Shown: positions 1-64,000 of the stretch, piece after piece
Layout of the letters: every line of letters begins with the position of its first letter
Position numbering within the stretch: position 1 is the first letter of the stretch
NCBI GenBank assembly: GCA_947630555.1
Contig: CANRIA010000004.1
Span: 1-64,000, forward strand
From: an uncultured Clostridia bacterium
GTDB taxonomy: Bacteria; Bacillota; Clostridia; Oscillospirales; Ruminococcaceae
DNA: 64,000 nt
Direction of reading: 5' to 3'
Notes under the pieces: generated by a model
The model's database searches: none
What the model was told of the DNA's origin: nothing
What the model saw: the letters and a program-made list of their open reading frames with translations, nothing else
Program-made: the position numbers and the translations under genes

Positions 1-48
1 TAAGATATTTAATTGCTCTGCATCATTTACTGTTGCAATTCTTACCAT
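1..48 (-). CDS. N-terminus of a possible GNAT-family acetyltransferase, truncated by window edge
   Basis: Reverse strand reads MVRIATVNDAEQLNIL from ATG at 48, with a GAGGTG RBS-like sequence upstream; start resembles GNAT N-termini. Confidence 0.4.
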   Translation of the reverse strand, partial: MVRIATVNDAEQLNIL

Positions 49-166
49 AATTACACCTCATCAAATTCCGATTTATTTTATTGTACCACAAACAGGCGTA
101 GTTTGTAAAGTGGGGTCTGTACAAAAGCAAAAAAATGTGCTACAATATAAGCATGGTGATATTTGC

Positions 167-1156
167 ATGAAGAACATCGAAAACATATACATCGGCAACG
201 TAATTATAAAAAAGACTGCCGCGCTTGCACCTATGGCTTCGGTGGCGGACACGGTGTACAGAACGCTTTGCAAGGAGTACGGCGCGAGCTATCTGGTAAG
301 CGAGATGGTATCTGCAAAGGGTATGTGCTACGGTGACAGAAAGACCGATGAGCTTTGCACGATAACGCACTCCGAGCGCCCTATGGCGATACAGCTTTTT
401 GGAGAAGACCCCGAGTTTATCGGCAGGGCGGTGCAGATGCTGGGAAAATTTTCGCCCGATATTATAGACATAAACATGGGCTGCCCCGTGCCGAAGGTGG
501 TAAACAACGGCGGCGGCAGCGCACTTATGAAAACGCCCGAAACCGCCTTCGCAATTGCAAAAGCGGCTGTGGAAAATGCATCTTGCCCCGTTACAGCAAA
601 AATTCGCGCAGGCTGGGACGAGGAAAACATAAACGCCGTATATATAGCGCAGGGTCTTGAAGCGGCAGGCGTAAAGGCTGTTGCAGTGCACGGCAGAACG
701 CGAAAGCAGTTTTACAGCGGCGAGGCTGACTGGGGCATTATAAAGCAAGTCAAGAAAAGTGTGAAAATACCCGTGATAGGCAACGGCGACGTTAAAAACG
801 CGCTTGACTGCGAAAGAATGTACAGCGAAACTGGCTGCGACCTTGTTATGATAGGCAGGGCATCTTACGGCAGACCGTGGGTGTTTAAGCAGGTGGAGCA
901 TTATTTTGAAACGGGCGAAATTTTGCCTGAACCGCCTCTTGAAGAGCGCATGAGGGTCATGCTCAGGCACGCGAGAATGCTGTGTGATACCCTTGGCGAG
1001 GAGCACGGTATGAGGGAAGCTAGAAAGCACGTTATATGGTATGTAAAGGGGCTGCCCGACAGCGCTAAGATACGCGCTAGCTGCTCTAATCTTAACGAAT
1101 ACACAAAGCTGGAGCAGATTGCGGCAGAGGTAATAAAAAGGGGAGAAAGACGGTAA
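167..1156 (+). CDS. dusB: tRNA-dihydrouridine synthase
   Basis: LAPMASVADTVYRTLCKEYGA, DINMGCPVPKV, GSALMKTPE, VHGRTRKQFYSGEADW, PVIGNGDV motifs; the internal ATG at 167 is a better start than 110. Confidence 0.93.
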   Translation: MKNIENIYIGNVIIKKTAALAPMASVADTVYRTLCKEYGASYLVSEMVSAKGMCYGDRKTDELCTITHSERPMAIQLFGEDPEFIGRAVQMLGKFSPDIIDINMGCPVPKVVNNGGGSALMKTPETAFAIAKAAVENASCPVTAKIRAGWDEENINAVYIAQGLEAAGVKAVAVHGRTRKQFYSGEADWGIIKQVKKSVKIPVIGNGDVKNALDCERMYSETGCDLVMIGRASYGRPWVFKQVEHYFETGEILPEPPLEERMRVMLRHARMLCDTLGEEHGMREARKHVIWYVKGLPDSAKIRASCSNLNEYTKLEQIAAEVIKRGERR

Positions 1157-1158
1157 AA

Positions 1159-2001
1159 ATGGACAGCGAAAAGGCAAAGCTTTATATAGTCGGCACGCCG
1201 ATAGGCAACCTTGGCGACATTACATACCGTGCGGTGGAAACGCTTAAAGCGGTGGACTTTGTGTGCGCCGAGGACACTAGAGTTACGGCGAAGCTATTAA
1301 ATTTTCTGGAGATAAAAAAGCCGCTGGTCAGCCACCACGAGCATAACAAAAAGCCCAGCTGCGAGGCGGTCGCGAACAGGATAATTGCAGGCGAGAACTG
1401 TGCGCTTGTTACCGATGCAGGTATGCCGTGCATATCAGACCCGGGCGAAGAAATGGTGAAATACTGCGCTGATATGGGCATTGAAGTTGTGGTAGTGCCC
1501 GGCCCTAGCGCGGCGATTTCGGCTCTTGCTATAAGCGGACTTGACACCTCGCGATTTTCGTTTCAGGGGTTTTTGTCAATGAACAGACCCTCGCGGTTTG
1601 AACAGCTTGAAAACGCCGCGAACATTCCCGACACGCTTATTTTTTACGAAGCGCCGCACAAACTGAGGGCGACTCTTGACGATATGCTGAAATATTTCGG
1701 TGACAGAAAAATTTCTCTTTGCCGCGAGCTTACGAAAATTCACGAGCAGGTGATAAGAACTACGATAGCTAAGGCGGTGGAGCGTTATGAAAACGAACTG
1801 CCCAAAGGTGAGTATGTACTTATAATAGAGGGCTGCAAAGAAAGGGTGGCAGCCGAAACGCTGGAAGATGCAATAGCGCAGGCAAAAGCGCTTGTAGACA
1901 AAGGTATGAAAAAGGCAGATGCGGCTAAACATACCGCAAAAACAAGCGGCTTTTCTAAAAGCGAGATTTATGCCGCCCTGCTGGAGAATAGCGATGAGTG
2001 A
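1159..2001 (+). CDS. rsmI: 16S rRNA (cytidine1402-2'-O)-methyltransferase
   Basis: YIVGTPIGNLGDITYRAVETLK, CAEDTRVTAKLLN, SDPGEEMV, VPGPSAAISALAISGL are RsmI hallmarks. Confidence 0.95.
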   Translation: MDSEKAKLYIVGTPIGNLGDITYRAVETLKAVDFVCAEDTRVTAKLLNFLEIKKPLVSHHEHNKKPSCEAVANRIIAGENCALVTDAGMPCISDPGEEMVKYCADMGIEVVVVPGPSAAISALAISGLDTSRFSFQGFLSMNRPSRFEQLENAANIPDTLIFYEAPHKLRATLDDMLKYFGDRKISLCRELTKIHEQVIRTTIAKAVERYENELPKGEYVLIIEGCKERVAAETLEDAIAQAKALVDKGMKKADAAKHTAKTSGFSKSEIYAALLENSDE

Positions 2002-2452
2002 ATTTATAGTAAGAAAAATGACAGCCGATGACATACCGCAGGTGGCAGCTTTAGAAAAAGAGCTTTTCACTATGCCGTGGAGCGAGCAGGCTTTTGCAGA
2101 CGAGCTTAATAACAGCACGGCTTCGATAGTTGTTGCGCAGGCAGGCGGAGAGATAGTCGGTTTTGCTGATATGCGAGAGATAGTGGGCGAGTGCTATATA
2201 AACAACGTCGGCGTAAAGATGAGGCATCGCAGAAAGGGCATAGGCAGGGCGCTTATGCAGGCTCTTGAAGACAGCGCGACCGACGAGGCGGAGTTTATAA
2301 CTCTTGAAGTGCGGCAGAGCAATGAAGCGGCAATAAGGCTATACAAAAGCATGGGATATATAAAAGTTGGCACGCGCAGGGGCTTTTACGAGCAGCCCGC
2401 AGAAGATGCCGACCTTATGACAAAATTCTTAAAACGGGTAGTGATGAAATGA
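1994..2452 (+). CDS. rimI: ribosomal protein S18-alanine N-acetyltransferase-like GNAT
   Basis: GNAT fold (HRRKGIGRALMQAL, LEVRQSNEAAIRLYKSMGY); directly upstream of tsaD; start ATG 1994 overlaps the rsmI stop. Confidence 0.85.
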   Translation: MSEFIVRKMTADDIPQVAALEKELFTMPWSEQAFADELNNSTASIVVAQAGGEIVGFADMREIVGECYINNVGVKMRHRRKGIGRALMQALEDSATDEAEFITLEVRQSNEAAIRLYKSMGYIKVGTRRGFYEQPAEDADLMTKFLKRVVMK

Positions 2453-3468
2453 AGATACTTGCAATAGAAAGTTCTTGCGACGAGACCGCTTGCGCAGTGG
2501 TTGAGGACGGGCTTAATGTGCTTTCAAACGTTGTTGCAACGCAGATAGATGCGCACAGGCTGTATGGGGGCGTTGTGCCTGAGATAGCCTCGCGCATGCA
2601 CAGTGAGAGCATTTATGCCGTTGCGCAAAAGACTCTTGAAGATGCTAACTGTACAATTAAAGACACTGATGCAGTGGCGGTGACATATGCGCCTGGGCTT
2701 ATAGGTGCGCTGCTTGTCGGCATAAGTTTTGCAAAAGGGCTTGCCATGGCGGCAGGTAAACCGCTTATACCCGTTCACCACATAGCAGGGCACATAGCGG
2801 CGAATTATATCTCTCACCCTGATTTGAAGCCGCCCTACCTTTGCCTTGTCATAAGCGGCGGAAATACGAATATAGTTCATGTTGAGGACTACACAAAGTT
2901 TACCGTGTTGGGCAGAACGCGCGACGATGCGGCAGGGGAGGCTCTTGACAAGGCAGCGCGAATGATAGGTTTTGAATACCCCGGCGGAAAATATATAGAC
3001 GAAGCTGCAAAAAAAGGCGACCCGACAGCATATTCTTTCCCTCACCCGAAGGTGGCAGGCAGTGAGTTTGACTTTTCTTTTTCGGGGCTAAAAACTGCGG
3101 TGGTGAATCTCGTTCATAACGCACAGCAGCGCGGCGAGGAGCTTTCGCAGTGCGATATTGCGGCATCTTATCAAAAGACAGTGTGCGATATTCTTGTGCA
3201 GAAAACCATGCTTGCCGCTGACAGATACGGTTTTAAAAAGCTTTCGGTAGTGGGCGGCGTATCTGCAAACAGCGGCGTGAGAGCAGCTATGGAAAAAGCC
3301 TGCGGCGAGCGCGGTATAAAGCTGTATCTGCCGGAGATTAAATACTGCGGCGACAATGCCGCCATGATAGGCTGCCAGGCTTATTATGACTATCTTGCAG
3401 GCAGGCGCGCAGATGAGAGCTTAAATGGCATTGCAACTCTGCCGCTTGACAGCATTTATGGAGAGTAA
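2449..3468 (+). CDS. tsaD: tRNA N6-adenosine threonylcarbamoyltransferase
   Basis: ILAIESSCDETACAVV, PGLIGALLVG, HHIAGHIAAN, SGGNT, VGGVSANSGVR. Confidence 0.97.
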   Translation: MKILAIESSCDETACAVVEDGLNVLSNVVATQIDAHRLYGGVVPEIASRMHSESIYAVAQKTLEDANCTIKDTDAVAVTYAPGLIGALLVGISFAKGLAMAAGKPLIPVHHIAGHIAANYISHPDLKPPYLCLVISGGNTNIVHVEDYTKFTVLGRTRDDAAGEALDKAARMIGFEYPGGKYIDEAAKKGDPTAYSFPHPKVAGSEFDFSFSGLKTAVVNLVHNAQQRGEELSQCDIAASYQKTVCDILVQKTMLAADRYGFKKLSVVGGVSANSGVRAAMEKACGERGIKLYLPEIKYCGDNAAMIGCQAYYDYLAGRRADESLNGIATLPLDSIYGE

Positions 3469-3472
3469 TAAA

Positions 3473-4510
3473 ATGGACAATATATCTTTGCTTGACAAGC
3501 TGGAAAAACAGCTTTTGGAAAAGGACGAGTTTGTATCTTTGATATCTTCACATACCGAAGAAGATGCGCAGTATGCGGCACAAAAGGCACGCGGCATTGC
3601 ACAAAGCATTTACGGCAGATCGGTGTATATCAGAGGTCTTATAGAAGTTTCAAACTACTGCAAAAATGACTGTTACTACTGTGGTATACGGCGGTCAAAC
3701 CTTAAATGCGAGCGCTACAGGCTTACAAAAGAAGATATTTTGGATTGCTGCGAGCACGGCAGTCAGCTTGGTCTGCACACGTTTGTTTTGCAGGGTGGGG
3801 AAGACCTTCACTACAGCTGCGGCGAGATATGCGACATTGTGAGCAGTATAAAAAAACTTCACCCCGACTGCTGCGTTACGCTTTCGATAGGTGAAAAAAG
3901 TTATGAGGAATACAAGGCGTACCGTGAGGCAGGTGCAGACAGGTATCTCTTGCGGCACGAAACGGCAAATGAATGGCACTACTCAAAGCTTCACCCACAA
4001 AGCATGAGCCTTAAAAACCGCATGAACTGCCTTTTGCAGCTGAAAGAACTGGGCTTTCAGACGGGCGCAGGAATGATGGTAGGCACGCCTTTTCAGACGG
4101 CTGAGCATTTAGCAGAGGATATGATATATCTTGGAACACTAAAGCCGCATATGGTGGGAATAGGCCCTTTCATACCGCACAAAGATACGCCGTTTGCAAA
4201 TGAAAAAAGCGGCAATGTTGACCTTACCGTGTTTTTGCTTTCTCTATCAAGAATTATGCTGCCGCACGCTCTTATACCTGCCACAACGGCTCTGGGAACG
4301 GCAAGCGGCACCGGCAGAGAGCGCGGTATACTGGCAGGTGCGAACGTTATAATGCCGAACCTGTCGCCTATGTCGGTAAGAAAAAAATATATGCTTTATG
4401 ACGGCAAAATTTCTACAGGCAGCGAAAGCGCAGATGCCCTTAAAGACCTTGCCAGCCGCATGGAAAGCATAGGCTATCACATAGACCTCTCACGCGGAGA
4501 CCATAAATAA
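3473..4510 (+). CDS. hydE: [FeFe]-hydrogenase maturation radical SAM protein HydE-like
   Basis: IRGLIEVSNYCKNDCYYCGIRRSN (CxxxCxxC), VLQGGED, LRHETAN, TTALGTASGTGRERGILAGANVIMPNLSP. Confidence 0.88.
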   Translation: MDNISLLDKLEKQLLEKDEFVSLISSHTEEDAQYAAQKARGIAQSIYGRSVYIRGLIEVSNYCKNDCYYCGIRRSNLKCERYRLTKEDILDCCEHGSQLGLHTFVLQGGEDLHYSCGEICDIVSSIKKLHPDCCVTLSIGEKSYEEYKAYREAGADRYLLRHETANEWHYSKLHPQSMSLKNRMNCLLQLKELGFQTGAGMMVGTPFQTAEHLAEDMIYLGTLKPHMVGIGPFIPHKDTPFANEKSGNVDLTVFLLSLSRIMLPHALIPATTALGTASGTGRERGILAGANVIMPNLSPMSVRKKYMLYDGKISTGSESADALKDLASRMESIGYHIDLSRGDHK

Positions 4511-4548
4511 AAGCGACCGCCCTGCATCAAAGCAGAGCGGTATTTTAT
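4509..4548 (+). terminator. putative terminator after hydE
   Basis: Imperfect hairpin gaccgccctgc/gcagagcggt followed by a T-rich stretch. Confidence 0.5.
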
Positions 4549-4561
4549 AGCTGTAAATTTA

Positions 4562-5635
4562 TCAGTCATACTGAATTTCTTCAACGGTGTAGCCTGCATC
4601 TTCAAGACCTTTGAGAATGCCCGTTTCGCCGTAAAAATGCGCCGCGCCGACAACGTAGAACACATTCTGTCCGCCGTCTATCATATCTTTGGCTTTTTCT
4701 ATCATGCCTGCGTTGCGGTCGTCGAGCAGCTGTTTGTTGTAGTTATCAATCATGGCTTGCAGCTCATCGCTTATCTCAATTTCAATGTCGTCAAACTCGT
4801 CTTCGGTCTCAATATACTCTTTCATGTCGCCTGCTTTCCAAAGCTCAAACGACTTTTTAAGTTCCTCGCACTGGTCTTCATAGTAGTAAACGTATGATTC
4901 CAGCATAAATTCGTTAAACTCGTCGGGCTGAGTATACAAAAGCTCATTTTGAAATTCCGCCGACTCTATCTCAATAATATCTTTGTTTTCTTCGTGAGCG
5001 GTGGTGAGCATCTGCATATCAAGTCCCTTGGTGCTGTCAAGACCTGCATTCATCATCATAGCCGATTCTATCAGAGATGACCACATGGTAACGTTGTACA
5101 TATCATACAGCGGAAAATACAGCCCCTCGTCGATAAGTATCTGTTTGGCAGATTCATAAAGGTCTGCATCTATGTGGTCTGCAATGGTGGTGCCGTCTTG
5201 GTATATCATGCTTTCCGCAAGCTCCATCTGCGAATCAAAGTCGCCCATATATGCGTAAATATCGCACTCTACTGCAAGGCTGTCACTGGCGTTGTAAGCA
5301 TCGGTTATCTCATTCGGCAGTGGATAACAGCTGTCGTCAAGCGCGTGCATTGAGCCTAAAAAGTAAACGGTGTTGCCCTTTTCGCCTTCTACCTTCCACA
5401 TGGCAGGGGTAATGTCTGCTTCATCTTCCGTCGGTTCTGGCTGAGAAGAGCTTTCAGTCGTAGTTTCAGCCTGAGATGAGCTTTCGAGAGCGGCAGTTGT
5501 AACGGTAGTTTCCGCTGCCGAAGAGCTGTCAGCCTGCGATGAAGATACTACAGAAGAATTGTCTTTGTCAGAGCAGCCTGCCGCGCACAGGCACATTGTC
5601 AGCGCCACGGCGGCGCATAATATTTTTTTGTACAT
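4562..5635 (-). CDS. TraB/GumN-family lipoprotein
   Basis: Lipobox (LCAAGC), Ser/Thr-rich linker, MWKVEGEKGNTVYFLGSMHALDDSCYPLP...ECDIY and FYVVGAAHFYGETGI typical of TraB/GumN. Confidence 0.85.
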   Translation of the reverse strand: MYKKILCAAVALTMCLCAAGCSDKDNSSVVSSSQADSSSAAETTVTTAALESSSQAETTTESSSQPEPTEDEADITPAMWKVEGEKGNTVYFLGSMHALDDSCYPLPNEITDAYNASDSLAVECDIYAYMGDFDSQMELAESMIYQDGTTIADHIDADLYESAKQILIDEGLYFPLYDMYNVTMWSSLIESAMMMNAGLDSTKGLDMQMLTTAHEENKDIIEIESAEFQNELLYTQPDEFNEFMLESYVYYYEDQCEELKKSFELWKAGDMKEYIETEDEFDDIEIEISDELQAMIDNYNKQLLDDRNAGMIEKAKDMIDGGQNVFYVVGAAHFYGETGILKGLEDAGYTVEEIQYD

Positions 5636-5656
5636 TAAAATTGCTTCCTTTCAGAA

Positions 5657-6997
5657 TTATTGTTTAAAGCCGAACTTATTTTTCGCCTTTGCCTTGGCGT
5701 ATTTGCTTTTTCTTTCGCCGAAGTTTAAGTTCAGCGTGAATATTTTGTCTGATGTGAACATCTTCACAGCGCAGCCCATGCAGATTATAAGCAGCACAAG
5801 CTGATAGATCAGCCCTCCGAAATATGCTGGCATATCATGCAGTATAATGTTAGTCTGCGCCATAAATGTGTGGCTATACGGAATTGCATACAGTACCCAC
5901 TTGAATGGTCCGAGTGCGCTTATATCCGTAAACATAGAAATCATATAAGGTATCATTACCATGCCCATTATCGGCAGCAAAAGCGTTTGTGATGATTTCG
6001 CATCTTTTGCAAGCGCGCCCAGAATAAGCGATATTGCAAGCGTTATCAGGAGTGATAAGAACATCTGCGCCACGAGCATTATGTAACCGCCCATTGAAAG
6101 GTCAAGACCCAGCTGTGATACAACAGAGGAATCTATTGCGCCCGATATTGTGTCTGTCATGCCGCCCATCATGTCTTTAAAGCCTATCAGGAATGCCACA
6201 GCGTACAGAGCCGAAACTACAGATGCTGCCGTCATTTTTGCAAGCAGTACAGAAAGCCTGCTTATCGGCGCGGAGAGCAGCGTTTCAAGCGTTTTGTCTA
6301 TCTTCTCGGTAGCAACCGCGTTCATTATCATCTGCGAAGAATATATAATAAGCAGGAAGATAACTATCGGCACGAACATTGAAGACATCATAACGTATGC
6401 AGAAAGCATGGTAGCCGAAGCCTCAGCCTGCTTGTCGCCGACTATCGTGGTTTCTTTCAGCGCAACGGGGGCTTCAAGCATTAACATCTGCTCGGGTGTA
6501 ACGCCCATTTTTGTGTATACCACCGTCTTTACCGCGCTGTCTATAGCCGTTGTCGCCATCATCGAGCCGTCTTCCATATTGCCGGTAAGCGAAAGGCTCT
6601 CCAGCCGCGATACCATTTCAATATTAACGGGTTTAAGCTCTACACCTTCGCCCGAAGTTATAATATCCTGCATCTGCTTATCAAAGCCCTGCGGAATGAT
6701 TACAACGCTTGTAAGATCGAGGTCTTTGAGCTGTTTTACATAGTCATCGCCGGTAAGCTCAACTTCGTTTATTTCATAATCTGCGGCTTTCATAGCCTCA
6801 ATTATCGCGGCAGAAAACGTGCCTTTGTCCTGGTCGCAGATGTTTATCTTGCCCGTTTCTTCAGAGCTTTCTTCAATTTCGCTGTCCATAACAGAGCCCA
6901 GAGCCGTAAGACCGAAAACGCACAGCACCAGTATAACTATAGTAGTCGGGGTAAGAAGTTCTTTAAGCTCCTTCTTCAGAAGATACATGAATTTCAT
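5657..6997 (-). CDS. ABC-2 type transporter permease (NatB/CcmB-like)
   Basis: N- and C-terminal TM clusters, NAVATEKIDKTLETLLSAPISRLSVLLAKM motif. Confidence 0.88.
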   Translation of the reverse strand: MKFMYLLKKELKELLTPTTIVILVLCVFGLTALGSVMDSEIEESSEETGKINICDQDKGTFSAAIIEAMKAADYEINEVELTGDDYVKQLKDLDLTSVVIIPQGFDKQMQDIITSGEGVELKPVNIEMVSRLESLSLTGNMEDGSMMATTAIDSAVKTVVYTKMGVTPEQMLMLEAPVALKETTIVGDKQAEASATMLSAYVMMSSMFVPIVIFLLIIYSSQMIMNAVATEKIDKTLETLLSAPISRLSVLLAKMTAASVVSALYAVAFLIGFKDMMGGMTDTISGAIDSSVVSQLGLDLSMGGYIMLVAQMFLSLLITLAISLILGALAKDAKSSQTLLLPIMGMVMIPYMISMFTDISALGPFKWVLYAIPYSHTFMAQTNIILHDMPAYFGGLIYQLVLLIICMGCAVKMFTSDKIFTLNLNFGERKSKYAKAKAKNKFGFKQ

Positions 6998-7751
6998 TAT
7001 CCTTCACCACCCTTTCAAATACTTGTTCTAAGTTATCAACGCCGTACTGTGCTTTAAGCTGCGCAGGTGTGCCAACATTGAGCAGATGACCGTTTGCTAT
7101 AATGCCCACCCTGTCGCTTACAAATTCAATTTCAAGCATATTGTGAGAACTCAGCAGGAATCCCATTTTGTAAGTTGCCGCAAGATCTCTTATCATGCGC
7201 CTTATCTCCAGCGCGTTAAGTATGTCAAGACCGCTGGTGGGCTCGTCAAGTATAGCAAGTTTTGGGTGCGACATTACCGCGCGTGACAAAAGCAGCTTTC
7301 TTATCATACCGCGCGAGTAGCTGCCTATCTTGTCTTCCAGCCTGTCGCCCAGACCGCACATATCAACAGCGCGTTTAACGTATTCATCGGCTGATTGTTT
7401 GTCGGGAGCGAATATGCCTGCCATAAATTTCAGATAGTTCATGCCGGTCATCGACTTGTAAGCGCCTGCCTCGTCCGGCAGATAAGTTATATTCTCCCTG
7501 ACCTTATTAGGCTCGGTAAGAATACTGTGCCCTGCAACCAGAGCATCGCCCTCGGTGGCTTTCAGAAGCGTGGCTATCATTCTGATAGTGGTAGTTTTGC
7601 CTGCGCCGTTTGGGCCTATCAGCGCAAACACCTCGCCTGCGCGTATGTCAAACGACACCTTTTCGCTTGCGTAAACGCCCTTTTTGTACTGCTTTGAAAG
7701 TCCGCGCACTTCCAGAACGTTTTCCTCATTCGGCGGATAAGCATCTGTCAT
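6963..7751 (-). CDS. ABC transporter ATP-binding protein (NatA-like)
   Basis: Walker A GPNGAGKTT, SYSRGMIRKLLLSRA signature, LAILDEPTSGLD; start ATG 7751 (MTDAYPPNEEN) preferred over 7886. Confidence 0.92.
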   Translation of the reverse strand: MTDAYPPNEENVLEVRGLSKQYKKGVYASEKVSFDIRAGEVFALIGPNGAGKTTTIRMIATLLKATEGDALVAGHSILTEPNKVRENITYLPDEAGAYKSMTGMNYLKFMAGIFAPDKQSADEYVKRAVDMCGLGDRLEDKIGSYSRGMIRKLLLSRAVMSHPKLAILDEPTSGLDILNALEIRRMIRDLAATYKMGFLLSSHNMLEIEFVSDRVGIIANGHLLNVGTPAQLKAQYGVDNLEQVFERVVKDNEIHVSSEEGA

Positions 7752-7800
7752 GTTAATACCTCCATTATAAAATTGTTGATAAATTATAGTTGCGCTATCA

Positions 7801-8209
7801 GAAGTTAGAAGTGAGAAGTTAGAAGTTAGAAGTAAGAAATGTTTACTAAGGCTTTGCGACATTTTTTCATACCTGCGATTTACCAAGAGGCAAGAAGCAA
7901 GAACGCGCTAAACAGCCACCGCTCACCGCCACACTTTTCCACGCCCACTCACCCACATAATAGCACTTTCCCCTCACACCGCTGGAAGAATATACCGCCA
8001 GTGATTTCTCTTTTTAGATGGGTATGGGTTGGTTTTTAGAAGCAAGATAACGAGAAGAAAGAAGCAAGATGAGCGTTTTGAAAAATATGCACTAAACTGT
8101 AAAAAGCAATTTCTTGCCTCTTGCTTCTATCTAAAGTGCAGAAAAGACGGATTTGCACAAACGTTAGAAAGCATTTCTAACCTCTGACCTCTCACATCTA
8201 ACTTCTAAC
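7801..8209. repeat. Heptamer-repeat intergenic element with inverted ends
   Basis: Left end 7801-7841 GAAGTTA GAAGTGA GAAGTTA GAAGTTA GAAGTAA GAAATG; inverted counterpart at 8172-8209; second heptamer family CAAGARG at 7884-7904 (direct) and 8111-8128 (inverted). Confidence 0.75.
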
Positions 8210-8460
8210 TGATAACATCAGTTTACCACAGCGGCTTGATATTTGCAATAGTATTTTACATATTCTTCGCGATTTTCGGCAATTTTATCAATTGTTACAA
8301 TTGCATGGCTCTGCCGTTGTATAAAATGTCAATATAATTTACTACGAGATATTTTGCAAACTGTGTATATCTGATATATACAGTATAACATATTTATATC
8401 GTTCTGTCAATAGTTTAAACAAAATTTTTTTGAAAAATTTTTTCAATAGCTCTGTAAGCA

Positions 8461-8490
8461 CAAAAAAGACCGCAAAAACGGTCTTTTCTG
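8461..8490 (-). terminator. Terminator of leuCDB
   Basis: Hairpin aaaagaccg-caaaaa-cggtctttt just downstream of leuB. Confidence 0.75.
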
Positions 8491-8494
8491 CAAG

Positions 8495-9565
8495 TTATAT
8501 TTTTTCTGCTATAAGCCTTCCCATTTTTGAGCATGAGACCTGTTTGCAGCCTGCCGACATTATATCGGCGGTGCGGAAGTCTTCTTCAAGCGCCTGCGCA
8601 ACGGCGTTTTCAATAGCCTCAGCCTCCTGCGGCATATCAAAAGAGTATTTAAGCATCATAGCCGCCGAAAGAATGGTTGCTATAGGGTTTGCAATGTCTT
8701 TTCCTGCAATATCGGGCGCAGAGCCGTGAATAGGCTCGTAAAGACCCAGCGTTCCCTCGCCTAGAGAAGCAGACGGTATCATGCCAAGGCTGCCCGTTAT
8801 CATAGAAGCCTCATCTGAAAGAATATCGCCGAACAGGTTTTCGGTAACGATAACATCAAACTGCGAGGGGCAGTGAACAAGCTGCATGGCGGTGTTGTCA
8901 ACAAGCATATCGCCAAGCGTGATGTCGGGGTAATCTTTCGCAACTTCATGCACTATCTTTCTCCACAGCCGCGAGGTATCCAGCACATTCGCCTTGTCGA
9001 CCGAAGTCACCTTGCCGCGGCGTTTTCCTGCGAGATCAAAAGCCACGCGCGCAATGCGCTCTATCTCAAAATCGCTGTATGTCATGCAGTCGTTGGCGGT
9101 GGTTATGCCGTTTTCAGTCACCGTTGTGCGCTCGCCGAAGTACGCGCCGCCTATAAGCTCACGCACTATTATAAGGTCAAGACCGTCTTTGGTTATCTCG
9201 TCTTTCAAAGGGCAGGCATCTTTCAGCGGCGTAAAAAGTCTGGCAGGTCTTAAATTTGCAAAAAGCCCAAGAGCCTTGCGAATGCCCAGAAGCCCCGCTT
9301 CGGGGCGTTTTGAGCCCTCGCCTTTATCCCACTTCGGGCCGCCCACCGCGCCCAGCAGAACGCTGTCGCTAGCAAGGCATATGTCAACTGTCTCTTTCGG
9401 CAGAGGCTCGCCCGTTTCATCAATAGCGCAGCCGCCCATAAGTACATAAGAATATTCAAACTTGTGACCGAATTTTTCGGCGACTCTGTCAAGCACTGCT
9501 ATCGCCTGCTCGGTTATCTCGGGGCCTATGCCGTCGCCTTTTATAACGGCTATTTTCTTTGTCAT
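8495..9565 (-). CDS. leuB: 3-isopropylmalate dehydrogenase
   Basis: KIAVIKGDGIGPEITEQAI, LGAVGGPKWD, LLGIRKALGLFANLRPA, ENLFGDILSDEASMITGSLGMIPSASLG, YEPIHGSAPDIAGK. Confidence 0.97.
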   Translation of the reverse strand: MTKKIAVIKGDGIGPEITEQAIAVLDRVAEKFGHKFEYSYVLMGGCAIDETGEPLPKETVDICLASDSVLLGAVGGPKWDKGEGSKRPEAGLLGIRKALGLFANLRPARLFTPLKDACPLKDEITKDGLDLIIVRELIGGAYFGERTTVTENGITTANDCMTYSDFEIERIARVAFDLAGKRRGKVTSVDKANVLDTSRLWRKIVHEVAKDYPDITLGDMLVDNTAMQLVHCPSQFDVIVTENLFGDILSDEASMITGSLGMIPSASLGEGTLGLYEPIHGSAPDIAGKDIANPIATILSAAMMLKYSFDMPQEAEAIENAVAQALEEDFRTADIMSAGCKQVSCSKMGRLIAEKI

Positions 9566-9579
9566 GATCTGCGCTCCTT

Positions 9580-10056
9580 TCAAAGGGTGTTCAGCAAACC
9601 GCTGCTGTTTATTATGTTTATCAGAAATTCGGGGAACGGCTGCCCCTGATATGTCTCATTCTTAGTAACGTTTGTGATAACGCCCGTGTCAAAGTCAACG
9701 GTAACGCGGTCGCCGTCTTCAATGCCGTCGGCAGCTTCTGCACATTCTATAATAGGCAGACCTATATTTATTGCGTTGCGGTAGAATATGCGTGCAAAAG
9801 TTTTTGCTATAACGCATGAAACGCCTGCCGCTTTTATAGCCATCGGCGCGTGCTCTCTTGAAGAACCGCAGCCGAAGTTTGCCTGCGCCACTATAAGGTC
9901 GCCCTCATGCATCTTCTGATGAAAATCTTTGTCTATATCCTCCATGCAGTGGGCGGCAAGCTCCTGCGGATCGGAGGTGTTGAGATATCTTGCAGGGATT
10001 ATAACGTCGGTATCAACGTTGTTTCCGTATTTAATAGCTTTTCCGTCAGCTTTCAT
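9580..10056 (-). CDS. leuD: 3-isopropylmalate dehydratase small subunit
   Basis: [59 protein letters not shown]. Confidence 0.96.
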
Positions 10057-10068
10057 AGCCGTGCCTCC

Positions 10069-11340
10069 TTAAATAATATCCTGCGGACAGGAAAGTCTGC
10101 CCGTTACCGCGCTTGCGGCTGCCACGTAAGGCGATGCAAGGTATACCTCGCTTTTGGTGTGACCCATTCTGCCTACAAAGTTGCGGTTCGTAGTTGAAAC
10201 GCACCGCTCGTTCTCCGCAAGTATTCCCATGTAACCGCCAAGGCATGGGCCGCACGTCGGTGTTGAAACCACGCAGCCTGCGTTTACCAAAGCCTGCGTA
10301 ATGCCCTCATTTATCATTTGCAGATAAACTTTTTGCGTTGCAGGTATTACTATGCAGCGAACCCCTTCGGCTACCTGCCGACCGCTTAATATCTCGGCAG
10401 CGGCGCGCATATCTTCAATTCTGCCGTTGGTGCACGAGCCTATAACGCACTGGTCTATCTTAATATCGCCTATCTCGTCAAATGTTTTTGTGTTAGACGG
10501 CAGGTGAGGGAAAGATACCGTCGGTTTTATTTTGTCAAGCTCTATAATTATATGTTTGTCGTATGCAGCATCTTCATCTGCTGAAAATTCGGTATACTTG
10601 CGGTCGGTTCGCTCGGCTATGTATTTTCTGCAAATGTCGTCAACAGGGAATATACCGTTCTTTGCGCCTGCTTCTATAGCCATGTTGCATATGCAAAGTC
10701 TGTCCTCCATTGAAAGAGTTGCAACGCCGTCGCCGCAAAATTCAAGAGAGCGGTAAAGTGCGCCGTCAACGCCTATCATTCCTATCAGATGAAGTATTAT
10801 GTCCTTCGCCGCAGACCACTTTGGCAGCCTGCCTTTTAGCTCTATCTTCAGCGCCGAGGGCACTTTGAACCACAGCTTACCGGTCGTCATGCCGTAGCAC
10901 ATATCGGTAGAGCCCACGCCCGTTGAGAAAGCCCCCACCGCTCCGTAAGTGCAGGTGTGAGAATCAGCGCCTATGATACATTCGCCGGGTGCGCACAGCC
11001 CTGCTTCGGGTATAAGTGCGTGCTCTATGCCCATTTTGCCTACATCATAAAAGTTGGTTATATCAAACCTTTGCGCAAACTCTCGGCACTGCTTTGCCTG
11101 CTGCGCTGCTTTTATGTCCTTATTCGGCACAAAGTGATCCATTATAAGCGCGATCTTGTCTTTGTCAAAAACGCTTTGGCAGCCTGCTTTTTCAAATGCG
11201 TTCATAGCCACGGGCGAGGTTATATCGTTGCCCATAACAAGGTCAAGCTTTGCCATAATAAGCTGCCCGGGCGTGACCTTCTCAAGCCCTGCCGCGTGGG
11301 CGAGTATTTTTTGTGTCATAGTCATTTTTGTATCTGACAT
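10069..11340 (-). CDS. leuC: 3-isopropylmalate dehydratase large subunit
   Basis: [80 protein letters not shown] at 11340. Confidence 0.96.
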
Positions 11341-11396
11341 AATTACCACCAAGTTTCATTGTTTGATAGGCGCATTCTTTTTTGCACCCAAATAAA

Positions 11397-11425
11397 ATTA
11401 TACCACTTTAAAACGCGTATGTCAA
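11397..11425 (-). promoter_or_regulatory. sigma-A type promoter for leuCDB
   Basis: Reverse strand TTGACA - 17 bp - TATAAT (-35 at 11420-11425, -10 at 11397-11402). Confidence 0.75.
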
Positions 11426-11431
11426 TGTGTA

Positions 11432-11460
11432 TTGACTTGCTGCAAACGCTGTGATATAAT
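11432..11460 (+). promoter_or_regulatory. sigma-A type promoter for the LysR regulator gene
   Basis: TTGACT - 17 bp - TATAAT (-35 at 11432-11437, -10 at 11455-11460). Confidence 0.75.
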
Positions 11461-11499
11461 TATATTATATACCAAAACTTTTTAAGATAAGGTGAGATT

Positions 11500-12405
11500 A
11501 TGACTGTAAATTTAGAGCACTGCAAAACCTTTTACTGCGTTGCAAACTGCGGCAGCATAACACTGGCGGCGCAGAAGCTTTTTATATCACAGCCTGCGGT
11601 GTCGCAGTCGGTAAAGCAGCTGGAGAGGCAGCTGGGCTGTGCGCTGTTTTTCAGAACATCAAAAGGCGTAAAGCTGACCGCCGAGGGTGAAGTTTTCTAC
11701 AGCCGTGTAAAACGCGCTTTTGACGAGATAGAGCAGGGCGAGAGGGAGCTTTCCGAAATGCTTGGCATGGAAAGCGGCGAGATACGCATAGGTGCATCAG
11801 ACATGACACTGCAATTTTTTCTGCTGCCTTATTTAGAGCAGTTTCACAAGCAGTACCCCAACATACGCATAAGTGTGTCAAACGGCCCTACGCCTGAAAC
11901 GCTTTCTTCGCTGAGGGAGGGCAGCATTGACCTTGGCATAGTAAGCACGCCCGTTGATATGCATGACGACATAAGCATTTTTGAGTGCGGCGAGATAAGT
12001 GACATCTTCGTTGCAGGCAAGCGGTTTGAATATCTTAAAGACAAGGTGATAAGCCTTTCGCAGCTTGAGAAACTGCCAGTTATATTTCTTGAAAAAAACA
12101 CTTCAACACGCCGCAGCATAGACGAATTTTTAAGAAAGTGCAAAGTTGAGATAGTGCCTGAAATAGAGCTTGCGACATCGGAACTGATAGTAAGATTTGC
12201 TGAAAGAGATTTGGGGATAGGCTTTGTGATGAGCGGCTTTGCCAAAGAGGAGATAGAATGCGGCAGGCTGTTTGAGCTCAGTCTTGACAGGCAGCTGCCG
12301 AAAAGGCAGGTTTGCATAGCCGTCAGCAGGAAAAGACCCGTGTCTGTCGCGGCGGCAAGAATAATAGGTCTGATAGACGACAAAATAAATATTAATAAAT
12401 TGTAA
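11500..12405 (+). CDS. LysR-family transcriptional regulator
   Basis: N-terminal wHTH (CKTFYCVANCGSITLAAQKLFISQPAVSQSVKQLERQLGCALFFRTSKGVKLTAEG) and periplasmic-binding-like effector domain; divergent from leuCDB. Confidence 0.93.
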   Translation: MTVNLEHCKTFYCVANCGSITLAAQKLFISQPAVSQSVKQLERQLGCALFFRTSKGVKLTAEGEVFYSRVKRAFDEIEQGERELSEMLGMESGEIRIGASDMTLQFFLLPYLEQFHKQYPNIRISVSNGPTPETLSSLREGSIDLGIVSTPVDMHDDISIFECGEISDIFVAGKRFEYLKDKVISLSQLEKLPVIFLEKNTSTRRSIDEFLRKCKVEIVPEIELATSELIVRFAERDLGIGFVMSGFAKEEIECGRLFELSLDRQLPKRQVCIAVSRKRPVSVAAARIIGLIDDKININKL

Positions 12406-12566
12406 ATAGTCAAAAGGTTAATAATACGTTCATTGTAAGTTAATAAATTTATAGTATAATATAAAAGCGTTCTTTACTGCGCTGGCAAAGGGCTTGCAGC
12501 GTTTTGCACCGGCAGTAGTGACATATCGCAGAATAACGCCGAAAGACGGCTGAATGGGAGAGTAAA

Positions 12567-13820
12567 ATGGAACAGCACGGAATAAGCAAACTTGACCTTA
12601 AAAGACAAAACCGTATGCATGTTTTGAAGATATTGAAACAGAGAGGCCCTACGTCAAGAATAGACATAGCCGGGGCTTTGGAGCTTACGAGAGCAGCGGT
12701 AACTATCATTACGAATGAGATGATAGAGCAGGGAATAATAGTAGAACTTGGTGAATACAAGCAGGTTGCCGAGAAAACGCCGCGCGGCAGAAAAAAGATC
12801 CTTATTGATGTAAACAGCAATTTCAGGTTCACCATAGGCATAGCGATAGAGTGTGAGAATGTAAGTGTTGGTATGTCAACGCTTTCGGGCGCTGTGCTTG
12901 ACAAGAGAAATCTTGCTATAAATGATTCGTTCACATTCGGCGATATTACCGATTTTATCAAAAAGTCGGTAAATGACATAATAAACGACAACTACATAGA
13001 CCCGGGTCAGCTTTTGGGTATAGGCATAGGCGTATATCCCGGTATGTTCAGACGTATGGAGATACCCATAGTAAACGGCGCGGCTGACTATTCGCCGCTG
13101 CGCAAGCTGTTTGAAAAAGAGTATTCTTTGCCTGTGGTGGTAGATAACTCGGTAAAGGGCATGGCTATGGCGAACATAGATTTTCTTAAAGTAAAAGATG
13201 CCGAGCGGAGAAACATTGCATTTTTGCAGTGTGGGGATTCTATGCACTTTGTAGTTACAAATCTTAACGACCCTATTGTTTCTTACGACAACAGAACAGA
13301 CTTTGTTGACAGAATAATAATAGACCCGAAGTCATCGGAAGTGTGCGACTGCGGAAGAAAGGGCTGTTGCAGAACAGAGCTTTCACCAAGCGCGATGATA
13401 AAAAAGGTAACTAGAATATTCGGCATGGAAAAAACGCCGTTTTTGTATAAAACGCTTGGCGGCGATCCTTCAAAGATAGATATGGATTCTATCCGCGATT
13501 CCTGCCGCAACAAAGACGAGGGCACGCTGGCTTTAATGAGCGAGTCGCTTGATATGATGGCGGTGCTGCTTAATAATCTTTACTTTACCACAAATCCGCA
13601 AAAAATAGTGCTGCACAACATTTTTGCAGACGAAGAAAAGATGAATGCATATCTTATACCTGCTGTTGAGCGCATAGGCGGCAGCATTGTGGCAAGCAAG
13701 ATCACACTGAGTATTATAGATGAAAAGCAGAGATTTTTGTCGGGCTGCGCACTTGCGATAAGAGAGCTGTTTTATGACAAGGGCGGCTTTGTTGCCAAAG
13801 CTTCTGTTTCAGCACAATAA
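12567..13820 (+). CDS. ROK-family transcriptional regulator (NagC/XylR-like)
   Basis: N-terminal HTH (LKILKQRGPTSRIDIAGALELTRAAVTIITNEMIEQGII) followed by a ROK domain with CDCGRKGCC zinc motif. Confidence 0.88.
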   Translation: MEQHGISKLDLKRQNRMHVLKILKQRGPTSRIDIAGALELTRAAVTIITNEMIEQGIIVELGEYKQVAEKTPRGRKKILIDVNSNFRFTIGIAIECENVSVGMSTLSGAVLDKRNLAINDSFTFGDITDFIKKSVNDIINDNYIDPGQLLGIGIGVYPGMFRRMEIPIVNGAADYSPLRKLFEKEYSLPVVVDNSVKGMAMANIDFLKVKDAERRNIAFLQCGDSMHFVVTNLNDPIVSYDNRTDFVDRIIIDPKSSEVCDCGRKGCCRTELSPSAMIKKVTRIFGMEKTPFLYKTLGGDPSKIDMDSIRDSCRNKDEGTLALMSESLDMMAVLLNNLYFTTNPQKIVLHNIFADEEKMNAYLIPAVERIGGSIVASKITLSIIDEKQRFLSGCALAIRELFYDKGGFVAKASVSAQ

Positions 13821-13847
13821 GAGGGTGAAACTTCCGCCTTAAATAAA

Positions 13848-13893
13848 AAAATGAGCATTGTTTCCGCTTGGGGAGCAATGCTCTTTTTCTGTA
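13848..13893 (+). terminator. Terminator after ROK regulator gene
   Basis: Hairpin aaatgagcattg...caatgctcttt followed by TTTT. Confidence 0.7.
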
Positions 13894-13913
13894 GTTTGTT
13901 AGTCTGTACAAAG

Positions 13914-13947
13914 CAAAGGCACGGCGCATAAAACGCCGTGCCTTTTT
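13914..13947. terminator. Probable (bidirectional) terminator downstream of the miniprotein gene
   Basis: aaggcacggcg-cataaaa-cgccgtgccttttt perfect hairpin. Confidence 0.7.
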
Positions 13948-13958
13948 GGTGTGTGCTG

Positions 13959-14108
13959 TCAGCAGCCGCAGCCGTTGTTGTTGCATCCGCAGCCATTGTC
14001 GCAGCCGCATCCGCAGCCGTTGTTGTAGCCGTTGCTGAATCCGCCGAAAGCGATGATGATTATGAGGATTATTATCCACCAGTAACCGTTGAAGCCGTTG
14101 CAGTTCAT
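13959..14108 (-). CDS. 49-aa membrane-anchored Cys/Gly/Asn-rich miniprotein
   Basis: Reverse translation MNCNGFNGYWWIIILIIIIAFGGFSNGYNNGCGCGCDNGCGCNNNGCGC*, GGAGAA RBS 7 nt upstream of ATG, terminator hairpin just downstream; not in supplied ORF track (below 60 aa). Confidence 0.75.
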   Translation of the reverse strand: MNCNGFNGYWWIIILIIIIAFGGFSNGYNNGCGCGCDNGCGCNNNGCGC

Positions 14109-14402
14109 AAAGAAGTTCTCCTTTGTAATGATTTAAGCCGGCCGTTAAGCGAGGCTTATAGTATAATTTATGCTGATGTGAAAAATGTGTTACAGCGCGG
14201 CGCACTTTTGCCCAAAGTACAGGCGTTTTTGCGCACATCTCAAAAAATAAGGAAAGGAAAATTTGTCCTGCGAATATAATATTTCAGACGGCAAAGCGCT
14301 ATGGCGGAATACTTTATAAATTTCTGCCAAAACTGCTTTTGTGACTTATCCAACTAAGAAAGGAGAACGCCGCCTTACGGCATTTTTGGCGGCAGAGCAA
14401 GT

Positions 14403-16766
14403 ATGTTCAATGAATTCAATACCGACGGCTTTACTAAAAAGGCAAAGGAGATATTAAAACGCTCGCTTGCGCTTGCAGGCAGCATAGGGCACACCTATGT
14501 AGGCAGTGAGCATATACTGTGGGCGATACTGGACGAGGGCTCCAGCACCGCGTGCCTTATTTTAATAAGGTGCGGTCTTACGGCACAAAGGGTGAAAGAC
14601 AAAATAACCGCTGCAATAGGCTCAGGCACGCCCTGCAAATTGACTTACGATGATATAACCCCCACAGCGGAAAAGATACTTGAAAGCGCAAAGGCTATCA
14701 GCACACAGGCAAAAAACAGGCTGGCAGGCAGCGAGCATATTCTTGCCGCAATACTAAAACAAAGCGGCTGCTGCGCCGTGAGCATAATGCGAGATGTTGG
14801 GGTGAATATGCCGCGGCTGTTTTCTGAATGTGCCTTGGGTGCGCGCGAAGATGAGTATTCATCTGCAAAGGGCGGCGCGCAGAAACTTTTGCGATACGCC
14901 AGAGAGCTTACTCGGCAGGACGTTTGCGGCGCGTTCGACCCCGTTATAGGCAGAGAAAAAGAGCTTGAAAGGGTGACTGAAATTCTCTGCCGCCGCAACA
15001 AAAACAACCCCTGCCTTGTGGGCGAGGCAGGGGTAGGCAAGACCGCAATAGTTGAAGGGCTTGCGCAGAGGATATGCGAGGGCAGAGTGCCAAAAGGGCT
15101 TTCAGACAAGCGCATTTTTTCGCTTGATATGACTCAGCTGCTTGCAGGAGCAAAATATCGCGGAGACTTTGAAGAACGCCTAAAACAGTGCGTTGAAGAA
15201 GCCATAGCCGACGGCAACATTATTCTTTTTATAGATGAACTTCATACTATAATGGGCGCAGGCGCGGCAGAGGGAGCTATTGATGCGGCAGGTATAATGA
15301 AGCCTCAGCTGGCAAGAGGTCAGCTTCAGATAATAGGCGCGACGACCTTTGACGAATATCGAAAATATATAGAAAAAGATGCGGCGCTGGAGCGGCGTTT
15401 TCAGCCTGTAAAGGTAGAAGAACCTTCCGAGCAGGCGACTGAGGAAATAATAGAAGGGCTTGTGCCTAGGTATGAAAATTTTCACGGGGTAGAGATAACC
15501 CACGAGGCGGTAAAAAGCGCTGTAAAGCTTTCGGGCAGATATGTTTTTGACAGATATTTTCCCGACAAGGCAATTGACCTTATAGACCAGGCGTGCGCGA
15601 GAGTGCGCATTCGTGAGCAGGAGCGCAGCGAGGAAAAGGCGGTTTCAAAGGCGTTTTCTGACTATATCGTCGGCAGGATAACAAAGCAGGATTATCTTGA
15701 AGCGCTTACTTTGCAGGTGGCAGGCAGCAAAATGAAGCCGCTTATAACTGCGAAGGATATAGCGCAGGTGGTGTCATCGCAAACGGGCATACCTGCTGAA
15801 AGCATGACAGAAAACGAGGGGCACAGGCTGCTGCGGCTGGAAGATGAGCTGAAAAGCGAAGTCATAGGGCAGGACAAGGCGGTATCACTGCTTGCTTCGG
15901 CTATAAGGCGGTCGCGCTCAGGACTGAGAAACGAGCAGCGACCTATAGGTTCATTTGTATTTTTAGGGCCCAGCGGCGTTGGCAAGACAAGTCTGGCAAA
16001 GGCGCTTGCAACGGCTATGTTTTCAAGCTGCGATAGCCTTATACGCTTTGATATGTCAGAATATATGGAGCGGCACAATATTTCTCGGCTGATAGGCTCG
16101 CCGCCGGGGTATGTGGGCTATGAGGAGGGCGGTCAGCTTACCGAGAGGGTAAGGCGCAAGCCGTATTCTATAGTGCTTTTTGACGAGATAGAAAAGGCTC
16201 ACCCCGATGTTTTCAATATTCTTTTGCAGATTTTGGAGGAAGGTTTCGTTACCGATACGAGCGGAAGAAAAGTTTCGTTTGCAAACACCGTTATAATAAT
16301 GACTTCAAACATCGGAGCGAGGGAGACAAAGAGCCATGTGGGCTTTGAAAATTCTTACGAAAAGCAGTCGCAGACCTATTTAGAAGAGATAAAAAAGTTC
16401 TTCTCGCCTGAGCTTCTCAGCCGCATTGACGAAAAAATAATCTTTCAGCCGCTGTCGCACGAGAGCCTGCGCACCATAGCAAACAACATGCTTATGCAGC
16501 TGTGCAGCCGCGCGGCGGATATGAACATCAGGCTGGAATACGGCGAAGATATAGTTGAAAAACTTGCTCAGAGCGGCAGCGGCACTTTCGGCGCAAGAGA
16601 GATACGCCACACCATCTCGGCGCAGCTTGAAAATATGCTTTCAGACTATATTTTAGTAAACGGCACATCAGAAGGCGCAGAAGAAAAAGTGCTGCTGCTC
16701 TCGGTAGGTGAAAACGGCTTTATAGTTGAAGACAAGCGCAAAAAACAAACTCTTGATGCATCATAA
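14403..16766 (+). CDS. ClpC/ClpA-type AAA+ ATPase with short middle region
   Basis: Two Clp-N repeats, two AAA+ modules (GEAGVGKTAIVEGLAQRI; GPSGVGKTSLAKALA), TSNIGAR..., VGF loop; only a short segment between the AAA modules. Confidence 0.92.
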   Translation: MFNEFNTDGFTKKAKEILKRSLALAGSIGHTYVGSEHILWAILDEGSSTACLILIRCGLTAQRVKDKITAAIGSGTPCKLTYDDITPTAEKILESAKAISTQAKNRLAGSEHILAAILKQSGCCAVSIMRDVGVNMPRLFSECALGAREDEYSSAKGGAQKLLRYARELTRQDVCGAFDPVIGREKELERVTEILCRRNKNNPCLVGEAGVGKTAIVEGLAQRICEGRVPKGLSDKRIFSLDMTQLLAGAKYRGDFEERLKQCVEEAIADGNIILFIDELHTIMGAGAAEGAIDAAGIMKPQLARGQLQIIGATTFDEYRKYIEKDAALERRFQPVKVEEPSEQATEEIIEGLVPRYENFHGVEITHEAVKSAVKLSGRYVFDRYFPDKAIDLIDQACARVRIREQERSEEKAVSKAFSDYIVGRITKQDYLEALTLQVAGSKMKPLITAKDIAQVVSSQTGIPAESMTENEGHRLLRLEDELKSEVIGQDKAVSLLASAIRRSRSGLRNEQRPIGSFVFLGPSGVGKTSLAKALATAMFSSCDSLIRFDMSEYMERHNISRLIGSPPGYVGYEEGGQLTERVRRKPYSIVLFDEIEKAHPDVFNILLQILEEGFVTDTSGRKVSFANTVIIMTSNIGARETKSHVGFENSYEKQSQTYLEEIKKFFSPELLSRIDEKIIFQPLSHESLRTIANNMLMQLCSRAADMNIRLEYGEDIVEKLAQSGSGTFGAREIRHTISAQLENMLSDYILVNGTSEGAEEKVLLLSVGENGFIVEDKRKKQTLDAS

Positions 16767-16770
16767 AAAA

Positions 16771-16803
16771 TACCCGTCAGACTTGCAAGATCTGACGGGT
16801 AAA
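16771..16803 (+). terminator. Terminator after clpC-like gene
   Basis: tacccgtcaga-cttgcaaga-tctgacgggta hairpin. Confidence 0.7.
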
Positions 16804-16827
16804 ATTATTTGTGTGTTAGTAATATAA

Positions 16828-16860
16828 ATAAACTGAGGGAATTCATTTCCCTCAGTTTAT
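16828..16860. terminator. Perfect 14-bp stem hairpin, possible terminator of the minus-strand ABC operon
   Basis: ATAAACTGAGGGAA-ttcat-TTCCCTCAGTTTAT; on the minus strand followed by TTATATTACT. Confidence 0.6.
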
Positions 16861-16866
16861 ACATCT

Positions 16867-17000
16867 ATCGGCGCAGCTATAATAATGAGATTATAATGCT
16901 CATTATTATAGCGTGAGGGTACCGGAGCCGATGCAGGAATGGGGTCTACTGTTTCCCCTTACGGGGAAGCAGAGGGGAAACCGGTTCGGGGTGTCCCCGT
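16867..17000. ncRNA. Candidate structured RNA or structured 3' UTR of unknown class
   Basis: 14-bp perfect stem 16876-16889/16899-16912 nested in ATCGGC/GCCGAT (16867-16872/16927-16932), then a 10-bp stem with TTAC loop (16949-16972, one G-T wobble); no credible ORF. Confidence 0.35.
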
Positions 17001-17005
17001 GAGTT

Positions 17006-18580
17006 TTATATTTCTCGGCGAGTGAAGCCGTCCCACGCTATCAGCCAGAAGACCACCATATGCACCGCTATAACAGCCAGCGCAGTGCCTACCGTCTGAT
17101 ACATGAAAGAAGAAGTGCCGTCTGCTATAGAAGCAAGATCAAGGTTTGCAAATATCAGATATCTTGCCCAGTTCATGCCCATACTCTGAAGCATAAGCAC
17201 TATGCCGCTGCCCGAGAGCAGGCAGAACATACTGATACCGATAGCGAAAGCAGAGCTTTTCATCAGCACCGATATTGCAAACGCCATTGTTGCCATTACC
17301 ACTACCGAAGTGCTTGCCAGCAGATAGCTTTTTGCCATGTACAAAATGCCGCTTACAGCGCTTACTTCTCCGCCGCTTGCAGTTATATACATTGCGCCTA
17401 TGTCGTGCGCGCCGAACATTATCGCAGAAGTGATCAGCGAAAGCACGAATGTTAAAGCTATCATTATGTAGCCCATAGAGATCACGGTGAAGTATTTTGA
17501 TACGAGTATCTTCCAGCGCTTAACGGGGTTTATCAGCAAGAATTTAATAGTGCCGTTTGAAAACTCCGATGCCACCGAGTGCGCCGCTATAACTACTACT
17601 AAAATACCTATGAAAGTCACCAGCGCAACAGACATCTTGAAAGGCGACCACAGAGTATCTCTTTCTTCATCGGCAACATTTGTTTCAATGTGGTTTTCTG
17701 TCATGTAGTTGTATACTGCGTATTTGTTTACAGCACTTTTGTATTCGCCCACAGATATCTGATCAGGCGAGCCTTTATCGGCGTTTTCATAAGCTATGAT
17801 AGCTTTTCTTGTGTTATACAGCTCTGTAGCGTTCTGATAGTCTGCATCGTAATACTGCGGAAGATAATCTTTCAGAAAGTCATACATATAATCCTCGGCA
17901 GTGCATTTGTATACATCATTGTCGCGAAGATATGTGTAGTACCATATATCGAGATCTGCCATCTGCTTGTCATACTCTGTATTCGCTTTTGACAAACGGC
18001 TGTTTGCTTCATCAATATTAAGCTGATAATAAGCCTTCATATCGTTTGCCATTACCGCCGCCATAGGTTTGGCATACTCGTCTGTTTTCCATACGGCTTT
18101 AAAGGTCTCGTCCATTTTGCCGTTTAAGAAATCACTTGCTTTTTGCGCATCTTCGGGGTCTGTCAGCATATAATTTTCTTCGTCCCAGCTGGGCAGAGTA
18201 GCCATGTATTCGGTGTATTCTTCATACACCTGCTCGTCTGCTTTATCCCATGCCGAATAGAACAGATTTTCCGTTACAGAAAACCGCCAGTCGTATGTGC
18301 TTTCCGCGCCCGAATTTATAAGGTCGTTCATTATATCTATGTAGTATTTGTCCGATGTGCCCTCGGCGGAATACATCATAGAATCCAGATAGTCAGCTAT
18401 CGTCCAGTCGTAGTCGCTGGTATCGCCGTGAGATGCTTCGGCATCAAAATAGTAAGCTATCCTTGCAAGCGCAGGCAGACCTATTGCAGCCACCGCCGTG
18501 AGTATAAGCATTACCCACGTTGAAACGAGTTTTAAGTTCTTTATGTACTCGTTTTTCACAAGTCTGAAAAATCTACGCAA
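17006..18580 (-). CDS. ABC-2 type transporter permease
   Basis: N-terminal TM, large extracytoplasmic domain, AAHSVASEFSNGTIKFLLINPVKRWKILVSKYF then TM cluster; overlaps its ATPase partner gene. Confidence 0.88.
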   Translation of the reverse strand: MRRFFRLVKNEYIKNLKLVSTWVMLILTAVAAIGLPALARIAYYFDAEASHGDTSDYDWTIADYLDSMMYSAEGTSDKYYIDIMNDLINSGAESTYDWRFSVTENLFYSAWDKADEQVYEEYTEYMATLPSWDEENYMLTDPEDAQKASDFLNGKMDETFKAVWKTDEYAKPMAAVMANDMKAYYQLNIDEANSRLSKANTEYDKQMADLDIWYYTYLRDNDVYKCTAEDYMYDFLKDYLPQYYDADYQNATELYNTRKAIIAYENADKGSPDQISVGEYKSAVNKYAVYNYMTENHIETNVADEERDTLWSPFKMSVALVTFIGILVVVIAAHSVASEFSNGTIKFLLINPVKRWKILVSKYFTVISMGYIMIALTFVLSLITSAIMFGAHDIGAMYITASGGEVSAVSGILYMAKSYLLASTSVVVMATMAFAISVLMKSSAFAIGISMFCLLSGSGIVLMLQSMGMNWARYLIFANLDLASIADGTSSFMYQTVGTALAVIAVHMVVFWLIAWDGFTRREI

Positions 18581-19538
18581 TTTGTCCGCCCTCCTTTGTA
18601 TCGCTTGTCATTTCTATAAATACGTCTTCCAGCTTTTTCTTGGGTTTTAGCGATACGGTGTATACCGCCGCGCCGCCCTCAATAAGCAGTTTGTTTATCT
18701 TTGCTATATCTTCGCGGTGAGTATTATTATCAAGAATGACCTCTACAAGACCATCATCTGTAAGGCTCACATTTTCGGTAACGCCCTTTATTATCTCAAC
18801 AGCCTTTTTGCCGCCGTCGGTGTCTATTATGTAGTCGCTCGTCGCGCCTGCCGAAGCCGCCAGCAGTTCGTTTATAGAGTATACGCCCAGCATACTGCCG
18901 TTTGCTATAACACCCACTCTGTCGCACATAAGCTCCATTTCACTCATCAGGTGGCTGGAAACTATAACGCACACGCCCTCTTCATGGGCAAGCTTTTTAA
19001 GTATGTCGCGAAGTTCCTTTATTCCGGCAGGGTCAAGGCCGTTTGTAGGCTCATCAAGTATCAAAGCTTTAGGTCTGTGCAGTATTGACTGCGCAACGCC
19101 CAGCCTCTGGCGCATACCAAGAGAATACTTCGATATTTTTTCGTTTATCCTGTTTGAAAGCCCCACCAGAGCAACAACTTCGTCAATGCGCTCTTTGGTA
19201 ATGCCCTCTCTCATTCGTGCGTAGTGTTCTAAATTCTGATAACCCGTAAGATGCTTGTACATTTCGGGGTTTTCAACTATGCCGCCTATGTTTTTCAGCG
19301 CGCCCTCAAAGTCTTTCTTTATCTCCGCGCCGCACACCGATATTTCACCGCTGTCTATCGAGAGCAGACCCACTATCATTTTTATTGTGGTAGTTTTTCC
19401 TGCGCCGTTGGGCCCTAAAAAGCCGAACACCTCTCCGCTGTATGCATCAAAAGAAATATCGTGCAGTATATGCCGCTTGCCTATCGTCTTGTTAAGACCT
19501 TTTATAGAAACGGCAACTTCATTTTTTATGTTTTCCAT
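18573..19538 (-). CDS. ABC transporter ATP-binding protein (BcrA-like)
   Basis: GPNGAGKTTTIKMIVGLL, YSLGMRQRLGVAQSI, ALILDEPTNGLDPAGI. Confidence 0.93.
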   Translation of the reverse strand: MENIKNEVAVSIKGLNKTIGKRHILHDISFDAYSGEVFGFLGPNGAGKTTTIKMIVGLLSIDSGEISVCGAEIKKDFEGALKNIGGIVENPEMYKHLTGYQNLEHYARMREGITKERIDEVVALVGLSNRINEKISKYSLGMRQRLGVAQSILHRPKALILDEPTNGLDPAGIKELRDILKKLAHEEGVCVIVSSHLMSEMELMCDRVGVIANGSMLGVYSINELLAASAGATSDYIIDTDGGKKAVEIIKGVTENVSLTDDGLVEVILDNNTHREDIAKINKLLIEGGAAVYTVSLKPKKKLEDVFIEMTSDTKEGGQIA

Positions 19539-19550
19539 ATTGCCGCCTCC

Positions 19551-20201
19551 TTAATACCATGTAGAACCGACGATCTTCCACTGGCCGTCCTGTTTGTAAA
19601 GTTCTATGCGATAGCTTTCCGAAGTGCTCACCTGCGAACCGCTTCCTGCCTCTATATAGTTTACGCCTATAGGGCTTACCAGTATAGGAACGCCGCTTCC
19701 TGTGGCATCATACCTGACGGTTATTATTGCGGTAGCGCCTGCACCATTGCGCTTGATGCTTTCAATGGTCGTAGTGCAGTCTATTGCAGAATAATATGGC
19801 ATCACAGCAGGCGTGTTGTCGCCGTAGTCCATGTAGTCCCTCAGAGGGGTCATCTCCTGCTCTATATCGTCTTTTGTGGTGTAGTATTCACCGAACAAGC
19901 TTGCCTCGTTGTACTTTTCCAAAGCATCAGAATGCTCCCAGTATTTGTTCAGAGCATCTTTGCAGCCTGCCTCAGCCTGCCTTTCGTAAAAAGTGAGAAT
20001 AGATTCTTTGTCTTTCGCGCTGCCTGTGTAAACGCACGCCTGAGCCGCATCGCTTACAAAGCCGCTGATGACACTTTCTATCTCGTCTTTTTCTTTAGAC
20101 TTAAACACGGCGTTATCGACTGCCAGGTATATTACGAACGCTATCACAACGAGTATACCCAGCACAATACCGCGGTTAAGTCTTTTGAGCCTGTGCTTCA
20201 T
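19551..20201 (-). CDS. Membrane-anchored protein of unknown function
   Basis: Single N-terminal TM (GIVLGILVVIAFVIYLAV) plus extracytoplasmic domain; AGGAAG RBS before ATG 20201; cotranscribed with the ABC pair. Confidence 0.7.
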   Translation of the reverse strand: MKHRLKRLNRGIVLGILVVIAFVIYLAVDNAVFKSKEKDEIESVISGFVSDAAQACVYTGSAKDKESILTFYERQAEAGCKDALNKYWEHSDALEKYNEASLFGEYYTTKDDIEQEMTPLRDYMDYGDNTPAVMPYYSAIDCTTTIESIKRNGAGATAIITVRYDATGSGVPILVSPIGVNYIEAGSGSQVSTSESYRIELYKQDGQWKIVGSTWY

Positions 20202-20356
20202 TGTCATCTTCCTTTCAAAATTTATTGACAAACCGATCGAAATGAGTTAAACTAAATATATCGGTCATTTACACAACAATGTTATTATAACATATAAATT
20301 CTTAACTTTCAATATATCAATAACTTAAGAAAGTCTTAAAAAAGGGGGAGACACTG

Positions 20357-21079
20357 TTGGCAAAATACTGCAAGAGCTGCGGCGCGGAGTATAAAGGCGA
20401 CTACTGCGATAAATGCGGCTACGGCAAGCCTGTAGAGCGTTCTAAAACTTTTGATAAGTATAAATCAAACAGACAAAGAAAAGAGGAGCGGCAGCAAACC
20501 GCCGCCAAGCGCGAAAAAGAACGCGCAGCCGCACCAAAGCGCGAAAAGAAAAAGATGACAACTGCGCAGATAGTTATAGTAATAGTTCTGCTTATGGGAA
20601 TTATAGCGCTGGTGGTGTGGTCGCTTTTCAGGGCAGGCGTGCTGGGCGCAGGCGATAAAACAGAGCCGATAGTAAACTACTTTAACGCCATTGCAGAAAA
20701 CGACTATGACAAGTATGTTTCAGCGTTCCCGAAAGGGCTGGCAGAGACTTATGAAGACTATATTTCTGCAAACTCTCTCTCAAAAGATACCTTTATAAAA
20801 GAAAGCTACAGCGATTATCACGAGATCCTGGGCGAGAATTTCACGGCAAGCGTAACCTGCGGCAGAGAAGAAAAGCTTACCACCGAAGAAATTATCCGCT
20901 CGGAAGATGAATATATGCGCAATTTCGGCGAAGATATAAGCATTAAAGAGGCTTACAGGGTATCGGCAGAGGTATCTTTCAGCGGCGAGAAGTCCTCGCA
21001 GGTGTATAATTACGACGTTTATGTGGCAAGAGTGGGCTGGCACTGGTACATTTTAAATATTGAAGATTATTATTTGTAA
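20357..21079 (+). CDS. Zinc-ribbon membrane protein of unknown function
   Basis: KYCKSCGAEYKGDYCDKCGYG zinc ribbon, basic linker, one TM, extracytoplasmic domain; TTG start with GGGGGAG RBS. Confidence 0.75.
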   Translation: MAKYCKSCGAEYKGDYCDKCGYGKPVERSKTFDKYKSNRQRKEERQQTAAKREKERAAAPKREKKKMTTAQIVIVIVLLMGIIALVVWSLFRAGVLGAGDKTEPIVNYFNAIAENDYDKYVSAFPKGLAETYEDYISANSLSKDTFIKESYSDYHEILGENFTASVTCGREEKLTTEEIIRSEDEYMRNFGEDISIKEAYRVSAEVSFSGEKSSQVYNYDVYVARVGWHWYILNIEDYYL

Positions 21080-21096
21080 AAAATTTCTCTGTGCTA

Positions 21097-21125
21097 TTGA
21101 CAAGCGGCTTTAAATGTTGTATAAT
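21097..21125 (+). promoter_or_regulatory. Consensus sigma-A promoter upstream of carAB
   Basis: TTGACA (21097-21102) - 17 bp - TATAAT (21120-21125). Confidence 0.85.
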
Positions 21126-21210
21126 ATCTATTTGAACAAAGGCGTTCATCAGGCTGCGTTTGTGCGCGGCTTGTGAACGCTTAGATTATGTTAAAACGGG
21201 GTGGCAATTT

Positions 21211-21360
21211 ATGACACGGCAGCTTTTCTCGCCAAAGGCAGGCGGAATATACAGCGCATCGGGAAAAACACCGTGCTTTATTTTTGCCGATTCTTCTGTT
21301 TTACATGATATGTTATCTGCGCTTGACGCTTTTGTAAGGATAGTTATTTCTATTCCTTAA
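21211..21360 (+). CDS. Possible 49-aa leader ORF in the carAB 5' leader
   Basis: ATG with upstream GGGGTGG; MTRQLFSPKAGGIYSASGKTPCFIFADSSVLHDMLSALDAFVRIVISIP; lies between the promoter and carA. Confidence 0.35.
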   Translation: MTRQLFSPKAGGIYSASGKTPCFIFADSSVLHDMLSALDAFVRIVISIP

Positions 21361-21403
21361 ATTTGAGCGGCAGGCTTTTTTATTGTATCGGGAGGTTTGA
21401 ATA

Positions 21404-22501
21404 ATGCTTAGAAAAAAGGACAGAAAAATAGTCCTGGAGGACGGCTCTTTCTATGAGGGTTACGGCTTTGGCGACAATTGCGATGCGGTGTGCGAGATAG
21501 TTTTCAATACATCTATGGTCGGTTATCAGGAGATAATTTCAGACCCGTCGTATACATATCAGGCGGTGGTAATGACATATCCGCTTATAGGAAATTACGG
21601 CATAACGGACGAGGACTTTGAAACAAAAAGCCCCACTATAGGCGGTCTTATAGTAAGGGAATACAACGATTTTCCAAGCAATTTCAGGTATACTAAAACT
21701 CTTTCTGAAACTATGGAGGAAAACCACATTCCGGGCATAAGCGGCATAGATACCAGAAAACTTACAAGAAGCATTCGCGACCTTGGCAGCAGACGGGTGT
21801 GCATTACAAGCATTGATACCCCCAACGAAAAGGCTCTGGAGATAATAAAAAATACCCCCGTGCCCAAAGATGCCGTAAGCAGGGTGAGCTGCCGCAAAAA
21901 GTGGTATTCGAGAACTTCAAACCCAAAATTCAATGTTGTTGCTATAGACTGCGGCATAAAGCTAAATATTATAAGAAGCCTCAATCAGATAGGCTGCAAT
22001 GTTACCATAGTGCCGTGGAATACATCTGCTGAGGATATACGCATGATGAAGCCCGACGGTCTGTTTATTTCAAACGGCCCCGGCGACCCGGAAGACGTTC
22101 AGCCTGTTATTGAAACGGTAAAGGAACTGAAAGGCAAGCTGCCTATATTTGGTATATGTCTGGGGCATCAGATGATCTCGCTTGCATACGGGGCGAAAAC
22201 TTACAAGCTGAAGTTCGGTCACCGCGGCGGCAACCACCCGGTAAAGAACCTTGAAACAGGCAAGCTGGAAATAACATCACAAAACCACAGCTATGCGGTC
22301 GCAAGTGAATCGGTAGAGGGAACGGGGCTTAAAGTTACGCATATAAATCTGCTGGATAACACAGTTGAAGGCGTTGAATGCAAGGAAGACAAGGTCTTCT
22401 CGGTGCAGTACCACCCTGAAAGCGCGCCCGGCCCGCAGGACAGCAAATATTTGTTCGGAAAGTTTATAGATATAATGAAGGAGGCGAAAGACAATGCCTA
22501 A
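21404..22501 (+). CDS. carA: Carbamoyl-phosphate synthase small subunit
   Basis: [61 protein letters not shown]. Confidence 0.97.
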
Positions 22502-25500
22502 GCGTACTGATATAAACAAAATACTCGTCATAGGTTCGGGCCCTATAGTTATAGGTCAGGCGGCTGAGTTTGACTATTCGGGAACGCAGGCTTGCCTTGC
22601 GCTGCGCGAGGAGGGCTATCAGGTAATACTGGTAAACTCAAACCCTGCGACTATAATGACGGATACTTCCATTGCCGATAAGGTTTATATGGAACCGCTG
22701 ACTCTTGAATATCTTGCAAAGATATTGAGATATGAACGCCCCGATGCCATTTTGCCCGGAATAGGCGGTCAGACGGGACTTAACCTTGCCATGCAGCTTG
22801 CGAAGAAAGGCGTACTTGATGAATGCGGCGTTGAACTTTTGGGCACCAGCTTTGAAAGTATAGATATGGCTGAGGACAGAGAGCGTTTTAAGGAGCTTTG
22901 TATATCTTTGGGCGAGCCCGTTTTGCCCTCTGAGATAGCAAACACAATAGAGCAGGGTGTTGAAGCCGCAAAGAGGATAGGCTACCCCGTGGTGCTGCGA
23001 CCTGCTTTTACGCTGGGCGGCACGGGCGGCGGCTTTGCAGACAACGAAGAAGAGCTGCGCGTGATACTTAAAAATGCGCTTGCGCTCTCGCCTGTTTCGC
23101 AGTGCCTTGTTGAAAAGTCTATCAAGGGATATAAAGAGATAGAGTATGAGGTAATGCGCGATGCGAACGACACCGCGATAACTATCTGTAATATGGAAAA
23201 CGTTGACCCCGTCGGCATACACACGGGCGACTCGATAGTTGTCTGCCCCAGCCAGACACTTACCAACAAAGAGTATCATATGCTGCGTGATTCGGCGCTG
23301 AAGATAATTCGCGCGCTGAAAATACAGGGCGGCTGCAATGTGCAGTTTGCGCTTGACCCACACTCTTTCAGCTATTATCTTATAGAGGTAAACCCGAGAG
23401 TTTCGCGTTCCTCTGCACTTGCTTCAAAGGCGAGCGGCTACCCGATAGCGAGAGTTTCTGCCAAGATAGCAACGGGTCTTACTCTTGACGAGATACAAAT
23501 AGCCAACACCCCTGCCAGCTTTGAGCCTACTCTTGACTATGTTGTAACAAAAATGCCGCGCTTCCCGTTTGATAAGTTCACAATGGCATCAAACACTTTA
23601 AGCACGCAGATGAAAGCCACGGGCGAGGTAATGAGCATAGGCAGAACTATTGAAGAAAGCCTGCTGAAAGCGATACGATCTTTAGAGATAGGTCTTTGCC
23701 ACCTGCACAGCAAGAAGTTTGACAGCTACACTATAGAGGAGCTTCTTGACTACATAAAGCTGGGCACTGATGACAGGATATATGCAATATCTCAGCTTAT
23801 GTGGAAGGGCGTTGACCTTGGCATAATATGCGACATAACGCAGATTGATATGCTGTTCCTAAACAAGATAGAGAACATCGTGCTGTTTGAGCGGGATATA
23901 ATAGAAAACAAGTTCGATGAAAAAGTGCTTTACGAAGCTAAGAAAATGGGCTTTTCGGATAAGTACATTGCCTCTTTGTGGGAGTGCACCGAGGAGGACG
24001 TATATGCACTGCGCAAAAAGCTGAAAATGTTCCCCGTTTATAAGATGATAGACACCTGCGCGAGTGAGTTTGAAAGTTATATACCATATTTCTATTCTAC
24101 TTATGAAGACGAGAATGAGTCTATAGTTTCGGACAAGCCGAAGGTAATAGTGCTGGGCTCGGGCCCTATAAGAATAGGTCAGGGCGTTGAGTTTGACTAT
24201 TCTACGGTGCACGCGGTATCTACTATAAAGAAATTCGGCTATGAGGCTATCATAATAAACAACAACCCCGAAACGGTATCTACCGACTATACCACCAGCG
24301 ACAAGCTTTATTTTGAGCCGCTGACCGTCGAGGACGTTATGGACGTTATAGAGCTTGAAAAGCCGTTCGGTGTTATAGCATCACTGGGCGGTCAGACCGC
24401 CATAAACCTTGCAGAGCCTTTGATGAAAAGGGGCGTAAAGATAATCGGCACCGACTTTGCCGCTATTGAGAGAGCCGAGAATCGCAATTCTTTTGAAAAG
24501 GTGCTTGAGGAGCTTAATATCCCTCAGCCGCCGGGAGAGGCAGTAACAGACATACCGGCAGGAATTGCAGCCGCCGCAAGGATAGGCTACCCTGTTCTGG
24601 TAAGACCCAGCTATGTTCTGGGCGGCAGGGCTATGCAGATAGTTTCAAACGAAGATATGCTGAAAACATACCTTAAGACTGCCGTTGAGATAGACGAGGA
24701 CAAGCCGGTACTGGTAGATAAGTACATAGAGGGCAAAGAAGTAGAGGTAGATGCAGTGTGCGACGGTAAAGACGTATTCGTGCCGGGCATAATGGAGCTT
24801 GTTGAGAGGACAGGCATACATTCGGGCGACTCGATAAGCGTGTACCCGACATTCTCTATCTCTCAAAAAGTAAAAGACACCATTCTTGACTACACCAAAC
24901 GGCTGGGGCTGGGCATAGGCATTGTGGGTCTTTACAACATACAGTTTATTGTTGACAAAAACGAGGACGTTTATATAATAGAGGTAAATCCGCGCTCGTC
25001 AAGAACTGTGCCGTTTTTATCAAAGGCAACCGGCTACAGCCTTGCAGACATAGGCACGCTTGTTATACTCGGCAAGTCGCTGAAAGAGCAGGGGATAAAC
25101 GTACTGTTTCCGCCCGAAAAGAAACGCTGGTATGTAAAAGCGCCTGCGTTCTCGTTCTCAAAGCTTAACGGTCTTGACGCGTATCTGTCGCCAGAAATGA
25201 AATCAACGGGCGAGGCGATAGGCTACGACAAAAAGCTGACAAGAGCGCTTTACAAGGCTCTGAAATCCTCGGGCATGAAGCTTTCAAACTACGGCACGCT
25301 GTTTGTTACCATTGCCGACAAGGACAAGGAAGAGGCTTTAGAGCTTGTGAGAAGATTTTACCACCTCGGCTTCAATATCGAGGCAACGCACGGCACGGCT
25401 GTTTTCCTGCGTGAACACGGCATACGTACGCGTGAAAAGCAGAAGATAAGTTCGGGCAGTGATGAGATACTACAGGGTATGCGCTCAGGATATATCAAGT

Positions 25501-25676
25501 ATGTTATCAACACGCGCGATATGAGTTCGGCAGGGCATCTGACCGACGGCTACGAGATACGCCGCTGTGCGGTAGAAAACGGTGTTGCGATATTCACGGC
25601 GCTGGATACCGTAAAGGTGCTTTTAGATGTGCTTGAAGAAATGACACTCTGCATATCTACTATTGACGAAGAATAA
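22494..25676 (+). CDS. carB: Carbamoyl-phosphate synthase large subunit
   Basis: 1060 aa, duplicated ATP-grasp halves ([16 protein letters not shown] / [16 protein letters not shown]), MGS-like C-terminus. Confidence 0.98.
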
Positions 25677-25678
25677 TA

Positions 25679-25714
25679 AAAAGGTCTGTCACCAAATCAG
25701 TGGCAGACCTTGTT
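25679..25714. terminator. Terminator between convergent carB and clpB
   Basis: aaggtctgtcac-caaatca-gtggcagacctt hairpin. Confidence 0.7.
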
Positions 25715-25722
25715 TATAGTTT

Positions 25723-28322
<2,600 letters not shown>

Positions 28323-28326
<4 letters not shown>

Positions 28327-28955
28327 AGTAAAACGCCCCTTTCGCAGTATTCAATGTATTTCTTTGTTATTTCGCCGACCGCCTTCTCACTGCCGCCGTC
28401 TGAAAGGTACAGCTTGAAGCAGTCGTTGAATGTGGTTATGTGGTCTGTTATCGCCTTTGAAATCTCTTCGGGCTCGCCGCCCTGCTTTTTCAGCAGCCTG
28501 CGGTATGTGCCGCCTTTTAACTGAGCCTGCACATCACTGTCTGTCACGCCGCGTTCTATCTCGTTCCACAGCCGCAAAAAGCTTGTGTATTCGCCCAAAA
28601 GCGCGGCATTTTGTGTTCTCAGCGTTGCCCTCAGTTCTCCTAAATACTGCCCCACCTCTCGGTAGAGTATCACGCTGTATCTTATAGTCGGGTTGTACTT
28701 GTATTTCAGCGCCGAGACTGCCGTCAGGTCGCCCTGATCGGTAAGAAACCGAAATTCATCGCTGAAACGCTGCATCTGCCCCAGCATAAGCTCATAAAGG
28801 TTTTTTATGCGCTGTTCGGGCGTTGTCATCGAAACGTACTGTGCCAGCAGCTGGTCGATAAGTCCGCTTCTGCTTTTGCCGTGCAGCTTTGCAATGCGGT
28901 CTATCCTGTCTATCACCTCGTCGGTAAGGATAAGACTATACATACTTTTGCTCAA
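28323..28955 (-). CDS. Uncharacterised protein with ribbon-helix-helix-like N-terminus, coupled to clpB
   Basis: MYSLILTDEVIDRIDRIAKLHGKSRSGLIDQLLAQYV resembles RHH; 4-bp overlap with clpB start; start uncertain (TTG 28955 with AAAGGCGG RBS, or ATG 28943). Confidence 0.65.
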
Positions 28956-29129
28956 AACTATCGCCGCCTTTATCTGTAACTTGATAAGTTTATTATATAA
29001 CTTTCCTTGCAAGTTTATGATAACACACAAACAAGAGTTTGTCAAGGCTTTTTTGAAAATTTTTTTGATATTTTTTCTTTAAAACAAAAAAGACCCATAA
29101 ATGAGCCTTTTTATATTTAGTTAAGAATA

Positions 29130-30347
29130 TCACTTTTCCACTCTCGGCTTGTCATACTTATTTGAAACAAGTTTGCCGTCGCACGGGTCGTAAATAAGGT
29201 CGCCCGTTACCATATCTATATATATGCAGCGGATCTTCAAGTTATTTGGTTCGTCAAGTGATAGCCGCCACATAGGTCTGTATTCGTCAGGGTCGGTTTC
29301 ATCGTTCTCTTCATCGCTGTCGGGGAAATCAGGCATGGCGTAAACAATATTTATATCTGTAACAGCGTTTGTAAAATACGGCGCAAACTCCACGCTTGCG
29401 TGGCTGAGGGCAGAATCCAGCGTTATAAATCTGTCTTCAAGCTCGGTCTTTTCTATGCCGCGATCGTATGTATGACAGTATACTTGCGTAACAACGTCGG
29501 GGTGGGTGATGACAACATCTACATAGTTTAACGTCATTTTTGCGCCGCCTACATTAGAAGTATCTGTAAGGTCAAATTCAACGCCGCCGGCGCACAAAGC
29601 AAACCTCACCAAAAACGACTGATGCTCGTTAAATTCATTATTCAGAATACAAACTATAACAGGCTTTGTTTCTTCGTAATCAGCACACAGGGGCAGCACG
29701 CTGTCAATAGTTTTCTGCGCAAAATCCAAAGCCTGTTTTGCGGTATAGTCTTCTCCTGCCAAATCGCCCACAACGTTTGCAAGATCGCTGTCTTCGGCGG
29801 TGCAAGCCTTTGCAACATTAGCTGCCAGCATTACGTCGCCTGCCTCGCCGCTTATAATATCAGGCGCCCATATAAGGCAGCCGCCGGAACTATCCAACCT
29901 TACAAGATAGTCGTCTTCAATATCGTCTTTTTCGATGTTAAATGATGAATAGGAAAAATTCCCGTTATCATATGTGTCAAGGGTAATCTCATCTTCATTT
30001 GGCTGCTCTTTGTTCATATACTTTGCGGTATCTATGCACTTTTGCTTCAGTTGTTCTTGCGTTATGTGCACTGCAGAATTGTCAACGCTCATAGTGTACA
30101 GCTTTTCAGGCGTGGGCAGAGAAACATTTTCGGGCAATGTCATGTTATCATAAGTTTTACCAAGGGCGTTCGGCGCTTCTGTCAGAACCTCTGCAAGCGT
30201 TTTGTATTCAAGCTTGCTTTGCTCTTCAGTCTTGTTCTTTTTGTTTATAGCAACGGTAAGAACTATTGCAGTTATAACGGCTGCTGTCATTACAAAAGCA
30301 GCACAGAGAATTATTACGCGCCGTGTGCGTTTGTTGAGTTTTGCCAT
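29130..30347 (-). CDS. Membrane-anchored extracytoplasmic protein of unknown function
   Basis: Basic N-terminus plus one TM (RRVIILCAAFVMTAAVITAIVLTV); AGAAGGCAG RBS before ATG 30347. Confidence 0.7.
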   Translation of the reverse strand: MAKLNKRTRRVIILCAAFVMTAAVITAIVLTVAINKKNKTEEQSKLEYKTLAEVLTEAPNALGKTYDNMTLPENVSLPTPEKLYTMSVDNSAVHITQEQLKQKCIDTAKYMNKEQPNEDEITLDTYDNGNFSYSSFNIEKDDIEDDYLVRLDSSGGCLIWAPDIISGEAGDVMLAANVAKACTAEDSDLANVVGDLAGEDYTAKQALDFAQKTIDSVLPLCADYEETKPVIVCILNNEFNEHQSFLVRFALCAGGVEFDLTDTSNVGGAKMTLNYVDVVITHPDVVTQVYCHTYDRGIEKTELEDRFITLDSALSHASVEFAPYFTNAVTDINIVYAMPDFPDSDEENDETDPDEYRPMWRLSLDEPNNLKIRCIYIDMVTGDLIYDPCDGKLVSNKYDKPRVEK

Positions 30348-30523
30348 ATTACTGCCTTCTTTCTGCAAAATTTACCTGAATATATGATACTTCCTTTTTT
30401 CATACAAGTCAAGGATTTAAGACTAACATTTTGCGGTCATATGCCCTTTTTGTAGAAATTACACAAAATAAGGAAAATAATTTGTACATAAAAACCCCCC
30501 GAACTTACGTCCGAGGGTATATG

Positions 30524-32161
30524 TTATTCTACCGAAATAATGTAATAATACACAGGCTGACCGCCGCTGACCACATTTACCTCAATGTCGGGGTACTTGC
30601 CTTGCAGCTGTGATGCGAGCGCCTGAGCCATATCTTCGTTTACGTCCGCGCCGTAAATAACGGTGATGAACGAGCTGTCGCCCTTTACCATTCGCTTGGT
30701 TAGCCTGTAGCTTGCCTTTGCAAGGTCTTTGTCAGTAAACGCCAGCTTGCCGTTTTCAATAGCGAGTATCTCGCCTTTCTTTATGGCGTGCCCATCAAAT
30801 TCCGAATCCCTTGCCGCAAAAGTGAGCTGACCAGTTGCAACATTGTTAAGAGCCTCTGTCATAGCGTTGCGGTTGGCAACAAAGTCTTCGCCGGGGTCAA
30901 ATGCCAGCATTGCCGAAAGCCCCTGCGGAATTGTCCTCGTCTGCAAAACGCACACCTTTCTGTCGCTTACCAGCTTTGCAGCCTGCTCTGCCGCCATTAT
31001 AATATTCTTGTTGTTGGGCATAACGAACACAGTCTTTGCCGGGGTAGAGCATATAGCGGCGTAAATATCGTCGGTAGAGGGGTTCATGGTCTGTCCGCCG
31101 CTTACAATGCAGTCAACGCCTATGTCGCGGAACATACTCTCGATACCTGCGCCTGCCGCCACCGATACAAAACCATAGTCATTCTCAGGGTTTGCAGGAA
31201 CGAACTCCTGTTTAGCATCCTGCTTGCGCTGCTTGTGCTGCATTTTCATGTTCTCTATCTTCGGCAGGTTTATGCTGCCAAATTCAAGACCCTTTTGTAT
31301 AGCCTTGCCGGGGTCGTTGGTGTGAACGTGCACTTTTATTATCTCGTCGTCGTCCACCACAACAACGCAGTCGCCTATCGTTTCAAGATATGCCCTCAGC
31401 TTGCTGGTATCGTCGCAGCCCTCGTCTTTGGTTATGAGCATCTCTGTGCAGTATGTGAAGTTTATAACTTCGTCAAAGTCGCCCACGGTAGAAGCAAAAG
31501 TTTCAACGGTGACGGCTTTTTTGCTGTCCTGCGAAAGCGGCTGAACGATCTCTCCGCCCTTGAATACTTGCAGCATAGCCTCGAATATTATCAAAAGTCC
31601 CTGACCGCCTGCATCAACCACCCCTGCTTTTTTAAGGGCAGCCAGCTGGTTGGGCGTGTTGTCAAGAGCTGTTTTACATTCCTTGCATATCTCTTCCCAC
31701 AGCTGCACTTCATCTGTAACAATGCCGCTTAGCGACTTTGCCTTTTCATAGCCCATTCTTGCAACTGTCAGAATTGTGCCTTCTGTAGGGTTCATTACAG
31801 CTTTATATGCATTTTCAACTCCCAGACCCAAAGCCAGCGTTATGTCATCGCAGTTTGCCTCTTTCTTATCTGCAAGACCCTTTGCAAAGCCGCGGAATAT
31901 AAGCGAAAGTATAACGCCCGAATTTCCTCTTGCGCCCCTCAGCAGCGCCGAAGCGGCAGACGATGCTACTTCAGATACCGTAACATCATCATGCATAATT
32001 TTCAGCTCTGAAAGTGTGTTGCCGATAGCCATAGACATATTAGTGCCTGTATCTCCGTCAGGAACGGGGAATACATTGAGCTCGTCTACCGATTTTTTCT
32101 TGTTTGCTATAGAATGTGCGCCGCTGATAATTGCGTCACGCAGAAGCTTTCCGTCTATCAC
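30524..32161 (-). CDS. fakA: DAK2/DegV-like protein, fatty acid kinase FakA-like (YloV)
   Basis: NVFPVPDGDTGTNMSMAI, LLRGARGNSGVILSLIFRGFAKGL, DAGGQGLLIIFEAML; GTG start 32161 after GGAGG. Confidence 0.9.
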   Translation of the reverse strand: MIDGKLLRDAIISGAHSIANKKKSVDELNVFPVPDGDTGTNMSMAIGNTLSELKIMHDDVTVSEVASSAASALLRGARGNSGVILSLIFRGFAKGLADKKEANCDDITLALGLGVENAYKAVMNPTEGTILTVARMGYEKAKSLSGIVTDEVQLWEEICKECKTALDNTPNQLAALKKAGVVDAGGQGLLIIFEAMLQVFKGGEIVQPLSQDSKKAVTVETFASTVGDFDEVINFTYCTEMLITKDEGCDDTSKLRAYLETIGDCVVVVDDDEIIKVHVHTNDPGKAIQKGLEFGSINLPKIENMKMQHKQRKQDAKQEFVPANPENDYGFVSVAAGAGIESMFRDIGVDCIVSGGQTMNPSTDDIYAAICSTPAKTVFVMPNNKNIIMAAEQAAKLVSDRKVCVLQTRTIPQGLSAMLAFDPGEDFVANRNAMTEALNNVATGQLTFAARDSEFDGHAIKKGEILAIENGKLAFTDKDLAKASYRLTKRMVKGDSSFITVIYGADVNEDMAQALASQLQGKYPDIEVNVVSGGQPVYYYIISVE

Positions 32162-32178
32162 GATGTTATCCTCCCAAA

Positions 32179-32526
32179 TCACGCCTGCATAGCGTCAACA
32201 AAAACGTTTATCTTAGATACTTCTATACCGGCGCTCTCCTCAACAGTAAAGCGCACCTTGTTTATGATGCTGTCAACTATTGCGGCAATGTTCACCCCGT
32301 AAGATACCGTTATATGCAGGTCTATAGTCAGCTTGTTGCTGTCTTGACGGATCATCACACCGTTGTCAGCAGATTCGCTTCCCAGCAGCGAGCGTATGCC
32401 TTGCACAGCCGAACAGCTGTTCAGACCTACCACGCCAAAGCAGCTTGCGGCGGTCTTGGCTATAAGCTTTTTCAGATAGTTTGAAGAAAGCTCTATGCAG
32501 CCTATGTGATCGTTGATTTTTATCAT
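32179..32526 (-). CDS. Asp23/Gls24 family envelope stress response protein
   Basis: IELSSNYLKKLIAKTAASCFGVVGL..., SYGVNIAAIVDSIINKVRFTVEESAGIEVSKINVFVD; upstream of fakA as commonly seen in Firmicutes. Confidence 0.9.
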   Translation of the reverse strand: MIKINDHIGCIELSSNYLKKLIAKTAASCFGVVGLNSCSAVQGIRSLLGSESADNGVMIRQDSNKLTIDLHITVSYGVNIAAIVDSIINKVRFTVEESAGIEVSKINVFVDAMQA

Positions 32527-32674
32527 AAAAGAACCACGCTCTCTTTCCGTCAAAGTTACATACAACAATTATAACACACAAAGTCTGCGTTTGCAATAGC
32601 CGAGGGATATTTTTGTAACTATTGCTTATATTCCGCCTGTGCTTATGGTCTTATTACCCAAAACGCTATACAAA

Positions 32675-33796
32675 CTATTTGTCGGCGGCACATTCAACAT
32701 CTACCGAAATAGAGCAGTTTTCAAAAATGTTATCATCATGCAGGGCGGCAACGGGGTATACGCTTCTTGCTATTCTTTCAACGCCGAGAAAATCGCCCTC
32801 GGGATACTGCGTTATCTTATAAAAAGCGTTGCAGCACATATCCTCCAGTATCTTTTCAGTAGCCATGCACACCTCGCAGCCGTTTGATATAGTCTTGAAG
32901 CTGTCGAGCAGTTTTACTTTCACGCGTATTTTGTACATCATAACGTATCTGCCGTCAATTTTGCGCACTGTAACACTGCGATGAATGAGAGTAACGTTCA
33001 CATTCAGAGGGTCTTCATTGCCGGGTATGCTCATCTGCGCTTTGTCAAGCTTGCCTTCAAGCCAACAGCAGCCCATAGTTTCCTCTGCCGTGGCGGTGTA
33101 TACTATTTTTCCGTCGTGAACTATCTGTGTTCCGCTGAATATAAGTTTGGTGTCCTCTTCTTCAGAGTCTCCCTGCTTTTCTTTTTCGCTTTCTTTGGGC
33201 GGCTGTAGCGCCTCAACTATAGGCAGGGCGGCGGTAGTCGAGTTTGCAATATGCAAAAGGTCGGTTTTAAGCGCGTTGCCGTTTTCAACCGCCGTGCGTA
33301 TGATGTTCTCGACTGCAATGGCGGTCTCCACCTCGTTTTTCAGCTTAACGTCAAGAATATCGCGTGCGGTGGTCTTGCTGCTTATTACGGGCACGCCAAG
33401 GTATGTCTGCTCACTTCGCAGAAAGTAATCAAGGCTTTCAGAAAATGGTATGCTAAGCGCATCTTTGCCTATAACAATAAACTTGCTGTGCCCGATGTTT
33501 ATATCCCTGCCAAGTTCATATGAAATATCATTCATGCACTGCGCTATGGTGTCGCCCTCGGTGGAAACTATAATAGTGTTGGTCTGGCTGCTGTCAACAG
33601 GCGTTGAAGAACCTGCACCCATCGACTGAAACACCTGCGCGCTTACCTTGAATTTTTTGCTCTCACCCTTGTCAATGCCAACAGCCGATATTATAGCCTG
33701 CTTTTCCAGCTCGACTATTGAAGAGCAGGAACACATTGCAAAAGCTGCAATTGCAGTCAAAAGCACTATAAGCAAACGTTTCATTTGCATACTCAT
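32675..33796 (-). CDS. Ger(x)C family spore germination lipoprotein
   Basis: CSCSSIVELEKQAIISAVGIDKGESKKFKVSAQVF, Ger(x)C fold; downstream of GerA/GerB homologues. Confidence 0.9.
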   Translation of the reverse strand: MSMQMKRLLIVLLTAIAAFAMCSCSSIVELEKQAIISAVGIDKGESKKFKVSAQVFQSMGAGSSTPVDSSQTNTIIVSTEGDTIAQCMNDISYELGRDINIGHSKFIVIGKDALSIPFSESLDYFLRSEQTYLGVPVISSKTTARDILDVKLKNEVETAIAVENIIRTAVENGNALKTDLLHIANSTTAALPIVEALQPPKESEKEKQGDSEEEDTKLIFSGTQIVHDGKIVYTATAEETMGCCWLEGKLDKAQMSIPGNEDPLNVNVTLIHRSVTVRKIDGRYVMMYKIRVKVKLLDSFKTISNGCEVCMATEKILEDMCCNAFYKITQYPEGDFLGVERIARSVYPVAALHDDNIFENCSISVDVECAADK

Positions 33797-34872
33797 GCTG
33801 ATGCCCCCTTTCTGCTGCGCTTTTCTTTAGGCAAAATAAGCAGCAGCGCAGGTATTACAGCTGCCAGAATTATTATCACCGCAGACCATATATACACGTT
33901 TTCAGCCTTTGTAATATCGTAATACATTATTATAAATACAGAGCATATCAGCGCGGCGGCGGTCACGGGCAGGGTAGCGTAAAAAGGCTTTATCTTTGGC
34001 GATATGCATTTTATACACTCGCCTGCAAGATATATGCAAAGTGAAAGCTTCGTAACCGCGCAGAATGTCCACAGTATCAAAAACAGCGAATCAAATCGCG
34101 CTATAATAGATGTGTTTGAATAAGAGCTTAAATGGAAAAACGGCAGCGGAGAGGAGTATGCGAAATCGCCCAGTATTGCAGAGCACAAAAAAGCTATAGA
34201 CCCCACCACTATATATTTAATGGTAATATAGCTGTATACCGCGCCGCACTGCTTTGAGCGCAGCTTTGGCAAAAGCAGGCAGGCTAAAATAAGCTCCGAA
34301 TTTCGTGCAAACGAGCCGAGAGAACTTTTTATTATGCCGCCCAAAGGGTCTTCTATTGAGATGTTAAGGTTGTGAACATCTATCTCTCCGCTTGTGCCGA
34401 GCAGCACCGTTATCAGCATAACTACAAACAGCCCCGTAACCACTGCGGCGCTGCGTGCAATGGGTTCTAAGCCCAGTGTTGAGATATACAGAGCCGTTGC
34501 AGCCATGAATACTACGATAACTCTTTTAGCTGTAAATATCGGAAACGCAAAGGTTATAAACTGCGAAAAATCGCACATTGTCTTTACCGCAATCCATGCT
34601 AGAAATGCGGTATATATAACAGAGAGCATTATCCCCAGCGGCTTTGAGGCGCAAAAACCCAGCTGTACGGCGTTTTTATCGGGGAATTTTTTCAGCAAAA
34701 GAAGTGGGAATATCATTACCACTGCCAGCGCCGCGTTTGTTATAAGACCGCCAAGAATGGTTATAAGCGTGTTGTCGCCCCCTGCCGGAGAGTAGGTCAT
34801 CATGATAAACAGCCTGCCCACCAGCAAAAGGCATATCAGCTGATAAGCCGATATTGCGTGAGGTTTTTTCAT
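33793..34872 (-). CDS. GerAB/GerKB-type spore germination permease
   Basis: ~10 TM APC-like protein, ISAYQLICLLLVGRLFIMMTYSPAG; in ger operon. Confidence 0.9.
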   Translation of the reverse strand: MKKPHAISAYQLICLLLVGRLFIMMTYSPAGGDNTLITILGGLITNAALAVVMIFPLLLLKKFPDKNAVQLGFCASKPLGIMLSVIYTAFLAWIAVKTMCDFSQFITFAFPIFTAKRVIVVFMAATALYISTLGLEPIARSAAVVTGLFVVMLITVLLGTSGEIDVHNLNISIEDPLGGIIKSSLGSFARNSELILACLLLPKLRSKQCGAVYSYITIKYIVVGSIAFLCSAILGDFAYSSPLPFFHLSSYSNTSIIARFDSLFLILWTFCAVTKLSLCIYLAGECIKCISPKIKPFYATLPVTAAALICSVFIIMYYDITKAENVYIWSAVIIILAAVIPALLLILPKEKRSRKGASA

Positions 34873-34874
34873 TT

Positions 34875-36374
34875 TTATGCCTCCTCGGTATTGTTTTCGC
34901 CTGCCTTGAAGTCGCTTACCAAAGTCTGCGTTTTTTCAAGCCTTTTAAAGCCTGCCCTGAAGAAAATATCTTTAAATCCCGACTTGAAAAACGGCGAAAC
35001 GGGCGCGGTGTATGGTATGCCGTTATCTGAAAGCGCACAGGCGTTTGCAAGCACCGCGGCAGATACCAGCGTTATTCCGTAAAGCCCTGCCACGCCGCCT
35101 GCTATTATCATTATCATGCGAAGAACAGATGTCTGCTGATTGAGGTTTGGTATAACGAACGATGAAGTCGCCGTAAGACCCAGTATTATAAGAATAGGAG
35201 CGGAAATAAGTCCGCTGTTCACGGCAGCATCGCCTATTATCAGACCGCCCACGATAGATACCGCGCCGCCCACCGTTTTTGGCAGACGTATTCCTGCCTC
35301 GCGCAGTATTTCATACATAAGCGTTATTATAACAACGTCAAATACCAACGGGTATGGCGTTGATTCTTCAGAAACTACAAGGCTTAAAAGCAGCTTGTAT
35401 GAAAAAGTTTCAGAATGAAAAGTTGCCAGCGCAACATAAACGCCCGGCAGCAGCACCGCCAGTATAAAAGCAATATACTTTATGCAGCGTATATAAGTGG
35501 CATAGTAGGGGCGGTTGGCATAGTCGTCAACGGTGTTGAAGTTTTCTATAAAAAATGTCGGCACAAGCAGCGTAAAAGGCGTGCCGTCTATAATGATGCC
35601 CACCTTGCCCTCGCACAGTTTTGCAGCGAACGCATCAGGTCTGTCGGTGGTCTGCACGTCGGTAAAAATGCTTTTGCTGCTTTTCATAAGGTATGGCATT
35701 ACATATCCGCTGCTGAGAACCGTTTCCAGCTTTATTGAGCTTATCCTCTGCCGCACCGAGTCCACAAGCTCCGAAGAACATCTGTCAGCCATATAAACAA
35801 TGCAGATGTCTGTCTTGCTTTTTGTACCTATTTTTGAAAGCTCAAAGCGCAGGCAGGGGGTCTTCAGCCGCCGCCTTACAAGAGATACGTTGGTGCGCAA
35901 AACTTCAATAAAACCGTCTCTGCCGCCAAGAACGTTGAGGTCACTGGTGGGTTCATCTATCGAGCGTTTGTCAAAGCCCTGTATGCCGAACAGATAGCCG
36001 CTTGCAAGACCGTTTACCAGAACGAGCGCAAAGCCCGAAAACAGCTGCGTCACCGCCTCGCCGTAGTCATAGCAGGTGTGCCTCTCTGAGGAAAGCAGGC
36101 TGTATTTTGTAAGCCAGTCGGCAATATCCTGCGGCTTTGAATTTTCGCCAAGCTGCAAAGAGGTCAGCGGCTGAAACAAAAGCTCGGTCATTATGTCGGT
36201 AGATGTCATGTTCTCTATAGACACCACCGCGCACTTGTGACCGCTCACCACCACTTCCATAATGTTAAGATCCATAGTTCCGCCCATTATAGAGCGAAGA
36301 TCGAGCAGCGCTTTTTCAAGCGAAGAAGCTATTTTTATATTTTCGTAATTTGAATAGTCGGGAAAGCAAGGCAT
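34875..36374 (-). CDS. GerAA/GerKA-type spore germination protein
   Basis: GFALVLVNG, FDKRSIDEPTSDLNVLGGRDGFIEVLRTNVSLVRRRLKTP, GVYVALATFHSETFSYKLLLSLV. Confidence 0.94.
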   Translation of the reverse strand: MPCFPDYSNYENIKIASSLEKALLDLRSIMGGTMDLNIMEVVVSGHKCAVVSIENMTSTDIMTELLFQPLTSLQLGENSKPQDIADWLTKYSLLSSERHTCYDYGEAVTQLFSGFALVLVNGLASGYLFGIQGFDKRSIDEPTSDLNVLGGRDGFIEVLRTNVSLVRRRLKTPCLRFELSKIGTKSKTDICIVYMADRCSSELVDSVRQRISSIKLETVLSSGYVMPYLMKSSKSIFTDVQTTDRPDAFAAKLCEGKVGIIIDGTPFTLLVPTFFIENFNTVDDYANRPYYATYIRCIKYIAFILAVLLPGVYVALATFHSETFSYKLLLSLVVSEESTPYPLVFDVVIITLMYEILREAGIRLPKTVGGAVSIVGGLIIGDAAVNSGLISAPILIILGLTATSSFVIPNLNQQTSVLRMIMIIAGGVAGLYGITLVSAAVLANACALSDNGIPYTAPVSPFFKSGFKDIFFRAGFKRLEKTQTLVSDFKAGENNTEEA

Positions 36375-36460
36375 AATTATTCTCCTTTCGATTTGTGCTG
36401 TTAATGTATTATTTGCACCATTTGCGGAAAAATACTAATGATCTGAAAGGAGCGTTTTGA

Positions 36461-37129
36461 TTGCTTATCGTATTTTTAAGGGCAGTGCTTTTGTATGTGC
36501 TTGTGGTGTTTGCAATACGCCTTATGGGAAAAAGGCAGCTGGGGGAACTTCAGCCCTCGGAATTTGTTATAACCATTTTAATTTCAAACATTGCAACTTT
36601 GCCTATTGAAGACCCCGGCACGCCTATGCTGCTTGGCATTGTGCCTATATTAACTCTTGTGTGCCTTGATGTTCTGATGTCGGCGGCAACGCTTAAATCG
36701 CGCAAACTGAGAAGAATGGTGTCAGGCAGCCCGAAGATAATTATTTCAGACGGCGTGCTTGACCAAAAACAGCTCGGCGATCTTCGCTACACTGCCGACG
36801 ACGTTCTGGAGGCTTTGCGCTCGCAGGGGATATTTGATATATCGGAGGTTCAGTATGCAGTGATAGAAACAACCGGAGCGGTAAGCGCGTTTTTAAAATC
36901 TGCAAAACAGCCGGTAAACGGCGAAAAACCGCAGCCCTCGGGTGACCCTCCGCAGGTGGTGATAGACGACGGCGACGTTGTTAAGCGCTCACTGGCATAT
37001 CTTAAACTGTCGGAAGAGTGGCTGAAAAACATTCTTAAAAACAAAAAAATATCGCCGCACGAGGTGTTTCTCATGACGGCGCGTTCAGACGGAAGTTACA
37101 AGATAATAGAAAAAGAAAAGGGGCAGTAA
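36461..37129 (+). CDS. DUF421/YetF-family membrane protein
   Basis: FAIRLMGKRQLGELQPSEFVITILISNIATLPIEDP, three TMs plus C-terminal domain; TTG start with AAAGGAG. Confidence 0.88.
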   Translation: MLIVFLRAVLLYVLVVFAIRLMGKRQLGELQPSEFVITILISNIATLPIEDPGTPMLLGIVPILTLVCLDVLMSAATLKSRKLRRMVSGSPKIIISDGVLDQKQLGDLRYTADDVLEALRSQGIFDISEVQYAVIETTGAVSAFLKSAKQPVNGEKPQPSGDPPQVVIDDGDVVKRSLAYLKLSEEWLKNILKNKKISPHEVFLMTARSDGSYKIIEKEKGQ

Positions 37130-37130
37130 A

Positions 37131-37502
37131 ATGAAAAGAGTATGGCTGTGCTGCGGCATACTGGCGGTGATATTCATATTCGGCGTAGGGTGGTCTGTCT
37201 ACCTTGGCGCGTGCAGCAAACGCATGAACGAACTTATTGACCGGGCGCAGTCGCTTGCTGAAACGCGCTCGCCCGATACTGAAAAAGCTATTGAAGATCT
37301 TTGCTCATACTGGGATAGCATGGCTTCGACCGCGGCATTTTTTGAAAGTGCCGAGACGGTAAGCGGCATAGGTGATGCAGTGGCGCGCATTGAATATCTT
37401 TACAGAAAAGACAACGACGAATTTTTCTCGGAATGTGAAGTTATACGCGGCGGCGTTGACAGGATATACCGCAGCAATATGCCCCTTTTGCCCAACAGAT
37501 AA
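37131..37502 (+). CDS. DUF4363-like small membrane-anchored protein
   Basis: N-terminal TM and helical domain; directly follows DUF421 gene. Confidence 0.75.
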   Translation: MKRVWLCCGILAVIFIFGVGWSVYLGACSKRMNELIDRAQSLAETRSPDTEKAIEDLCSYWDSMASTAAFFESAETVSGIGDAVARIEYLYRKDNDEFFSECEVIRGGVDRIYRSNMPLLPNR

Positions 37503-37540
37503 AAAATCACCGACGCTTTTTACACGTCGGTGATAATATT
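37503..37540. terminator. Terminator
   Basis: atcaccgacg-ctttttaca-cgtcggtgat hairpin. Confidence 0.7.
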
Positions 37541-37549
37541 TATGTGCTG

Positions 37550-39034
37550 TTATTCGGAAGCCGTGGTATCCTCTTCGGGCGTGTAAGCACCGCCGAGCGA
37601 GTAGTTTGCAAGTTTGTCGTTGAATGCAGCAAGCTCAGAATTTATGGTGTTGTTGTACATATCTCTTACAACAGCCCATGTAAGCTGAGCGCCTGATTCG
37701 TCGGTCTTGCTGACAGATGAATATACAAGCTGTATAACTGCTTCTTTAGAATCGTTGGTAGCAGAATCCTGATCGGACAGCAGAGTGGATATACCATAGC
37801 CGGGGTCGGATATAACGGTTATCTTCTCGTTAGCCATAGGATTGTAAGCAAGCTCATACATCTCGTCTGTCCAGTTGGGGTTGTTTACAAAGAACTTCTG
37901 CTTATCCTGCTCCATGTAAGCCGGATCGGTCGCGACTATCTTAGCGCACTCCAGCCATGTCTTCATAGCGCCGGACTTCGCAGAGCCCTTTATCCACATA
38001 TACGCAACGGTATCAAGTTTAGCATAAAGCTTATCGGAGTTGGGGTCGCGGGGGATAGGAACGTTAGCCCAGTTTGTGCCGTCTTTTGGTGTGTGAGAGT
38101 CAATAGATGCCCACGGGCCCATTGAGTAGAACAGGTAGCCTTCATTGAAAGCGTTCTGCGCACCCTGTATCCATTTGTTGTCTATAAGGCCGTCCTTTGA
38201 CATATTGTACAGCCAGTTTGCAGCTCTTTCAAGGTTTGGGCTGTCTATATTATTTATATACTTGCCTGTTGCATCATCACGCATAACTACCGTTTCACCG
38301 GTAGAAGCGAATATAAAGGTGTGGAACCAGCCGTTAAGACCTATTCTCGGCTCGTCGTCGGTAGAGGTATCTACCCACGCTCTGCATATATCTTCAAGAG
38401 CGTTCCAGTCCCATTCGTCGTTAAGATACATTTCATACGGATCGTCAACGCCAAGCTCTTCTATTCTGTCCTTGTCGTATGTAAGTATGCCCTGGAAGTT
38501 GAACTTGATAGGCGCAACAAAGTGGCTGCCGGCAATCGTATATTCTTCAGCCTTGTCCTTAACGTCGCTCCACAGCGGAGTGTTGAAGTCTACGATATCG
38601 TCAACAGGCTGGAACATATTTTGCAGACAGTTTACAGGGAAGTCCATAGCCTGCTCATACCACCACATGTCGGGGGGGTCGTTCGACATAAGACGGCTTG
38701 CGAGTTTTTCATACTTTGCATCAGAACGTACTCTTGACCATTTTATAGAACCGCCCTTTTGCTCAAACAGCTGCAGCTCCGCTCTCTTTTCAGGGTTGCC
38801 TTCCTCAGGGTTAATATCCCAGTAAGACAGCCAGTCAAGCTCTGTAGGTTCGCCTTCCGGAATGTCAGAAACGGTAAGGGTGCTCTCGTCGTTGGGGTCA
38901 ACGTTTTCAGGCAGAGTTACCTGTATCTGGTCAACGTGAGAACTGCTTGAACTTGAAGAATTTCCGCAGCCGACTACGCCTGCACACAAAAGCACTGCCA
39001 TAGCGCAGGCAAGAATTTTCTTTGCATTATGCAT
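37550..39034 (-). CDS. Extracellular solute-binding lipoprotein (family 1-like)
   Basis: Lipobox GVVGCG, SBP-like sequence (WWYEQAMDFPVNCLQ, ITGL-like features); ATG 39034. Confidence 0.8.
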   Translation of the reverse strand: MHNAKKILACAMAVLLCAGVVGCGNSSSSSSSHVDQIQVTLPENVDPNDESTLTVSDIPEGEPTELDWLSYWDINPEEGNPEKRAELQLFEQKGGSIKWSRVRSDAKYEKLASRLMSNDPPDMWWYEQAMDFPVNCLQNMFQPVDDIVDFNTPLWSDVKDKAEEYTIAGSHFVAPIKFNFQGILTYDKDRIEELGVDDPYEMYLNDEWDWNALEDICRAWVDTSTDDEPRIGLNGWFHTFIFASTGETVVMRDDATGKYINNIDSPNLERAANWLYNMSKDGLIDNKWIQGAQNAFNEGYLFYSMGPWASIDSHTPKDGTNWANVPIPRDPNSDKLYAKLDTVAYMWIKGSAKSGAMKTWLECAKIVATDPAYMEQDKQKFFVNNPNWTDEMYELAYNPMANEKITVISDPGYGISTLLSDQDSATNDSKEAVIQLVYSSVSKTDESGAQLTWAVVRDMYNNTINSELAAFNDKLANYSLGGAYTPEEDTTASE

Positions 39035-39239
39035 TGTAAAACCACCTCTCATTAGTTTTTTATTATTATATTCATTGTCTTCTTCGGCACACGCCGTTTA
39101 CTCATAAATAGAATAACACATTTTGCTTTAAAAGTCAATCACAAGCGAAAGATTTTGTAATCGTATACAAATATCGGCTGATTTTTTGTATTATACAACT
39201 AAATCAAAGGCAGTACAGTAAAAATATTTAACACAAGCA

Positions 39240-39300
39240 GGGTGAAAAATATCCCGAACAGACCCAAAATCGGGCTTGTTCGGGGATATTAATATTTTTA
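39240..39300 (-). terminator. Terminator of secDF
   Basis: aatatcccgaaca...tgttcggggatatt hairpin. Confidence 0.65.
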
Positions 39301-39309
39301 TAATTATAT

Positions 39310-41646
39310 TTATATTTTTGCGCCTTTTTTGCGTGCCTTGACAGGGCGGTGTTCTTTTTTCTTCATAGCGTGGCGCTGCCATTTTACCCACAATGTAGGC
39401 GCTATGCAGTTTGAAGAATAAACGCCCGATATCATACCGACGATTATAGGCAGTGAGAAGCTCATTATTGAAGATATGCCCCACAGGTAGCATACTATGC
39501 ATACAGTTACCATAGCCGAAACGGTGGTAACAGTCGTGTGTATCGACCTTCCGAGAGTTTCTGTAACGCTCTTGTCAACAAGCTCGCCTATCTCAGCTTT
39601 TGCGCCAAGCAGTTTTCTGTTTTCACGAATCCTGTCATAGATTATAATAGTCGCGTTGATAGAGTAGCCCAGAATAGTCAGCAAAACTGCTATAAAGTTT
39701 GAATCTATGCTGTAGCCGAATATCACGAACGCGCCGTAAACGAATATCATATCGTGCACAAGCGCGGCAACGCACATACAGCCTGCTGAAAGACCGCCGA
39801 TGTTTTTAAATCTGAAACCGATATAAATTACCATGACGATAGCGGCGAATATTACAGCAACAAGGCATTTGAAGAAGAACTCCTTGCCGTTTGATGCGGC
39901 AACGTCGGTAGAGCTCAGAAGCTCTAAGTTATTATCAGCGAATGTTTCCATAAGTTTTTCTTTAATGGCAAGCTGTTTTTCAGATGAGATGCCCTCTCTT
40001 GATGAGAAGGTGAGTTTTACGGTAGTTGAGCTGTCAGCCATGTTTTCGCCCGTGGTAACGGTAACATCTTCGCCCGATACATCTTTAACAGCCTGCGCGA
40101 CTGCGTTTGTATCTATCGTGCCGCTGTAGTTGTATTCTATAATAGTACCGCCCTCAAACTCAACAGCAACATTCACGCCTCTTACAATAGTAATTACTAT
40201 GAATGCGGCTATCATTATGCCCGAGAATACATAGAATTTTACAGAGTGCTTGTTTACATTAAGGGTGCGCTGCTTCTTTTCGGGGGCAACGCCGTTATAC
40301 AGCGCGTGCTTTCTGAACACCTTGAACTTTGAAAGTGATGCGAGCATAAGTCTTGAGCAGAATATGCCGAACACAAAGTTGAGTATTATACCGATAAGCA
40401 GCGTGTAGCCGAGCGAATATATAGTGCCTGCCGCAGATGCGCCGAACGCGAAGAACAGCGGCTTCATTATAGTGCCCATAAAGCTGTCGGTAGGCCCGAA
40501 CGCGCCCATGAGTATAACAGCTACGAATACTACGGTGATATTGCTGTCAAATACCGCCGACCATGCTCTCTTGTAGCCAAGCTCTATTGCGCCGTTGAGC
40601 GATTTGCCGTTGCGAAGTTCTTCTTTTATTCTCTCGGCGGTAATGATGTTGGCATCAACGCCCATACCTACCGAAAGTATGATACCTGCAATACCGGGTA
40701 TTGTGAGGGTAAAGCTGTCAAACGGTGCAAAGAAGCCTGAAATTGCCGCCAGTGAACCTGCTACCTGTCCGCAAAGTGCTATGCAGGCAACAAAGCCGGG
40801 CAGCCTGTAGATGATTATCATGTATATCGCGATTATTATCATTGCGATAATGCCTGCATATACCATGGCAGTTCTTGCGCCCGTGCCCAGAGTAGGCGAA
40901 ATGGTGCTTGTGCTGGTGGCTTCCATTTTGATAGGCAGCGCGCCTGCGTTTATCTTGTCGGCAAGAGATTTTGCTTCTTCATATGTGAAATTGCCCGATA
41001 TAGTGGCTCTGCCGTCGGTTATGTCTGCGCTTACCGTTGCGGTAGAGATGTTTACATCGTCCATCCATGTTGAGATGTAGCCGCCGTTTGCGTGAAGCTC
41101 GGTGGTTGCATCTGCAAATGCTTTAGTACCTGTTGAGTTAAGTGTCAGCGATACTTCCCATCTGCCGGTGTCGGGGTTCTGGTAGGCTGTCGCGTTGTCA
41201 ACGGCAGTACCGGTCATTATAAGCTCGCCGTCCATTTCCGTACCCTTTACGAACTTCAGCTCTGCCATGTCGCCCAGCTCATTTACGGCTTCTTCGGCGT
41301 TAAAGTCAGTCTCGCCCGATGCCCAAGGGAAGGATACCATTATCCTGTCCTTAGCCGAGTCAACATACACCTCGCTGTCGGTAATGTTAAGGCTGACAAG
41401 CCTCTGCTCTATTACCGTCTTGGCTGCCTCCAGCTCATCAGCAGAGGCATCGACGCCGTCGGCAGGCTCAAACGTGGCGTTTACACCGCCCTGAATGTCT
41501 ATGCCCCAGCGTATCTCGTCAACGCTCTTTATATATGTTTTCGGAATATCGCCGAATGTGGTATGCACGCCGAATATCGTCAGGTACGAAAAGGCTGCTA
41601 TCAGCAATACGACGATAAAAAATGTTGGTTTCTTTGCGTGTCGCAC
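39310..41646 (-). CDS. secDF: SecDF fusion protein translocase subunit
   Basis: GIDIQGGVNATFEP, VGMGVDANIITAERIKEEL, GVNVAVEFEGGTIIEYNY, TILGYSINATIIIYDRIREN; both 6-TM halves in one ORF. Confidence 0.96.
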   Translation of the reverse strand: MRHAKKPTFFIVVLLIAAFSYLTIFGVHTTFGDIPKTYIKSVDEIRWGIDIQGGVNATFEPADGVDASADELEAAKTVIEQRLVSLNITDSEVYVDSAKDRIMVSFPWASGETDFNAEEAVNELGDMAELKFVKGTEMDGELIMTGTAVDNATAYQNPDTGRWEVSLTLNSTGTKAFADATTELHANGGYISTWMDDVNISTATVSADITDGRATISGNFTYEEAKSLADKINAGALPIKMEATSTSTISPTLGTGARTAMVYAGIIAMIIIAIYMIIIYRLPGFVACIALCGQVAGSLAAISGFFAPFDSFTLTIPGIAGIILSVGMGVDANIITAERIKEELRNGKSLNGAIELGYKRAWSAVFDSNITVVFVAVILMGAFGPTDSFMGTIMKPLFFAFGASAAGTIYSLGYTLLIGIILNFVFGIFCSRLMLASLSKFKVFRKHALYNGVAPEKKQRTLNVNKHSVKFYVFSGIMIAAFIVITIVRGVNVAVEFEGGTIIEYNYSGTIDTNAVAQAVKDVSGEDVTVTTGENMADSSTTVKLTFSSREGISSEKQLAIKEKLMETFADNNLELLSSTDVAASNGKEFFFKCLVAVIFAAIVMVIYIGFRFKNIGGLSAGCMCVAALVHDMIFVYGAFVIFGYSIDSNFIAVLLTILGYSINATIIIYDRIRENRKLLGAKAEIGELVDKSVTETLGRSIHTTVTTVSAMVTVCIVCYLWGISSIMSFSLPIIVGMISGVYSSNCIAPTLWVKWQRHAMKKKEHRPVKARKKGAKI

Positions 41647-41807
41647 TGAATTTACTCCTCCTGTTCAAGTTTTAGCTGTATATATAAATATAAAACAGTT
41701 ATTCACCTTACTATTATAGATGTAATTTGTCCAAAAGTCAAGAGCAATTTTTATTAAATTGCATAATGTCACATTTTAATGTATAAAATACATGACCCTT
41801 TTGCCGA

Positions 41808-41836
41808 TTGACTTTGCCTTTGTAAAGTGGTATAAT
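41808..41836 (+). promoter_or_regulatory. sigma-A type promoter
   Basis: TTGACT - 17 bp - TATAAT upstream of 41868 CDS. Confidence 0.75.
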
Positions 41837-41867
41837 CTATGTATACGCTGTTTACGGAGGTGTTTTT

Positions 41868-42659
41868 ATGAATGAGAGCGGCTATCCCGTCGGGGTGTCT
41901 ACCGCGTGCCTTTACCCCATGCTTACCGAGCAGGCACTTTTAGAGCTTTGCAAGCGCGGCATACAAAATGTTGAGATATTCATAAACGCCCCCAGCGAAC
42001 TTGAAAAGCGTTTTCTGCGCGAGATAAAGAGTATGCTGGAGCATTACGGCGTAAATGCGGTATCTATGCACCCGTTTACCTGCGAGCTGGAAACTATGAT
42101 GTTCTTCACGGGCTATTCGCGCAGGCTTAATGACGGTCTGGAATACTACAAAAAATATTTTGAAGCTATGGAATACCTCGGTTCCAAAATATTCGTTCTG
42201 CACGGCAATAACAGCCATAATCGCTGCCCCGATGAGATGTACTTCGGGCATTTTCAGCGTTTTAACGAGATAGCGGCGGATTTCGGCGTTGCCGTGGCGC
42301 AGGAAAACGTTGGCAGGTGCAGCAGCGGAGATCTGGAGTTTTTGAAAAAAATGAAAGCCGCGCTGGGTGACAGGGCAAAATTCGTGCTGGACACCAAACA
42401 GGCGGTAAGGGCAGGCTATGACCCTTATGAATTTGTAAACGCGCTGGGCGAGAGCATTTGCCACATACACATAAGCGACTATGACGACAAAAGCGACTGC
42501 AAACTTGTGGGCACGGGAAAGCTGGATTGCAGAGGATTTGTTTCCTGCCTGAGAAAAAACAGCGTAAATTCGGCTGTAATACTGGAGCTTTACTCATCGG
42601 GGTACAAAAGCGTGGAAGAGCTTAAAACTAACTGCGACTATATAAAAAGCTGTCTGTAA
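41868..42659 (+). CDS. Sugar phosphate isomerase/epimerase (AP endonuclease 2-like TIM barrel)
   Basis: AQENVGRCSSG, FVLDTKQAVRAGYDPYEFVNAL, ICHIHISDYDD, VILELYSSGY. Confidence 0.85.
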   Translation: MNESGYPVGVSTACLYPMLTEQALLELCKRGIQNVEIFINAPSELEKRFLREIKSMLEHYGVNAVSMHPFTCELETMMFFTGYSRRLNDGLEYYKKYFEAMEYLGSKIFVLHGNNSHNRCPDEMYFGHFQRFNEIAADFGVAVAQENVGRCSSGDLEFLKKMKAALGDRAKFVLDTKQAVRAGYDPYEFVNALGESICHIHISDYDDKSDCKLVGTGKLDCRGFVSCLRKNSVNSAVILELYSSGYKSVEELKTNCDYIKSCL

Positions 42660-42692
42660 CGGAGCATACGTGGGTATGCCCCGTTTTTTATA
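42659..42692 (+). terminator. Terminator
   Basis: acggagcatac-gtg-ggtatgccccgttttttat. Confidence 0.75.
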
Positions 42693-42813
42693 GCAGCGGA
42701 GAGCCGCTATAGAAACATGTCGAATTAAAAAGCTATCGCAAAGCCCTTTCCTTATGATATTATGATGATGGAGATAATAAAAGTATCACGCCGCCTATGC
42801 GGCAGGAAAGGAA

Positions 42814-43113
42814 GTGAACGAACTGTTATTAACATCTGCGCAGACCGAAAAAAGGCAGCTTATTTTGTGCGAGGAGCTAAAGGGAGCGAACGTGCGCTAT
42901 GAACTGTTTGCCGATAACACGGAAAACAGCGAATATTCGTACTCTTACGGCATAGCGGTAAAATGCGGCGAACAGGAAGCGCGCATTGCCGACATAACCG
43001 AAAAATACGAATATGCACGGGAATTGTTTGAACGTATCATGCTGTATATGGCAATGCCGTCTGAACTTGAATACATAGCAGAAGATTACCTTTGCGAAAA
43101 GTACACTGTGTAA
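42814..43113 (+). CDS. Small uncharacterised protein (DUF6514-like)
   Basis: GTG start with AGGAA RBS; YSYGIAVKCGEQEARIADITEKYEYARELFERI...MPSELEYIAEDYL. Confidence 0.65.
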   Translation: MNELLLTSAQTEKRQLILCEELKGANVRYELFADNTENSEYSYSYGIAVKCGEQEARIADITEKYEYARELFERIMLYMAMPSELEYIAEDYLCEKYTV

Positions 43114-43147
43114 TGCCGCAGAAAAAAACTAAAATTTTAAAAAATAC

Positions 43148-43209
43148 TTGCATTTGACCACAATATATGCTACAATATCAATAAGAGATATACAATATTA
43201 TTGATATTG
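43148..43209 (+). promoter_or_regulatory. Promoter plus 12-bp perfect inverted repeat upstream of nrdR
   Basis: TTGCAT (43148-43153) - 17 bp - TACAAT (43171-43176); CAATATCAATAA (43173-43184) ... TTATTGATATTG (43198-43209). Confidence 0.55.
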
Positions 43210-43265
43210 ACCGACATTATGGCGGATATAATATCAATTGTTTTCAAAACAAGGGGGATCATAAA

Positions 43266-43724
43266 ATGAAATGTCCGTTTTGTGGGTGCGAGGATACAAA
43301 GGTGATAGATTCGCGCCCCAGTGATGAAAAAAAGCGCCGCAGGAGAGAGTGTCCGCAGTGCCAGAAACGTTTTACAACGTATGAGGTAGTTGAAAAGCCT
43401 ACGCTTATGGTGTACAAAAAAGACGGCAGTTTTGAGCCTTTTGACAAGGGAAAGCTGATCAAGGGCATACAGAACGCCATAAAGAAGCGCCCGATAAGCG
43501 TTGAGCAGATGAACGAACTGGTGGACGACATAGAAAATACCTATGCAAACGCCATGCAGACAGAAACGTCTACTTCCGAGATAGGCGACAAGGTGCTGGC
43601 AGGGCTTAAAAGGCTAGACCACGTTGCGTATGTGAGATTTGCATCGGTCTATAAGGACTTTAACGACGTTGAAAGCTTTATACATATAATCTCAGAGCTT
43701 GGCGCGGACAGCAAGAAAAGTTAA
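43266..43724 (+). CDS. nrdR: Ribonucleotide reductase transcriptional regulator NrdR
   Basis: MKCPFCGCEDTKVIDSRPSDEKKRRRRECPQCQKRFTTYE zinc ribbon plus ATP-cone. Confidence 0.98.
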   Translation: MKCPFCGCEDTKVIDSRPSDEKKRRRRECPQCQKRFTTYEVVEKPTLMVYKKDGSFEPFDKGKLIKGIQNAIKKRPISVEQMNELVDDIENTYANAMQTETSTSEIGDKVLAGLKRLDHVAYVRFASVYKDFNDVESFIHIISELGADSKKS

Positions 43725-43735
43725 GTTTATAGTTT

Positions 43736-43770
43736 TTTGAACGCATCGTGGTGGGTGCGTTCTTTTTTAT
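43736..43770 (+). terminator. Terminator of nrdR
   Basis: gaacgcatcgtggtgggtgcgttctttttt. Confidence 0.75.
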
Positions 43771-43781
43771 GCCGCAAAATA

Positions 43782-43810
43782 TTGCATTTTAAAAATAAGT
43801 ATGCTATAAT
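43782..43810 (+). promoter_or_regulatory. sigma-A type promoter
   Basis: TTGCAT - 17 bp - TATAAT upstream of 43845 CDS. Confidence 0.65.
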
Positions 43811-43844
43811 AATATGATATACAGAAAAAATACGAGGAGAGAGT

Positions 43845-44501
43845 ATGAAACAGAGATTTACATTGTTCCAGAAGGTAATGACAGTTATCTTCATCGCGCT
43901 GGAGGCGGCTGTGCTTGCCTGCGACGTTTACAGGCTTGTTTTTGTGGACGGCGACGGGAAGTATTATTACATAGTGAATTTAGTGCTCAGCGTGCTGCTG
44001 TTGGGCGTTTTTCTTATGCTTATTTTTGACCCTAAGCTTTGCATAAGTGATGACGAGACCGACGACCCAAAGCGGCTTTATCCTATAATATCTGCATCAA
44101 GAACGTATATGTGCTTTATAGCGGTAGATATAGCGGCAATATTTGCGTTTGTTATGTTTGCGGCGAAATACTTTGAAAACCCTGCGCTTATAATAGTTAT
44201 AGGCGGCGTGGCGGTGTTCGTTATAGGCGCGGTGAAGTATGTTATAGATTCGGGCAGGATAGGCATAATTTCGGAAGATGAAAGTGAAGAAGATACCGAA
44301 AAGGCAGAAGAAACCGAAGCCTCTGAAAAGATAGAAGAAACATCAGAAAACGCAGAGACTGACAACAGTACAGAAGAAGTTGAAACTGCCGAAAGTACCA
44401 AAGAAGCAGAAAATACCGAAGAAACTGAAATTTCAGAAGATACAAAAGAAAATACTGACAAGCCTTTGGAAGAAGCCGAGGCAGTAAGTCAGACGGAGTA
44501 G
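43845..44501 (+). CDS. Four-TM membrane protein with low-complexity acidic C-terminal tail
   Basis: Four hydrophobic segments then a Glu/Thr/Ser-rich tail. Confidence 0.75.
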   Translation: MKQRFTLFQKVMTVIFIALEAAVLACDVYRLVFVDGDGKYYYIVNLVLSVLLLGVFLMLIFDPKLCISDDETDDPKRLYPIISASRTYMCFIAVDIAAIFAFVMFAAKYFENPALIIVIGGVAVFVIGAVKYVIDSGRIGIISEDESEEDTEKAEETEASEKIEETSENAETDNSTEEVETAESTKEAENTEETEISEDTKENTDKPLEEAEAVSQTE

Positions 44502-44513
44502 GAATGAACGGCA

Positions 44514-47294
44514 ATGAAAAAGCGCACCTCGGCGTATAAAAAGGATATAGCGAGAGAGATAAGACGTTCGATCGGCAGATTTATGTCGGTGTTTCTTATA
44601 GTGGCTCTCGGAACGGGATTTTTTGCAGGAATAAAGTCTACCATGCCTGATATGAAAGAATCGGCGGCAGACTTTTTTGAAGAAAACAACCTTATGGATC
44701 TGAAACTTGTTTCAAACGTGGGGTTCAGATATGAAGATCTGCAAGCCGTTGAAGATCTTGACGGTGTAAGCGGCGTGCAGGCAGGGTATTCAAGCGATGT
44801 TTACTATAACTACGATGGGCAGAATCAGGTAGTCAAGGTGATGTCTTACAGCGGCGGAGAGGATATTCTCAACAAGCCTATTCTTATAGAAGGCAGACTG
44901 CCGCAAAACAGCGGTGAGTGCGTTGTTGAAAACACCATGAAAACGCCCGATTCTTACAAAATAGGCGAAAAGCTCACACTCTCGGCGCCGGGTAAAGACG
45001 GCGATATTCACGACTATTTCAAGCATGATACTTTTGAAGTGGTGGGCATTGTGGCATCGCCGCTTTATATAGGCTTTGAAAGAGATGCGACCACGATAGG
45101 CAGCGGCAGTGTGAACAGCTTTATGCTTATACCCGAGGAGGATTTTACCCTTGGCTTTTATACCGAGCTTTATGTGCGGTTTGACGGCTTGGACAGGGAA
45201 GAACCGTTTTCAGACAAATATACAGATGAAATTGAAGAGAAAAAGCAGCCTGTTATAGCGGCGTTTGAAAATTCTGTAAATGAGAGAATGAAAGAGAGCA
45301 AGCAAGATGCCATAGAGCAGCTTGATAAGGCGCAGGAAAATATAGATGCCATAAACAGCTTGCTCGCGCTTGATGAAAACGCTCTTGCGCAGTATATAGC
45401 GCAGCTGGATAGCGATGTTGAGGCTTTGAGAGCGCAGGCTGAAAACGGCACTGCGCTTGACAGGGTATCGCTTGCACAGCAGGAAACTAAGTTGCAGACG
45501 GCGCAGGGGCTTTATGCATCTCGCCTTGCAGGAGATACGAGCGTTGATGAGCATCTTTCTGCTCAGGCGGCGCAGGGGCAGGCACAGGCTGATGAGATAC
45601 AAGCGCAGATAGATTCAATACCTGATACTAAAATATACGATTACACGCGGTTTTCAAGCAACGATTACGCCTCGTTTGCAGGCGACAGCGAGAAGATAGA
45701 TGCCATAGCAAAGGTGTTTCCTGTGTTCTTTGTGTTTATAGCCGCTCTTGTGTGCCTTACCACAATGACCAGAATGGTAGACGAAAAGCGTACCGAGATA
45801 GGCACTTACAAGGCTTTGGGGTATTCATCTGCAAAAATAATGGCTAAGTATCTTATATACGCGCTCGTGCCCACGGTGACGGGAACGCTTTTCGGCACTG
45901 CGATAGGCTTTAAACTTTTCCCTTACATTATATATAACAGCTATAAAATACTGTATAACATACCCTCGATAGATACGCCTTTCCGCGTTGACTATGCGCT
46001 TTGGTGCATGGCGGTGGCAGTAATAGCGGTGGGAGCGACTGTGGTAGCCTCCTGCTATGCTTCAATGTCTGCAAAGCCTGCACAGCTAATGCGCCCGAAA
46101 GCTCCGCCGGCAGGAAAGAGAGTTTTTCTTGAAAAGATAACACCGCTGTGGAAAAGGCTGGGCTTTCTTACAAAGGTAACGCTGAGAAATCTGCTTCGGT
46201 ATAAAAAGCGCTTTGCAATGACACTTATCGGTGTTGCAGGGTGCACCGCGCTGATAATGACCGCGTTCGGCATAAAACACAGCATAAGCAAGATAGTTGA
46301 CCTGCAATTTGGTAAGATACTGCAATATGATGCTGTAACGGTTCTTAATAAAGACAGCGGCGCGACGGACGACGATATAAACGCTCTTTTAGATGAAAAT
46401 GAAGATGTTGAAGATCATCTGCTGATAAGCGAGACCGACTGCACACTTAACGCCAACGACCTTTCATACGGTGTGAGCCTTATGGTGCCGCAGCAGCCGC
46501 AGAAGCTGAATGATTTTATACGCCTTGACGACTGCAAGAGCGGCGACAAGCTTACGGTGGCAGACGGTGAGGTAGTCATTACCGAAAAGATAACGCAGCT
46601 TATGGGGCTGAAAGTCGGCGACGAGATAGAAATTGAGATACCCGAAAAAGAAACTGTAAAACTGAAAATAAGCAGCATTGCCGAAAACTATTCTATGCAC
46701 TATATTTATATTTCGCCGCAGGACTATGAAAGACTTTACGGCGAAGAGCCGCAGTTCAATCAGGCGTATCTCAGTATTGCTGACGGCACTGTTACGGCTG
46801 ATTTTTCACAGCAGCTTATCTCAAAAGACGAGTTTTTAGGCATAGTTTTTCTTGATGAAAAGGCTGAAACGTTCTTTTCGTCTATCGAGAGTTTAAATGC
46901 AATAGTGTGGCTGCTGATAATATGCGCCGCGCTGCTGGCTTTCATAGTGCTTTATGACCTTGCAAACATAAACATAACCGAGCGCGTAAGAGAGATAGCA
47001 ACTCTTAAAGTGCTGGGATTTTACGACAGTGAAACTTCTGCTTATATATACCGCGAGAACATTTATACCACTGTTATAGGTATAATTCTCGGCTGGGGAA
47101 TGGGGCTTGTGCTGCACAGGTTCGTGGTGCTTACAGCAGAGGTAGACCTTGTTATGTTCGCGAGGGAAATGGTGTGGTACGCGTATATTCTGTCGGCATT
47201 GCTGACGGCGCTGTTTGCGGTTATGGTGAACGTGGTGCTGCACTTTAAGCTGAAGAAAATTGACATGGTAGAGTCACTTAAATCTATCGAATAA
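44514..47294 (+). CDS. ABC transporter permease, FtsX/MacB-like with duplicated FtsX domain
   Basis: 926 aa, N-terminal TM, two FtsX modules (LVCLTTMTRMVDEKRTEIGTYKALGYS; LAFIVLYDLANINITERVREIATLKVLGF), internal coiled coil. Confidence 0.92.
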   Translation: MKKRTSAYKKDIAREIRRSIGRFMSVFLIVALGTGFFAGIKSTMPDMKESAADFFEENNLMDLKLVSNVGFRYEDLQAVEDLDGVSGVQAGYSSDVYYNYDGQNQVVKVMSYSGGEDILNKPILIEGRLPQNSGECVVENTMKTPDSYKIGEKLTLSAPGKDGDIHDYFKHDTFEVVGIVASPLYIGFERDATTIGSGSVNSFMLIPEEDFTLGFYTELYVRFDGLDREEPFSDKYTDEIEEKKQPVIAAFENSVNERMKESKQDAIEQLDKAQENIDAINSLLALDENALAQYIAQLDSDVEALRAQAENGTALDRVSLAQQETKLQTAQGLYASRLAGDTSVDEHLSAQAAQGQAQADEIQAQIDSIPDTKIYDYTRFSSNDYASFAGDSEKIDAIAKVFPVFFVFIAALVCLTTMTRMVDEKRTEIGTYKALGYSSAKIMAKYLIYALVPTVTGTLFGTAIGFKLFPYIIYNSYKILYNIPSIDTPFRVDYALWCMAVAVIAVGATVVASCYASMSAKPAQLMRPKAPPAGKRVFLEKITPLWKRLGFLTKVTLRNLLRYKKRFAMTLIGVAGCTALIMTAFGIKHSISKIVDLQFGKILQYDAVTVLNKDSGATDDDINALLDENEDVEDHLLISETDCTLNANDLSYGVSLMVPQQPQKLNDFIRLDDCKSGDKLTVADGEVVITEKITQLMGLKVGDEIEIEIPEKETVKLKISSIAENYSMHYIYISPQDYERLYGEEPQFNQAYLSIADGTVTADFSQQLISKDEFLGIVFLDEKAETFFSSIESLNAIVWLLIICAALLAFIVLYDLANINITERVREIATLKVLGFYDSETSAYIYRENIYTTVIGIILGWGMGLVLHRFVVLTAEVDLVMFAREMVWYAYILSALLTALFAVMVNVVLHFKLKKIDMVESLKSIE

Positions 47295-47316
47295 GATATG
47301 AAAGGAAACCGAAAAA

Positions 47317-48411
47317 ATGAAACTTGGTATGGTAGGTCTGCCGAATGTAGGCAAAAGTACGCTTTTTAACGCCCTTACTAATGCAGGGGCTGAATCTGCA
47401 AACTACCCGTTTTGCACGATAGAAAAAAATGTGGGTATAGTATCTGTGCCAGATGCAAGGCTTGATAAGCTGGCAGAAATGTATGACCCCGAAAAGTTCA
47501 CGCCTGCAACGCTTGAATTTGTTGACATTGCAGGACTTGTAAAAGGCGCATCAAAGGGCGAGGGGCTTGGCAATAAATTTCTTGCTGATATAAGAGAAGT
47601 TGACGCCATTGTTCACGTGGTGCGCTGCTTTGAGGACGTGAACATAATACACGTTGACGGCAGCATTGACCCCAAAAGAGATATAGAAACAATTGATCTG
47701 GAGCTTATACTTTCAGACCTTGAAATGGTCGAAAGACGTATTGACAGAACTAAAAAGCTTATAAAAGGCGACAAGAAATATCAGGCAGAGCTTGAAATGC
47801 TCGAGGCTTTGAAAGAACATCTTGAAAGCGGCAAGTCGGCGCGCTCTTTCCCGTTTGACGAGGACGGGCTGGAAGCTATAAAAACCACTCCGCTGCTATC
47901 GCAAAAGCCTGTTATATACGCCGCGAACCTCTCGGAGGAGGACTTCACGGGGGATATAAACAACAGCGTGCATTACAAGACCGTCTGCGAGATAGCAAAG
48001 GCAGAAGGTTCTGTGGTGCTGCCCATTTGCGCGCAGATAGAAGCCGAAATATCGGACATGAGCGACGAGGACAAGGCTATGTTCCTCAGCGACTTGGGTC
48101 TTGAAGAATCGGGGCTGAACAGAATTATACAGGTCGGCTATGACCTGCTGGGGCTTATGTCGTTTTTGACGGCAGGCCCGCAGGAAGTTAGAGCGTGGAC
48201 TATACGCAAGGGAACAAAAGCACCGCAGGCGGCAGGAAAAATACACACCGACTTTGAAAAAGGCTTCATACGCGCAGAAGTGGTGAATTTTGACGACCTT
48301 GTAAACTGCGGCAATATGGCGGCGGCAAAGGAAAAAGGTCTTGTGCGTTCGGAGGGAAAAGAGTATGTTATGCAGGACGGCGATGTAGTTCTGTTCCGCT
48401 TTAACGTGTAG
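47317..48411 (+). CDS. ychF: Redox-regulated ATPase YchF (Obg family)
   Basis: MKLGMVGLPNVGKSTLFNALTNAGAESANYPFCTIEKNVGIV, TGS-like C-terminus. Confidence 0.97.
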   Translation: MKLGMVGLPNVGKSTLFNALTNAGAESANYPFCTIEKNVGIVSVPDARLDKLAEMYDPEKFTPATLEFVDIAGLVKGASKGEGLGNKFLADIREVDAIVHVVRCFEDVNIIHVDGSIDPKRDIETIDLELILSDLEMVERRIDRTKKLIKGDKKYQAELEMLEALKEHLESGKSARSFPFDEDGLEAIKTTPLLSQKPVIYAANLSEEDFTGDINNSVHYKTVCEIAKAEGSVVLPICAQIEAEISDMSDEDKAMFLSDLGLEESGLNRIIQVGYDLLGLMSFLTAGPQEVRAWTIRKGTKAPQAAGKIHTDFEKGFIRAEVVNFDDLVNCGNMAAAKEKGLVRSEGKEYVMQDGDVVLFRFNV

Positions 48412-48420
48412 GAGGACAAA

Positions 48421-49149
48421 ATGGCTTCATACAAAGAGTTTGATGCTAACAAAGTTCCGCGCTATCTGGGAATAGCATTCACGGGTATAGGCGCGATAAT
48501 GCTGATAGTTTTCATAGGTGTGGTGATACGTACACTTACGGTGATAGGCAGCTACGAAAAAATAAGTTCTACCATTAGCGATATAACATATACCAAAAAT
48601 AACGACGGCGGCTCGCAAACAAAAGTAACCGTTGAGTATGAGTTTGACGGCACTGCATATCAGCAAGTTTTGCCAAGTGCCGACAGCTCAATGAGGGTAG
48701 GGCAGAGCGTTGCAATATATGTTGACCCCGACGACCCAGCAAACATACAGACCACGGAGTTTTATGTGGTAATGCTGGCGATATTCGGCGGACTGGGGGC
48801 GGTATTCGGCACGATAGGCGTTATAATATCTATAAAATCAAAAGACTATCGCAAACAGCTTATAGATGAGGGCAAGGGCGAGCCCGTGTATGCAACGGTT
48901 ACATATGTGGGAAAATCAAGCGTTGAAGTAAACAGCAATATAACATACCACGTAAAAGCAAACTGGACGGACGAATACGGCATGGCGCATGAGTTTAAAT
49001 CAAAGCTGACTTTTACCGACCCTAGTCTGTATATTGCAGTCGGCGACGAGATACAAGCATATGTAGACCCCAAAAATTATAAGCATTACCACGTTTGTCT
49101 GGAAGAATTAGAAGAAAAGTTTGTGCAGGAGGCAGGTAACGAGCAGTGA
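48421..49149 (+). CDS. DUF3592-like membrane protein
   Basis: Two TMs, repeated ...VEYEFDGTAYQQVLPSADSSMRVGQSVAIYVDPDDPANIQ-type beta modules. Confidence 0.75.
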   Translation: MASYKEFDANKVPRYLGIAFTGIGAIMLIVFIGVVIRTLTVIGSYEKISSTISDITYTKNNDGGSQTKVTVEYEFDGTAYQQVLPSADSSMRVGQSVAIYVDPDDPANIQTTEFYVVMLAIFGGLGAVFGTIGVIISIKSKDYRKQLIDEGKGEPVYATVTYVGKSSVEVNSNITYHVKANWTDEYGMAHEFKSKLTFTDPSLYIAVGDEIQAYVDPKNYKHYHVCLEELEEKFVQEAGNEQ

Positions 49150-49847
49150 GTTTTGTAAGCTTTAAAAACGTGTATAAGCGTTACCATATGGGAGAAGTTA
49201 CCATAACCGCGTCGGACGGGGTGACGTTTGATATAGAAAAAGGCGAGTTTGCCGTGATAGTCGGCGCAAGCGGAGCAGGAAAGACCACCGTGCTGAATAT
49301 GCTGGGCGGCATGGATAACTGCGACGAGGGCGAAATTTTGGTGGACGGCAAGAACATAGCCGCCTATAACAATAAACAGCTTACCGCGTATAGAAGATTT
49401 GATATAGGCTTTGTGTTTCAGTTTTATAATCTTGTCAACAACCTGACAGCGCTGGAGAACGTTGAGCTTGCATCGCAGATAAGCCGCGACAGCATAGCGG
49501 CGGACGAAATGCTTAAAAAAGTGGGGCTGGAGGAGCGAATGAACAATTTTCCGTCGCAGCTATCGGGCGGCGAGCAGCAGAGGGTGTCGATAGCGAGGGC
49601 GCTGGCGAAGAAGCCGAAACTGCTGCTGTGCGACGAACCGACGGGCGCGCTGGACTATAACACGGGCAAGAACATATTGAAGCTGTTGCAGGACACCTGC
49701 CGCGAGGACGGCATGACGGTGATAGTTATAACGCACAACCTTGCGATAGCGCCCATGGCGGACAGGGTGATAAGGCTGAAGAACAGCAAGATAGAGAGCG
49801 TGACGTTAAATCCCACGCCGCAGGACGTGAATACGATAGAATGGTGA
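49146..49847 (+). CDS. ABC transporter ATP-binding protein (LolD/MacB-like)
   Basis: [54 protein letters not shown]. Confidence 0.95.
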
Positions 49848-49851
49848 GAGT

Positions 49852-49882
49852 ACCCCAAGAGCGAAATGCTTTTGGGGTTTTT
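49852..49882 (+). terminator. Terminator
   Basis: accccaagagcgaaatgcttttggggttttt. Confidence 0.75.
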
Positions 49883-49975
49883 AATTGCGCTTACGCGCGG
49901 CGCAGGAGCGCACACGTTGACCGCCATAACGCGCAAACGTTTCAAATCATGTCAAGAAACCAAAAGTTTTCGATT

Positions 49976-50138
49976 GACCCTTTTTCAAAAGGGTCACGGG
50001 GTCGAGGGGCGGCGCCCCCGTCGCCGTCCGCAGACGGCGAAAGCCCCTACCGGCAGGCGCTCCGCAAAGGGTGAATTGAAAAACAATCCGGTGGATTGTT
50101 TTTCAAGAGGGAACGCCCTGCAAGAGAGGGCGTTCCCT
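49976..50138. repeat. Hairpin-array intergenic element
   Basis: Successive perfect stems: 49976-49984/49987-49995 (9 bp), 50078-50089/50093-50104 (12 bp), 50108-50119/50127-50138 (12 bp). Confidence 0.6.
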
Positions 50139-50296
50139 AGTTGTAGCGCCTAGCTTTTTTGCCTGCGCGCGCTTGCGTGCGCAATAGCTATTTGAATTTT
50201 TGCTGCTTTCGCAGCACCTGCGGAGCCGTTCACCGCTAAACTTTAACTTGGTTATCTTCTCATTTTGAGCGTGCTATTTCTTTCGTGCGGCTCTCT

Positions 50297-50382
50297 GCGA
50301 GGGGAAAACCATAGGGATATAGGGAGTGTACATGTAAGGAAGGGTGCGCGCTCCACTCCCTACCCTAAGGTTTCCCCCTCGC
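50297..50382. repeat. Long imperfect inverted repeat
   Basis: gcgaggggaaaaccatagggatatagggagtg (50297-50328) vs reverse complement of cactccctaccctaaggtttccccctcgc (50354-50382). Confidence 0.65.
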
Positions 50383-50738
50383 GCTCCCTCTTCCTTACCC
50401 ACACCCACGACCACGCACTGTGCCTTGGTGGAATGTCGTGACCTTTTCGCTCGGAACTTTGTGCTTACGTGCAGACTGGCGAGCGAGTTCAATACGCATA
50501 GGTTTTGTTTTGGCAACAACAGAGGTCAGTAGTGCAGAAAATTGAATGGCAACGTACTGCGGAAGAATATTTTATAACCGTGAGGGCGGCAAGTTTTCAA
50601 CCTGCAAACGATTACTTGTTCAAAATTGTGCAATTTCCACAAAAAAAAAAAAAGATTTATGTACAATGTGCCTTGAAAAACTTTTCGCATTCATGTAAAA
50701 TATAAGTATAAACTTTATTTTGAAAGGAATGTTCAATT

Positions 50739-51500
50739 ATGAAATTGAGAAGAATTTTTGCTGCAATAGCTGCTTGCGCTATCGCTGCAACATCTGTTAT
50801 CTCGGCTAGTGCTGCTGGCTCAATAACTGTTAAGGGACAGCCTGATATGACTTTAGGCGATTATGTAGGCAAAATAGATCCCAAAAGCCCCTATGCAGTT
50901 AAAGATGATACACAATCTAAAAATGCCGGAGTAGATCTATACAACGCTGTAATTCCTCTTACAGAATTTGGCGTTGATCTTACCAAAATTGATGCAAAGA
51001 GCGTTGCTAAGATCCAACTGACTGTTCAGACAGACTCTAATTATTGCAACGGTGGAATAGGCGGACTTTTCGGTGGTGCAAACTGGGATCAGACGCTTCA
51101 GATTGAAAACGAAGATAATAAAGCTGCTACATGGGAATGGGATATAACCAAGGTAGATGCCGCCAAGGGTGACATTGATCTTGCTTCTTGCCAAATTCAA
51201 ATTTGGGGTGTAAGTCCTATTGATGGCAAAACACCGGGTACTGTAACAATATCCGACCTCAAGTTCTTTGACAAGGGCGGCAAAGAAATAGTTCCTGCTA
51301 CTGAGAATGGTGGCAACAACGGCGGCAACAACGGTGGAAATAACGGCGGCAACAATGGCGGCAATAATGGCGGCAATAACGGCGGCAACAATGGCGGCAA
51401 GGACGACAGCAACAAGCCTACCGGTTCAACTGCCGGTCTGGCACTTGCAGGTCTTGCAATAGCAGGCGCTGCTGTAGTAGCTGCTAAGAAGAGCAAGTAA
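50739..51500 (+). CDS. Secreted protein with (NNGG)n linker and C-terminal membrane/sorting-like segment
   Basis: Signal peptide MKLRRIFAAIAACAIAATSVISASA, beta-rich core, Asn/Gly repeat linker, C-term AGLALAGLAIAGAAVVAAKKSK; AAAGGAA RBS. Confidence 0.85.
   Translation: MKLRRIFAAIAACAIAATSVISASAAGSITVKGQPDMTLGDYVGKIDPKSPYAVKDDTQSKNAGVDLYNAVIPLTEFGVDLTKIDAKSVAKIQLTVQTDSNYCNGGIGGLFGGANWDQTLQIENEDNKAATWEWDITKVDAAKGDIDLASCQIQIWGVSPIDGKTPGTVTISDLKFFDKGGKEIVPATENGGNNGGNNGGNNGGNNGGNNGGNNGGNNGGKDDSNKPTGSTAGLALAGLAIAGAAVVAAKKSK
51308..51402 (+). repeat. In-frame 12-nt tandem repeat encoding Asn-Asn-Gly-Gly
   Basis: Repeated (ggcggcaacaay) units within the 50739 CDS. Confidence 0.85.
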
Positions 51501-51798
51501 TCAACGCTTATTCGGTTTCTTCCAAACCCGAATAATATAAGATCGAGAGGAAAGTCATCTTTTGGTGGCTTTTCTCTTTTTATGCAGAAAAGGAAAATTT
51601 TTCGTCACATTATACATATGTGCAATCGTTTTCTTGTGCAATATGGCTAAATAAGTGCGTGTAATTTCGTCACCCACAGCGCGCAAAATAGGTTGACAAA
51701 TCAGCCAAAACAGAGTAAAATTAAATTAGTACAGTGGTACGGAAAAACCGTGCCGCGTATGAAGATCTTATATTATTTGGAATTTGGAGGAAAAAACA

Positions 51799-52428
51799 AT
51801 GAAATTGAGAAGAATTTTTGCGGCTATAGCTGCGTGTGCTATTGCTGCAACATCTGTCATCTCTGCTAGCGCAGCTGACAATTTCAAGGGCAAAGTAACT
51901 ATGGACAACTCCGCTAATACTTGGTGGACTGAAATTGCATTCGACGACGACGAGAAGACTAAGAGTTATGCGTTGTCTGACCTGATTGGTGATACCCCGG
52001 TTGATCAGATCGATTACATTCTTTTTACTGCTGATACCCCGTTTAAAATTGGCTATAAGGGTACCGGAAGCTATGATCAGGTAGATGAAGATGGTAAGCC
52101 TACCGGCGAAAAGGGTGACTGGTGCAACTTCCCTGTCGAAGCACAGAAAGAATACAAGATTTCTGACATGAGTTTTGGCGAAGGTTTTACCGTTAAATTT
52201 GCTGTAAGCATGGCAGATGCCGTTAAGTTTGATATTTCTTGGGAAGTCGTAACCAAGAATGCTGGTGGCGACACTGGTTCATCTTCAACCACTTCTACCA
52301 CCGGTAGTTCTTCAACCGCTCCTTCTGGCGGCACAACCAACCCGACCACCGGCGCAACCGCTGGTTTGGCACTTGCAGGTCTTGCAATAGCAGGCGCTGC
52401 TGTAGTAGCTTCTAAGAAGAGCAAGTAA
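51799..52428 (+). CDS. Secreted protein paralogous to 50739 CDS at both termini only; NPTTG + TM + KKSK C-terminus
   Basis: Same signal peptide and same C-terminal segment, different core; TNPTTGATAGLALAGLAIAGAAVVASKKSK; GGAGG RBS before ATG 51799. Confidence 0.87.
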   Translation: MKLRRIFAAIAACAIAATSVISASAADNFKGKVTMDNSANTWWTEIAFDDDEKTKSYALSDLIGDTPVDQIDYILFTADTPFKIGYKGTGSYDQVDEDGKPTGEKGDWCNFPVEAQKEYKISDMSFGEGFTVKFAVSMADAVKFDISWEVVTKNAGGDTGSSSTTSTTGSSSTAPSGGTTNPTTGATAGLALAGLAIAGAAVVASKKSK

Positions 52429-52437
52429 TTTACACAA

Positions 52438-52473
52438 ATTAAAAGACCTCACTTTGGTGGGGTCTTTTTTATT
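52438..52473. terminator. Bidirectional terminator
   Basis: aaaagacctcac-tttg-gtggggtcttttttatt. Confidence 0.75.
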
Positions 52474-53554
52474 GCACATCGTCAACTATCCGCGACATAT
52501 ATAGATTAAGCATTGAAAATTTTTCACCGTTGTATGTGTCCGTCGGAGAAAACATGTCGTTCGTTATTCCCTCGGTTTCAGGCAGCCGCAGCGTTACCGT
52601 TGTGCCCTCATCAACTTTAGAAACAATGTTGGCACTGCCGCCATAAGTTTTAGCAAAAATATTCGCAAGCGGCAAGCCCAGACAGCCATAAGTTTCGGCA
52701 AGGTCGCACAGCGCATATGGTATAAATGCCTTTTCTATCTTGTCAAGGCTCATTCCCACGCCGTTATCCGTCACCGCAACGCGCACCTCGCCGTCTTTTT
52801 TCTCAACGGTAACGCGCACATGCTTTTTCTCTGAAATGTTATATGAAAGCCCGTTTTCTATAAGGTTAAGCAGCGCCGCCGCAAATCTCTCGCCTTTGCA
52901 CACCGCTTTGCAGTCACTCTCAATTTCCCAGTCTATCTTCCATCTGCTGCCAAACTTTGATAGATCTATTGCATACATCGCGCATATCTCATAAGTCAGA
53001 TTGCTTATGTTCACCGTTCTGCGCTCAGGTTCTTCCGCCGTATAGTATAGCAGCTCTGTCGGGTTCGCTAAGGCGCGCACTATTATGTTGCAGCTTTTGT
53101 CGCACAGGGCGTTTGGTATCCTCATATCGTTTCTGTATACATTTTCCCTTATTAGCAGCTGGCTGGCATGCACGCCTGCAACACCCCGTCTTATCTCAGC
53201 GCTGACAAGCGAATCAGCAATATATGTCTGCATTGCCGCGCCAAGCCTTAAATAGTCTGTGGTGTCTGCCAGCTCAATGCAATAATAAGTCCTCCGCCCC
53301 AGGCTGACGGGCGTAACTATCGCAGCATAGCACACGCCGTTCAGCCAAAGCGAAAGCGCTTTTCTTTTCGTTATCGGAAAAAGCCCCTTGTTGTCGTTGG
53401 GCGCAACGCTGCTGCGGCTGAACATCTTTCTGTCAAGCTTCTCCACCAGTGAAGGGCAGCTTGAATATCTTATCGTCAGCTTGCTGTTGGTAACTATTAT
53501 CTTTGCTTCGTCGCCGTAAAGCTTTTTTACGGTCTCAATAAATGTTTTATTCAT
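52469..53554 (-). CDS. Sensor histidine kinase-like protein (HATPase_c domain)
   Basis: LLNLIENGLSYN (N box), VTDNGVGMSLDKIEKAFIPY, CLGLPLANIFAKTYGGSANIVSKVDEGTTVTLRLP; HisKA phospho-acceptor not obvious. Confidence 0.82.
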   Translation of the reverse strand: MNKTFIETVKKLYGDEAKIIVTNSKLTIRYSSCPSLVEKLDRKMFSRSSVAPNDNKGLFPITKRKALSLWLNGVCYAAIVTPVSLGRRTYYCIELADTTDYLRLGAAMQTYIADSLVSAEIRRGVAGVHASQLLIRENVYRNDMRIPNALCDKSCNIIVRALANPTELLYYTAEEPERRTVNISNLTYEICAMYAIDLSKFGSRWKIDWEIESDCKAVCKGERFAAALLNLIENGLSYNISEKKHVRVTVEKKDGEVRVAVTDNGVGMSLDKIEKAFIPYALCDLAETYGCLGLPLANIFAKTYGGSANIVSKVDEGTTVTLRLPETEGITNDMFSPTDTYNGEKFSMLNLYMSRIVDDVQ

Positions 53555-53764
53555 ATATAACACCTCACGGAAAAATATCTCTATGTCTAATTATAACATT
53601 TTATGTCGCATAATATATGAACATTTTATAAATTTTGCTGTCGCAAACCCTGCGGAGCCGCTGTGGCTTATAAATTTTGCGGCAATATATATTACTTCCC
53701 CAAATATGCCAAAAAATACATATATAATTTTACTGAAATATATCAGAAATTTTTCTGAAAACAC

Positions 53765-53793
53765 TTGAAAATGTAAAGCAAATGTTGTATAAT
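53765..53793 (+). promoter_or_regulatory. sigma-A type promoter of gap
   Basis: TTGAAA - 17 bp - TATAAT. Confidence 0.8.
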
Positions 53794-53829
53794 ATTTATA
53801 TAACAATTTCTCTAGGAGGTAAACTATAT

Positions 53830-54867
53830 ATGTCAGTTAAAGTTGCAATCAATGGCTTTGGCCGTATCGGCCGTCTCGCATTCAGACAGATGTTCGGCGC
53901 TGAGGGTTATGAGGTAGTCGCTATCAACGACCTTACCAAGCCTTCAATGCTCGCTAACCTGCTCAAGTATGATACCGCTCAGGGCGGCTACTGCGGCAAA
54001 ATAGGTGATAATCTTCACACTGTTTCCGCTGATGACGAGGCAGGCACTATCACTGTTGACGGCAAGACCCTTACCATTTACGCAAAGGCTAACGCTGCCG
54101 AGCTCCCTTGGGGCGAAATAGGCGTTGACGTTGTTCTCGAGTGCACAGGTTTCTACTGCTCTAAGGACAAGTCTATGGCGCACATCAATGCAGGCGCTAA
54201 GAAAGTCGTTATTTCTGCTCCCGCAGGCAACGACCTCAAGACTATCGTTTATTCCGTAAACGAAAAGACCCTTACCGCTGATGATCAGATCATTTCTGCT
54301 GCATCATGCACCACTAACTGCCTCGCTCCTATGGCTAAGGCTCTTAACGATTATGCTCCTATCCAGAGCGGTATAATGAGCACTATCCACGCCTACACCG
54401 GCGACCAGATGATCCTCGACGGCCCTCACCGCAAGGGCGATATGAGAAGAGCAAGAGCAGGCGCTGCTAATATTGTTCCTAACTCTACCGGCGCTGCTAA
54501 GGCTATCGGTCTTGTTATCCCCGAGCTGAACGGCAAGCTTATCGGTTCTGCCCAGAGAGTTCCTGTTCCTACAGGTTCTACCACTATCCTTACCGCTGTT
54601 GTTAAGGGTACCGATGTTACCAAAGAGGGCATCAACGCTGCTATGAAGGCTGCTGCTTCTGAGTCTTACGGCTATAACGAAGATCCTATCGTTTCTTCCG
54701 ATGTTATCGGCATGAAGTACGGTTCTCTCTTTGATGCTACTCAGACTATGGTAGCTAAGGTCGCTGACGATCTGTATGAAGTACAGGTAGTTTCTTGGTA
54801 CGACAACGAGAACTCCTACACTTCTCAGATGGTAAGAACTATCAAGTATTTCGCAGAACTTAACTAA
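53830..54867 (+). CDS. gap: Type I glyceraldehyde-3-phosphate dehydrogenase
   Basis: [86 protein letters not shown]. Confidence 0.98.
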
Positions 54868-54884
54868 ACAAAAACGCGAATAAT

Positions 54885-54920
54885 AACGCTCCGATGATAA
54901 ATTCATCGGAGCGTTTTTGT
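54885..54920 (+). terminator. Terminator of gap
   Basis: aacgctccgatgataaattcatcggagcgttttt. Confidence 0.8.
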
Positions 54921-54957
54921 ATCATAAATTGAAATTTGCCCGCTGTGCCTGCCTTGC

Positions 54958-55171
54958 TGTTGGGGGAGACCCTTTTGGAAAAGGGTCTTCCCCCAAGCCC
55001 CCTCACTAAAACTTCTATATTTTTGGCGAGGGGTAATTGTGCTGTATAATACACGCAAAATTTACGGTCTGCAGCAGATTTAAAAAAATGAATTACCCCT
55101 CGCCAAAAACAATATAAAAGTCTTTGGAAAGGGGTATGGGGAATAACCTTTCTTCAGAAAGGTTTTCCCCA
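54958..55171. repeat. Symmetric hairpin/inverted-repeat element (MITE-like or structured intergenic repeat)
   Basis: Hairpin 54960-54996; perfect 19-bp inverted repeat TTTTTGGCGAGGGGTAATT (55020-55038) / AATTACCCCTCGCCAAAAA (55091-55109); hairpin AACCTTTC-ttca-GAAAGGTT (55145-55164). Confidence 0.6.
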
Positions 55172-55209
55172 AAAGAAAAACAGGTACAACGGACAAATTC
55201 CCGTTTATA

Positions 55210-56982
55210 TTACATATCAGGCAGGTCGTATTTCACAAGCAGTTTCGAGGCTTTTATTATCGTTGAATTTGCCTTGTCAAGCGTTTCTGAGATAGTCTTG
55301 TTATCAAAACTGCCCATCATTTCTTTTGCCTGAACGAACGTGTTCCTGCCAAGCTCTATCTGGTGGTTGCAAATGCCCTCCAGCCGAGCCACCGCCTTCG
55401 CCTCAAGATCCTGATACGCGGCTTTTATGTCTTTAACCGTGTTGTTGCGAATGTCGTCATAGTTTTCAAGCGCAATGTCTATAATGTCGGTGCGCTTTTT
55501 CTTTTTCAGAATGTTCTTGAACGACGACATTGTGCCCGACGGGAAGGTCTCGCTTGTGCCCGTCTGCGCAACGTTCATTACCGAGTGCGCAACTTTTTTC
55601 TTTACATCGCTCAGTATCCTGTCAACAGAATTTGCGTGCGATACTTCGGCAAGCTCTGAAATTCCCAGTTTGTCGGCAAGCTGTTCGCTTATCCTCTCAA
55701 TAAGGTCGTTCATGCGCGAGCTGTGTATTTCAAGGCAGGTGCGGTAAGCCTCGCCCACCTTGTCCATAAGGTACGAGTAAAAATACTTTTCAACATCCTC
55801 AGCCGCAATATCGTCCTCCGATTCGGTAGGTCTGCACTCCAGCACGCTTTCACGCAGCTTCGCAAAGAACTCATACATCCAAAGCTCGGCTTCCTGCTGC
55901 ATTTCAAGAATGTTCAGATGAATGTCGGGCTTTTTCGTATCAAGAAAAGCCGAAATGGTGCTGCACTGCTGCTCAAAATCCTGAGTCATCTGCTCAAACT
56001 TTTTCTGATCGAGCGCCGACATATCCGAGAATATATGTATTTTGGCGTGCGTTTCGCGCAGCATCTGATCAAGCATTGCCAGCACTCTCTTTTTGCGGAT
56101 AATGTCTTTTTGCAAGATTATATCCCGTTTCAGCGATACCTCAAATTTCAGAAACTCCGCTTCGTAATAGTCCGAAAAATCGTTCTGCACGTTAGACTTT
56201 ATACCGCACTTGCGACGAAATTCTTCCTCAGCGCTTATGCCATACACAAATGCATTCGGCACAATTGCCTCGCTCTTTTGCGAGATACGCGCCATTATCT
56301 TTTCAACGTCTTCACGAGAGCTAAGCGCATCAAGCATATTTACAAGCACATACAGCATACCGAACCTTTGCGGCTGAATGTGGCTTGCAAGGTAAAGCTG
56401 CTCACTCTCAGAGAAGGGCAGAAGCGCGCTTGCCACATAAATTATAGCGTCGGCGTTCATAAGATAATTTGTTACCTGTTCGTCAAGGTCTTCAATATCC
56501 GAAAGCCCCGGCGTATCAACAATGCGTATCTCTTTCAGAATCTCAGCGTTGTCGCGAATGTCAAGGTGGTCTATCGGCGACTCTAGCGTGGGTATCAGCT
56601 TTTCAAGAGATTCCCTTGTTATCTCATACTTTTGCAGCATCATTCTTTCGCCGTTTTTAAGTACCGCGTTTATGCTGGGGCTGCCGTATGAAATCTCATT
56701 TATAGTGTATGTTTCGGGGGCAACGTTCACGGGGGCAAGCGGTCTGCCCAAAAGTGCGTTTATAATGGTGCTTTTGCCCCTCTTGAAATCGCCCAGAATA
56801 ACCAGTGTGAACGGCTCGTCGCAGCGCCTGCTTATAAGTTCTTTCCATACGTTGAGACCCTCTGCAAAGTCGCTGCCAAGAATATCGCTGAGCTCTTTGT
56901 TTGCAATAAGCTCGTCAAGGTGATTTCTTACGGCGGTTATGTCACCGTCGGCGGTCTTGTAAATAGTATTATTTATAGCCAT
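55210..56982 (-). CDS. Dynamin-like GTPase, shorter paralogue (590 aa)
   Basis: G1 GDFKRGKSTIINALLG, G2-region Thr, G3 VDTPGLSD, VNMLD candidate G4, long helical C-terminus. Confidence 0.9.
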   Translation of the reverse strand: MAINNTIYKTADGDITAVRNHLDELIANKELSDILGSDFAEGLNVWKELISRRCDEPFTLVILGDFKRGKSTIINALLGRPLAPVNVAPETYTINEISYGSPSINAVLKNGERMMLQKYEITRESLEKLIPTLESPIDHLDIRDNAEILKEIRIVDTPGLSDIEDLDEQVTNYLMNADAIIYVASALLPFSESEQLYLASHIQPQRFGMLYVLVNMLDALSSREDVEKIMARISQKSEAIVPNAFVYGISAEEEFRRKCGIKSNVQNDFSDYYEAEFLKFEVSLKRDIILQKDIIRKKRVLAMLDQMLRETHAKIHIFSDMSALDQKKFEQMTQDFEQQCSTISAFLDTKKPDIHLNILEMQQEAELWMYEFFAKLRESVLECRPTESEDDIAAEDVEKYFYSYLMDKVGEAYRTCLEIHSSRMNDLIERISEQLADKLGISELAEVSHANSVDRILSDVKKKVAHSVMNVAQTGTSETFPSGTMSSFKNILKKKKRTDIIDIALENYDDIRNNTVKDIKAAYQDLEAKAVARLEGICNHQIELGRNTFVQAKEMMGSFDNKTISETLDKANSTIIKASKLLVKYDLPDM

Positions 56983-56988
56983 ATCCCA

Positions 56989-58008
56989 TTACACCCCCGC
57001 ACTTGAAGTTCCCAAGATGATATTGCAGCGCACATCGCAGAGCTGACCGTTTATTACATTCAGACCCTCGCTTGAAAGCTCGCTGCGCCAGTTGTAAAGC
57101 AGGTCGCAGTTAAGAAATTCCACCGCCGCAAGTATGCGTTTTTCTTCGTCGGTAACGTCTTTGTCAACGTATATATCCCTAGCCGCCGTGTAGTGTATCA
57201 CCTGCGCCATATTAACTATATGCTCAAAGTCAAGGTCTTTCATCGTCCTGCCGTAAAAGTCAACATAGCCTTTTTGGTAAAGCCCTGCGATTATCTCCGC
57301 ATAGCGTTCGGGCTCGTCGCAGCAAATCATTCCTGCCCTGTCGGCGGTAATGTCTGCCAGCTTTACCCACTGCGAAAGCGTATACACAAGCTGATTGCTT
57401 ACCGGCTGCTGATACGACTGCTCCACCGGCATAAAGCCGTTTTCATCGGCGTTAAAATATTTATATGCCAGATTGTATGTGCAGTGGTGGTTTTGTATTC
57501 TGCCGCATTCGCTTCCTATAAGAACCTGTATCTCCTCGGCGGTGCACATTTGTATAAGAGCCTTTGTTATTACTATGCACGGCTCAATAATGTCGCTTGC
57601 TATCGAGTAGATTATTTTCTTGTTGATGTCATCTCTTACAAACACCGTCGGCAGATTGAGTTCCAGTCTTTCGGCACATTTTTTGGCTATTTCATAAACT
57701 TCGGGGTATTTTAGCGACCCTGCCTGATTAGTCTTTAAAAACAGCAGTTTCGCTTCTTCTGTGACGTCCTGAGAATTTATAGCTTTTGAAAGCTTAGCCC
57801 AGCCCGAAAGTCCCGTTATCTTCTGCCGCAGAGAAAAATCCGCGTCAAACGCATAGTCAAGCACACCGTCCACAACGTGATTGCTGAACGAACGTGTATA
57901 TGCCAGCAGATAAGAACGGAAGCTGGTGTCTATTTTAAGCAGCGGATTTTCGCTTTGGTTTTCTGTTTCAACAGCAAGTTTGCTGAAACGTTCGTCATTG
58001 ATATTCAC
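56989..58008 (-). CDS. M48 peptidase-like protein with degenerate zinc motif (predicted pseudoprotease)
   Basis: AEEIQVLIGSECGRIQNHH aligns to M48 HELGHIxNxH with HExxH changed to SECGR; LADITADRAGMICC matches the M48 (E)xxADRAG region; GTG start 58008 after AGGAGG. Confidence 0.75.
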   Translation of the reverse strand: MNINDERFSKLAVETENQSENPLLKIDTSFRSYLLAYTRSFSNHVVDGVLDYAFDADFSLRQKITGLSGWAKLSKAINSQDVTEEAKLLFLKTNQAGSLKYPEVYEIAKKCAERLELNLPTVFVRDDINKKIIYSIASDIIEPCIVITKALIQMCTAEEIQVLIGSECGRIQNHHCTYNLAYKYFNADENGFMPVEQSYQQPVSNQLVYTLSQWVKLADITADRAGMICCDEPERYAEIIAGLYQKGYVDFYGRTMKDLDFEHIVNMAQVIHYTAARDIYVDKDVTDEEKRILAAVEFLNCDLLYNWRSELSSEGLNVINGQLCDVRCNIILGTSSAGV

Positions 58009-58044
58009 ACCTGTTCCTCCTAACAAAGTAAACTGAGCGTTTTA

Positions 58045-60153
58045 TTACGCCTGCGCGGTTTCGGCATTTTCGGCAGCTTCGGTATTTTCACCGTCTGCCA
58101 TTTCGCCTTCGCTTGCCTCGTCACTCAGCGCTTTGTGAAGGATATAAGCATCAGAAAGTATATTGCTGGTGTGCGCCACAACGCTTTGCAGTCTTTCAGC
58201 CTCTTTTTCTGAGACCATCTTCTTCTCCTGCTTCAGCTGATTCAGATTGTTAAGAGTTTTCTGCGTGTCTTTAAGTATGATCTCAGTTTCTTCCTCGATC
58301 TTGTCTTTCAGCGTTTCAAATGCATTGAATACCTGCTTACGGACAGACTCGGAGAAGTCGGTGTTCAGCTTCATTTCGTGAAGCTGTTTTCTTACCTGAG
58401 TTTTGAAATCAGACTTATATTTTTCTATCTTTTCGTTCGCGAGGAATTTATCAACGGCAAACTTGCCTGTAAAGGTGCTTGCCAGACCTGCAAACGCCAC
58501 GATACACAGCGTTATAGGTGATAACAGAGTAAGTCCGCCTGCGATAGCGCTTGCTGCAAAACAGGTCGTCCAGAAGCTTGCCGCGCCCGTGCCGAAGCCT
58601 AAAAGTGCGCCTTTTATTCCTGCTTCCCTGAAACCTATGAACAGCGCGCCGATGCCCGAAGCGCCTATTGCAGAACCTATTACTTGGTCTACAGCCCTGC
58701 CGCTGTTGTTTACTCTGTCGTTTATATCGAACATCTGCTGAATTTTCTCAACGTTGCGGAAGAACTCGTCTTCAAACGACTGCAATCTTTCAGCCTCGTC
58801 AGAGAGGGCAACGTTTATAGAATTCTGTATCTGCTCACATATAAGCTGAGCCCTTGTTTCAATGTTCTCTCTTATCTTGTCTATTATCTTTCCGTGAACG
58901 ACTTTCAGCTTATCTTTCTTCAAATCATTCGGGAATATCTGATATGTCTCTATTACCTGCATAGCGCAGTTTTCTATCTGTGTCCAGTAGTCATCAAGCA
59001 GAGGGCGCAGTCCGTCGTAAACGGTGTTGGCGGCATCGTTTATCTTAACAAACTCGGCACGCTTTTTGTTGCGTATCTCCTCTATTTCCTCAATAGCGCC
59101 CTTGTAACGCACCATAAATTCGTCGTTTTCCATCATCAGGGCGTTTTTGCGCAGCGCCACAGAGTTCAGCACTTCGGTGCCGCTGTTGATTATCTTGTTG
59201 GCGAGAATTTGCAGCGAGATAGTACCTCTCTCTTTAGTGAGCATATTTTCAAGCACTGCCTCAAACTGCGGGAAATTACTTTCCTCCAGCGCTTGCTTGT
59301 CGCCGTTCATTTTGGCAATAAGAGCTTTCTTGGCATAAACACCTATAACTCTCGGCTTGCCTATCTTGCGCTGATATACCTGAAACTCCTTGGAGTTTTC
59401 TCCCATTACCTTCTTAGCCTTATCCATAACGTACTTTTCAATACGAGTACGCACGGTATCGACTATCCTGTCTTCGTCCTCTTTACTGAAAGTACCGAAG
59501 CAGTTTACTATAAAGATAATTCTTCCCACATCGCTCGAGAGCATTTTCTTTTCAAGAAACTCCTTCTCAAACTGAGAGAACGGCGAATTTGCGCTTATTA
59601 CAAACACTGCGGCATCTATCTCAGGCAAAATAGAGAGGGTAACGTTGGTCATCTGCTCGTCGTCGTTAAGACCCGGGGTGTCTATAATATCTACATTATT
59701 CTTACAAAATTCGGTATCGTAATAAACGGTAGCCTCTTTTACCGTCTCTGCCTTCTGCTCCGATTCAAACGTCAGCTTGGTAACATAGTCCTGAAGATTG
59801 TCTATCGGAACTTTCTCGGTACTGCCGTCTTTATACTCTACCGAAACATACGGAGTATCGTTATATGTAACTCTGTTGAGCGTTGCCGTTGCAGGCAAAA
59901 CGTCGGCAGGCAGTATCTCCTGACCGAGCAGAGCGTTTATAAGCGTACTCTTGCCGCGCTTGAACTCGCCGACTATAGCGACCTCGAAATGCTCGTCAGC
60001 CACCTTGTCAATGGTATCTCTTATAGACACGGCGGTGTTTGTGAGCGAAAGGTCATAGCTGTACTCAAGCAGCTCATGCAGATGTTTAGAGAGCGTTTCG
60101 ACTGTTTCTCTGTATGCCGAATAGCTTCCGTAATTTAGGATATTTTCTTCCAT
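58045..60153 (-). CDS. Dynamin-like GTPase, longer paralogue with hydrophobic membrane segment (702 aa)
   Basis: G1 GEFKRGKSTLINALLG, G3 IDTPGLNDDEQ, VNCFGTFSKEDED; hydrophobic ~80-aa Gly/Ala-rich region (AIGASGIGALFIG...STFTGKFAVDKFL). Confidence 0.92.
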   Translation of the reverse strand: MEENILNYGSYSAYRETVETLSKHLHELLEYSYDLSLTNTAVSIRDTIDKVADEHFEVAIVGEFKRGKSTLINALLGQEILPADVLPATATLNRVTYNDTPYVSVEYKDGSTEKVPIDNLQDYVTKLTFESEQKAETVKEATVYYDTEFCKNNVDIIDTPGLNDDEQMTNVTLSILPEIDAAVFVISANSPFSQFEKEFLEKKMLSSDVGRIIFIVNCFGTFSKEDEDRIVDTVRTRIEKYVMDKAKKVMGENSKEFQVYQRKIGKPRVIGVYAKKALIAKMNGDKQALEESNFPQFEAVLENMLTKERGTISLQILANKIINSGTEVLNSVALRKNALMMENDEFMVRYKGAIEEIEEIRNKKRAEFVKINDAANTVYDGLRPLLDDYWTQIENCAMQVIETYQIFPNDLKKDKLKVVHGKIIDKIRENIETRAQLICEQIQNSINVALSDEAERLQSFEDEFFRNVEKIQQMFDINDRVNNSGRAVDQVIGSAIGASGIGALFIGFREAGIKGALLGFGTGAASFWTTCFAASAIAGGLTLLSPITLCIVAFAGLASTFTGKFAVDKFLANEKIEKYKSDFKTQVRKQLHEMKLNTDFSESVRKQVFNAFETLKDKIEEETEIILKDTQKTLNNLNQLKQEKKMVSEKEAERLQSVVAHTSNILSDAYILHKALSDEASEGEMADGENTEAAENAETAQA

Positions 60154-60341
60154 GATCCATCCAGCCCCCTGAACTTAAAATAATACAATAAAATGGCGTA
60201 TGCACATAATTTCTCATTGTAATTATACAATATATAGTATATTTATTATAACACATTTAACATTCATTCGTCAATAACGTTTTTAGCGGTTTTTCATATC
60301 GCTCTATAGAAATATCGTGCCAAATTTTGTGCAACTTGCAA

Positions 60342-60380
60342 AAAGAACGCCTCTCCTTAGTGGAAAAGCGTTCTTAAAAC
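60342..60380. terminator. Terminator of pot operon
   Basis: aagaacgc...gcgttctt stem. Confidence 0.55.
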
Positions 60381-60392
60381 TATCTGCAAATA

Positions 60393-61670
60393 TCAGAAAA
60401 TGTCTTTTTTGCTTTTTATATACCGCCTTACAAGCACGAAGATTATGATAAGCAGGCAAAGTATCAAAAATATCGGCACGAGCCACTTATTCACGCCGTC
60501 TTCCTCGGCAGATTTCATCTCCGTCCACAAAGTCTGCATTGTCATATTCGCCTCATCAGAGAGGTTTATAAAAACGGTCATGTTCTTTTTTACCTCATCG
60601 CTGGGGTAATAGGCAGGGTCGTTTTGTATCTCGGGGTCTAGCATTTCAAACGCGGCAGAGTGCGGCGTTGAATAGCAGATGTAGTCGATGTTCGCATATG
60701 CAATATCGGGCTCGCACATAAAGTTTATAAACATCTCAGCGGCTTCCTTGTTCTGCGAAGAATTTGGAATGCACATGGCATCTATAAACAAATTCGTGCC
60801 GCTGTCGGGAACAACAAAATTCAGCGAGTCGTTGCTTTCCATAATGGTCATGGCATCGCCTGCGTAATAAGGCGCGATAAGTGCCTCGCCTGCGCCCATT
60901 TTGTCAAAGATCTCGTCCATTACATAGCCCTGAACTATCTTTTTCTGCTCCGTCAGCTTGTCGGCAGCCATTTTAAGCTCCTGTGGGTCTTCGGTATTAA
61001 GCGAAAGACCGCACACTATCTCGGCTATTGCGAAAGCATCACGGGGGTTATCAAACATAAGTATCTGGTCTGCATAGTCCTCGTTCCACAGAATATCCCA
61101 GTCTATATCCTCCTCGGGAATGTCTACTACAGTTTCGTCGTAAATTATGCCGACCGTGCCCCAAGTATACGGCACAGAATATTCATTCGTGGGGTCATAA
61201 GCCTGATTGCGGAAATCCTCCATGATATACTTGAAGTTGGGAATGTTATTATAATCCAGCTTTTGAATCATGTTTTCCTTGATCATTTTGCTTATCATAT
61301 AGTCTGAGGGGATTATTACATCATATGTAACTCCGCCGCCTTTGAGTTTAGCATACAATTCCTCGTTGGTGGCAAATGTGGTGTAATTTACGCTTATGCC
61401 GGTAAGGTTTTCAAACTCAGTAATAACGTCAAGCGTTCCCTCGTCCTCGCCTGTGCAGATATATTCGCCCCAGTTATATACGTTTATTGAAACGTCCTTG
61501 CCCTTGAATCTTGTATAATACGCCTCGTCTTCAACGGTAAGTGTCTGATACTCGGTCTCTTCGGTATCTTCTTCATCGGCAGTATCGCCAGAAGAACATG
61601 ATGTCATAAGCGACACGCCCAGAACGCCGGCAGCCAGCACCGAGAAGACCTTTTTTGAAATACGTCTCAT
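60393..61670 (-). CDS. potD: Spermidine/putrescine ABC transporter substrate-binding lipoprotein with extra C-terminal TM
   Basis: Lipobox LMTSC, INVYNWGEYI, YDVIIPSDYMISKM, YAGDAMTIM, INFMCEPDIA; ends WLVPIFLILCLLIIIFVLVRRYIKSKKDIF. Confidence 0.93.
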   Translation of the reverse strand: MRRISKKVFSVLAAGVLGVSLMTSCSSGDTADEEDTEETEYQTLTVEDEAYYTRFKGKDVSINVYNWGEYICTGEDEGTLDVITEFENLTGISVNYTTFATNEELYAKLKGGGVTYDVIIPSDYMISKMIKENMIQKLDYNNIPNFKYIMEDFRNQAYDPTNEYSVPYTWGTVGIIYDETVVDIPEEDIDWDILWNEDYADQILMFDNPRDAFAIAEIVCGLSLNTEDPQELKMAADKLTEQKKIVQGYVMDEIFDKMGAGEALIAPYYAGDAMTIMESNDSLNFVVPDSGTNLFIDAMCIPNSSQNKEAAEMFINFMCEPDIAYANIDYICYSTPHSAAFEMLDPEIQNDPAYYPSDEVKKNMTVFINLSDEANMTMQTLWTEMKSAEEDGVNKWLVPIFLILCLLIIIFVLVRRYIKSKKDIF

Positions 61671-62476
61671 CAGATCTTCTCCCCCTTATACGAGTTATTT
61701 TTGGCAGCCTTGTTTTCAAATACGTTCTTCACTATAAGTATAACGAACACCACAATAAATATTATGGTAGACAGCGCGTTTATCTCAGGGGAGATCTTGC
61801 GCCTTGTCATAGAGTATATAGTTATAGGCAAAGTCTGCGTGGTAGGGCCGCTGGTAAAATAGCTTATTACAAAGTCATCAAGCGAGTAGGTGAAAGCCAT
61901 TAAAAAACCGCTTATAACGCCGGGCATTATCTCGGGCAGTATTACTTTCCGAAAAGCCTGCATAGGGCTGCAGCCGAGATCCTGCGCCGCCTCAAACAAA
62001 TTTGGATCCATCTGCTTGAACTTTGGCATAATGTTCAGTATGACATACGGAACATCAAACGTTATGTGCGCTATCAGCAGTGTTACAAAGCCGAACTCAA
62101 AATTCATTCTTGCGGTAAAGAACACGAACAGCAGCATGAGCGATACGCCCGTTACTATTTCGGGGTTGATTATAGGCATATTTGTAACGTTCATTACAAA
62201 GGCTTTCGGTACTTTTTTCATGCTGTTTATGCCTATGGCAGCGAATGTTCCCAGCACTGTTGAAACTATACTTGCAAGCGTTGCTATAATTATAGTCTTC
62301 ATCAGCGATGATATGATTATTTTGTTGTGGAACAGCTTTACATACCATTCAAGGGTAAAGCCGCTGAGCACGCTCCTGCTCTTTGTTTCGTTGAAAGAAA
62401 ATACTATCAGCACGAATATGGGAACATACAAAAAGAGCAGTATAAGAGCGAAATATATTTTTCCGAACTTTTTCAT
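61670..62476 (-). CDS. potC: Spermidine/putrescine ABC transporter permease
   Basis: EAAQDLGCSPMQAFRKVILPEIMPGVISGFLMAFTYSLDDFVISYFTSG. Confidence 0.95.
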   Translation of the reverse strand: MKKFGKIYFALILLFLYVPIFVLIVFSFNETKSRSVLSGFTLEWYVKLFHNKIIISSLMKTIIIATLASIVSTVLGTFAAIGINSMKKVPKAFVMNVTNMPIINPEIVTGVSLMLLFVFFTARMNFEFGFVTLLIAHITFDVPYVILNIMPKFKQMDPNLFEAAQDLGCSPMQAFRKVILPEIMPGVISGFLMAFTYSLDDFVISYFTSGPTTQTLPITIYSMTRRKISPEINALSTIIFIVVFVILIVKNVFENKAAKNNSYKGEKI

Positions 62477-62491
62477 ATATCTCACCCTCCC

Positions 62492-63301
62492 TTATATAAG
62501 CACCTGGTCGTCGGGACTGAACTGGTTCATAACGGTCATGATAACGAGTATTATCACCATAAGCACCAGCGATATAGCCGCGCCCAGCTGCGGATTGTAG
62601 GAGTTGCCCAGAAACTGCATTTCGATAAGGTCGCCGATAAGCAGGTTAGAGCCGCCGCCCAGCATACGCGAGATTATAAACGTTGATATTGCAGGCACGA
62701 ACACCATGGTGATGCCGGATGTTATGCCCGGCAGACTGAGCGGTACTATAACGCGCCACATAATAGAAGCAGAGTTGCAGCCCAGATCAGATGCTGCCTC
62801 AATAACGCTTTTGTCTATCTTCTCCATTACCGAGTAGAGCGGCAGTATCATGAACGGCAGGTAGTTATACACCATGCCGAGCACCACCGCGCCCGATGTG
62901 TTTATAAGTTTATAAGGACCTAAGCCGAATATGCCGAGAATGTGATTTATAACGCCGTTGTTTCCCAGCAGGGTCATCCATGCATATGTGCGAAGAAGAA
63001 AGTTCATCCACATGGGCAGCATGACTATTAAAAGCATAGTGCCCTGCTTGTGTTTTTCCATTCTTGAAAGAAGATATGCCACGGGGTATGCAAGCAATAG
63101 GCACACTGCCGTTGCAACAAGCGCCAGCCAGATAGAGCGCACAAAAATGTTTGCATACTGACCTACGTTTGAGATATTTCTTATAGTAAATTTGCCGCTG
63201 TCAGTTGTGAAAGCGAAGTATGCCACCATAAGAAGCGGCACAAGTATGAACACTATCATCCAGACGAGATACGGCGCAGAAAATACTTTCAGTTTTTTCA
63301 A
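62492..63301 (-). CDS. potB: Spermidine/putrescine ABC transporter permease
   Basis: EAASDLGCNSASIMWRVIVPLSLPGITSGITMVFVPAISTFIISRMLGG. Confidence 0.95.
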   Translation of the reverse strand: MKKLKVFSAPYLVWMIVFILVPLLMVAYFAFTTDSGKFTIRNISNVGQYANIFVRSIWLALVATAVCLLLAYPVAYLLSRMEKHKQGTMLLIVMLPMWMNFLLRTYAWMTLLGNNGVINHILGIFGLGPYKLINTSGAVVLGMVYNYLPFMILPLYSVMEKIDKSVIEAASDLGCNSASIMWRVIVPLSLPGITSGITMVFVPAISTFIISRMLGGGSNLLIGDLIEMQFLGNSYNPQLGAAISLVLMVIILVIMTVMNQFSPDDQVLI

Positions 63302-63307
63302 TTTGCC

Positions 63308-64000
63308 TTATCCCTCCTGTACCTTTTTCATTATATGTATGTCATACGGGTCGAAGGTCATGCCTATCATAGCGCCGACAGGTTCAGCCTTTGTAGAGTG
63401 TATTATCCACTTGTGGTCAACGCCGTCAACAACCATTTCGTAGTGTACCCCCTTAAACACTACAGACTCAACTATTCCCGTCAGTTTGGCGTTTTCCGCG
63501 GGAATTATCTTTACGTCTTCGGGTCTTATAACAACGTCTACCGTTTCATCAGGGTCAAAGCCCTTGTCAACACATTCAAACTGCCTGCCTGTAAACTCAA
63601 CAAGGCAGTCTCTTGGCATACAGCCGTTTACAATGTTGCTCTCTCCTATAAAGTCGGCAACAAATGCGTTCACGGGTTCGTTATAAATATCTATCGGCGA
63701 GCCTATCTGCTGTATAACGCCGTTGTTCATAACAACTACCGTGTCCGACATCGTAAGCGCTTCTTCCTGGTCGTGCGTTACATACACGAACGTAAGCTCC
63801 AGCGCCTGCTGTATTTTTCTAAGCTCTACCTGCATTTCCTTTCTAAGTTTCAGGTCGAGTGCGCCCAGAGGCTCGTCAAGCAGCAGCACCTTAGGGTGAT
63901 TTACCAGAGCCCTTGCTATAGCAACTCTCTGCTGCTGACCGCCTGAAAGACGGTTTACAGTGCGCTTTTCAAAGCCCTTGAGGTTCACCATTTCAAGCAT
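63308..64000 (-). CDS. potA: Spermidine/putrescine ABC transporter ATP-binding protein (5' end beyond window)
   Basis: [37 protein letters not shown]-like C-terminus; ORF open at window edge. Confidence 0.95.

Follow-up and report, generated by a model that had tools for sequence, protein, structure and literature searches.

A putative sigma-K-controlled, Cys-rich miniprotein family in spore-forming Clostridia

Introduction

CsxA of C. sporogenes, CdeC and CdeM of C. difficile, and ExsY and CotY of B. cereus are Cys-rich lattice or coat proteins of spore formers that are under late mother-cell control where this is known, and for which assembly through disulfides has been proposed or shown (PMC7333573). 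Unrelated Cys-rich spore proteins form disulfide-linked arrays (PMC7333573). The sigma-K regulon of C. difficile is rich in spore-surface proteins, and few Bacillus coat proteins are conserved in Clostridia (PMC3789822), which is why the outer layers of clostridial spores are poorly known.

Here we describe a Cys-rich miniprotein of 49 amino acids encoded in a 64,000-nucleotide stretch of DNA from an uncultured Clostridia bacterium (the window, the whole stretch that we analyzed). Like the proteins above, it has a high Cys content and is found in spore formers. However, those proteins are larger, whereas the miniprotein and its relatives are mostly 37-70 aa long with one hydrophobic helix, and the two groups have no Pfam or NCBIfam model in common.

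Two groups of small proteins are closer in size. FeoB-associated Cys-rich membrane proteins are also small, with an N-terminal hydrophobic helix and a Cys-rich tail, but the miniprotein lacks the positive stretch after the helix and has a sporulation-type promoter. It had no Pfam match to that group and no feoB-type neighbor (its neighbors are a ClpC-like ATPase and a ROK-family repressor), and we rejected this assignment. The YjcZ family (PF09680, YjcZ_2) consists of similarly tiny, sporulation-associated proteins of Bacillus, in which a single hydrophobic segment is combined with a terminus rich in Gly, but it differs in the order of its parts and in Cys content. PF09680 matched neither the miniprotein nor 26 diverse relatives and was absent from the genomes of 41 relatives, with a positive control in B. 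subtilis, and we regard membership in this family as less likely.

Results

Comparison within the genus shows that the open reading frame is a real gene under strong purifying selection. A previous inspection of the letters alone (the sequence-only reading) had proposed an open reading frame with a good ribosome-binding site, a hairpin just downstream, and a ClpC-like gene in divergent orientation. On re-check, the coordinates and sequence of the reading frame matched exactly: it has 49 codons on the minus strand and starts with an ATG at 14108.

13959..14108, minus strand: coding sequence of the 49-aa miniprotein (MNCNGFNGYWWIIILIIIIAFGGFSNGYNNGCGCGCDNGCGCNNNGCGC), with a conserved frame and in-frame indels
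14118..14124, minus strand: Shine-Dalgarno sequence AAAGGAG; this sequence or AAAAGGAG is present in 8 of 8 aligned loci
13915..13945, minus strand: downstream hairpin, probable terminator

The Shine-Dalgarno sequence (14124-14118) is 9 nt 5' of the ATG, and it, the start codon and the promoter described below are all conserved in the alignment of upstream regions. The hairpin (stem 13945-13915) had a folding energy of -27.8 kcal/mol, compared to a mean of -13.6 for shuffled sequences (z -5.1), and is probably the terminator of the gene. By eye, other members of the genus have hairpins of altered sequence in the same place. The convergent gene further downstream (12567-13820) encodes the ROK-family repressor.

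The miniprotein was 94-100% identical across six genomes of the genus, including its own. A profile search found it in 8 of 10 genomes of the genus, including all six that were at least 90% complete; the two genomes with no strong match were 83% and 88% complete. In pairwise comparisons between species of the genus there were 4-8 synonymous and 0-1 nonsynonymous differences (pN/pS 0-0.06), and comparisons to more distant members gave pN/pS of 0.13-0.29. A shorter tail in one congener (G009) was due to loss of whole codons, and indels in the tail were codon-sized. The sequence-only reading had named loss of the frame among close relatives as grounds for discarding the gene; the frame was kept, with no frame-breaking indels. 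The low complexity of the tail (Gly, Cys, Asn) and an overlapping antisense reading frame of 113 codons might suggest a chance reading frame in low-complexity DNA. This explanation has next to no probability and is refuted by the conservation data: the near-zero pN/pS, the codon-sized indels, the preserved translation and promoter signals, and the presence of family members in dozens of genera.

The predicted protein has a single short hydrophobic helix and a Cys-rich tail.

14043..14081, minus strand: hydrophobic helix, residues 10-22 (WWIIILIIIIAFG), from the AlphaFold2 model (mean pLDDT of 83 for residues 11-20)
13962..14018, minus strand: Gly/Cys/Asn tail, residues 31-49, with seven Cys; CGC motifs conserved, length variable, pLDDT 45-46

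AlphaFold2, using an alignment of 14 rows, predicted one helix, spanning residues 10-22, and no structure in the tail, with a mean pLDDT of 57; the tail is probably disordered in the monomer. Among 31 family members, W11 was invariant and I12-I14 were nearly so. The hydrophobic run was mostly 9-13 residues long in the family, and full crossing of a membrane is uncertain because the run is short (the helix has 13 residues in the window protein). The sequence-only reading had placed eight Cys in the tail. The total of eight is correct, but the tail has seven (positions 32, 34, 36, 40, 42, 47, and 49) and the eighth is at position 3.

Members of the family are 22% Gly, 21% Cys (over 67 members), 16% Asn, and less than 1% Lys plus Arg; the window protein has zero Lys and zero Arg. 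Trypsin-based spore proteomics would therefore miss it. There were approximately 3.5 CxC motifs and 9.8 Cys per protein. The number of Cys was even in 35 of the 67 members and odd in 32, a mixture that is easier to reconcile with cross-links between chains than with a fixed set of pairs within each chain.

The miniprotein belongs to a widespread family that matches no database model. Its members have a short Gly/Asn/Cys head, a hydrophobic helix with a W-IIILI core, and a tail with CGC and NN motifs. Within its own bacterial family, a profile of seven members with E values up to 0.1 recovered this layout from 107 of 249 genomes, which represent 67 of 126 genera. Across the class, a profile of 31 members with E values up to 0.01 detected the family in 97 of 389 genomes, representing 64 of 218 genera. 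The top loci inspected from the seven-member search had a Shine-Dalgarno sequence and start codon, followed by the head, the hydrophobic run, and the CGC/NN-rich tail. About 17 of 20 weaker hits were clear family members by eye, although the filter for open reading frames favors Cys-rich hydrophobic ones and this is not an independent estimate of precision. The tail varied greatly in length and Cys spacing, and some members, such as MSERGFVGNEIIWIIVLIILFCCLCGGFRY, lack any tail motif and have just three Cys. Genes occurred as tandem pairs at L058, L060, L063, L064, L066-L070, L074, L075, L114, L117, and L130, and as a fused double miniprotein at L076.

The sequence-only reading had recognized no specific family, and this held: neither Pfam nor NCBIfam had a model matching the window miniprotein or 26 diverse members. 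PHROGs contained no family for it (PHROG 26875 matched weakly, E 0.0076, over residues 1-24). Searches of phages by tblastn and of plasmids with a Clostridium-like family member gave no hits. For the annotation 'Chorion class high-cysteine' we found no bacterial paper.

As judged from genome content, the family is restricted to sporulators. Of the 291 genomes in the class sample that have sigma-E/K-class factors, 97 had the family, and none of the 98 genomes lacking such factors had it (Fisher 3.9e-15, with no correction for kinship). In these 98 genomes no match surpassed 1e-40 against the sigma-K model, and every other genome had a match of 1e-60 or stronger; because of this split, we read the 98 as lacking both sigma-E and sigma-K. 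In bacterial families that contain both kinds of genomes, all eight family-positive genomes were sporulators, with contrasts between sporulators and nonsporulators of 3/3 vs 0/6, 3/6 vs 0/3, 1/1 vs 0/4, and 1/8 vs 0/11. Multiplying the four hypergeometric chances gives, by our own arithmetic, approximately 2e-4. The family combines two properties of Cys-rich spore envelope proteins, in that it is rich in Cys and occurs in spore formers only. The proportion of sporulators with the family, about one third, is rough because a short, low-complexity profile detects members incompletely, and it is probably a lower bound. Either some sporulators do without the protein or it has often diverged beyond detection.

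The host clade encodes sigma-K. True sigma-K, with the Arg signature GISRSYVSRIE, was found in two genomes of the same genus (G001 and G009), and SpoIVA was found in the genome containing the window and in 56 of the 61 genomes that we examined for it. In the window's own assembly, which is 96.5% complete, we saw sigma-E (GISQSYISRLE) and no open reading frame for sigma-K. In three genomes sigE was intact, with sigK cut by a contig edge in one (G008, L089) and no sigK reading frame found in two (G000, L084; G598, L085). These three cases could be due to gaps in the assemblies or to interruption of sigK by a skin-like insertion.

Expression of the miniprotein appears to be controlled by sigma-K in the mother cell. 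This is the best-supported step of our proposal, and the upstream sequences support it well.

14164..14172, minus strand: -10 element (CATAAATTA) of a sigma-K-type promoter, from the upstream alignment and pattern scans
14186..14193, minus strand: -35 element (GTAACACA), with the core AAC at 14191-14189, from the upstream alignment and the rule that the sigma-K -35 is AC (PMC3789822)

The promoter reads AACA-N15-CATAAATTA, in agreement with the sigma-K regulon pattern of a CATAnnnTA -10 with the -35 AC approximately 15-17 nt upstream. In the aligned upstream regions, the block GTAACACA-N12/13-CATAnnTTA was kept between genera and its surroundings were not. The pattern [AC]AC[AC]-N15/16-CATAnnn[TA] was present within 150 nt of 46 of 57 unique family genes, compared to a mean of 0.84 and a maximum of 4 of 57 in 300 runs of dinucleotide shuffling. 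A sigma-E-type ATA -35 was found for one of the 57 genes, and we found no sigma-70 promoter in the region. The second gene of tandem pairs usually had no sigma-K-type promoter, as in an operon.

We also searched 11 genomes with the promoter pattern alone. In the genome containing the window there was a single site, that of the miniprotein gene. The search led to new family members in G003 and in G039, which is from another bacterial family; a third new site, in G037, was at the end of a contig, with no family member recognized beside it. A sigma-K-type promoter indicates the mother cell and not the forespore. Of the spore-coat or forespore role that the sequence-only reading had entertained, the association with sporulation and the spore envelope is thus supported, by the promoter and by co-occurrence with the sigma factors, and the forespore is not.

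The transcript in the miniprotein's own clade probably begins with a hairpin.

14134..14158, minus strand: hairpin of the mRNA leader at the 5' terminus, with arms TAAGCC (14158-14153) and GGCTTA (14139-14134), from individual folds and covariation

The stem begins at about the expected +1. Its arms are UAAGCC/GGCUUA here and GAAAC/GUUUC, AAAGC/GCUUU, AAGGC/GCCUU, and others elsewhere in the clade. We flanked an artificial spacer with the arms of ten distinct, hand-picked pairs: 93% of cells paired, 15 cells were doubly changed, and covariation was 0.62, compared to 0.26 when shuffled (reached in 0 of 500 shuffles) and at most 0.15 when slid. This is supportive and not proof, because hand-picked arms favor structure. 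Family genes elsewhere with a short leader had no hairpin, and Rfam found nothing above chance in the leader. Protection of an mRNA by a hairpin at its 5' end is a known principle, as in the aprE leader of B. subtilis. The leader described here is alike in having its hairpin at the extreme 5' end, but its stem is kept in only part of the family and belongs to no Rfam family. By analogy, the hairpin would probably stabilize a transcript from which a high yield of protein is needed late in development.

The divergent neighbor is conserved within the bacterial family.

14403..16766, plus strand: ClpC-like AAA+ ATPase of 787 aa (Clp_N, two AAA modules, ClpB_D2-small), a conserved divergent neighbor with a possible functional link

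As previously proposed, the ClpC-like gene starts divergently from the miniprotein gene, and its product has the VGF loop. The two genes are adjacent in 27 distinct genomes from 14 genera of their own bacterial family (26 of these have the divergent arrangement, and in L034 both genes are on one strand), and the ATPases are 46-57% identical outside the genus. On the opposite side of the miniprotein gene no neighbor was kept beyond the genus. We did not see the linkage outside the bacterial family, where other genes or tandem pairs were found. The genome has three other Clp ATPases, including one from contig 6 whose gene is a second one of the ClpA/C type. A ClpB-like gene is located at 25768-26001 on the minus strand, approximately 9 kb from the ClpC-like gene. 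When we looked upstream of the ClpC-like gene for a sporulation promoter, we recognized none.

Discussion

We believe that the miniprotein is best explained as a sigma-K-controlled, mother-cell, membrane-anchored, Cys-rich protein of the spore envelope, with a probability of about 0.66. Its gene would be transcribed in the mother cell, late in spore formation, by the sigma-K form of RNA polymerase. A short hydrophobic segment would anchor the protein to a membrane; the likeliest sites are the outer forespore membrane and that side of the forming coat which faces the membrane. The flexible Gly/Asn/Cys tail would be displayed and cross-linked through its Cys, to itself or to other Cys-rich envelope proteins, as the spore surface matures. 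We infer the structural role from the composition of the protein, the content of the sigma-K regulon, and the analogy to disulfide-linked Cys-rich spore layers; the locations at the membrane and in the envelope, the cross-linking, and the stabilization of the mRNA are likewise readings of the sequence. Counting against the proposal are the window's own assembly, which showed no sigma-K reading frame although two congeners have one, the shortness of the hydrophobic run, and the detection of the family in just about one third of sporulators. A broader proposal is that uncatalogued sigma-K-driven, membrane-anchored, Cys-rich miniproteins, often in tandem, form a layer of disulfide-linked protein sandwiched between the coat and the outer forespore membrane throughout the Clostridia, and that proteomics has missed them for their near lack of Lys and Arg. 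We regard this as tentative, with the odds somewhat against it.

A sporulation protein under sigma-K might instead be a membrane-anchored metal-binding (metallothionein-like) or redox-buffering peptide, in which clustered CxC thiolates bind Zn, Cu, or Fe or scavenge oxidants at the forespore membrane. The many CxC motifs and Cys, with no fixed parity, are consistent with this, as is the presence of feoAB in the C. difficile sigma-K regulon, which indicates that metal handling occurs in the mother-cell compartment. However, the number and spacing of CxC motifs are not conserved, the members with three Cys have no tail motif at all, the conserved part is the W-IIILI core and not a metal site, and no metal-transport gene recurs within 1.5 kb. 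We consider a metal or redox function unlikely. A precursor of a ribosomally made, modified peptide (RiPP), bearing Cys thioethers or comparable modifications and made during sporulation, would also be small and Cys-rich, with a variable tail and a conserved head, and would not be out of place in Clostridia. The sequence-only reading had suggested a modified peptide, but no maturation-class enzyme recurs within 1.5 kb, the conserved part is hydrophobic and is not a leader, and no NCBIfam precursor model matches; neither mark of groups such as the ranthipeptides (SCIFF) was found, and this explanation is very improbable. Overall, a RiPP precursor, a metallothionein, and membership in YjcZ are all less likely than a protein of the spore envelope.

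The neighboring gene raises the possibility that the miniprotein is a partner, adaptor, or substrate of the ClpC-like ATPase, perhaps a membrane tether or a feeder of substrates during sporulation. Adjacency has persisted despite the divergence of the ATPases and with no other neighbor in common beyond the genus, and the second ClpA/C-type gene means that the copy beside the miniprotein may be specialized. However, the linkage is limited to one bacterial family, the ATPase gene has no recognized sporulation promoter, and shared regulatory DNA could account for the linkage as well as function could. We think such a role quite improbable. The ClpC-like neighbor has no obvious place in the spore-envelope model that we prefer.

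The family is present in about one third of the sporulating genomes sampled from the class, and the promoter tells when and where its members are made. It could have been missed because the proteins are very short and of low complexity, have almost no tryptic sites, and match no database model. The loci identified here are a short, directly testable list of genes for spore-forming Clostridia.

Several smaller observations concern individual loci. Four loci (L010, L019, L051, and L059) have neighbors of the miniprotein gene in common, one of which resembles 5-formyltetrahydrofolate cyclo-ligase. In Clostridium-like genomes with tandem pairs, one protein is of a WFIILFLLLF type and the other of a WIIILIII type. 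Phylum-wide hits beyond the class were a mixture and were excluded from our counts. Three distant hits (L103, L107, and L108) resemble, by eye, FeoB-associated Cys-rich proteins. Two others (L098 and L099) are very short proteins such as MTNARFDGFGGCWWIIILIIIICCCCGNRRVC, with a WWII-CCCC core and no CGC tail, and are possibly an older form of the family.
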